Below, one piece after another: positions 1 through 37,681 of a stretch of DNA of 37,681 nt (position 1 is the stretch's first letter; every line of letters starts with the position of its first letter). The stretch is from Lachnospiraceae bacterium. Lineage in GTDB: Bacteria > Bacillota > Clostridia > Lachnospirales > Lachnospiraceae. A program made the translations under genes and the position numbers. Below the pieces are notes generated by a model, which was given only the letters and a program-made list of their open reading frames with translations, was not told the origin of the DNA and searched no databases. The stretch is from contig JAFSPF010000023.1 in NCBI GenBank assembly GCA_017443065.1, positions 1 to 37,681 of the forward strand. The letters are read 5' to 3'.

Positions 1-1
1 A

Positions 2-52
2 AAAGATGATGGCGGTTATGGGGTAGAGATACCTCATTTTTTATTCGATTGA
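2..52 (+). CDS. C-terminal end of an upstream gene (partial, unidentified)
   Basis: The frame beginning at base 2 is open from the window edge and reads KDDGGYGVEIPHFLFD before a TGA at 50-52. That TGA overlaps the TTG at 49-51, giving a TTGA start/stop overlap of the kind seen in translationally coupled genes. Only 16 residues are visible, so no function can be assigned. It could also be chance open frame at the window edge. Confidence 0.3.
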   Translation, partial: KDDGGYGVEIPHFLFD

Positions 53-945
53 ATACGAAACAAAGAAAAAAGCGTTTTAAAACCATACCAGAACCTCCGA
101 AAACCCTTGTGTTTTATGAGTTTTCGGACGGTCTGGGGGGGGTACCGGAATTATCCGATGCCGTAACCGGTGAAAAAGAGACTGTTCCGGCGGATGAAGA
201 GGCACCCGTTCTGGTCGTGCCGAATAAACGCGAAATCTATATCGGAGAACCCATATCCTACAAAAGCGATATTACGTTGACAGATAATGCGGACCCCGAT
301 CCGGCATTGGAGATCGACATCTCCTATGTAGATACGGAAGCGGAGGGTGTTTATCCTGTCTTTTACACTGCCACGGACGACGCGGGAAATATCGGTGTCG
401 CGGTTTCTGCCCTGTATGTGAAGCCGCTGGAATTAAAGAGCATGGCAGAGGAAACCGAACGGATGGTGAAGGAAGTGGCGGATGCGATTATCACGGACGG
501 GATGACGGATACGCAAAAGGCAAGAGCCGTATTCAACTGGGTCACACGCAGCATTGCCTATGCGCCGAAATCTGTTGAACGCGATCTGGTCAGCGCCGGG
601 TATACGGGATTCACAAAGCATGCTGGTGACTGTTACATCAATTTTGCCTGCGCAAAGCTTCTGCTGGATTACATTGGTATTCCGAATATTGAGGTGGAGC
701 GCTTAAAAACCGGCGAGAAGCAGACCAATCATTACTGGCTGCTGGTCAATACAGGGTCCGGATGGTATCATTTCGATGCGGCGCCGTTCTCATCCGCAGA
801 TCCGTTTAACGGTTTCATGCGGACGGATGCGGAGATCGAGGCATATGCCGCATCGCTCTCCGACGGCAGAGTGTGGTATTATCACTTTGATAAAGAGCTG
901 TATTCTGCATATCCGAGAGAAACGACCGCATTTCGGACGTCGTAA
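49..945 (+). CDS. Transglutaminase-like domain protein with N-terminal Ig-like (DUF5011-type) domain
   Basis: Residues about 50-125 look like a bacterial Ig-like/DUF5011 repeat (conserved DNADPDP and TATDDAGN stretches). Residues about 135-250 form a transglutaminase core with a plausible triad: Cys195 in AGDCY, His228 in TNHYW and Asp243 in YHFDAAP. Such proteins in Clostridia are usually exported and act on cell-surface proteins or peptides as cross-linkers or proteases. Here no signal peptide or membrane segment is visible: the protein starts with a basic stretch (MNTKQRKKRFK) from a TTG at 49 with no clear ribosome site. The N-terminus may therefore be truncated, or displaced by a frameshift; a run of eight G at 135-142 lies early in the gene. 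An intrinsic terminator follows at 987-1019. The domain call is secure; start and substrate are not. Confidence 0.8.
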   Translation: MNTKQRKKRFKTIPEPPKTLVFYEFSDGLGGVPELSDAVTGEKETVPADEEAPVLVVPNKREIYIGEPISYKSDITLTDNADPDPALEIDISYVDTEAEGVYPVFYTATDDAGNIGVAVSALYVKPLELKSMAEETERMVKEVADAIITDGMTDTQKARAVFNWVTRSIAYAPKSVERDLVSAGYTGFTKHAGDCYINFACAKLLLDYIGIPNIEVERLKTGEKQTNHYWLLVNTGSGWYHFDAAPFSSADPFNGFMRTDAEIEAYAASLSDGRVWYYHFDKELYSAYPRETTAFRTS

Positions 946-986
946 CCAAACATAAACAAAAAATAAATAAACACTTGACAAAACGT

Positions 987-1019
987 AAACCGGATGGTAG
1001 GATATCACCATCCGGTTTT
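987..1019 (+). terminator. Intrinsic terminator after the transglutaminase gene
   Basis: A perfect 12-bp stem (AAACCGGATGGT at 987-998 with ACCATCCGGTTT at 1007-1018) with an 8-base loop ends in a short T-run. It lies about 40 bases past the stop at 945. A second small hairpin, CCGAAGGA/TCCTTCGG at 1057-1076, follows without a T-run and has no assigned role. Confidence 0.8.
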
Positions 1020-1112
1020 ACTTTGGCCGGCACACCCTGCCGCAGTCGCGGCACTCCCGAAGGAGACGTCCTTCGGAAGCATTCCCAAAGAGGAACTTTG
1101 ACAACACATTTG

Positions 1113-1121
1113 TGGTATACT
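1113..1121 (+). promoter_or_regulatory. Candidate extended -10 promoter for the Rpn gene
   Basis: TG-G-TATACT at 1113-1121 fits an extended -10 element about 60 bases before the chosen start of the next gene. A TTGACA lies at 1098-1103, but the spacer is only 12 bases, so the extended -10 would have to carry the promoter. Confidence 0.4.
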
Positions 1122-1179
1122 GTTGGAGAAGGGACTTTGCGCAGGTTCTTTCTCCACAGATACCGGAGAGGAGAGGAAC

Positions 1180-2073
1180 TTGGCGCAAAAGGACATTGAG
1201 AAAAAATCACTGGAGGAGCTGAACGACGTCTTTGCGGATATCGTCAACGTGCTGCTGTTTCAGGGCAGGCGGGTGATATCGGAAGAAGACTTGACGGATG
1301 CTTTGCCGCGCAGCAATTACACCGCGCAGGGCAAGAAGCGGGAGCAGGAGAGAGACGTCGCAAAGTTCTGGAAAAAGCATGAACTGCGGATCGCATTGCT
1401 GGGTCTGGAAAACCAGGAGAAGGAAGATCCGGATATGCCGCTGCGTGTGATCGGCTATGACGGGGCGGCATACCGCGACCAGATCAGAAGAAAAGAAAAG
1501 ACGAAGGAACGCTACCCGGTGATCACGCTGGTGTTGCACTTCGGGACAAAGCATCCGTGGAGCGGAGCAAAATCACTGCATGAGTATTTCGATCTCAGTG
1601 AGGAGATCAGCCCCTATGTCAGTGATTACCGGATGAATGTGTTTGACATTGCCTTCCTGACGGATGAGCAGGTGGAGTTGTTTCAAAGCGATTTCCGGAT
1701 TGTAGCGGACTATTTCGTACAGAGAAGAAAGAACGACCGGTACGAGCCTTCCAAAAGGGAGATACAACACGTATCGGAGCTGCTGTCACTGATGAGCGTG
1801 GTAACAAATGACAACCGGTACGAGGAGATTCAGGAAGAGATCAAGAGAAAGGAGCGAACGAACATGTGTGAAGTAATCGATTATTATATTAACCTTGGTG
1901 AAGAACGTGGGATGCAACAGGGAATCCAACAAGGAATTCAGAAAGGCATCCAACAAGGAATCCAACAAAAAGAGATTGATGCTATCTCCAAGATGGCTGT
2001 CTACCTGCAAAGCCAGGACCCCGCCCTGACTGAGGACAAGGCGCGTGAGATGGCGGAGCGTATCCTGCGGTGA
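1180..2073 (+). CDS. Rpn family recombination-promoting nuclease / YhgA-like putative transposase
   Basis: The protein (297 aa from TTG 1180) has the layout of Lachnospiraceae Rpn/PD-(D/E)XK proteins: an opening LEELNDVFADIVNVLLF, then ERDVAKFWKK, LLGLENQ, MPLRVIGYDGAAYRDQ, and YPVITLVLHFG followed by the VFDIAFLTDEQV and DFRIVADYFV blocks. Rpn proteins are DNA endonucleases reported to raise RecA-independent recombination. I chose the TTG at 1180 because it follows purine-rich GGAGAGGAGAGG and gives the family-typical N-terminus; an ATG at 1123 would add 19 residues with no family resemblance. The C-terminal tail carries five 4-residue repeats (GMQQ/GIQQ type) encoded by 12-base tandem units at 1909-1968, then an amphipathic helix. 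It stands alone between a terminator and the nifJ promoter. Confidence 0.8.
   Translation: MAQKDIEKKSLEELNDVFADIVNVLLFQGRRVISEEDLTDALPRSNYTAQGKKREQERDVAKFWKKHELRIALLGLENQEKEDPDMPLRVIGYDGAAYRDQIRRKEKTKERYPVITLVLHFGTKHPWSGAKSLHEYFDLSEEISPYVSDYRMNVFDIAFLTDEQVELFQSDFRIVADYFVQRRKNDRYEPSKREIQHVSELLSLMSVVTNDNRYEEIQEEIKRKERTNMCEVIDYYINLGEERGMQQGIQQGIQKGIQQGIQQKEIDAISKMAVYLQSQDPALTEDKAREMAERILR
1909..1968 (+). repeat. Five in-frame 12-base tandem repeats in the Rpn gene
   Basis: Five consecutive units of the form GGAATCCAACAA start at 1909, 1921, 1933, 1945 and 1957, encoding GMQQ, GIQQ, GIQK, GIQQ, GIQQ. Unit length keeps the frame, so gain or loss of copies would lengthen or shorten the tail without breaking the protein. 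Confidence 0.85.
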
Positions 2074-2176
2074 CGGATGCGGCAGTCAGCCGGTCATAAG
2101 AATCATGTTCTGAAAAGCCCGCAGAGCAGAACACACGGATGTCTGAAAAACCGCGCGGTTAGCGGCTTCTAACTCA

Positions 2177-2205
2177 TTGACATCACTTTTTCATAATGAT
2201 ACTAT
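2177..2205 (+). promoter_or_regulatory. Promoter of nifJ
   Basis: TTGACA (2177-2182), a 17-base spacer and TACTAT (2200-2205), with TG at 2197-2198 making an extended -10. It lies about 80 bases before the nifJ start; transcription should begin near 2212, inside the inverted repeat at 2207-2237. Confidence 0.7.
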
Positions 2206-2206
2206 G

Positions 2207-2237
2207 TTACTACGCCGCTGTTCTTACGGCGTAGTAA
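2207..2237 (+). promoter_or_regulatory. Perfect inverted repeat at the nifJ transcription start
   Basis: TTACTACGCCG (2207-2217) and CGGCGTAGTAA (2227-2237) form an 11-bp stem with a 9-base loop directly after the -10. It is not followed by a T-run. It could be an operator covering the start site or a 5' mRNA stem. It does not resemble a Rex box. Confidence 0.6.
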
Positions 2238-2284
2238 TAAGTATGTTCTGTTAATCATCAACATACCAGAAGGAGGAAAGTTTT

Positions 2285-5815
<3,531 letters not shown>

Positions 5816-5851
5816 GCCGGGCAGCGACAGACAGTTCAGGTTGTAAAATCC

Positions 5852-5883
5852 AACACCCCCGGCAGGAAAGCGCCGGGGGTGTT
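5852..5883. terminator. Terminator hairpin between convergent nifJ and diguanylate cyclase genes
   Basis: AACACCCCCGGC (5852-5863) pairs perfectly with GCCGGGGGTGTT (5872-5883), a 12-bp GC-rich stem with an 8-base loop. T-runs are short on both sides. Its position between convergent genes suggests it serves both. Confidence 0.75.
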
Positions 5884-5914
5884 ACTTTCGTAAAGGTCTG
5901 ATTCGCGGTACACC

Positions 5915-7585
5915 TCATCCGCCGGAGGAAGAGGCGTGCTTCTGCGCATACATCCGCTCGTCCGCCCGGAGGTAAACCCCGTGGGCATCCGCCTCCGGAA
6001 ACTCATGGCGGAAGGCGTAGCCGTAGGACACGCTGTGCGGAATGCCGGGACTTGTCTGGTCCAGGGAGGAAAACCTTCGGTCGAGTGCCATGAGACATCC
6101 GCGGAGTGCATGCTCATCCATCGTTTCCGAAATCACGAGAAATTCATCCCCGCCGATCCGCATCGCATCCGCCTCCGGGGGCAGCACCTCCTTCAGGCTC
6201 TGCGCGAAGGCGCGGATCAGCCGGTCCCCCTCCCCGTGCCCGTAGGTGTCGTTGACATATTTCAGTCCGTTCAGGTCCAGGCTGACCAGACAGTAATCCA
6301 CGCTTCCCTTGTCCAGCGCCTCATAGCGTTCCGTCATGTGCGTGCGGTTATGCAGCCCCGTCATGCTGTCCGTATAGGCCAGTTCCTGCAGGGAGGCAAA
6401 GGCAAACTTTTTCGGTGCCGACTCCACCATCATCCAGTTGTAAATGAGGAAACGTGCCATTGCGAACAACAGCGGACCCGTGGTCAGGATGACAATGGAA
6501 ACGGTCTGCTCCTCGATGTTTTCGCCGGTGGGGAAGTTGATGCACATGGCAATAAAAATCATGGAACAGAACAGCACCGGTCCTGCCATCTGGATCAGTT
6601 CCATGGGGGTGCTGTTTCCGGAACGCAGATCCTTGATATACATGGATAGCAACAGAACCAGAAAGGCAGTGCACAGCGCGTAATACACGTAGCGCAGGCG
6701 ATGCATGTAAAGAATCCCCGGGCCGTGCAAAACAACGGCAACTACAATAAATCCCCAGGTGAGGCGTTTCATCAGTTCATAGACCCTTCCCGTTTCGTGA
6801 ATCCGTGCCACCAGATGATACAGGAGCGGCAGACTCACATAGAAGCACACATACTCCACGGTCATATTCAGCGGTCCGTCCGTAAACAGGGCCAGTACGC
6901 GGTAATGTGTCAGGATCCAGACGCCGAAGGTGACAGACAGAAGGGAAGAGAGGCGCTGTCCCGTGATCTCCGGCAGCAGTACGGAAATGGCGAGGGAAAA
7001 CAGCAGGAAAAAGCCGCCGAAGAGACACATGAAAACGCCGATCAGCAGCGCATAGCCGTAGCGTTGCATCATGGAATGCTCGAGGGAGTGAAAGGTGCTG
7101 AACCGCGGCGGATACAAGATGGGAGTAAGCCGATTCTCCCCGGCATGGTACACAATCGAAAGCATTTTCCCCTGGTGTTCCGCGGGCAGATCGACAAAGT
7201 AACGGTTGCCGCCGACATTGCTGTCCCTCTCGAAGCGGTCCATGGCAATGGATGCGACCTTCTCCTCGTCCAGAAACACCTCCACCGCAAAGTAATTGAC
7301 CATCAGCTCGAGTGTCGGGGATTCCTCCAGGTCATCCGTCATCACCCGTTCCGCGCGGATGATTTCCCCGCGGCTCAAGCGTCTGCCGATGAGCGAAGGG
7401 AGATCGGAAAGCGCCGCGTCCTCCCAGGTGCCCTCCGGCGTGACAAGGCGCCAGCCGTCCGCCAGGCGTTCCACCTCATGTACATGCTCAAAATGCATAA
7501 ACTGCGTGACAAACACGATCAGAAGAACGACCGCGATGAGGGCCGGCACGCCGGCAAGAATGAGTTTTTTGGTGTATGCCCTCAT
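5915..7585 (-). CDS. Membrane diguanylate cyclase (7-TM sensor, GGDEF), downstream paralog
   Basis: A 556-residue GGDEF protein predicted to make cyclic di-GMP from two GTP. It has an N-terminal membrane segment (residues about 8-28), an extracytoplasmic domain to about 175, roughly seven hydrophobic helices to about 395 (a 7TMR-DISM-like layout), then the GGDEF domain from about LAYTDSMTGLHNR. The active motif IGGDEF is intact at 478-482, and the DLNGLKYVNDTYGHGEGD signature is present. No RxxD inhibitory site precedes GGDEF (EVLPPEADAMRIGGDEF), so product feedback through the usual I-site looks absent. It is the last gene of the mecA operon and overlaps the upstream paralog by 4 bases (7582-7585). 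The two copies share layout and motifs and probably arose by tandem duplication. The ligand is unknown. Confidence 0.88.
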   Translation of the reverse strand: MRAYTKKLILAGVPALIAVVLLIVFVTQFMHFEHVHEVERLADGWRLVTPEGTWEDAALSDLPSLIGRRLSRGEIIRAERVMTDDLEESPTLELMVNYFAVEVFLDEEKVASIAMDRFERDSNVGGNRYFVDLPAEHQGKMLSIVYHAGENRLTPILYPPRFSTFHSLEHSMMQRYGYALLIGVFMCLFGGFFLLFSLAISVLLPEITGQRLSSLLSVTFGVWILTHYRVLALFTDGPLNMTVEYVCFYVSLPLLYHLVARIHETGRVYELMKRLTWGFIVVAVVLHGPGILYMHRLRYVYYALCTAFLVLLLSMYIKDLRSGNSTPMELIQMAGPVLFCSMIFIAMCINFPTGENIEEQTVSIVILTTGPLLFAMARFLIYNWMMVESAPKKFAFASLQELAYTDSMTGLHNRTHMTERYEALDKGSVDYCLVSLDLNGLKYVNDTYGHGEGDRLIRAFAQSLKEVLPPEADAMRIGGDEFLVISETMDEHALRGCLMALDRRFSSLDQTSPGIPHSVSYGYAFRHEFPEADAHGVYLRADERMYAQKHASSSGG

Positions 7586-9324
7586 ACTGCCGCCTCCGGT
7601 TGCTTTCGGAACAACAGCTTTTCATGCCGCTTCCGCTTGGCCTCGTACATGCGCTGGTCCGCAAGAAGGTACACGTCATGTCCGCTGCGCAAGCCCTTAA
7701 GTTCCCCGTTCTGTGCCTGTCCCACGGACGCGTTGTATTGAAAATGATCCTCCGTGCGGTTCATCTCGCTGAGCTTCTCCCACATGGCGGAAAGAAGTTC
7801 GTCAAAACGGTCGCAGTCATTTCCCTGCAGGATGACGATAAATTCATCCCCGCCCATCCGTCCGGTCAGTGCCGCCTCCGGGAAACATTCCTTTAATGCG
7901 CCGGCAAAGCCCTTCAGCATCCGGTCGCCTTCGGCGTGACCATAGGTGTCATTCACTTCCTTCAGGTGGTCCAGGTCAAGGCTTGCAATCAGGAAGCGCG
8001 GATACTGCTTTTCCAGGCTTTCCAGTACCAGGTCACATTCGCCCCGGTTGGAGAGTCCCGTCAGCGGATCGGAGTAGGCCTTGCTCTGTAAGGCCTGGCT
8101 TGTGGCCTCGGTGCGGAGGTTTACAATCCCGATCAGGAAATAATGTGCGGAAACGGTAACGGAAAACAGGAGAGAGCCCGCCGTCAGGAAGGGAACGCGT
8201 ACCGTTGCTTCCTGTCCGCCGTTCAGGCGGATAAAGGTAAAGATGGCGGCATCCGTAAAGGAGCCGATCACATAAAGGAAGAAGCCGATTTCCAGCACAA
8301 GATCCGCGAACCACTCGAGACGGTCAAAATAACCGCTTCCGCGGCTTCCCCTTGCGCGCACACTGTGCACCAGAAAGGGCGAGGCCTCCAGGAAGGACAC
8401 GGCGTAGCCCGCCAGAAGAAAGCTTGTGATGTGGATGATATTCAGCGCATGCGACAGAAGAATCAGTGCAAGGAACATACAGTCAAAGATCACAAAGGCG
8501 CGGTAGAGACGCGCCAGCCGTCCCTCCATGACGGCGGAGAGGTAGCCGGACATGACGAGCGGCAACGCATAGAGCGAAATGTATTCCAGCATCGTATTGA
8601 TGCCCGGTGTGTCCGTGAAAAGATCAAACAGGTTGTAATAGCCCAGGAGATAGATCCCCAGCACCAGCGTCGTCAGCGCACTGAACAGAAGCTTTCTGTT
8701 GCCGCCGCCCTCCCTGAGCAGAAGCGGCATCCAGAACAGCTGCAGCACGCCGAAGACCAGAAGAAAGATCGCAATATAAAAGGCGGGGATACGCTCCATT
8801 AAGAAGTGCACATAGAGATCCTGTTCCGTGCCGAAGAGAAAGGGACCGAGTCCGTAAAAGGCATTGTTTTCCGCGGCCGTTAAGCGTATGGTCAGTGTCC
8901 GGCCCTCCCAGTCCGCCGGCATTTCGACATAACACAGGAGACGTCCGACCATCTTTCCCTGCGCATACCGGTCCGTGCCGGAGGTGTAGATCACCTCGTC
9001 ATCCAGTGATACCACCGCGGCGGTATGGAGGTTCCGGAAAAAGAGTGCGGCGGAGGGCCAGACGTTTTCCTCCGTCAGGACACGCGTCAGCGTAAAGCTT
9101 TCCTCTTTTCCGACATCCCCCGTTGCGATCTTCGTCAGCGTATCCTCCGGCAGGAGGCTTCCGTTGCGCTCCACCTGCCAGCCGGCATCCAGCTCCAGGA
9201 CGGGATGCATCTCTTTACGGCGAAGCAACGCACCGCTGAAGATCGCTGCCGTAAGAAGCGCGACGGAAAGGACGTACAGGGCGCCCTGCAGGATCTGGGG
9301 GTATCGTTTCAGAAGCTTCGACAT
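7582..9324 (-). CDS. Membrane diguanylate cyclase (7-TM sensor, GGDEF), upstream paralog
   Basis: A 580-residue paralog of the next gene downstream. Residues about 13-33 form a membrane anchor, about 35-190 an extracytoplasmic sensory domain, and about 195-400 seven hydrophobic helices; the rest is a GGDEF domain starting near KAYSDPLTGLSNRGECD. The motif RMGGDEF is intact at 491-495 and SLDLDHLKEVNDTYGHAEGD is present, so it should be catalytically active. As in its neighbour, the RxxD I-site is missing. It overlaps yraN by 16 bases upstream and the second cyclase by 4 bases downstream, so all four genes probably share one transcript with mecA. The extracytoplasmic domain is more divergent between the two copies than the GGDEF domain, which would suit two different signals. 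Confidence 0.88.
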   Translation of the reverse strand: MSKLLKRYPQILQGALYVLSVALLTAAIFSGALLRRKEMHPVLELDAGWQVERNGSLLPEDTLTKIATGDVGKEESFTLTRVLTEENVWPSAALFFRNLHTAAVVSLDDEVIYTSGTDRYAQGKMVGRLLCYVEMPADWEGRTLTIRLTAAENNAFYGLGPFLFGTEQDLYVHFLMERIPAFYIAIFLLVFGVLQLFWMPLLLREGGGNRKLLFSALTTLVLGIYLLGYYNLFDLFTDTPGINTMLEYISLYALPLVMSGYLSAVMEGRLARLYRAFVIFDCMFLALILLSHALNIIHITSFLLAGYAVSFLEASPFLVHSVRARGSRGSGYFDRLEWFADLVLEIGFFLYVIGSFTDAAIFTFIRLNGGQEATVRVPFLTAGSLLFSVTVSAHYFLIGIVNLRTEATSQALQSKAYSDPLTGLSNRGECDLVLESLEKQYPRFLIASLDLDHLKEVNDTYGHAEGDRMLKGFAGALKECFPEAALTGRMGGDEFIVILQGNDCDRFDELLSAMWEKLSEMNRTEDHFQYNASVGQAQNGELKGLRSGHDVYLLADQRMYEAKRKRHEKLLFRKQPEAAV

Positions 9325-9716
9325 GCCTTACCTCCGGCGGGGTGATAGGGAAAGGCGTTTTTGTACCAGTTGAGCACGATCTCACCGTGTTCTCCCGCAG
9401 CGCATTCGATCACGTCGTAGCGGACGGGTGTGCTGTCCGGAAGGGCAAAACGCACACGGTAGAAATCCGAGATTCTGCAGATGGTATTCTGCTTTTTCAG
9501 ATCGACCGCCTCCGCGCCCGTGCCGGCCTTGCCGGAGCTGCGGTATTTGACTTCCAGAAAAACAAGATAAGAACCGTCCCGCACGACAAGATCAATTTCA
9601 CCGTTTCTGGTCCGGAAATTTCGCGTGACGATCTTTGCGCCCTGCCGTGTCAGGTACTGCGCCACCAGTTCCTCGTAGCGCGCGCCGACGGAGCGGGTGT
9701 TTGTTTTTTTATTCAT
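9309..9716 (-). CDS. yraN: YraN/UPF0102 family endonuclease-like protein
   Basis: A 135-residue protein with the UPF0102 signature: GARYEELVAQYLTRQGAKIVTRNFRTRNGEIDLVVRDGSYLVFLEVKYRS. The GEID...LEVKYR part is the PD-(D/E)XK-type nuclease core, with the acidic residues and lysine intact. The family is widely conserved and predicted to be a structure-specific or Holliday-junction-related nuclease; its cellular role is not settled. Length is typical (110-140). The start overlaps the mecA stop by 4 bases (9713-9716), so translation is probably coupled. The C-terminus (NAFPYHPAGGKACRSF) runs 16 bases into the following cyclase gene. Confidence 0.9.
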   Translation of the reverse strand: MNKKTNTRSVGARYEELVAQYLTRQGAKIVTRNFRTRNGEIDLVVRDGSYLVFLEVKYRSSGKAGTGAEAVDLKKQNTICRISDFYRVRFALPDSTPVRYDVIECAAGEHGEIVLNWYKNAFPYHPAGGKACRSF

Positions 9717-10486
9717 GCGGAGAAGTTCTGTCTTCTTAAGATCTGCAGTGCCTTATCGCGGATGAGGACAGAGTTATGCTCCTCCAGGAACTGTTCGCTT
9801 GCGGTGCTGAAGGGCTCCTCCTGTCCGTATTCCGAGAGCATCAGGCAGATCTGGGAAAAGACGGGATCCTCCTTGGCCTGACGGTGCAGCAGCAGCATAT
9901 AACGCTCACTGAGCTTGCTCTTGTAAAGCGTGTTGCGTCCGTGATAGGAAGGCTCCACGCGTCCCGCGATCTCAATGATATCGTGTAACAGCGGGAAGGA
10001 GAAGATGCGGTATTCGGCATCATCCGTGTATTTCGGCTTTTTGCTGCTGCCCTTGCGCTGCTTGACCTTCTTTGCGTAAGGCTGTTCGGAATCAAAAAGA
10101 CCGGGCATGCCGCCTTCCTGGATGCGGGAGAAGAGGGAGGCAAAGTCCTCCGTTTCGTTCTCCTCGTCAAATTCGTAATCCTCATCCTCCGCGAAAACGC
10201 TGGGCGCGAAGGAAGCAAAGCGCGTATCCAGCTCCTCCGGATCATCACACTTGCTGATGATGAGTACAAGACAGTCCGTGCTGTAGGGGATGGCCTCCAC
10301 CATGACCGGCATGTCTTCCGGCGTAAAGCCGAACTGCTCCGCCGCCTGCTCCATCATGTCCCGGAACAGCTCCCGCGCGTTGTCCGTGCCGTAGGCCAGC
10401 TCCGAAACCTTGATGCCGCGCCGGGCGAGATCCTCTTTTGTAAGGGTGCAGCGGATCTGATAATCGTTGAGTTTTTCTATTTTCAT
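9713..10486 (-). CDS. mecA: Adaptor protein MecA
   Basis: A 257-residue MecA-like adaptor. In Bacillus MecA hands substrates such as ComK to the ClpC/ClpP protease and helps assemble ClpC hexamers. The N-terminal domain (MKIEKLNDYQIRCTLTKEDL...) and the acidic middle linker (residues about 100-120, FAEDEDYEFDEENETEDF) are typical. The C-terminal domain includes EYRIFSFPLLHDIIEIA and SLYKSKLSERYMLLLH-like segments in the family style. GGAAGG lies 6 bases before the ATG. It heads the minus-strand operon mecA-yraN-DGC-DGC and has a promoter at 10569-10597 with a hairpin in its leader. The local substrate is unknown; DGC neighbours hint at surface or lifestyle control, but that is inference. Confidence 0.9.
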   Translation of the reverse strand: MKIEKLNDYQIRCTLTKEDLARRGIKVSELAYGTDNARELFRDMMEQAAEQFGFTPEDMPVMVEAIPYSTDCLVLIISKCDDPEELDTRFASFAPSVFAEDEDYEFDEENETEDFASLFSRIQEGGMPGLFDSEQPYAKKVKQRKGSSKKPKYTDDAEYRIFSFPLLHDIIEIAGRVEPSYHGRNTLYKSKLSERYMLLLHRQAKEDPVFSQICLMLSEYGQEEPFSTASEQFLEEHNSVLIRDKALQILRRQNFSA

Positions 10487-10524
10487 TTCTGTCCTTCCGG
10501 AACCACAATATCTTGCGCTGGTTC

Positions 10525-10563
10525 TGATTTCCGCCCCAATTTCTCAGGGGAAAGCGGAAATCA
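10525..10563 (-). promoter_or_regulatory. Stem-loop in the mecA leader
   Basis: On the minus strand TGATTTCCGC and GCGGAAATCA form a 10-bp perfect stem, with a further CCC/GGG pairing inside the loop. It begins about 6 bases after the -10 element, so it would sit at the 5' end of the mecA mRNA. There is no T-run, so it is not an obvious terminator. Confidence 0.6.
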
Positions 10564-10568
10564 ACTTC

Positions 10569-10597
10569 ACTCTAATCGATTGCGCCTGACATGTCAA
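10569..10597 (-). promoter_or_regulatory. Promoter of the mecA-yraN-DGC operon
   Basis: Minus-strand TTGACA (10597-10592), a 17-base spacer and TAGAGT (10574-10569). The -35 is perfect and the -10 matches 4 of 6. Transcription would start near 10563, about 75 bases before the mecA ATG. Confidence 0.6.
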
Positions 10598-10678
10598 TAG
10601 GAAGAGAATAATATCATGGGAACATAAAAAAAGAGTAAAGGAAATGAAGAATAAAATAAATTAAATATAAAAAAAGAC

Positions 10679-10707
10679 TTGACAAACAGGAAATAAAGTA
10701 TTATTAT
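10679..10707 (+). promoter_or_regulatory. Strong promoter of the GH18-sua5-upp-dCMP deaminase cluster
   Basis: TTGACA (10679-10684), a 17-base spacer and TATTAT (10702-10707) in AT-rich flanks. Transcription should start near 10714, which leaves an unusually long leader of about 335 bases before the GH18 start at 11049. Confidence 0.75.
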
Positions 10708-10750
10708 ACAAATCAACAAAAGGTACGTCGTCGGAAAGGAGGAAAAACAA

Positions 10751-10879
10751 CCGTATTCCCGTTCTCCGGACCTCCGGGTCCGTCTCGCGAATCGCGAAGC
10801 AATCGCAGAGTAGTGAGTTACCAACAGGAAGAGCCATGCCTGTATCATCCGAAGAAGCAAAGACCCGCAACGAATACGG
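10751..10879 (+). ncRNA. Candidate structured 5' leader element (unidentified)
   Basis: CCGTATTC at 10751-10758 is complementary to GAATACGG at 10872-10879 and could close a multi-branched RNA; a nearby GTT/AAC pair extends it past a bulge. Inside are CGGACC/GGTCCG (10767-10782, UCCG loop), TCGCG/CGCGA just after it, and CAGG/CCTG around 10826-10845. The last hairpin holds the ribosome site and ATG of the small frame at 10836. It resembles a riboswitch in layout, but I could not match it to the c-di-GMP, c-di-AMP or other riboswitch consensus sequences I know. An AGGAGG at about 10737-10742 has no start codon at normal distance. Confidence 0.35.
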
Positions 10880-11045
10880 ACAGACGCGTACGGCCCCGCC
10901 GCCTCCGGCGGAAGACACATCAATCATCACATCACGGATGCAGTTTCAAATACTGTGTTTTATTCTCAGGCGGAGGTTCCCGCCCTCCGGCAAAAAGGAC
11001 CGAAGGCGGCGGTGGCAGGAAAAGATCGATCGTGGTATCATATGA
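10836..11045 (+). CDS. Possible small upstream ORF, in frame with the GH18 gene
   Basis: A 69-residue frame starting MPVSSEEAKTRNEYGQTRT, with AGGAAG just before the ATG. It is Pro/Arg-rich with one short hydrophobic stretch (FQILCFIL) and matches no family I recognise. It ends in TGA at 11043-11045, three bases before the GH18 ATG and in the same reading frame. Since the GH18 start has no ribosome site of its own, termination-reinitiation from this frame is a reasonable way to translate it. It could equally be chance open frame in a structured leader. Confidence 0.35.
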   Translation: MPVSSEEAKTRNEYGQTRTAPPPPAEDTSIITSRMQFQILCFILRRRFPPSGKKDRRRRWQEKIDRGII

Positions 11046-11048
11046 TGC

Positions 11049-12812
11049 ATGGAACACCATCCCTCAGGAAAAAAGAAAAAGAAGAAACGCGGCAGGAAGC
11101 GCAGGGACACCGGCAGGCTGAAGCTGATTCTCGGAATGACATTGTTCATTCTTCTCGTGATCGGCGGTCTGGTCGGTTATTTCCTTTATAAACGTTATTC
11201 CTACGGCACGGAACGGGCCGATCTGACCAACTGGTTCGGCGAATACGACAGCACGGAGTATCCGGTGATCCTCAACGATGAGGAAACGGAGATCGTGCTG
11301 AAACGGATCGACGGCCATCTGTATATGCCGCTGACGCTCCTGCATGAAATGATCAGCGACCGTTACTACCACGGCGTAGAGGACGGCATTTTCGTTTACA
11401 CGACACCGACGGCGATCCTCACCTCGCAGGTCGGCTCCAACACGGTGACCTCCACGGAGGGCGGCGCGACCGAGATGCCTTACGTCATCAGCCGTCTGGA
11501 GCAGGACACGCTCTATGTTGCCGTGGAATACGTCAGACAGTATCACAATATCACCCTGGAAACCTTTGATGCGCCGAACCGCGTGCGGATGTACACCGGA
11601 ACGCTGCAGAAAGAGACGGCGCTTGTCACGGAGGAGACGCAGCTGCGCATTGCGGGCGGCATCAAGTCCCCCATCATCACGGACCTGGCGGAAGGCGACA
11701 GGGTCGTGATCGTGGATGCTTCGCTCGGAGACTGGATCAAGGTCCGCACACCGGATGCCTTTACCGGCTATGTGGAGCAGAAGCGCCTGAGTGAAACGGA
11801 GTCCTTTACCTACGGCTCCGATGCGATACAGGAACCGGTGTATTCCAATATTTCCAGACCCTTCAAAATCTGCCTCGGCTGGCACCAGATCGCGGGGGTC
11901 GGCGGAAATGATACGCTGCAGGAGGTGATCGCGCCCGCCCGCGGGATGAACGTGATCTCCCCGACCTGGATCCGCCTGTCGGATGATTTCGGCGGAATCG
12001 AAAGCTTCGGCACGACGGATTACGTGAATGCCGCGCATGCGGCAGGGCTGGAGGTCTGGGCGCTCGTTTCCAATTTCGAAAACCCGGAGGTCAACACACA
12101 GGCCGTGGTATCGCATGCCGCATCGAGGAAGGCGCTCACGGACAATGTGATCGCGGAAATCAAGCGCCTCGGCTGTGAGGGCATCAACGTGGACTTTGAG
12201 GGCGTTGCGTCGGAGGCCGGCAAGGACTATGTGCAGTGGCTGCGCGAGCTGTCCATCGCCTGCCGCCGGGAGCAGATCGTCCTGTCCATTGATAACTACG
12301 TGCCTTACGGCTTCAATGATTATTATAACCGCAGGGAACAGGGGATCATTGCGGACTATGTCATCATCATGGGCTATGACGAACACTACGGCGGCTCGCC
12401 CGAAGCCGGCAGTGTCGCCTCCGTGGACTTTGTACGCTACGGCATCGAGGAAACCTGCAAGCAGGTGCCCGCGGAGAAGGTGATCAACGCGGTCCCCTGG
12501 TACACGCGGGTCTGGACGACAAAAAGCGACGGCAGCGTGTCGAGCTTTGCCACCGGCATGAACGGCGCAAAAGAGGCGGCCGCGGAGCGTGGCATCGAAT
12601 TCACATGGGATGCGGCGACCGGACAGTACTACGGCGCGCGTACCTATGACAACGGCGACAAGGTGGAGATCTGGCTGGAGGACAGGGAGTCCCTGACGGA
12701 AAAGATTTCCGTCATGCGCGCCAATCACATCGCGGGTGTGGCCGGCTGGCGTCTGGGGCTGGAAAACGCCGAGGCCTGGGACGTGATTTCGGAATACGTG
12801 AACGGATACTGA
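11049..12812 (+). CDS. Membrane-anchored GH18-type glycosidase with SH3-like domain
   Basis: A 587-residue protein: a very basic cytoplasmic start (KKKKKKRGRKRR), one membrane helix at about 26-50, a copper-amine-oxidase-like/stalk region, a bacterial SH3-like segment (about 190-245, TDLAEGDRVVIVDASLGDWIKVRTPDAFTGYVEQ in pieces), then a GH18 barrel. The catalytic strand reads EGINVDFEG with Asp382 and the acid/base Glu384; IIMGYDEHYGG and the closing GVAGWRLGLE also fit YaaH/YdhD-type GH18 proteins. The likely substrate is peptidoglycan or a surface GlcNAc polymer outside the membrane. The only in-frame start after the TGA at 11043 is ATG 11049, which lacks a ribosome site. Its stop overlaps the sua5 start (TGATG), so the two are probably co-translated. 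Confidence 0.85.
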   Translation: MEHHPSGKKKKKKRGRKRRDTGRLKLILGMTLFILLVIGGLVGYFLYKRYSYGTERADLTNWFGEYDSTEYPVILNDEETEIVLKRIDGHLYMPLTLLHEMISDRYYHGVEDGIFVYTTPTAILTSQVGSNTVTSTEGGATEMPYVISRLEQDTLYVAVEYVRQYHNITLETFDAPNRVRMYTGTLQKETALVTEETQLRIAGGIKSPIITDLAEGDRVVIVDASLGDWIKVRTPDAFTGYVEQKRLSETESFTYGSDAIQEPVYSNISRPFKICLGWHQIAGVGGNDTLQEVIAPARGMNVISPTWIRLSDDFGGIESFGTTDYVNAAHAAGLEVWALVSNFENPEVNTQAVVSHAASRKALTDNVIAEIKRLGCEGINVDFEGVASEAGKDYVQWLRELSIACRREQIVLSIDNYVPYGFNDYYNRREQGIIADYVIIMGYDEHYGGSPEAGSVASVDFVRYGIEETCKQVPAEKVINAVPWYTRVWTTKSDGSVSSFATGMNGAKEAAAERGIEFTWDAATGQYYGARTYDNGDKVEIWLEDRESLTEKISVMRANHIAGVAGWRLGLENAEAWDVISEYVNGY

Positions 12813-13939
12813 TGCAGACGCGGGTCACGAAAGCGGAAATCGTCCGGTCGCTGCCGGAACCGGTTGTTCTCCCGCAGGAGGCGGCGGAGATCATCCGCAG
12901 GGGTGGTCTCGTGGCGTTTCCGACAGAGACGGTCTATGGTCTCGGCGCGGATGCATTTAACGAAGAGGCATGCGCCAAAATATATGAGGCCAAGGGAAGA
13001 CCTTCGGACAATCCCCTGATTGTGCACATCGCGGAATACGAGTCCATCCTGCGTCTGACCGATGACAGGAATCCGCGGATGAAGGCGCTGGCGGAGTCCT
13101 TCTGGCCGGGGCCCCTGACGATGATCGTAAAGAGAGGCAGGAACAGTGTTCCGGATGCTGTCACCGGCGGACGGGATACCGTCGCCGTGCGGTGGCCTTC
13201 CCATCCCGTGGCCCAGGCGCTGATCCGTGTGGCGGGCGGCTATATCGCCGCGCCGAGCGCGAACCGCTCCGGCAGACCCTCGCCGACGAAGGCTTCGCAT
13301 GTGATCGAGGATCTGGACGGCAGGATCGATATGATCATCGACGGCGGGGACACACAGGTCGGTCTGGAGTCCACGATCGTTGACCTGTCGGAGGAGGAAG
13401 TGAGGATCCTCCGGCCGGGCATGATCGGCGCGGAAGAGATTGCAAGGGTGCTGGCCGCGCCGGAAGGCGTGTCACAGCTGCCTTCCGCAGCCGCTGCGGA
13501 GGAAGCGGAGGAGGCACTCGCGCCGGGGATGAAATATACGCATTATGCCCCGAAGGGGGAGATGACCCTGGTATCCGGAGATAAAGAACATGTGATATCA
13601 TATATCAACCGGAGCGCGTCGGGCACAGATAAAATAACTGGCGTAATCTCAAGTGAGGAAAACGCCGCTCTTTACAAAGCGGATGTTATTATAAGCTGCG
13701 GCAGCAGGACGGACGGCGCGGCCGTTGCGCAGCGGCTGTACGCGGCGCTGAGGGAAATGGATGCGCGCGGCGCGGAGTTGATTTTCTGCGAGGATTTTTC
13801 GGAGGCGGATAAAACGGGCGCCATCGCGAACCGCCTGCACAAGGCATCCGGCGGACGGCATGTCTTTGCGGAGGCGGACGGAAGGGTAAGAGCAAAGCAG
13901 AATCCTGGGGGAGGACAAAGGGATGGAACAGCAATATGA
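12812..13939 (+). CDS. Threonylcarbamoyl-AMP synthase (Sua5/YwlC/YrdC)
   Basis: A 375-residue Sua5-type enzyme that makes threonylcarbamoyl-AMP from threonine, bicarbonate and ATP, the first step of t6A37 modification of ANN-reading tRNAs. The YrdC domain (about 25-210) shows [43 protein letters not shown] and [13 protein letters not shown]. The C-terminal Sua5 domain (about 230-355) starts after [16 protein letters not shown], a conserved linker. The length suits the long Sua5 rather than the short TsaC form. The ATG shares a base with the GH18 stop (TGATG), and the end overlaps upp by 17 bases. The Sua5 tail ([13 protein letters not shown]) is probably non-essential and carries the upp ribosome site. 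Confidence 0.95.
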
Positions 13940-14564
13940 AAACGTGGTGGTGATGGATCATCCGCTGATCCGGCATAAGATCGGCTATATCCGTCGTACC
14001 TCCACCGGCACCAGGGATTTCCGGGACACGATCAGCGAAATCGCCATGCTGATCTGCTATGAGGCCACGCGCCATCTGGAGCTGAAGGAGATTGAGATCG
14101 AAACGCCGATCTGCAAAACCAGGGCATATGAACTCAAGGGGCGTAAGCTTTGTATTGTGCCGATCCTGCGTGCCGGACTCGGGATGGTGGACGGAATGCT
14201 GGCCCTGATCCCCGCGGCGAAGGTCGGGCACATCGGTCTCTACCGTGATCCGGAGACGCTGGAGCCCGTGGAGTATTATTGCAAGATCCCGCCGGATTCG
14301 GACCAGCGGGAAATCTTTGTCGTCGATCCGATGCTGGCGACGGGCGGCAGTGTTTCCGCCGCGATCACGATGCTGAAAGAACGCGGATGCAAAAACATCC
14401 ATCTGTTATGTATCATTGCCGCACCGGAGGGCATTCGACGGATGCATGAGGCACACCCGGATGTGGACATTTACATCGGAGAGGTGGATGAGAAGCTCAA
14501 CGATCACGGCTACATTGTCCCCGGCTTAGGCGACGCGGGGGACCGCATCTTCGGTACGAAATAA
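13923..14564 (+). CDS. upp: Uracil phosphoribosyltransferase
   Basis: A 213-residue UPRT that salvages uracil with PRPP to UMP. Family motifs are present: [12 protein letters not shown] near the N-terminus, [20 protein letters not shown], the PRPP loop [15 protein letters not shown] and the C-terminal uracil-binding [15 protein letters not shown]. Length is typical (about 208-215). GGGGGAGG lies upstream of the ATG inside the sua5 end. With the dCMP deaminase that follows 12 bases later, it forms a small pyrimidine salvage/interconversion pair in this operon. Confidence 0.97.
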
Positions 14565-14576
14565 GGAGGTATTATA

Positions 14577-15059
14577 ATGAAACGCGACGATTATATCAGT
14601 TGGGATGAGTATTTCATGAGCGTTGCGATGCTGACGGGACTGCGGTCGAAGGACCCCTCCACGCAGGTGGGCGCCTGCATTGTCAGCCGCGATAACAAGA
14701 TTCTTTCGATGGGGTACAACGGACTGCCGCGCGGCTGCTCGGATGAGGAGTTCCCCTGGGAGCGTGACAGCGAGGACGAGCTGGAGACAAAGTATCCGTA
14801 TGTCGTGCACAGCGAGCTGAATGCGATCCTCAACTACCGCGGCGGTTCCCTGGACGGCGCCAAGATTTACGTGTCGCTCTTTCCCTGCAACGAATGCGCC
14901 AAGGCCATCATCCAGGCGGGGATCCGCACGGTGATCTTCGACAGCGATAAATACCATAACACACCGATGATGCGCGCCTCCCGCCGGATGTTTGATGCGG
15001 CCGGCGTACGCTATTATCAGTACGCACGTTCTGGTCGCAAAATAAAACTGGATATTTGA
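14577..15059 (+). CDS. dCMP deaminase family protein (ComEB-like)
   Basis: A 160-residue zinc-dependent cytidine/deoxycytidylate deaminase; dCMP deaminase turns dCMP into dUMP for thymidylate synthesis. The zinc site is His78-Ser-Glu80 (HSELNAI) with Cys104 and Cys107 (PCNECAK). STQVGACIVSRDNKILSMGYNGLP in parts and the C-terminal Tyr-rich end fit the ComEB/dCMP deaminase group rather than CDA or TadA. AAGGAGG precedes the ATG by 7 bases. It is the last gene of the cluster that starts with the GH18 gene. No clear terminator follows before the next promoter at 15088. Confidence 0.93.
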   Translation: MKRDDYISWDEYFMSVAMLTGLRSKDPSTQVGACIVSRDNKILSMGYNGLPRGCSDEEFPWERDSEDELETKYPYVVHSELNAILNYRGGSLDGAKIYVSLFPCNECAKAIIQAGIRTVIFDSDKYHNTPMMRASRRMFDAAGVRYYQYARSGRKIKLDI

Positions 15060-15087
15060 AGATTTTTATGTTATTATGTAGTCCCTT

Positions 15088-15116
15088 TTGAAAGAAACGC
15101 AGTTTTCATATATAAT
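15088..15116 (+). promoter_or_regulatory. Promoter of the cell wall hydrolase gene (nearly leaderless)
   Basis: TTGAAA (15088-15093), a 17-base spacer and a perfect TATAAT (15111-15116). Transcription would start near 15123, only a few bases before the ATG at 15126, so the mRNA would have practically no leader and no ribosome site. Confidence 0.7.
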
Positions 15117-15125
15117 TTATAGGAA

Positions 15126-16343
15126 ATGAAAAAGAGAACGGTCCAAAAACTGAAACGCGTACTGGCAAGGGCTTCGCGGCATGCCGCGGGAGCCTGGCTG
15201 GTCTGTGCCCTGGCTGCCGCGGGGACGATCGGTGTGCGCGCGACGGAGGACATCCGGAAAGCGCTGGAGGATGCAAGGAACCGTGCAAACGCCACACGTT
15301 CGGAACTGAATGACGCCCGGAATAACATTGATTCCCTCGAAGCGGGCAGGGAAGCGTTACAAAATAACATGAATTCTCTCAACGATGAGCTTTACGCTGT
15401 CGGTCAGAACCTTCTTTCCATCAATGATCGTATCGATGACAAGCGGTTGGAAATCGAGGCAATGGAAGAGGAGCTGAAAGCGGCCTCGGATCTCAGGGAG
15501 ACACAGTATGAGCAGATGAAGCTGCGCATCCAGTTTATCTACGAGCGTCAGGATTTTGTGCTGGCGGATATGCTGACCCAGAGCAGCTCCCTTTCCGAGT
15601 TCATCAATCAGGGCTCTTATATAGAAGCGTTAAGCGCATATGACCGTGAGATGCTGGAACAGTATAAGGGCATCGAGAGCCAGATTGCCTTCCAGAAAAC
15701 ACAGCTGGAGGCGGAGCTGCAGGATCTGGAGGGAATGCAGCAGGAACAGGTTGCGGAGCAGGAAAAATTCTACGGCCTGATCAGTGATGTTTCTGAAAAT
15801 ATCGTCCGTTATAATAACGAGATTTCCATCGCCGAGGTGGAAGCGGAGGCGATCCGCACGCTCCTGGCGCAGCAACAGGCGGAAGTCAGCGACTGGGAGA
15901 AAAAGCTGCAGGAGCAGCTGAAGATTTCACAGGAAGCGAGGGCCGGCGCATGGACCTCCGTCGACGGCCTCACCTTTTATGAAAAGAATGAGATGGGGAT
16001 CAGTGACCTGGAGCTCCTGGCCAATGTCATTTATACGGAATCCGGGAATCAGCCCTATGAAGGGCAGGTGGGTGTCGGCGCGGTTGTCATCAACCGTATG
16101 CGCTCCGCGCGTTTCAAGCAGAACACGATGTATGAAGTGATCACCGCCCCCGGCCAGTTTTCGGTGTACCCGACCTTCCTGCAGCGCTCGATCGATAACG
16201 GCTGGGCAACGGAGGCCTGTTATAAGGCGGCAAGGGATGCCATGAGCGGCTACTCCACCGTCGGTGACTGCCTCTTCTTCTGTGCGCCGCGCTTAGGGCC
16301 GAAGGAGAACAGCATTATCATCGGGGGACATTGTTTTTATTGA
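15126..16343 (+). CDS. Secreted coiled-coil cell wall hydrolase (SleB/Hydrolase_2 type)
   Basis: A 405-residue exported protein. Residues 1-40 look like a signal peptide (basic start, hydrophobic core GAWLVCALAAAGTIGV, then RATED). Residues about 40-270 form a long coiled coil like that of PcsB/EnvC-type proteins, and about 285-405 a SleB-like hydrolase: ELLANVIYTESGNQPYEGQVGVGAVVINR-type start with the catalytic Glu in YTESG, then FSVY and a terminal GHCFY. SleB domains act as lytic transglycosylases on peptidoglycan. The coiled coil suggests control by a partner, for example FtsEX-like, but none is nearby. The start is fixed by the signal peptide. The stop overlaps the end of the convergent DUF402 gene by 7 bases. 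Confidence 0.88.
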   Translation: MKKRTVQKLKRVLARASRHAAGAWLVCALAAAGTIGVRATEDIRKALEDARNRANATRSELNDARNNIDSLEAGREALQNNMNSLNDELYAVGQNLLSINDRIDDKRLEIEAMEEELKAASDLRETQYEQMKLRIQFIYERQDFVLADMLTQSSSLSEFINQGSYIEALSAYDREMLEQYKGIESQIAFQKTQLEAELQDLEGMQQEQVAEQEKFYGLISDVSENIVRYNNEISIAEVEAEAIRTLLAQQQAEVSDWEKKLQEQLKISQEARAGAWTSVDGLTFYEKNEMGISDLELLANVIYTESGNQPYEGQVGVGAVVINRMRSARFKQNTMYEVITAPGQFSVYPTFLQRSIDNGWATEACYKAARDAMSGYSTVGDCLFFCAPRLGPKENSIIIGGHCFY

Positions 16344-16810
16344 TATTTTTCGAGAGGGCTTGAAAGCCGTGTGATGCCTTCCTTATACAGCTCGCGTAAA
16401 AGTCTGTTCAGCGTATGCAGGCTTTTTTTTAATAAAAGATTGTCAATGAGCCCCTGTTCATGCGCGTCCGCCAGCTCATCCAGATCCAGCACACGGATCC
16501 GTCCGTCACGGAAGACAACGACATCCGCCAGCAGATCGGTCATCACGAGCTCCGTCCCGTTTTCCTCGAAACGGTAATCGGCCAGATCAAAGTACCAGTG
16601 AAAATCACCGTCTTCGTGAAAAACCTTGGACAACTTGAGGTGTTCTTTGAGATAATAGACGGAGAGACCGCGCACAAGCTCCGGACGCTTGCGGAAAGCA
16701 TCCCAGGAAGTGATGATTTGTTCATCGTCGCGATACAGGATGACATCGTCCTTCAGAAGAATGCTTTCCTGAGGAATCAGGCGTACGCGACGGATCAGAA
16801 ACGGGTCCAT
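16337..16810 (-). CDS. DUF402 family protein (FomD/Ntdp-like predicted phosphatase)
   Basis: A 157-residue DUF402 protein. The family core is recognisable: HWYFDLADYRFEENG followed by TDLLADVVVFRDGRIRVLDLDELADAHEQG, with conserved acidic residues that bind divalent metal in nucleoside di/triphosphatases (Ntdp) and FomD. It is cytoplasmic and its substrate is not known. The ribosome site is weak (GGTAAG about 8 bases upstream). It is transcribed divergently from the large gene at 16852, with only 41 bases between the starts, and overlaps the hydrolase gene tail to tail. Confidence 0.8.
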   Translation of the reverse strand: MDPFLIRRVRLIPQESILLKDDVILYRDDEQIITSWDAFRKRPELVRGLSVYYLKEHLKLSKVFHEDGDFHWYFDLADYRFEENGTELVMTDLLADVVVFRDGRIRVLDLDELADAHEQGLIDNLLLKKSLHTLNRLLRELYKEGITRLSSPLEKYQ

Positions 16811-16851
16811 AGAGACATCTTACCCTTCACGGGAGGAAAAGTCAAAGCAAT

Positions 16852-19500
16852 ATGAAAAAAAACATCCGGCTTCTGCTGGCAAGAATGATTTATACGGTTC
16901 TGCTGTTTCTGCTGACGCTTTTTATCGCCTACCGTTTCATTAACAGGAGCGAGCGCGGCGTGGCGTCTGCCGCCATGGCGCAGGCCACGTTTCCTGTGAT
17001 TCACCTTGTCCAAAACGGCACGGAGATGAACCTGCTGCACGGGTATGCCTATGAGATGGACGTGTCCTCCATGCGCGGCCCGCTCCTGATCCTTCCGGAA
17101 AACCGCGCGGTGACTGCGATCGTGGACCGGTACGGCGCCAAAATAGATGACGCGGTATTTGAGATCCGCACGCTGGACGGCGAAAACCTCGTGGAGCAGA
17201 CAGACATCACGGAGATTCAGGAGGAGCAGGACGGAAGAATGCGTCTGTCCTTCACCTTAAAGGATCTCATCGAGCAGGATGAGGAATACATGCTGGTGCT
17301 TCTGCTCAACGTGAATGAGGGGAAGCAGATCCGGTATTACGCGCGTATCATTCTGCCGTCGGACGATTCGCTGTATGCCTTTGACGATCACCTTGCCTTT
17401 ATCAGAACCCTGCACGATGCCACCTTTGAACAGGATCCGTTGCTCCGTGAGTTTCTGGAGCCGGACAGCGATCATGCGGAGGATACGTTTGAGCATGTCA
17501 ATATTCACTCCCCTTTTGCGGCCGTTACCTGGCAGGGGCTGGAGATTGCGGACCGCACGCAGGCGCAGATTTCGCTGTATGATTTCCACGGACAGACCTG
17601 CACGCTGACAATGCGGTACACCATGGCCTTGACGGAGGAGGGACGGACAAGGCGCTATCATGTCGTGGAGAATTATTTCACACGCCGCACGGAGAACGGC
17701 ATGTACCTGATTGATTTCCGCAGGAACATGAACTATGTTTTCTCGGGGGCGGCGGAGGATCTCCCCGGTGACAGCGTGTTTCTGTCTTACAACGGCACGG
17801 CGCTTCAGATGCAGGAGTCTGACGGCGGCAGCGCCATTGCCTTTGTAAACGAAGAGCGTCTCTTTGTCTATCATCTGACGGACAACCGTCTGACCCAGGC
17901 CTTCGGTTTCTTTGAAGAGGAGGAGGATTTCCGGACGGGCTTCCAGGGCGCAAAAATCAACATTCTCCGGATGGATGAGGGCGGAAACGTCATGTTTCGC
18001 GTAACAGGCTACCGGAATCGCGGTGCGCATGAAGGGGAAGTGGGTACCAGCGTATATGAATTTGACGCACAGGAAAACACGATCAACGAGCTGATCTGGA
18101 TTGCGACAACACAGTCCGAGGAAATGCTGATCAGCACCGCTGACGTGCTGGGCTATGTGAACGGACGCGGGATTTATTATTCCATACTCGGCAATGACGT
18201 GACAGCGATCGACCTCTATGACGGAACGCAGCAGGGGAGCGTCGAAAACATCGTTGATGATGTTTATATGGTTTCGGAGGACGGATATCTGATGGCCTGG
18301 CAGGAGGATGTCGCAACCCTTCCCGATAAAATCACCTTTATGGAGATGAACGAGGAAACACGCGCGGATATCCTTGCGGAGGAGGGAGAGGGGATCCGCC
18401 TCTTCGGCTTTATCGGAAACGATATCGTGTACGGCCGTTTCCGGGAAGAGGATGTGGGCATGGATGAGCCCGGAAGCCCGGTGTATGCCTGCTATAAAGT
18501 CGTGATACAGCACTTTGACGGTACGGTATTTACCGAATATGATGCGGGTACGATGCGTGTGCAGGACGTGGTGATCGAACCCGATCGTATCGTTTTGAAA
18601 CGCGTCATCCGCAGCGGACAGGACACGGAAGAAGAGGAAGCCGGGCAGGCGGAAGAAGAGCAAACCGGCGAAGAGCCGGAAGAGGAAACGCCGGATGCGC
18701 CGTCCGGCGCCGTCACGCCTGTCTATGCGGATGTGACGGATGACCAGATCATGCGGACGGAACGGCAACGGGAGGCTGTGAATCGTCTGGAGACCGTTCA
18801 CGAGGGAAACGGAACCGCCACGCGAATCACCCTGCGCGATACGGTGTCCGCGGATCAGTGCAAACGCTATATTGCGCAGGAAACGCTGTCGGAGCATCAT
18901 ATTCCCGATGTCAGGGCGACGCTGAGCGGAAAACGTTACTTCTGCGTGGATCATAACCGCGTCGCCGGTGTCTATAAGCATCCCGCACCCGCGATCGCAC
19001 AGGCCTATGAGCTCTGCGGACAGGTGGTGGATGAAAAGAACCGCTATATCTACTACAGAGGGAATCTGACAAGCCGCAACCAGATTCTGGCGATCACCGA
19101 GGCGGCGGAGGGAAGAGATTTCAGCACGATGTCTTCGGAGGCGGCGTGCCTGAGGATGATGCTGGATTACGAGGGCGCCTCGCGTAATACGGAGACACTG
19201 CTTGCGCAGGGGCAGACCGTGATGCGGATTCTGGAGGACGCGCTGCCGACCTACCGCATCCTGAACCTGGAGGGATGTCCGCTGCGTGCGATGCTGTATT
19301 ATGTGGATCTCATGTGTGACGTGCCGGTGATGGCACGGATGTCGGACGGCAGGTATGTGCTGTTAATCGGCTTCAACGACCGGGAGGTCGTCCTCTTCGA
19401 CCCTGCCTTCGGAGAGAATGCCGTTTACCGCATCCCCACGGCGGAGGCCGCGGCGATGTTTGAACAGAGCGGCAATCACTTCATCACATATGCGCGTTAA
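16852..19500 (+). CDS. Large membrane-anchored protein with degenerate C39-like peptidase domain
   Basis: An 882-residue protein with one N-terminal membrane helix (about 8-26) and a long extracytoplasmic part. Residues about 95-560 have beta-rich, propeller-like spacing but match no family I can name. A very acidic linker (about 585-625) separates a C-terminal domain, about 680-882, that follows the C39/C39-like peptidase pattern. The Cys helix is MSSEAACLRMMLDYEG and the His strand is SDGRYVLLIGF before VVLFDPAFG. Aligned to C39, the catalytic Cys position is Ser762 and the catalytic His is Arg834; only the Asp is kept. It is therefore probably a non-catalytic peptide-binding domain. GGGAGG lies 15 bases before the ATG, further than usual. 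The TAA shares the TTAA palindrome with the stop of the convergent PRPP synthetase gene. Confidence 0.7.
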   Translation: MKKNIRLLLARMIYTVLLFLLTLFIAYRFINRSERGVASAAMAQATFPVIHLVQNGTEMNLLHGYAYEMDVSSMRGPLLILPENRAVTAIVDRYGAKIDDAVFEIRTLDGENLVEQTDITEIQEEQDGRMRLSFTLKDLIEQDEEYMLVLLLNVNEGKQIRYYARIILPSDDSLYAFDDHLAFIRTLHDATFEQDPLLREFLEPDSDHAEDTFEHVNIHSPFAAVTWQGLEIADRTQAQISLYDFHGQTCTLTMRYTMALTEEGRTRRYHVVENYFTRRTENGMYLIDFRRNMNYVFSGAAEDLPGDSVFLSYNGTALQMQESDGGSAIAFVNEERLFVYHLTDNRLTQAFGFFEEEEDFRTGFQGAKINILRMDEGGNVMFRVTGYRNRGAHEGEVGTSVYEFDAQENTINELIWIATTQSEEMLISTADVLGYVNGRGIYYSILGNDVTAIDLYDGTQQGSVENIVDDVYMVSEDGYLMAWQEDVATLPDKITFMEMNEETRADILAEEGEGIRLFGFIGNDIVYGRFREEDVGMDEPGSPVYACYKVVIQHFDGTVFTEYDAGTMRVQDVVIEPDRIVLKRVIRSGQDTEEEEAGQAEEEQTGEEPEEETPDAPSGAVTPVYADVTDDQIMRTERQREAVNRLETVHEGNGTATRITLRDTVSADQCKRYIAQETLSEHHIPDVRATLSGKRYFCVDHNRVAGVYKHPAPAIAQAYELCGQVVDEKNRYIYYRGNLTSRNQILAITEAAEGRDFSTMSSEAACLRMMLDYEGASRNTETLLAQGQTVMRILEDALPTYRILNLEGCPLRAMLYYVDLMCDVPVMARMSDGRYVLLIGFNDREVVLFDPAFGENAVYRIPTAEAAAMFEQSGNHFITYAR

Positions 19501-20693
19501 ATGTAGGCGGACATGTCACCCGCGGCATAGCTGTCCACAATGGCCCGGATGCGCTCCACCGGATTGAGCAGGTCGGAGAGGGAGGCATCGTGGTTTAAGG
19601 TATCGATGATGTATGCGATATACTTGCTCATGTCACAGCTGATGTACCATTCCCGGGACAGCAGGTTTTCGGACTGATAGATCAGGTTGGTGGTGAGGAT
19701 CCGGTCAAAGAGCCCCGCCTCGTAGGCCTTATCGATGGTTTCCAGTCCGTGCGTGAACAGACCGAAGGTCGAGAAGATGAAAATCTTTCCGGCCTTTCTT
19801 TTTTTGAGCTGCTCCGCCACATCGATGAGCGCCTCGCCGGAGGAGATCATGTCGTCAATGATGATCATCGTTTTTCCTTCGACGCTTGTGCCGAGAAATT
19901 CGTGCGCCACGATCGGATTGCGGCCGTTCACGACCTGCGTGTAGTCACGGCGCTTGTAGAACATGCCGACATCGAGAGACAGCACACCCGCCAGATACAC
20001 GGCGCGGCCCATACCGCCCTCATCCGGACTGATGACCATCATGTGATCGGAATCAATGGTGAGCCCTTCGACATTCAGCAGCAGTCCCTTGATGAACTGA
20101 TAGGTGGTGCGGATGGTTTCGAAGCCGTGCAGCGGAATGGCATTCTGCACGCGCGGGTCATGCGCCTCAAAGGTGATGATGTTGTCCACGCCCATTCCGA
20201 CGAGCTCCTGCAAGGCGATCGCGCAGTCTAAGGATTCACGCCCGCTGCGCTTATGCTGTCTGCTTTCGTAAAGGTAAGGCATAATGACCGTGATGCGCCT
20301 GGCCTTTCCGCCGACGGCGGAGATGATGCGCTTCAAATCCTGGAAATGATCATCCGGCGACATCCGGTTCTGCTTGCCGAAGAGAGAGTAGGTTTCGGAA
20401 AAATTCAGCACATCCACGAGCAGATAGACATCATCGCCGCGGACGGATTCGTTGATGACGCCCTTGCCTTCGCCGGAGCCGAAGCGCGGCATGTCGGCGC
20501 TGAGCAGGTAGGAGGCGCGCTCATAGCCGGTAAAGGCAAGCGATCCCTTGTGCTCATTCTCACGCTCCGCGCGCCATTTGACAAGGTAATGATCCACACG
20601 CTCGGCGAGCGGGACGCAGCCGCGCATGGGGATGATTCCGAGGGTCCCGACGGGGATGGTGCTTAAGTCTCTTTTCTCTTCTCTTCTGGGCAT
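19497..20693 (-). CDS. prs: Ribose-phosphate pyrophosphokinase, long form
   Basis: A 398-residue PRPP synthetase-like protein, longer than the usual 310-320. PRS features are recognisable: MPYLYESRQHKRSGRESLDCAIALQ corresponds in pieces to the catalytic flexible loop region, TFEAHDPRVQNAIP to the ATP-binding HD motif, and a paired PRTase fold follows. The PRPP loop reads IIIDDMISSGEALID (DD at 280-281), where classical enzymes have DDxxDTxGT: the second Asp-Thr is replaced by Ser-Ser and the second Gly-Thr by Glu-Ala. The N-terminal 50 residues and C-terminal 60 are extra. I believe this form is typical of some Lachnospiraceae, but activity should not be assumed. AAGGAA lies 7 bases before the ATG. 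It follows the DnaI-like gene by 32 bases, the last of the dnaD-dnaI-prs run. Confidence 0.82.
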   Translation of the reverse strand: MPRREEKRDLSTIPVGTLGIIPMRGCVPLAERVDHYLVKWRAERENEHKGSLAFTGYERASYLLSADMPRFGSGEGKGVINESVRGDDVYLLVDVLNFSETYSLFGKQNRMSPDDHFQDLKRIISAVGGKARRITVIMPYLYESRQHKRSGRESLDCAIALQELVGMGVDNIITFEAHDPRVQNAIPLHGFETIRTTYQFIKGLLLNVEGLTIDSDHMMVISPDEGGMGRAVYLAGVLSLDVGMFYKRRDYTQVVNGRNPIVAHEFLGTSVEGKTMIIIDDMISSGEALIDVAEQLKKRKAGKIFIFSTFGLFTHGLETIDKAYEAGLFDRILTTNLIYQSENLLSREWYISCDMSKYIAYIIDTLNHDASLSDLLNPVERIRAIVDSYAAGDMSAYI

Positions 20694-20725
20694 GCTGTGT
20701 TTCCTTTCGTATCAGAAATGTCCTC

Positions 20726-21691
20726 TCAGGCGGTCGCCTTTGCAAGCCGGATGTCACGGCCCGTCAGTTCGCACAGGGTAAAGTCGTGCATCAGCCTGGA
20801 AAAAATCCGGTCGGAGTATCTGGCGCGCATCTCATCAAAATCCAGATTGGTGGAGATGATGGTGGATTTGCGTGCAAGATGACGTTCGTTAATGATATGA
20901 AACAACTGCGTCGACACAAAGGCATTGGGCAGCTCCGTGCCGAGGTCGTCAATGACGAGCAGATCACACGCGGCAAGATCCTTTTCAAAATCCCGGCGCA
21001 GCTCCTGTGCCCCTTGGCCGAAGGTGACATCGGACAGCTGCGAAAACAGCGTGACGGAGGAAAAGTACAGTACGCTGTGCCCCGCGTTCAGCACCTCCGT
21101 CGCCGTCGCGACGGACAAAAAGGATTTTCCGCTGCCGACGGGACCGAAAAACAGCAGGGAGCCGGCGGGGTGGTCTGCGCGGAACGCATCCAGCAGCTCC
21201 TGACAGCGTGCGAGCGCGCCGTGAAAACGCCGCAGGTCTTCTCCCTTGTAAAAATCCTCGCGCATCAGGGAGAAGTTATTCTCCTGTGAAAGCGCGCGGA
21301 GATGCGACTGTTCATACAAAAGATCGCGGATTTTTTCGCGGAGACAGGTGCAGCGTTCGCCGTTTGCAAAACCGGTATCACCGCAGAGCGGGCAGGTGAA
21401 CTGCGGCTGCAGGTAATCAGCCGGATAGCCCTGGTCCTCAAGAAGCTGTTTTTGTTTGCTGCGGATTTCGAGAATGCGCCGGTCCAGACGTTCTTTGGCG
21501 GATTTGTCACCGTTCAGATAGGAACGGCTCATTTCACCGGCAAGCTCCGGGATCTGTTGTTCCAGTGATGCGTAGGCGGGAATCCTTGCGGCGATCTCCA
21601 CTTCCCTTGCTTCCGTTTCCATGCGGTGCGTCCGTCGGACCCTTGCATACTCCATCATGATCTGATCATATTGTGCGTTGCTCAAGGCCAT
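20726..21691 (-). CDS. DnaI/DnaC-like ATP-binding helicase loader
   Basis: A 321-residue AAA+ ATPase of the IstB/DnaC/DnaI group. The N-terminal half has a four-cysteine zinc motif (CPLCGDTGFANGERCTC), as in DnaI-like loaders. The AAA+ part shows Walker A FGPVGSGKS, Walker B LLVIDDLGTEL, sensor ISTNLDFDEMRARYSDRI in parts and an Arg finger near the SRLMHDF end. It should load the replicative helicase DnaB together with the upstream DnaD-like protein. IS21 IstB is unlikely, because no transposase lies nearby and the zinc domain points to DnaI. CAGGAG lies 6 bases before the ATG. The gap to the DnaD gene is 17 bases. Confidence 0.9.
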   Translation of the reverse strand: MALSNAQYDQIMMEYARVRRTHRMETEAREVEIAARIPAYASLEQQIPELAGEMSRSYLNGDKSAKERLDRRILEIRSKQKQLLEDQGYPADYLQPQFTCPLCGDTGFANGERCTCLREKIRDLLYEQSHLRALSQENNFSLMREDFYKGEDLRRFHGALARCQELLDAFRADHPAGSLLFFGPVGSGKSFLSVATATEVLNAGHSVLYFSSVTLFSQLSDVTFGQGAQELRRDFEKDLAACDLLVIDDLGTELPNAFVSTQLFHIINERHLARKSTIISTNLDFDEMRARYSDRIFSRLMHDFTLCELTGRDIRLAKATA

Positions 21692-21708
21692 ACGACGCTC
21701 CTGCCCCT

Positions 21709-22782
21709 TTACTTATTGCTGACCAGCTTTTCCTTGATGGCCTGGAAATCATATTCCTGCGCCTGGAAGCGGTTGAAACGGTTCCTGGTATCCATTCCGG
21801 CAGTTTTTGATTCTTCCTTGCGAAGATGTTGCCTTGCGTTCTTTCTGGCGTTTTCGTGCTCCAGCGTCTCACGCTCCACGTCCGCCGCCGTACGGATTCC
21901 CTTCGCCTTCCAGTTGCGCAGGATCCCGTCCGTGTATTCAAAGCGGTGGGACTGGGTTCCCGCCACCGCCTTGCGGCAGGCAATCAGAATCACCTCCGCG
22001 GTGAAACCGTACTCCTTCATCCACCGCTTCACATAGTCCGCCTCAAAGGAGGTCGGCGCGGTCTGTAAGCCCAGTGCGCGCATCACGTCATAAACTTCCT
22101 TCCCGTAACGTGTGCTGCGCTTCGTGCGCACGTCATCCGGTGTCCGCACACCCTCCGCGTGCCACGCGAGAGCCGTCTTTTCCATATAAGAGGCATAGCG
22201 CCCCCTGGCGTTTTCCGCGGTGTACTGCAGAAGCACATCCAGAAGGTCCGCCGAAAAGCCCAGATCCTCATAGAGATAGAGAATGGTCTGCATCTCCGTG
22301 TTGCTCAAAACCCGGTTGAAGTATTTTTCCGCCGCAAAGAGAATCATGGACAGGGACTCATCCGCGGCAAAGCGGCGCTGCTCCAGCGGCGTGTACTGCC
22401 GCTTGGGCGGCACGGTATATTCGCTTTCTTCTGCCGCGGTGACAGGCGTCTCTGACGGAGTTTCCGCCGCCTCGGGTACGGTATCGCTGATATCCTCCAG
22501 ACAGATCTGTGTCAGCCGTTTGCGGGAATCATATTCGAGACGGACCAGTCCCTTCTTTTCCCAGAACTGCAGGGCACGCTTCACGTCACGCTCGGTGTGA
22601 TTGAAGCGGTCCGCGATGTCCGCGACGGTGGTGCAGCTTCCTTCCTGCATCACACGCAGCAGATACAGATAGATCTTCAGCTGCGCGTCATTGGCCTCCG
22701 TCATATAGACGTCGATGAACGCGTTGGAAACACTGGTGGAACCGCTGTCGTGTTCGGTTGTGATTCGGACTTTCCCCAACAT
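21709..22782 (-). CDS. DnaD domain replication protein
   Basis: A 357-residue DnaD/DnaB-like protein. Residues about 10-90 form a winged helix (DAQLKIYLYLLRVMQEG...VADIADRFNHTERDVKRALQFWEKKGLV). A Pro/Glu-rich linker follows, then two DnaB_2/DnaD domains (about 145-220 and 240-310) with the YxxG-like YGFTAEVILIACRKAV and KNWK-type IIRNWKAKGI segment (here ILRNWKAKGI). In Firmicutes DnaD acts with DnaB and DnaI to load the helicase at origins and restart sites. I chose ATG 22782 because an earlier ATG at 22839 lies within the -10 element and would add a non-family start. GAGAGG is 13 bases upstream of the chosen start, a loose spacing. Confidence 0.87.
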   Translation of the reverse strand: MLGKVRITTEHDSGSTSVSNAFIDVYMTEANDAQLKIYLYLLRVMQEGSCTTVADIADRFNHTERDVKRALQFWEKKGLVRLEYDSRKRLTQICLEDISDTVPEAAETPSETPVTAAEESEYTVPPKRQYTPLEQRRFAADESLSMILFAAEKYFNRVLSNTEMQTILYLYEDLGFSADLLDVLLQYTAENARGRYASYMEKTALAWHAEGVRTPDDVRTKRSTRYGKEVYDVMRALGLQTAPTSFEADYVKRWMKEYGFTAEVILIACRKAVAGTQSHRFEYTDGILRNWKAKGIRTAADVERETLEHENARKNARQHLRKEESKTAGMDTRNRFNRFQAQEYDFQAIKEKLVSNK

Positions 22783-22837
22783 GAAATCTATGTGACCTCT
22801 CGGATCGGAATCGCGGCATTTTTGTCGCGTGTTCCAC

Positions 22838-22846
22838 ATTGTAGCA
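22838..22846 (-). promoter_or_regulatory. Extended -10 promoter of the dnaD-dnaI-prs operon
   Basis: Minus-strand TG-C-TACAAT (22846-22838). The -35 position holds TTCCTT, a poor match, so the extended -10 likely carries it. The start site would fall near 22831, about 50 bases before ATG 22782. Confidence 0.5.
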
Positions 22847-22925
22847 CAGCTTATCCGGAAAAGGAATGATGCAAATCGACGGATTTTTTTTTACCGGCAG
22901 GACGGAATGATTTTGTCAAATGAAA

Positions 22926-23070
22926 GTGGAAACGGTGGATACGGTGGAAAACTTTCCGCTGTGCCGTGAAACCTGCGGACGGCTTGCCTTCCGGCGCGGA
23001 TGTTTCACGCGCTTTTCCACCGCCGCCGCGCCGGTCCTCCGGAGGGAAAACGGTGGAAGAGGTGGAAAAA
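22926..23070. repeat. Cluster of 9-base GTGGAAACG-type repeats resembling DnaA boxes
   Basis: Three adjoining units, GTGGAAACG, GTGGATACG and GTGGAAAAC, lie at 22926-22952, and two more, GTGGAAGAG and GTGGAAAAA, at 23053-23070. Read on the other strand they give TTTTCCACC twice (22943-22951, 23061-23069), with a third TTTTCCACC on the plus strand at 23013-23021. TTTTCCACC fits the DnaA box TTWTNCACA at 8 of 9 positions. The region is the murC-dnaD intergenic space and holds no gene that I can see. Confidence 0.5.
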
Positions 23071-23075
23071 ACACG

Positions 23076-24482
23076 TCAGGAAAGCAGTTCTTCGCCGATT
23101 TTCGTGACGTCTCCTGCCCCCATGGTTATCAACAGGTCATCTTTGTGACAATTTTCGGCAAGAAAGTGCTTGACATTTTCGAATGTATCAAGCAAGGTGC
23201 ATTCCCCGCCCATGCTGCGGATTTCCTCACAGAGATCCGCGCTGGACACGCCGTAAACATCCTGTTCCCTTGCGGCGTAGATCGGCAACAGCACAACGTG
23301 GTCCGCGTGCTTTAAGGCCTTGGCAAAGGCGTGCAGGAAGACCTTGGTGCGCGTGTAGGTGTGCGGCTGGAAGACACACCAGACGGTGTTGTGCGGCGTG
23401 CGTTCCGCCGCGCGCAGCGTCGCCGCGATCTCCGTCGGATGATGCGCGTAATCATCGACAATCGTCACGCCCTGCCAGACGCCCTTCACCTCAAAGCGGC
23501 GGTGCGCGCCCTGAAAGCGCTCCAGTCCTTTGACAACGGTCTGCGCGTCAACGCCGGCCTTCCGTGCGAGCGCGAAGGCCGCGAGCGCGTTTAAGACATT
23601 GTGATGTCCGGGGACGCGCAGCCGGACGGGAAGCGCCGTGCCGGCATCGCTTTTTGCGTGCAGCACAAAGGCGGCGTTGCCTTTTTCGTCATATGTGATA
23701 TCCGTCGCGCGGACATCGTCCGTTTCCTTTTCGCCGAAGGTGAGAATCTCGCAGGACAGGTCCTTGGTCAGGCGGCCGAAGACATCGATATCGGAGCCGA
23801 TCACGAGCGTCCCGTCTGCGGGCAGAAGCTTTGCAAAGTGATGGAAGGAATCATAGATCTCATCCAGGTTTTTGAAGAAGTCCATGTGATCCGCTTCCAC
23901 ATTGAGGATGCAGGCATACTTCGGATAGAAGGAATGAAAGCTGTTCGTGTACTCGCAGGCCTCCGTCACGAGATAGGGACTTTTTCCGATGCGCGTGTTG
24001 GAGCCGATGCCGGCATAGACACCGCCGATCAGAAGCGTCGGGTCCAGCTCCGCCGTCATAAAGATCTCCGAAAGCATGGAGGTGGTCGTCGTCTTGCCGT
24101 GCGTGCCGGACACCGCGATGGGCGTGTCGTAGGTTTTCATCAGCTGCCCGAGCAGCTCCGCACGGGAGAGCATGGGGATGTTCTGCGCCACGGCTGCGGC
24201 ATATTCCGGATTGTCCGGATGCACCGCCGCGGTATAGACAATGAGGTCAATCGGCACGGCGCTCCCCGTGATGTTTTCCTCCTTCTGCCCGTACCGCACC
24301 TGTATGCCCTGTTGCTCCAGCATTTCCGTCATCTCGGAGGGCGCGCGGTCGGAACCGGACACGGTGAACCCGCGGTCCTTCAGAATGTGCGCCAGTCCCG
24401 ACATGGACACGCCGCCGATGCCGATGAAGTACACATGGCAGGGTGCCCCGAAATCTATCTCAAAGGTCTTTTTTTGCTCCAA
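23076..24482 (-). CDS. murC: UDP-N-acetylmuramate--L-alanine ligase
   Basis: A 468-residue Mur ligase that adds L-alanine to UDP-MurNAc with ATP, the first peptide step of peptidoglycan synthesis. Visible motifs: the N-terminal Rossmann YFIGIGGVSMSGLAHIL, the P-loop SGTHGKTTTTSM, EACEYTNSFHSFYP (in parts EACEY), and HPTEIAATLRAA, with a closing ITMGAGDV. I chose the TTG at 24482-24480 because it sits 8 bases after GGAGG and gives the family length. The ATG starts further upstream would lie in the promoter/leader and add residues with no family resemblance. A promoter-like element is at 24516-24524. The gene is divergent from glgC and is followed by the repeat-rich gap before dnaD. Confidence 0.96.
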   Translation of the reverse strand: MEQKKTFEIDFGAPCHVYFIGIGGVSMSGLAHILKDRGFTVSGSDRAPSEMTEMLEQQGIQVRYGQKEENITGSAVPIDLIVYTAAVHPDNPEYAAAVAQNIPMLSRAELLGQLMKTYDTPIAVSGTHGKTTTTSMLSEIFMTAELDPTLLIGGVYAGIGSNTRIGKSPYLVTEACEYTNSFHSFYPKYACILNVEADHMDFFKNLDEIYDSFHHFAKLLPADGTLVIGSDIDVFGRLTKDLSCEILTFGEKETDDVRATDITYDEKGNAAFVLHAKSDAGTALPVRLRVPGHHNVLNALAAFALARKAGVDAQTVVKGLERFQGAHRRFEVKGVWQGVTIVDDYAHHPTEIAATLRAAERTPHNTVWCVFQPHTYTRTKVFLHAFAKALKHADHVVLLPIYAAREQDVYGVSSADLCEEIRSMGGECTLLDTFENVKHFLAENCHKDDLLITMGAGDVTKIGEELLS

Positions 24483-24515
24483 AATGAGTTCCTCCGTTTT
24501 TTCAAAGGTTCTATT

Positions 24516-24524
24516 AGTATAACA
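24516..24524 (-). promoter_or_regulatory. Extended -10 promoter of murC
   Basis: Minus-strand TG-T-TATACT (24524-24516) with TTTCCA at the 17-base -35 position (4 of 6). Transcription would begin near 24509 and give a leader of about 27 bases that includes GGAGG. Confidence 0.55.
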
Positions 24525-24624
24525 TATCCTTTCATGCATGGAAAATATGTCACAAAAGGCAAAAAAGTGGTAAGATAGAAGGGAATACAACGGTTTCCGC
24601 TTTTATCAAAAGGAGTGGTGCCCC

Positions 24625-25896
24625 ATGATCAAAAAAGAAATCATCGCAATGCTTCTGGCGGGCGGTCAGGGCTCGAGGCTCGGTGTCCTGACGAGCAAGA
24701 TGGCGAAGCCTGCCGTGTCCTTCGGCGGCAAGTACCGCATCATCGACTTTCCGCTGTCGAGCTGTATCAACTCCGGCATCGATACCGTCGGCGTGCTGAC
24801 GCAGTACCGGCCGCTGAAGCTGAATACGCATATCGGCATCGGGATTCCCTGGGACTTAGACCGCAACATCGGCGGCGTCAGCATCCTTCCGCCCTATGAA
24901 AAGATGGAGCACAGCGAGTGGTACACCGGTACTGCCAACGCGATCTATCAGAACATGGAGTACATGGAGTCCTATCATCCCTCCTATGTGCTGATTCTTT
25001 CCGGCGATCATATTTACAAGATGGATTACGAATCGATGCTGCGCTTTCACAAGCAGAACAAGGCGGGCATCACGATCGCTGTCATGCCGGTGCCGATGGA
25101 GGAAGCGAAGCGCTTCGGCATCATGATCACGGATGAGAACAAAAAGATCATTGATTTTGAGGAGAAGCCGGAGCATCCGCGTTCCAACCTGGCCTCCATG
25201 GGAATCTATATCTTTGACTTCAAGATTTTGAAAGAGGCGCTGCTCGCGGGCAAGGACGTGCCGGGTCTGGATTTCGGCAAGCATGTCATTCCGTACTGCA
25301 AAAAGAATGACATCAGTCTTTACGCATACGAATTTGAGGGTTACTGGAAGGATGTCGGGACGCTGACCTCTTATTGGGAGGCGAACATGGAGCTGATCGA
25401 CATCGTTCCGGAGTTTAACCTGTATGAGGAATACTGGAAGATCTACACGAACAACGACATCCAGCCGCCGCAGTACTTCGGGAAGGAATCGGATATCGAG
25501 CGTTCCATCGTCGGCGAGGGCTGCGAGATTTACGGAAAGGTTTACAACTCCGTGATCGGCCGGGGCGTGCGGATTGATAAAGGAACGGTCGTGGATCATT
25601 CCATCATCATGAACGGCACCGTGATCGGCGAGAACTGCAAAATCGCCAAGGCCATCGTTGACGAAAACGCCACGATCGGCGATAACGTCGTTCTCGGTGA
25701 GGGAGAGGAAGCGGAAAACGAAACACGTCCGGACATTTACACCGACGGTCTGGTCACCGTCGGTGAGAACTCCGTGATTCCCCGGGACGTGACGATCGGT
25801 AAAAACGTGATGATCAACGGCCGCACGGAGTCTTCGGATTATCCCGACGGAGTCCTTTCAAGCGGCCGCACACTGGATAAGGAGGGAGTGGAATGA
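24625..25896 (+). CDS. glgC: Glucose-1-phosphate adenylyltransferase, catalytic subunit
   Basis: A 423-residue ADP-glucose pyrophosphorylase: glucose-1-phosphate + ATP gives ADP-glucose and PPi, the committed step of glycogen synthesis. N-terminal [33 protein letters not shown] is the nucleotide site. GDHIYKMDY has the catalytic Asp, and FEEKPEHP and the Gly-rich [17 protein letters not shown] are typical. The last 130 residues form a left-handed beta-helix. AAGGAG lies 9 bases before the ATG. It overlaps glgD by 4 bases (ATGA), as expected for subunits of one heterotetramer. Confidence 0.97.
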
Positions 25897-27014
25897 GAGC
25901 TGTGGGTCTCATCTTGGCGGGCGGGAGCTCCAACCGCATGAAGGAGCTGTCCAGGAAGCGTGCGGTCTGTGCCATGCCGGTGGCGGGTCTCTACCGTTCC
26001 ATCGATTTTGCCCTGAGCGCGATGACCAATTCCAACATTCCGACCGTCGCGATTTTTATGCAGTACAACGCGCGTTCCCTGCAGGAGCACTTAAGCTCCT
26101 CCAAGTGGTGGAACTTCGGACGCAAGCAGGGCGGGATGTATCTCTTCACGCCGATGATCACCTCCTCCAGCGGCATGTGGTACCGCGGCACGGCGGATGC
26201 GATCGCACAGAACCTTGATTTTCTGCGCAAGTGCCATGAGCCTTACGTGATTATCGCGTCCGGCGACTGCGTGTATAAGATGGATTTTCATGACGTGCTG
26301 AATTATCATATCGAAAAGCAGGCGGACATCACCGTGGTCTGCAAGGATCTGGCCACGGAGGATCCCGCGGAGCGCTTCGGCACGATCCGGATGGATGCCG
26401 GGGGCAGGATCGAGGAGTTCGAGGAAAAGCCCGTGGTGGCGGAATCGCATACGGTATCCTGCGGTATCTATGTGCTGCGCAGAAGGCTTTTGATTGAACT
26501 GATCGAGACCGCACAGGAGGAGGAACGCCATGATTTCACGCGTGATATCCTGGTGCGTTACCGTCATGTAAAAAAGATTTACGGCTTCAAGACAAAAGAG
26601 TACTGGTCCAATATCGCCTCCGTGGAGGATTACTACAAGACCAACATGGATTTCTTAAAGCCGGAGGTACAGCAGTATTTCTTCCGCGATTATCCGCCGA
26701 TCTACACCAAGGTCACCGACCAGCCGCCGGCCAAATACAACACCGGCGTCCTGGTGCAGAACTCCCTTGTGTCCTCCGGCTGTATCATCAACGGCACGGT
26801 GGAGGATTCGCTGATCTTCAAGGAGTCTTATATCGGCAACGGCTGCTATATCAAAAACAGTATTATTCTGAATGACGTTCATATCGGTGACGGCTGCACA
26901 ATCGAAAACTGCATTGTGGAAAGTCACGGGATGATTAAGGCGGGAAGCGTTTACAAGGGCGAAGGCGCACCGCGCATTGTGATCGAGGAAAGCGGGAGGA
27001 TCGACGCGGCATGA
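25893..27014 (+). CDS. glgD: Glucose-1-phosphate adenylyltransferase, GlgD regulatory subunit
   Basis: A 373-residue GlgD. It shares the GlgC fold ([34 protein letters not shown] in parts), but the catalytic features are altered as usual for GlgD: the nucleotide loop has GGSSNRM, the Lys/Arg pattern differs, and the GDH motif becomes [10 protein letters not shown]. In Firmicutes GlgD partners GlgC and raises its activity rather than acting alone. GGAGG precedes the ATG, which overlaps the glgC stop. Its own stop overlaps the metF ATG (27011-27014), an unusual link from glycogen to one-carbon metabolism. Confidence 0.95.
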
Positions 27015-27871
27015 CGATCAAAGAAGTCCTTCAACAAAAGCGTCCGACCTTGTCCTTTGAAGTCTTTCCGCCCAAAAAGGAAAGTGCCTTTGAGGCAGTG
27101 CAGGCATCTGCGCTGGAGATTGCGCGTCTGCAGCCGGATTTTATGAGCGTGACCTACGGCGCGGGCGGCGGCACGAGCCGCTATACGGCGGAGATCGCTT
27201 CCCTGATTCAAAAGGAGACCGGGACGCCCGCGATCGCGCACTTAACCTGCGTGACGAGCAAACGCGAGAAGGTGCGCAGTGTCCTGGAGGAGATCTGTGC
27301 GCACGGCATCGAAAACGTGCTCGCGCTGCGCGGCGACATCCCGGAGGACGGGCATACGGAATCCGATTACCGCTACGCCGCGGAGCTGATCGAAGAGATC
27401 CGGACCCATGCGCCCTCGCTTTGCATCGGCGCGGCCTGCTATCCGGAGGGGCATGTGGAGAGCGCCTCCCAGCGGGAGGATTTGAAGCATCTCAAAAACA
27501 AAATCGACAAAGGCGTGGACTTCATCACCACGCAGATGTTTTTCGACAACAACCGCTTCTTTCATTTTCTTTACCGTCTGCGCGACATGGGCGTGACGAC
27601 GCCGGTGCTCGCGGGGATCATGCCGATCACAAACGCCGCGCAGATCAAACGTGCGCAGGCGATGTCGGGCGCAGCGCTTCCCAGACAGTTCACGACGCTC
27701 CTGGACCGCTACGCGGACAATCCGGCCGCCATGGAGCAGGCCGGCATCCTCTATGCCGCGGGACAGATCATCGACCTGATCGCGAATCATGTGAACGGCG
27801 TGCACATTTACACGATGAACAAACCGCAGGTCGCGAAGAAGCTGCAGGACGAGGTGCGCGTATTGCTGTAA
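27011..27871 (+). CDS. metF: 5,10-methylenetetrahydrofolate reductase
   Basis: A 286-residue FAD-containing MTHFR that reduces methylene-THF to methyl-THF, the methyl donor for MetH two genes downstream. Motifs: LSFEVFPPKKE near the start, MSVTYGAGGGTSRYT, HLTCVTSKREKV, NVLALRGD, and DFITTQMFFDN with AGIMPIT later. Length fits bacterial MetF. GGGAGG lies 11 bases before the ATG inside the glgD end. The 4-base overlap with glgD implies a common transcript from glgC. A terminator-like hairpin after it (27897-27921) may lower read-through into the methionine synthase genes. Confidence 0.96.
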   Translation: MTIKEVLQQKRPTLSFEVFPPKKESAFEAVQASALEIARLQPDFMSVTYGAGGGTSRYTAEIASLIQKETGTPAIAHLTCVTSKREKVRSVLEEICAHGIENVLALRGDIPEDGHTESDYRYAAELIEEIRTHAPSLCIGAACYPEGHVESASQREDLKHLKNKIDKGVDFITTQMFFDNNRFFHFLYRLRDMGVTTPVLAGIMPITNAAQIKRAQAMSGAALPRQFTTLLDRYADNPAAMEQAGILYAAGQIIDLIANHVNGVHIYTMNKPQVAKKLQDEVRVLL

Positions 27872-27896
27872 GCGGGACGCGGATCCGGAGATGAGG

Positions 27897-27921
27897 GCAC
27901 CGTGCGCACATGGTGCTTTTT
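27897..27921 (+). terminator. Terminator or attenuator between metF and the MetH activation gene
   Basis: GCACCGTG (27897-27904) pairs with CATGGTGC (27909-27916; one G-U) around a CGCA tetraloop and is followed by five T. It lies between genes of one pathway on the same strand, so it may act as a partial terminator setting expression ratios. Confidence 0.65.
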
Positions 27922-27941
27922 CATATTTGACGGGAAATAAT

Positions 27942-28556
27942 ATGGCAATGGATTTGAACCGGGTGAACCGGAATGAAATCTTACATTACCTCGGCATGCA
28001 CGGGGCTGCGCCGGATGAGCGCACCGCGGCGCTGATCGAAGAATGCCTGTCGGAGCTGAACGCGAAGGTTGCACCGAAGCACGTCTTCCGCACCTTCCCT
28101 TTGCACGTGAGCCTTCCGGAGGAAGATGAGGCACCGCTTCTCGACCTTGGCTGCTTCACTGTTCGCAGCCGTGACCTTGCCCGCAATCTCAAGGGATGCC
28201 ATGAGGTGTTGCTCTTTGCGGCAACGATCGGAGAAGGCGCGGACTTTTTAATCCGGCGCTACGAAAAAACGCAGATGAGCCGCGCGGTGATTTTGCAGGC
28301 CGCGGCGGCGGCGATGATTGAGGCGTATTGTAATGAAATCAACGATGCCTGGAAGGAGGAATACGCCGCAAAGGGCTGTGCGCTGCATCCGCGTTATTCC
28401 TGCGGCTACGGTGACTTTGCGCTGGAATACCAGAAAGAGTTCATGCGCGTGCTGGAAATGGAAAAGCGTCTCGGCATCCGCCTGACGGACGGACTTCTCA
28501 TGGTGCCGACCAAATCCGTCACGGCGGTGATCGGGATTGCGGGAGAGGAAATGTAA
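27942..28556 (+). CDS. Methionine synthase activation (MetH reactivation domain) protein
   Basis: A 204-residue stand-alone protein of the vitamin B12-dependent methionine synthase activation domain type. The N-terminal MDLNRVNRNEILHYLGMHG, ATIGEGADFLIRRYEK and PRYSCGYGDFALEYQKEF with VPTKSVTAVIGI match that group, which binds SAM to re-methylate inactive cob(II)alamin. In E. coli this is the C-terminal part of MetH; here it is a separate gene just before metH, which lacks it. I chose ATG 27942 since family proteins start close to DLNRxEVLRYLG; an ATG at 27891 would overlap the terminator hairpin. The ribosome site is weak (GGGAA). Confidence 0.88.
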   Translation: MAMDLNRVNRNEILHYLGMHGAAPDERTAALIEECLSELNAKVAPKHVFRTFPLHVSLPEEDEAPLLDLGCFTVRSRDLARNLKGCHEVLLFAATIGEGADFLIRRYEKTQMSRAVILQAAAAAMIEAYCNEINDAWKEEYAAKGCALHPRYSCGYGDFALEYQKEFMRVLEMEKRLGIRLTDGLLMVPTKSVTAVIGIAGEEM

Positions 28557-28622
28557 CACTGCTGCCCGTTCCGGAGGCGGCGGGGTCTTGCGTTGCGAAT
28601 CATCGTGGCGTATCATAGAAAC

Positions 28623-31199
28623 ATGTCTTTGAAACTCATGGAAAAACTGCATCAAAGCGGTCTGGTCTTTGACGGCGGTCTCGGCTCGCTCTTACAGGCG
28701 AGGGGGCTGCCGCCGGGCGTGCTGCCGGAGGTCTGGAACATCACGCATCCGGAGGTACTGATCGCGATTCACCGGGAGTACCTCACAGCCGGCGCGGATG
28801 TCGTCACCTGTAATACCTTCGGGGCGAATCCGTTCAAGTTCCGGCGGGAGGCGGATACGCCGTCCGGGGCAGAGGGGCCGGAGGATGCTTATACACTGCG
28901 GCAGGTCGTGACCTCCGCGGTGGAGAATGCACGCAAGGCCGTCAGTGAGGCCGGGCAGGGATTTGTCGCTCTGGATCTCGGCCCCACCGGAAAGCTTTTG
29001 GAGCCGATGGGGGACCTTTCGTTTGAAGACTGCGTTGCCGCGTATGCGGAGGTGATCCGGTTCGGTGCGGACGCCGGCGCGGATCTGATTCTGATCGAGA
29101 CGATGAGCGATCTGTATGAGCTCAAGGCGGCGGTCCTGGCGGCAAAGGAAAACTGTGATCTGCCGGTCATGGCGACGGTGGCCTTTGATGCGTCGGGAAA
29201 GCTCCTGACCGGCGGCACGCCGCGTTCGGTCGTGGCGCTGCTGGAAGGTTTGCGCGTGGATGCGCTGGGCTTGAACTGCGGCCTCGGGCCGGATGACATG
29301 GCGGCAGTCGCAAGGGAACTGATCGCATACGCCTCCGTTCCGGTGATCGTGCAGCCCAATGCCGGCCTGCCGCGGAGCGAAGAAGGAAAAACGGTGTACG
29401 ACCTCGGCGCGGAGGCATATACCGCGCAGATGCAGCAGATCATTGCCATGGGCGCAAGGGGTCTCGGCGGCTGCTGCGGCACCACGCCTGCGCATATCCG
29501 TGCGCTTTCGGACAGCCTGCCGACCGGTGCACTGCGTCCGGGGGATGCGGATCTGCACGAGCGCAGACAGGAGGCCCCGCAGGAGCCGGATGCGGCCTCC
29601 GCCCGTGAAGCCACCCTCGTCACCTCCTTTGCGGACGCTGTGGAGATCGGCGACGCCCCCGTGATTATCGGCGAGCGCATCAACCCGACCGGCAAAAAAC
29701 GCTTCCGCCAGGCGGTGGAAGAGGCGGATATGGAGTACATTCTGAATGTCGGCCTGAAGCAGCAGGAGCAGGGCGCGCACATCCTGGATGTCAATGTCGG
29801 TGTGCCTGGCATCGATGAACCGGAAATGCTGACACGCGTCGTGAAGGAACTGCAGAGTGTCACGGAGCTGCCGCTGCAGCTGGACACCTCGGATCCGGAG
29901 GCGCTGGCGCAGGCGATGCGCGTTTACAACGGAAAGCCGCTAGTCAATTCCGTGAACGGCAAACAGGAATCCATGGATGCCGTTTTTCCCCTGGTTGCAA
30001 AATACGGCGGCGTCGTGGTCTGTCTGTGCCTGGATGAAAGCGGCATTCCGGAAACGGCCGACGGGCGGATTGCGATTGCAAAAAAGATCATCGAAGAAGC
30101 GGCGCGTTACGGCATACAGAAAAAGGATTTGCTGGTCGATGCGCTTTGCATGACGGTTTCCACCGACGAAAGAAACGCGATGGTGACCCTGGAGACGGTG
30201 CGTCGCACCCGGGAGGAGCTGGGCGTCAAAACCATTCTCGGTGTTTCCAACATTTCCTTCGGACTGCCCGTGCGCGAGGTCATCAATGCCGCCTTTTATA
30301 CGCTGGCCATGGAGAATGGCCTGAACGCCGCGATCATCAATCCCGGCTCCGCGGACATGATGCGTGCATACCACGCCTTCCGCGCACTGAAGGGACATGA
30401 TCCGCATCTGGCGGAATACATTGCCGGGATTCCCGCACTGCAGGACGCTGTACGTCCGCCCGGCGCGGAGCGGAAGGGGAGCGGGGAACCGGGGGACGCA
30501 GGTCTGCACGGGCAAAGCCGGGAGGCTTCGCAGAAGCCGGAGGAGCCGGTCCCGCAGGGGACGGATGAGGCATCCCCCCTCCGTTATGCCATCCTGCGCG
30601 GCCTGAAGGACAGCGCCGTCGGCGCGGCAAAGGAAGCGCTGCTGCAAAAGGAAGCCCTCGCGATCATTGACGAAGAGATGATGCCCGCGCTGGATGAGGT
30701 CGGCAAGGGCTTTGAAAAAGGCACGCTCTTTCTGCCGCAGCTCATGATGAGTGCGGAGGCGGCGAAGGCGGCCTTTGCCGTGATCCGGGAGCATCTGCAA
30801 AAACAGGAGGGCGCCGCAAAATCCAAAGGCACGATTGTGCTCGCCACCGTGCAGGGTGATATCCACGACATCGGCAAAAACATCGTGAAGGTGCTGCTGG
30901 AAAACTATAACTACCGCGTCATCGATCTCGGCAAGGACGTGCCGCCGGAGGCGGTGGTGGAAGCGGTCGTCAGGGAAGAGGCGCCGCTGGCGGGCTTAAG
31001 TGCCCTGATGACAACCACCGTCCCTTCCATGGAAAAGACCATCCGCCTGCTGCGCGAACGCGCCCCGCAGGTCAGGGTCATGGTCGGCGGTGCCGTCATG
31101 ACACAGGAATACGCCGATGCCATCGGCGCGGATTTTTACGCAAAGGACGCCATGGGCGCCGTCACCTGCGCGGAAGGCGTCTTCGCGGGCGGGTATTGA
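28623..31199 (+). CDS. metH: Cobalamin-dependent methionine synthase lacking the activation domain
   Basis: An 858-residue methionine synthase that moves a methyl group from methyl-THF to homocysteine through cobalamin. Domains: homocysteine/zinc (about 5-300; LGLNCG and GGCCGTTP with Cys284/Cys285), pterin-binding (about 335-600; ERINPTGKKRF, DVNVGVPGIDE), then cobalamin cap and B12-binding (about 660-858; GDIHDIGKN with axial His748). The activation domain is absent and is supplied by the preceding gene. Both interdomain linkers carry a related insert (29538-29594 and 30489-30545). The start is uncertain: I prefer ATG 28623, whose product opens like the family; a TTG at 28593 is possible, and neither has a good ribosome site. 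The TGA lies inside the -35 of the tRNA-Gly promoter. Confidence 0.95.
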   Translation: MSLKLMEKLHQSGLVFDGGLGSLLQARGLPPGVLPEVWNITHPEVLIAIHREYLTAGADVVTCNTFGANPFKFRREADTPSGAEGPEDAYTLRQVVTSAVENARKAVSEAGQGFVALDLGPTGKLLEPMGDLSFEDCVAAYAEVIRFGADAGADLILIETMSDLYELKAAVLAAKENCDLPVMATVAFDASGKLLTGGTPRSVVALLEGLRVDALGLNCGLGPDDMAAVARELIAYASVPVIVQPNAGLPRSEEGKTVYDLGAEAYTAQMQQIIAMGARGLGGCCGTTPAHIRALSDSLPTGALRPGDADLHERRQEAPQEPDAASAREATLVTSFADAVEIGDAPVIIGERINPTGKKRFRQAVEEADMEYILNVGLKQQEQGAHILDVNVGVPGIDEPEMLTRVVKELQSVTELPLQLDTSDPEALAQAMRVYNGKPLVNSVNGKQESMDAVFPLVAKYGGVVVCLCLDESGIPETADGRIAIAKKIIEEAARYGIQKKDLLVDALCMTVSTDERNAMVTLETVRRTREELGVKTILGVSNISFGLPVREVINAAFYTLAMENGLNAAIINPGSADMMRAYHAFRALKGHDPHLAEYIAGIPALQDAVRPPGAERKGSGEPGDAGLHGQSREASQKPEEPVPQGTDEASPLRYAILRGLKDSAVGAAKEALLQKEALAIIDEEMMPALDEVGKGFEKGTLFLPQLMMSAEAAKAAFAVIREHLQKQEGAAKSKGTIVLATVQGDIHDIGKNIVKVLLENYNYRVIDLGKDVPPEAVVEAVVREEAPLAGLSALMTTTVPSMEKTIRLLRERAPQVRVMVGGAVMTQEYADAIGADFYAKDAMGAVTCAEGVFAGGY
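29538..29594 (+). repeat. MetH linker repeat, copy 1
   Basis: A 57-base stretch starting CCGGGGGATGCGG that encodes PGDADLHERRQEAPQEP and sits between the homocysteine and pterin domains. It is about 77% identical by eye, without gaps, to 30489-30545. Confidence 0.65.
30489..30545 (+). repeat. MetH linker repeat, copy 2
   Basis: This 57-base stretch encodes PGDAGLHGQSREASQKP between the pterin and cobalamin domains and aligns without gaps to the copy at 29538-29594. The surrounding linker is longer here and rich in Gly, Glu and Pro. Confidence 0.65.
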
Positions 31200-31224
31200 C
31201 AAGAATCCTGACCTGCGCTAAAAT
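31196..31224 (+). promoter_or_regulatory. Promoter of tRNA-Gly
   Basis: TTGACA (31196-31201), a 17-base spacer and TAAAAT (31219-31224), near consensus. The metH stop codon lies within the -35. Transcription should start near 31231, about 40 bases before the mature tRNA. Confidence 0.8.
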
Positions 31225-31271
31225 TGATGTACTTCATGTGGGACGGCAAACGCGACGCCTTCATGAGACAT

Positions 31272-31344
31272 GCGATAGTAGCTTAGCTGGTAAAGCGCCA
31301 CCTTGCCAAGGTGGAGACCGCGGGTTCGAATCCCGTCTGTCGCT
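31272..31344 (+). tRNA. tRNA-Gly (anticodon GCC)
   Basis: A 73-base cloverleaf. The acceptor stem GCGATAG pairs with CTGTCGC (one G-U), the anticodon stem-loop is CCACC-TTGCCAA-GGTGG with anticodon GCC, and the T arm holds GGGTTCGAATCCC. The CCA end is not encoded. It is the host side of the mobile element: the integrase gene starts its 3' end about 110 bases beyond, and the 3' half of the tRNA is the likely attachment site. Confidence 0.96.
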
Positions 31345-31357
31345 CTCTAGGGAGATT

Positions 31358-31395
31358 CCCCGAAACCCACTGTTTATGCGGGTTTCGGGGTTTTT
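31358..31395 (+). terminator. Terminator of the tRNA-Gly transcript
   Basis: CCCCGAAACCC (31358-31368) pairs perfectly with GGGTTTCGGGG (31380-31390) and five T follow. It lies 14 bases after the tRNA. If the element border is the tRNA 3' end, the terminator is carried by the element and restores termination after integration. Confidence 0.85.
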
Positions 31396-31420
31396 CTATT
31401 GCCTAAAATGCCGTGATTTT

Positions 31421-31449
31421 TGTTTACTTTTGTTTACCGATTTGTTTAC
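31421..31449. repeat. Three direct TGTTTAC repeats next to the integrase gene (possible Int arm sites)
   Basis: TGTTTAC occurs at 31421-31427, 31431-31437 and 31443-31449, each preceded by T-rich bases, spaced 10 and 12 bases apart, about one helical turn. They sit between the presumed attachment site and the integrase stop codon, where tyrosine integrases often have arm-type binding repeats. Confidence 0.45.
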
Positions 31450-31455
31450 CGGGTG

Positions 31456-32736
31456 TCAAGCGTCTAAGACATCGAGGGCATTTGCCATATTAAGGCCGGT
31501 GTAGTAGTTCTTTTTGGCAACTTCGGGGGAGTTTCCGAACAGCTGGGCTGCCATAATAATATTCCCCCCTGAGCGCTCCACAACATCGGTGATGGCGTTT
31601 CTGCGGAAGCCGTGAGGCCCCCGGATCAGGTCTCTGGAGATCGGGATATCCAGCTTCTTGCACATCCTCCGGTAGAAGTTGTAAACCGTGTTGTTTGTGA
31701 TGACGCCGGTCTGTGACTGTGCCGGAAAGAGATACTCGCTGTTGATGTTGTTTTTCCTGTGAACCGCCAGGAGTTTTTCCAAAAACTGGCGCAGCTCTTT
31801 TGTGATAGGGTAACGCCTGTTCTTGTTTGTCTTGGTGTGGTTCACGATTTTGAAGTACTCTTTCTCGGAACCGCCGTTGCGCTTGACGGTGATCTGTTCG
31901 CGGCGGATGTCGATGTGGCTTTCATGGATGTCCGACCAGCGCAGGGCCGGGACTTCACCTCTCCGAAGCCCCATGATGATCTGCATCTCAAGGGCGTAGG
32001 CCGGCAGATAGGCCGGATTGGCAAGGTGCTTTTCCCGCAGGTAGCACCGTATCTTTTCCATTTCCTCATCGGAGTATCCGCGTTCAGATACGTCTTTGTC
32101 CGGAAGAATCATGTTCGCGAAGCGCCTGTCTGACCAGTTGATCCGGGCGTAGGGATTGTCGATAATCCAGTATTCTCGGTAACAAAGATCGAATACCTTC
32201 TTGATGATCGACTTCATGCTGTTGAATGCTTTCTGCCTCAGATCGTACCGTGTCAGGTTGTGGATACAGATGTTTTCGATGTCCCGCTTGGATATCGTGT
32301 GCACATCCATGAGTTCGAAGTCGGTACCGCTGAAAAAACGCCGGTAGGTGTCGTCGTCGCGTCCGACCGTGTTCTGGACGGACAGGCGTTTTTCAGAGTC
32401 CTTTACGTACTTCAGCCGCTCCTCATTGACGATGCGGTATACATCCCGGAATGTCCTGCTGAACGTGCCGTTGATACCTTTTTCGTGATCGTAGATTTTG
32501 TCGATCAGTTCCTCCGGACTTTTGGCTTTGATATGCCTCCTTCCGTTTGATTTGGATTTGTCTTTGACGGCTACATGGTAGTAGCCGTCAGAACTGGGTT
32601 GTGCGGGTATTGCATACTCTTCAGCGATGCGTTTTTTCTCGTTTTGCATATGCTCGCATACTTCCCGCATGACGGATGGGTTTACATTAGCATATTTGTT
32701 TCCCGGGAACAAGATGATCTTTTGTTTCTTATCCAT
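31456..32736 (-). CDS. Tyrosine-type site-specific integrase
   Basis: A 426-residue phage-type tyrosine recombinase. It has an N-terminal SAM-like arm/core region (about 85-200) and a catalytic domain (about 215-420). Active residues visible are Arg258 in GLRRGE, His375 and Arg378 in PHGFRR, and Tyr411/Tyr412 in KKNYYTG; the usual second His/Trp position appears to be Asn402 in LFGNSPEVAKKNYY. The first 60 residues include a basic stretch that could bind arm sites. It should catalyse integration into and excision from the tRNA-Gly site; no excisionase is evident, though the small protein at 37305-37511 might be a DNA-binding helper. AAGGCG lies a few bases before the ATG. The gap to the relaxase gene is 30 bases. 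Confidence 0.95.
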   Translation of the reverse strand: MDKKQKIILFPGNKYANVNPSVMREVCEHMQNEKKRIAEEYAIPAQPSSDGYYHVAVKDKSKSNGRRHIKAKSPEELIDKIYDHEKGINGTFSRTFRDVYRIVNEERLKYVKDSEKRLSVQNTVGRDDDTYRRFFSGTDFELMDVHTISKRDIENICIHNLTRYDLRQKAFNSMKSIIKKVFDLCYREYWIIDNPYARINWSDRRFANMILPDKDVSERGYSDEEMEKIRCYLREKHLANPAYLPAYALEMQIIMGLRRGEVPALRWSDIHESHIDIRREQITVKRNGGSEKEYFKIVNHTKTNKNRRYPITKELRQFLEKLLAVHRKNNINSEYLFPAQSQTGVITNNTVYNFYRRMCKKLDIPISRDLIRGPHGFRRNAITDVVERSGGNIIMAAQLFGNSPEVAKKNYYTGLNMANALDVLDA

Positions 32737-32766
32737 AAATCGCCTTTCTTTTGATGTGTTTGTGGT

Positions 32767-34461
32767 TTACAGTTCCATGTCATTACTACGCTTCTTTTTC
32801 GTGCGGTCGATGCGGTTCGCCTCCCGTTTATCCACTTCCTGCTGATGCTTTTGGAGTGACGCCCGCAATGAGCGGCGCTCACTTTCCGGCTTGATACGCC
32901 GGCCGCCGGATGAACGTTCAGGCTTCGATTTTTCCGGAACCGGTTCGTTCAGCACCTTCAGAACGGATTCTTTCTTCAGCTCTTCAGTCTTTTGTTTTTC
33001 TGTTTCGCCATCATCTTTTGGAAGCATATCGCCGAGAAAACGCTTGATGTCCAGCATCGCCTTTGATTCGTCCTTAACCGCCTGCAACCCGGCTGCCTGT
33101 TTTTTTTCGTCCTTGTCCAAATCAGACAGCCTTGCTTCTAACGCTGTTCGTGCACGTTCGGGATTCGGAAATTTTTTCAAGGCGTGATATGCCTTGTTAT
33201 ACTTTTGGAATTCCTCTTTGTGCGCCTCCTTAAAGGCTTCCTTCCGTTTCTTGAAGACGATTTTGGCGTATTCGTCATACAGATGCTGATACTCATCCAC
33301 CGTATTCATGTTTGTAAGGTCTTTCCAGATTTCTTTCTGCTCCTTCCGGATGTCGGTCAGCTTCTTATTGATCTCTCCATATCTTGATTTCTGTGCGCTG
33401 ATATAGGATTGCAGATGTCCCACCGTGTAGATCTCCATTCTTCTGAGATCGGATGTCATCTTTGCAAACTTTTTCAGATCGGTAAGAGATCCCTTTTTCT
33501 GCGCACCGCGCGACCAGTCCATACGCTCAAGCTTGCGTTCATCCATCCTTGTCGACAGGAGAGAAAGTACGGAAATGTCCTCCGGAGTCTCGTTCTTCTT
33601 TGCCAGTTCTTTCGTAAAGGACACGATCCATACGGCAAGTTCGGAAAGACGGTTTCTGACCATTCGGAGCGCTGCGTTTGTCGCCCTGATCCATCGATTA
33701 CGCGCACCCTTATCCGTCTGAATGCCCTTGACCTCCATCTGACGGACGTTCGGTCCCTCGTGGACAGACGGTATGATATCCAGTCCCTGATCCTCATACG
33801 ACCGGTGATCGATGCGATGCGATAACCCTTTCGCGGCAAACTTCTCATTTACCAGATCCGCCCATTTCTCTCGCCAGTATTCCAGTTTTTCCGGCGTTCC
33901 CCAGTCGGTAAGCGGTACGGCGTCAAACTCAAAACTCCCGTCCGGTTTTCGTATCCGCTCGCCGTTTTCATCAAGATGATATTCCCGGCGCTGCTTGTTC
34001 TGCCACCTGCCGTTTTCATCAAGTGACCGTATCGGGACCAGCACATGGAAGTGCGGATTCTCGATTCCGCCATCCTTATCGGGATTATGAACAGCCAGAT
34101 CACAGATCATACCCCCGGAAACGAAATAGCGCCGCACAAACTCCTGTGCAAGCGCTATGTTTTCCTCCATGGTCAGTTCATTTTGCAGGGCGATATCGAA
34201 GCTGTAACATAGCTGGGCATCCCTGCGTTTTTCAATCTGTTCTACCGCGTTCCAGAGTGTTGCTCGGTCTGCATACTCTGGCGGGGCGTGTGCCGGCAGC
34301 ATAATCTCCGTGTGGATGACACCTCCCTTCGCCGTGTAATCGTGTGTCATGCCGTCCCACTCGTTCAACAGTTTTTCTCCCGCCCGGTACGCCGCCGCCG
34401 CGACCGCCGTCCGCCCCGCAGATCGCTTGATCTGATCCACATGAAAGTGATACATTGCCAT
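32767..34461 (-). CDS. MobA/MobL (MOBQ) relaxase
   Basis: A 564-residue mobilization relaxase that would nick one strand at oriT and pilot it into the recipient. The N-terminus has family features: MAMYHFHVDQIKRSAGRTAVAAAAYRAGEKL in pieces, with Tyr25 at the position of the RSF1010 MobA catalytic Tyr, and the metal triad His125 (AVHNPDKDG), His137 and His139 (NPHFHVLVP). The C-terminal half (about 300-564) is charged, coiled-coil and basic, with no primase or helicase domain evident. The ATG overlaps the DUF3847 stop by one base (TAATG), so translation is likely coupled. The family usually acts on an oriT close by; a fitting site is at 35495-35549. Confidence 0.95.
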   Translation of the reverse strand: MAMYHFHVDQIKRSAGRTAVAAAAYRAGEKLLNEWDGMTHDYTAKGGVIHTEIMLPAHAPPEYADRATLWNAVEQIEKRRDAQLCYSFDIALQNELTMEENIALAQEFVRRYFVSGGMICDLAVHNPDKDGGIENPHFHVLVPIRSLDENGRWQNKQRREYHLDENGERIRKPDGSFEFDAVPLTDWGTPEKLEYWREKWADLVNEKFAAKGLSHRIDHRSYEDQGLDIIPSVHEGPNVRQMEVKGIQTDKGARNRWIRATNAALRMVRNRLSELAVWIVSFTKELAKKNETPEDISVLSLLSTRMDERKLERMDWSRGAQKKGSLTDLKKFAKMTSDLRRMEIYTVGHLQSYISAQKSRYGEINKKLTDIRKEQKEIWKDLTNMNTVDEYQHLYDEYAKIVFKKRKEAFKEAHKEEFQKYNKAYHALKKFPNPERARTALEARLSDLDKDEKKQAAGLQAVKDESKAMLDIKRFLGDMLPKDDGETEKQKTEELKKESVLKVLNEPVPEKSKPERSSGGRRIKPESERRSLRASLQKHQQEVDKREANRIDRTKKKRSNDMEL

Positions 34462-34769
34462 TACGCTGCGTCCTCCTCTTTGGGTTTGTATTTTGCCGAT
34501 TCGGAATCGATGATCTTTACGACATCCGGCAGCATCAAGATCTGCTCCATCATTTCATAAAACGCTGTCTCCGGCATCGGCTTTACCTGCGGAACGATGC
34601 TCTCGATTGCCGCGCCGCGCGTGATCAACTGATGTGCCCGCTTCTTCCTGTCCTTCTGTTTCAGATACCGCATCCGATTCTCCAGAATCTGCTGACGGTG
34701 TTCCAGCTGGTTGATTTTTACCTCTGTTTCCTCGATTTCTGTCTTGTACTCTTTGCTTGTTTTTTTCAT
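34461..34769 (-). CDS. DUF3847 family small protein
   Basis: A 102-residue charged protein. The N-terminal half is a coiled coil (EIEETEVKINQLEHRQQILENRMRYL in parts); the motif KKRAHQLITRGAAIESIVPQ and the end MMEQILMLPDVVKII match DUF3847, a family that accompanies MobA/MobL genes in Firmicutes elements. It may be a relaxosome accessory protein; that role is inferred from position. I chose ATG 34769, 5 bases after GGGAGG; an ATG at 34805 would start within the terminator hairpin. A terminator-like hairpin lies just upstream (34804-34835). Confidence 0.82.
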   Translation of the reverse strand: MKKTSKEYKTEIEETEVKINQLEHRQQILENRMRYLKQKDRKKRAHQLITRGAAIESIVPQVKPMPETAFYEMMEQILMLPDVVKIIDSESAKYKPKEEDAA

Positions 34770-34803
34770 AGTAGCCTCCCTTCGTGAATGTGCTTTTGGA
34801 TGC

Positions 34804-34835
34804 AAAAAGACCGCTCTGCACTAAGCAAAACGGTC
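34804..34835 (-). terminator. Terminator/attenuator hairpin ahead of the mobilization genes
   Basis: On the minus strand GACCG (34835-34831) pairs with CGGTC (34813-34809), with TGC/GCA inside, and is followed by five T (34808-34804). It lies between the DUF3784 and DUF3847 genes. A frame opening MAIAKKPDAKKPAKNKN starts at 34899 and runs into it, a possible leader peptide. Confidence 0.6.
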
Positions 34836-34939
34836 GTGTAGGAGAAATGTTTTTATTCTTAGCTGGTTTCTTTGCATCCGGCTTTTTTGCAATTGCCATA
34901 TGCATCACCTGCCGTTTGGAGTTTTTCCATCTACAATAG

Positions 34940-35290
34940 TTACATTTTGATATACCTTTGTCCTTCTCGCCGATTAATTTTTACAGATGAAGCTATCGCA
35001 TATACTACCGTTCCGGCAAAAACAAGATACACGAGAATTATAAAAACCTTTTTGTCAAAAACAGAGTATAACCCAAGCAGGATAAAGGCCACACTTAATA
35101 GACAGAAGCAAATGGCAGATTGCCTGTACCACGGCTTTTTATTCATCGTTTTTCTCTCTTCTTCGGTCGCATATAAATATGCATTGTTCAGCAGGAAACC
35201 CTTCTCCTTAAAACTTCTAAAACTGAGTAACGCAAGCACTCCTGCCATTATGAACGGTATAATCACACTTACTATTGCATCCGTTGGCAT
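34940..35290 (-). CDS. DUF3784 family small membrane protein
   Basis: A 116-residue protein with three hydrophobic helices: about 4-25, 55-75 and 82-102. The segment FKEKGFLLNNAYLYATEEERKTMNKKPWYRQSAICFCLLSVAF, read in pieces, fits DUF3784, a family of short integral membrane proteins common in Lachnospiraceae mobile elements with no known function. GGGAGG lies 6 bases before the ATG. It sits between the hairpin array with the presumed oriT and the mobilization genes, so it may help in transfer or exclusion, but nothing in the sequence shows this. Confidence 0.75.
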   Translation of the reverse strand: MPTDAIVSVIIPFIMAGVLALLSFRSFKEKGFLLNNAYLYATEEERKTMNKKPWYRQSAICFCLLSVAFILLGLYSVFDKKVFIILVYLVFAGTVVYAIASSVKINRREGQRYIKM

Positions 35291-35327
35291 ATTTTACCTC
35301 CCAAAACTCCAAACTAATCCGCTCTAC

Positions 35328-35372
35328 TTTGTATCCACGACAAGACACGACGAGGGTTGTTGTGGATACAAA
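35328..35372. repeat. 16-bp inverted repeat at one end of the hairpin array
   Basis: TTTGTATCCACGACAA (35328-35343) pairs with TTGTTGTGGATACAAA (35357-35372), 16 bp with one G-T pair and a 13-base loop. It is 38 bases before the DUF3784 ATG on the minus strand, so it would also fold in that gene's leader RNA. Confidence 0.8.
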
Positions 35373-35385
35373 ACCCACAGGGATA

Positions 35386-35449
35386 GACGCGCCAGCGTCG
35401 CAAGGGCTGTAGGCCCTTGTTGCGGTATCGAAGATACCGCCATGCGACG
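35386..35449. repeat. Cluster of hairpins in the middle of the array
   Basis: Three stems follow one another: GACGC/GCGTC (35386-35399), CAAGGGC/GCCCTTG (35401-35419) and GCGGTATC/GATACCGC with a GAA loop (35422-35440). A longer CGTCGCA (35396-35402)/TGCGACG (35443-35449) pairing could enclose the last two. No coding sense is apparent: this DNA is structural. Confidence 0.75.
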
Positions 35450-35494
35450 GAGGGAAGGACAAATTTCTGTCATCCGGCGTCGCCGCCTCGCAGA

Positions 35495-35549
35495 GCGCAC
35501 GCATACTCTCCGCAGGAGAGTATAGAAGTGCGCCCTTGCTTTGCAAGGG
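35495..35549 (+). other. oriT: Candidate oriT of the MOBQ relaxase
   Basis: A 9-bp hairpin (ATACTCTCC, GCA loop, GGAGAGTAT at 35503-35523) is followed by AGAAGTGCGCCCTTG. AAGTGCG/CCCT fits the nic core of RSF1010/pSC101-type (MOBQ) oriTs, where a hairpin of similar size and 3-base loop also lies just 5' of nic. The nick would fall between 35532 and 35533 on the plus strand. GCGCAC/GTGCGC (35495-35500, 35528-35533) extends the stem, and a second hairpin CCCTTGC/GCAAGGG begins at the nic (35533-35549). With this polarity the ORF6N side would enter the recipient first and mobA last. Confidence 0.72.
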
Positions 35550-35621
35550 ATGTTACTTTCTATTCTGCGTCAGGCAAATATTACGTTCCTTATTGCAGAC
35601 AGGATTGTATTTTGTATCTCT

Positions 35622-36644
35622 CTACCTCAGGATCAAATGTGGCTTATTCATTAGCACCTTCAGGGTATTCTTGTATTCGGAAATATCCATTATCCTGGTT
35701 ATCGTTGTGATTTTATTCCCCGCATCCTTACTCGATGCACCGCAATGGTATACCTTCATGTCCTTTGTCCCATAATCGAGAACTATATATCGATCATGTA
35801 CGGCATTCCCGGATTGAATAAACTGTAATGAAATGCTGGGATACTCTGTGAGAAAATCATTCAATTCTGACAGCCGAAGTTTCTGGCGTCCGGCCTTATT
35901 GTCACTTATGACAGTGATCTTCACGCCTGCCTTTGCATGTGTCAGATGTTGCAGTGTCTTCACACCAAGGTAATCGTCAACTACGATGATGTTCTTCTTT
36001 GCTCTGCGATATATTTTTTGATACGCAACATCCGCCGTGAAAGGCTCTCCGTTAAGAATCAGTATCTCCTCGTTCTTCACCCCTTGATCAAAAAGAAGCA
36101 TCAACTCTGACAGATCAGATTTTGTGACCATGCTCTCTTTTATCTCGCGGACTTTACCTTCAAGGTTTTCCTGCCTTACTTCCAGTAATTGTAGTTCACG
36201 CTGTGGCAATAGTTTTTGATTTTGCCGGATGTAATGTGTCATTTCCACAAACGCATCCATAATGAACAAACTCGCCGTAATTGCCCGTTCCGTATGCAAG
36301 ACAGATGTCAGCATCGCCACGCCCTGTTCGGCATAAACATACGGAGGATATTTTGAATACTTTCCCTGTTCCAGTTCTAAGATGCCAGTTTGGCATCTTA
36401 GAATTTCATAGTACTCCTCTCGTGTAAGTTGGAAGCATAACCGTTCCGGGAATCTTTTAATATTTCGCTTCATCGCTCTGTTTAGCGCTCCTGTCTCTAC
36501 ACCAAAGTATAGCGCTATATCCGCATCCAGCATAACGTTTTGTCCGCGAACGGAGTATATCTGCCGCTTAACAGTTTCCGTGTCAATCGGTTCAAAAACC
36601 ATTACTTCTGACTTGGTTTTATTCTGCGTTTTTGATTTGCTCAT
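35622..36644 (-). CDS. ORF6N domain protein with PLD-like C-terminal domain
   Basis: A 340-residue protein. Residues about 20-110 form an ORF6N DNA-binding domain (IYSVRGQNVMLDADIALYFGVETGALNRAMKRN and FPERLCFQLTREEYYEILRCQ, then YPPYVYAEQGVAMLTSVLHTERA, in pieces), a fold related to KilA-N and typical of phage and element regulators. A coiled-coil linker follows (about 145-190). The C-terminus (about 200-340) has a PLD-like pattern: VHDRYIVLDYG fits HxK/RxxxxD with His283, Arg285 and Asp290, followed by YHCGASSKDAG. I chose ATG 36644, which follows GGGGAG; an ATG at 36656 has no ribosome site. A perfect 29-base dyad lies 74-102 bases upstream and again inside the gene. It could be an autorepressor, a nuclease or a defence gene. 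Confidence 0.85.
   Translation of the reverse strand: MSKSKTQNKTKSEVMVFEPIDTETVKRQIYSVRGQNVMLDADIALYFGVETGALNRAMKRNIKRFPERLCFQLTREEYYEILRCQTGILELEQGKYSKYPPYVYAEQGVAMLTSVLHTERAITASLFIMDAFVEMTHYIRQNQKLLPQRELQLLEVRQENLEGKVREIKESMVTKSDLSELMLLFDQGVKNEEILILNGEPFTADVAYQKIYRRAKKNIIVVDDYLGVKTLQHLTHAKAGVKITVISDNKAGRQKLRLSELNDFLTEYPSISLQFIQSGNAVHDRYIVLDYGTKDMKVYHCGASSKDAGNKITTITRIMDISEYKNTLKVLMNKPHLILR
36375..36403. repeat. 29-base perfect dyad inside the ORF6N gene
   Basis: Arms TTCTAAGATGCCA and its exact complement around a 3-base centre (GTT on the plus strand). It encodes residues ILRCQTGILE of the ORF6N domain. The same dyad occurs at 36718-36746 with one different centre base. Confidence 0.9.
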
Positions 36645-36717
36645 TTGTCTCCCCATTATTATCGCATTCTTTCGAATATCCTCTGTTTTACTATGGCAAT
36701 GTCTGCACCACTCTATT

Positions 36718-36746
36718 TTCTAAGATGCCAGATTGGCATCTTAGAA
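36718..36746. promoter_or_regulatory. 29-base dyad upstream of the ORF6N gene (candidate operator)
   Basis: Identical 13-base arms to the internal copy, centre GAT instead of GTT. Its position 74-102 bases before the start codon suits an operator near the promoter. A smaller hairpin GGTCAT/ATGACC lies beside it at 36761-36776. The rest of the 36657-36976 gap holds no gene that I can see. Confidence 0.65.
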
Positions 36747-36928
36747 TTCACAGGTCGAACGGTCATCCTAATGACCTGCCCGAAAACCTAATACCAATCT
36801 ATTTTATCATGCCCGATACTCCCGTGCCATAGGATATACATCCAGACCTAAGGAATTATTCTTAGAACCGTATAAAACGCAGATTACGGGTATCTAATAC
36901 TTACCTATGCCCCAATATGTATCCCGGC

Positions 36929-36959
36929 CAAAACATCGGGTGCAGACCCGACATTTTGA
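36929..36959. other. Imperfect inverted repeat after the 102-residue gene
   Basis: CAAAACATCGGG and CCCGACATTTTG around TGCAGA form an imperfect stem (two mismatches) shortly after the stop of the small gene at 36977. It may be a terminator for it, but there is no long T-run. Confidence 0.4.
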
Positions 36960-36976
36960 CCGTATACGCCACGATA

Positions 36977-37285
36977 TCAGGCGGTTCTCCTTAATCCGCC
37001 CTGTACACATTTGAAACCGTTCCTTTTTGCGATTTCGCTAGCTTTCTGTATCCGCGCCTCGCTGTATGGCGGGATCAGGCGGATAGAGACCCTTGCCTTG
37101 TCAACCGTATAGGTGACGCCACCCTCCGGAGACGTTTCGTCCAGGCGTGCCAGTAGCGGATATTTCTTTGCAAAATCTGCCAGTCTCCGTTTCAGTCCGG
37201 CGTTGAAGGTATAGATGCACATCTTGTTGTCCCCTTCCGATGTCAGCAGAATCGTTTCTTTTTCATATTTGTTCAGTCTCCTCAT
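36977..37285 (-). CDS. Conserved small protein of mobile elements, function unknown
   Basis: A 102-residue protein beginning MRRLNKYEKETILLTSEGDNKM, with later AGLKRRLADFAKKYPLLARL and VTYTVDKARVSIRLIPPYSEAR. I recognise this pattern from small proteins of Clostridia integrative elements whose annotated names are unreliable; no catalytic motif is visible. It is probably a small alpha/beta DNA- or protein-binding protein. I chose ATG 37285, which is 8 bases after GGGAGG; ATG 37291 is only 2 bases from it. It follows the next small gene by 19 bases and is probably co-transcribed with it. Confidence 0.7.
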   Translation of the reverse strand: MRRLNKYEKETILLTSEGDNKMCIYTFNAGLKRRLADFAKKYPLLARLDETSPEGGVTYTVDKARVSIRLIPPYSEARIQKASEIAKRNGFKCVQGGLRRTA

Positions 37286-37304
37286 ACACATTACCTCCCG
37301 TTTC

Positions 37305-37511
37305 TTATTGTTTCTTCCAGATGATGTCATAGCCAATCACGTCGGCCAGCTCCTTTGCTTCCCGGTACGTAAGCGTGCCGCGCCGCAGTTTCCCTGTGAA
37401 ATTGGATACGCTCGCGCTCCATCCGTATCGCAGAACAAGACGCGTAATGACTTCTTTGATCGTCAGTCCCTCGCGCACGATATGGGATTTGATCTCATTT
37501 CTGATGTCCAT
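37305..37511 (-). CDS. Small helix-turn-helix-like protein
   Basis: A 68-residue protein, MDIRNEIKSHIVREGLTIKEVITRLVLRYGW in pieces, then VSNFTGKLRRGTLTYREAKELADVIGYDIIW. The spacing (two helices, a GxL turn, then an ELADxLGYDIxW end) resembles the XRE/Cro-type helix-turn-helix, so it may be a small repressor or excisionase-like regulator of the element. AGGAGG lies 10 bases before the ATG. Related proteins are common in Firmicutes elements and are often given wrong enzyme names. Confidence 0.7.
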   Translation of the reverse strand: MDIRNEIKSHIVREGLTIKEVITRLVLRYGWSASVSNFTGKLRRGTLTYREAKELADVIGYDIIWKKQ

Positions 37512-37681
37512 AGGCAGACTGCCTCCTTTCCTTGCGTGCTGTTGATAGTTACTGACACCGGTTCATCGATACCTGTACCTGTCCGCGCTCTTCCCATAGG
37601 TGCCTGCGCCGACGTGCCTGCCCCGCTCGCGCGAATGATTCTTCGCGGTCATGGCTTCACTCGTTACCGAAGGGCATACTT
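37512..37681. other. Right edge without a recognisable gene
   Basis: No gene is seen. ACCTGT is repeated in tandem near 37571-37582, TGCCTGC occurs twice near 37601-37622, and CGCGAA/TTCGCG forms a small hairpin near 37631. The tRNA-Gly 3' end is not repeated here, so the element continues past the window. Confidence 0.5.

Follow-up and report, generated by a model that had tools for sequence, protein, structure and literature searches.

The complete 37,681-nt contig JAFSPF010000023.1 of a Lachnospiraceae bacterium (GCA_017443065.1), referred to here as the window, contains a cluster of hairpins upstream of a relaxase gene, which raises the question of whether this cluster marks the place where a mobile element is nicked for transfer to another cell. 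To our knowledge, mapped oriT sites are scarce for elements integrated in clostridial genomes, and transfer is therefore hard to predict from sequence. Judged by the sequence comparisons set out below, the site is very probably (roughly 90%) the origin of transfer (oriT) of a MobQ-class element, mobilizable or conjugative, that has integrated into the chromosome of its host. Sites of this kind are already known; the hairpin arrangement and its conservation are worked out here in new detail. Among the open-access papers searched we found no covariation analysis of MOBQ oriTs, no recognition of an upstream module such as the one reported here, and no description of a multi-hairpin core that abuts the nick exactly or of its order-wide covariation.

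The element and its relaxase

From position 31272, a tRNA-Gly(GCC) gene is followed by genes for a tyrosine integrase, a MobA/MobL relaxase, a DUF3847 and a DUF3784 protein, then by a 331-bp hairpin-rich intergenic stretch and a gene for an ORF6N-domain protein, with these five protein genes (integrase to ORF6N) lying on the minus strand:

31272..31345, plus strand: tRNA-Gly(GCC), the probable attachment site
31456..32736, minus strand: tyrosine integrase (Phage_integrase, 5e-13)
32767..34461, minus strand: MobA/MobL (MobQ) relaxase gene, mobA (predicted Tyr25, H125/H137/H139)
34461..34805, minus strand: DUF3847 protein (domain match), between oriT and relaxase
34940..35290, minus strand: DUF3784 protein (domain match)
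35622..36656, minus strand: ORF6N-domain protein (domain match), on the side predicted to enter the recipient first

The original prediction of a MobA/MobL relaxase with Tyr25 and a His triad was borne out. The protein matches MobA_MobL (PF03389) at 9.9e-85 and the NCBIfam MobQ model with 265.5 bits (curated cut-off 200), and its predicted catalytic residues are an N-terminal Tyr25 together with H125/H137/H139, the histidines aligning with 4HT4. Among solved structures the relaxase matches this staphylococcal nicking enzyme best (7.7e-26), which PMC4814116 gives as NES of pLW1043, the match to the RSF1010-type MobA structure 2NS6 being weaker (1.2e-7). By tblastn, the relaxase scores 166 bits against an E. 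coli MOBQ plasmid versus 118 bits against pGO400, and it is 38.6% identical to the MobQ relaxase of plasmid pECAZ153_4 over residues 1-272. The two small genes that had been placed between the site and mobA are also there, identified by domain matches as DUF3847 and DUF3784. The claimed distance of about 0.7 kb between oriT and relaxase has to be corrected: the predicted nick lies 1,071 bp from the mobA start (34461), and some 0.73 kb separates it from position 34805, where the DUF3847 gene has its 5' end. In Pusillibacter and Campylobacter records, too, the mobQ match comes with an annotated DUF3847 gene.

The window stops inside the element, whose right end lies beyond it. Within the part present, none of the seven ORFs scanned matched a type IV secretion family; the window held no match to a coupling protein (PF02534), and a search of the element's own genome with the 24-bp tRNA 3' end, allowing up to 3 mismatches, gave no second att copy. 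The truncated view of the element, the missing attachment repeat and the lack of a coupling protein on the contig, together with the existence of damaged or truncated relatives (L131-L133), would fit a once-functional oriT in an element that has since decayed. We regard decay as unlikely, since the reading frames of the integrase and the relaxase are open, the stems of the core are intact as modelled, and the core equals the consensus. A scan of genome contigs returned a single partial relative, a goat-reticulum Lachnospiraceae contig (L033) with the same tRNA-integrase-relaxase order and 81% over 1,433 bp. Elsewhere in the host genome, locus L155 (G000:C110:5349-5846) matches a VirD4-type coupling protein (PF02534, 83.4 bits) and is a possible helper element.

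Core hairpins and the predicted nick

The core of the site lies on the plus strand of the intergenic stretch and has the following parts:

35487..35495, plus strand: mini-hairpin L, CTC-GCA-GAG, directly abutting the outer arm
35496..35500, plus strand: outer 5' arm CGCAC, pairing with GTGCG in the fold centroid
35503..35523, plus strand: inner hairpin ATACTCTCC-GCA-GGAGAGTAT, 9 bp with a 3-nt loop (inverted repeats, fold, covariation)
35524..35527, plus strand: 4-nt spacer AGAA (ATAA, ATCT, ATAG and others in relatives)
35528..35532, plus strand: nic core GTGCG, also the 3' arm of the outer stem, with the predicted nick between G35532 and C35533
35533..35549, plus strand: post-nick hairpin R, CCCTTGC-TTT-GCAAGGG, beginning exactly at the predicted nick

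Direct reading and inverted repeats agree with the arrangement first proposed, in that the 9-bp hairpin with its 3-nt loop, AGAA, the GTGCG^CCCTT core and the second hairpin are all found where they had been placed, the second hairpin directly 3' of G35532 at the predicted nick. The core sequence GTGCGCCCTT occurs once in the 37,681-bp contig (0.06 expected). Strong flanking hairpins had been noted too and are present, but that was an incomplete reading of them, for they are partly conserved parts linked to the oriT: the core is larger than first described, extending leftward to 35487 with hairpin L and the arm CGCAC, and to 35367 if the upstream module is counted. Folded as single-strand DNA, 35480-35560 reaches -18.6 kcal/mol versus a shuffle mean of -11.0 (z -3.6), with a centroid that comprises the outer CGCAC/GTGCG stem, the 9-bp stem and the 7-bp post-nick stem; for 35310-35560 the z-score is -8.1. 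A hairpin thus stands directly 5' of the GTGCG^C core, as expected of a MOBQ oriT, and the inner hairpin is the likely candidate for the hairpin that the relaxase recognises. Homology would place the nick on the plus strand, between G35532 and C35533.

Recurrence and covariation beside related relaxase genes

The outer and inner stems were described by a covariance model, R1, built from the 30 sites of alignment A2. These were drawn from 49 distinct sites that had been prefiltered for a 5' hairpin; part of the 19 omitted were near-duplicates, and others had arms that were unaligned in MAFFT, were irregular or lacked the outer arm (arm problems applied, for example, to L002, L005, L006, L070, L072, L080-L084 and L087), an omission that raises the pairing figures. 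Relatives of the relaxase are encoded in 89 of 392 genomes of the host's order, and upstream DNA was taken from 89 relaxase genes, a number that merely coincides with the number of genomes. These genes are a selection of matches, mostly the strongest that reach near the N-terminus, and consist of 29 loci from the genome search and 60 further ones, with 11 stretches, for some of the first 29 loci, taken further out. An R1 site lies upstream of 79 of the 89 (three weakly), including 50 of the 60 loci outside the training set, the other 29 being training loci. For ten of the 89 there is no R1 match in the stretch searched; L031, L037 and L046 match farther upstream.

When the 392 genomes themselves were searched, R1 matched in 103. 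For 79 of the 94 best matches (E up to 1e-10), a relaxase start is listed less than 5 kb away, at distances of 100-3,360 bp (median 369), and 77 of these 79 sites lie on the strand opposite the relaxase, two on the same strand. The flanks of seven among the other 15 contain a relaxase ORF, so that a MobA/MobL gene is near 86 of the 94 in total; the remaining eight have none in the flank searched, about 4.6-5 kb of the expected side being covered in six. Seven strong matches with no relaxase ORF in the flank (L109-L112, L114, L115 and L119; about 4.6-5 kb of the expected side covered in all except L119) may be relaxase-less sites. L077 and L079 have the oriT in reversed orientation to the relaxase gene, and a short upstream module, read by eye, is turned with it. 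Because only 8 genomes in a phylum-wide sample of 398, the host's own included, match R1 at 1e-5, the exact form of the site appears to be concentrated in the host's order.

Pairing in the stems is maintained through changes on both sides. Across the 30 sites, pairing holds in 99.1% of cells in the outer and inner stems, and both-sided changes affect 39 cells versus 9.7 in shuffles, with at most 13 when the partner is slid; five pairs carry such changes versus 3.1 in shuffles, 27 of 500 shuffles attaining five, while pair types in the core stems are not more numerous (11 versus 10.1 in shuffles). Sites with GTGCG have the outer arm CGCAC in 45 of 47 cases and sites with TTGCG have CGCAA in 17 of 17, counts that arise partly by construction, as R1 contains the outer stem. 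Since it is pairing rather than sequence that is conserved, the oriT locus is most likely active as single-stranded DNA.

The [GT]TGCG^C core, in turn, is nearly invariant among the sites, and the hairpins on its two sides keep a strict register. A perfect hairpin R stem of at least 5 starts at the nick in 49 of 64 distinct sites and at offsets -5 to -1 in none of the 64, and a stem of at least 4 is present in 54, leaving 10 sites without a stem of 4 (this count of 64 left out the weakest matches L081, L084 and L087, and L125). Its first four pairs change together: CCCT/AGGG in 46 sites, CACC/GGTG in 7 and CAAC/GTTG in one. A filter-free test used 79 distinct sites picked by the core alone, 32 of them exact and 47 with one mismatch. 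The exact-core sites have the outer arm in 29 of 32 cases (4.9% of 20,000 random positions) and a post-nick stem of at least 5 in 27 of 32 (1.3% of 20,000 random positions), while a strict perfect inner stem at the 4-nt spacer occurs in only 13 of 32; among the one-mismatch sites, some of which are coding-sequence matches, 31 of 47 carry the outer-arm word and 11 of 47 a stem of at least 5. In the swap control of this test, a post-nick stem of at least 5 was present in 37 of 60, whereas 500 swaps averaged 28 and never exceeded 34, and a good part of this stem therefore follows from the common CCCTT/AAGGG letters.

On the left, 57 of 66 sites have a hairpin L that meets the outer arm exactly, versus 8.6% at random positions, a count that includes at least two mirror-strand matches, and at neighbouring offsets the figure is mostly 0 to 12 of 66, with 28 of 66 at -4. 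Its stems vary (CCC/GGG, CTC/GAG, TTC/GAA, TCC/GGA, GTC/GAC), as do its loops (GCA, GGA and GGCA, for example). DNA mini-hairpins with C-GNA-G loops are exceptionally stable, and their presence would favour single-stranded DNA over RNA as the form that matters.

This bears on another account of the hairpins, namely that they belong to an RNA, as a leader, attenuator or terminator of the DUF3784-DUF3847-mobA transcript. The region does lie upstream of the mob genes and does fold strongly, and there is a precedent for RNA at such a place, since a small RNA between mpsA and oriT is described as essential for SGI1 transfer (PMC9299015). We nevertheless consider an RNA feature very unlikely: the [GT]TGCG^C core hardly varies and is identical to those of known MOBQ sites, the region has no Rfam match at or above a family's gathering score, and in L077 and L079, where the oriT is flipped relative to the relaxase, its short module (by eye) keeps its orientation to the core and not to the gene.

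The outer 5' arm often reads, on the other strand, as a mirror of the nic core (for example in L041, L060, L068 and L089), so that the oriT is a quasi-dyad. In the window, the bottom strand would offer GTGCG^CTCTG near 35496, and in 9 of 65 distinct sites the outer arm on the other strand is GTGCGCCCTG. That the nick falls there instead is scarcely credible, as the mirror core is more variable and lacks the 4-nt A-rich spacer, and the core and the hairpin starting at it that are conserved are those of the plus strand.

Apart from these oriTs, orphan sites of the form CGCACGTACC-loop-GGTACATAAGTGCG^CC were seen in three families of the host's order, f5, f12 and f19 (L118, L121-L124, L136, L139 and L141-L148), several per genome in some, within a conserved repeat of about 150 bp that by eye immediately precedes various genes. 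The flanks of the five orphan loci checked (L118, L121-L124) contained no MobA/MobL relaxase ORF. We also considered the multi-copy orphan sites of f5 genomes as integron cassettes and rejected this, no integron-integrase match exceeding the cut-off and control genomes matching as unspecifically below it. The orphan sites could be oriT mimics of hitch-hiking cassettes.

Known transfer systems, the upstream module and a proposed route of transfer

The comparison with known sites took in pECAZ153_4 and pGO400. R1 finds a site (E 1.4e-10) in the 178-bp mobC-mobA interval of pECAZ153_4 (NZ_CP018996), a 4-kb E. coli MOBQ plasmid that is unnamed in the main text of PMC6856555 and that we took as MOBQ4-like from its layout. 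In MOBQ4 plasmids the 178-bp mobC-mobA interval acts as oriT, according to PMC6856555. Like the host site, the plasmid site has a mini-hairpin (CCC-GCA-GGG), a CGCAC arm, a hairpin, a spacer (ATAA) and GTGCG^CAC-TTC-GTG; unlike the host element, it is carried by a plasmid, adjoins a divergent mobC and has a post-nick stem of only 3 bp. Whereas the MOBQ4 oriT lies between divergent mobC and mobA, the host element has DUF3847 and DUF3784 on the relaxase strand in between. Of these two known sites, that of the E. coli plasmid appears on sequence to be the closer to the host site.

The site of pGO400, a conjugative plasmid with a pGO1-type nes oriT that is typed MOBQ and that we take to be MOBQ3, reads GCGAACG-GAA-CGTTCGC-ATAA-GTGCG^CCCTTACGGG. 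It shares with the host site the order hairpin-ATAA-GTGCG^CCCTT and has a short CCC-TTAC-GGG after the nick, but only part of the outer arm. R1 misses the pGO400 oriT (6 bits), and the outer arm is therefore not common to all MOBQ sites. A second MobQ relaxase of the host genome (L002, G000:C80), truncated by a contig end, is accompanied by a pGO1-like site, hairpin-ATAA-GTGCG^CCCTTACGGG, without the full outer arm.

Further known systems were compared as well. In RSF1010/R1162 (MOBQ1), MobA binds a hairpin just 5' of nic and contacts its base, as described in PMC4814116; the position of this hairpin is the likeness to the host site, the relaxase match being weaker. For pIP501, PMC4981023 describes an IncQ-type relaxase, TraA, that nicks at a GpC. 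Streptococcal MobQ IMEs resemble the host element in being integrated, in their PF03389 relaxase and in doing without a coupling protein (none in the window, in the host's case), and differ in their integrases, which are serine integrases in all 12 surveyed in PMC5357655, in contrast to the tyrosine integrase beside tRNA-Gly found here. The pWBG749-family oriTs (MOBP) likewise conserve a branched-hairpin fold despite divergent sequence (PMC4652767), with another relaxase class and another core. Tn1549 was considered as closest relative and set aside, its nic being RYGCTTG|C (PMC7755788) and its relaxase MOBP (PMC6856555).

The relaxase family and its residues, the recurrence near relaxases with an almost constant orientation, the compensatory changes and the match to a MOBQ plasmid together support the predicted MOBQ-type oriT. 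Yet HUH relaxases can also start rolling-circle replication, and hairpins that flank a nick resemble such origins, so that the site might chiefly be a rolling-circle double-strand origin or, alternatively, a recombination site. We think this improbable: the integrase is about 2.8 kb and the tRNA about 4.2 kb away, and both the linkage of site to relaxase and the MOBQ plasmid match favour transfer. Functions as oriT and as replication origin need not exclude each other at one site.

Upstream of the core, two further features were found:

35328..35372, no strand assigned: 16-bp inverted repeat TTTGTATCCACGACAA / TTGTTGTGGATACAAA, immediately 5' of the module and overlapping it
35367..35443, plus strand: upstream two-hairpin module (model R2), consisting of CACAGGGATAG, a hairpin and a second hairpin, AAGGGC-TGTAG-GCCCTT

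Alignment of 35328-35450 with relatives brought out a conserved CACAAGGGGTAG, a hairpin, and a hairpin with a GTGTAG-like loop. In the 20 sequences used to train R2, the host contig's module among them, 11 of 12 pairs have changed on both sides, with 53 cells affected versus 15.1 in shuffles and 87.4% of cells paired versus 68.8; pair types are not raised (20 versus 21.1 in shuffles). R2 gives 60 matches in 37 of the 392 genomes; in 55 of these matches an R1 core follows on the same strand at a distance of 7-64 bp, and none has a listed core on the other strand. As to the other five, the nic segment is missing from L132, the core region is reduced to its beginning in L131 and L133, and L134 and L135 have no core. 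A further R2 copy without R1, in L130, was the sole one in eight other stretches (L002, L125-L130, L156). A regular expression for the module, written by eye from the same sequences, matches 29 of 70 and, on the other strand, 0 of 70, and a shorter form without the first hairpin precedes other sites, again by eye. R2 has no match in pECAZ153_4 or pGO400. The module belongs to the same locus as the oriT core. Its candidate roles are, in ranked order, a single-strand priming origin, a site for an accessory factor and a small RNA. Most rolling-circle plasmids have the single-strand origin upstream of the double-strand origin, and ICEBs1, unlike most of them, has it downstream of oriT (PMC4595007).

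Taken as an origin of transfer, the site would function as follows. As long as the relaxase has not opened it, the outer stem would keep the core concealed in the donor. The MobA/MobL relaxase encoded by the element would bind the hairpin 5' of the core, and Tyr25 would cut the plus strand between G35532 and C35533 and stay on the 5' end. DNA to the right of the nick, on the ORF6N side, would then enter the recipient first and the relaxase and integrase genes last, with the re-formed hairpin stack marking the end of the transferred strand for re-joining. Relaxase binding, the exact nick, strand polarity and the role of the hairpins in termination are all inferred.

More tentatively, and at somewhat short of even odds for the whole, the clostridial MobQ oriT may be a composite, in which the two-hairpin module stands at a fixed short distance from three abutting hairpins (L, outer plus inner, and R), the outer stem borders both of its neighbours without an unpaired base so that the nick falls exactly at a hairpin junction, the locus acts single-stranded, and the module is a priming or accessory site for the arriving strand. 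A hairpin that abuts the nick exactly raises the question of how MobQ relaxases open and re-seal the site. For annotation, the two-part covariation model makes it feasible to find the oriTs of these elements and of possible relaxase-less hitch-hikers.

The ORF6N gene also contains a 29-bp palindrome, without an exact match in the viral collection, whose perfect 13-bp arms (TTCTAAGATGCCA-NNN-TGGCATCTTAGAA) occupy 36375-36403 within the gene and recur at 36718-36746 in its upstream region.
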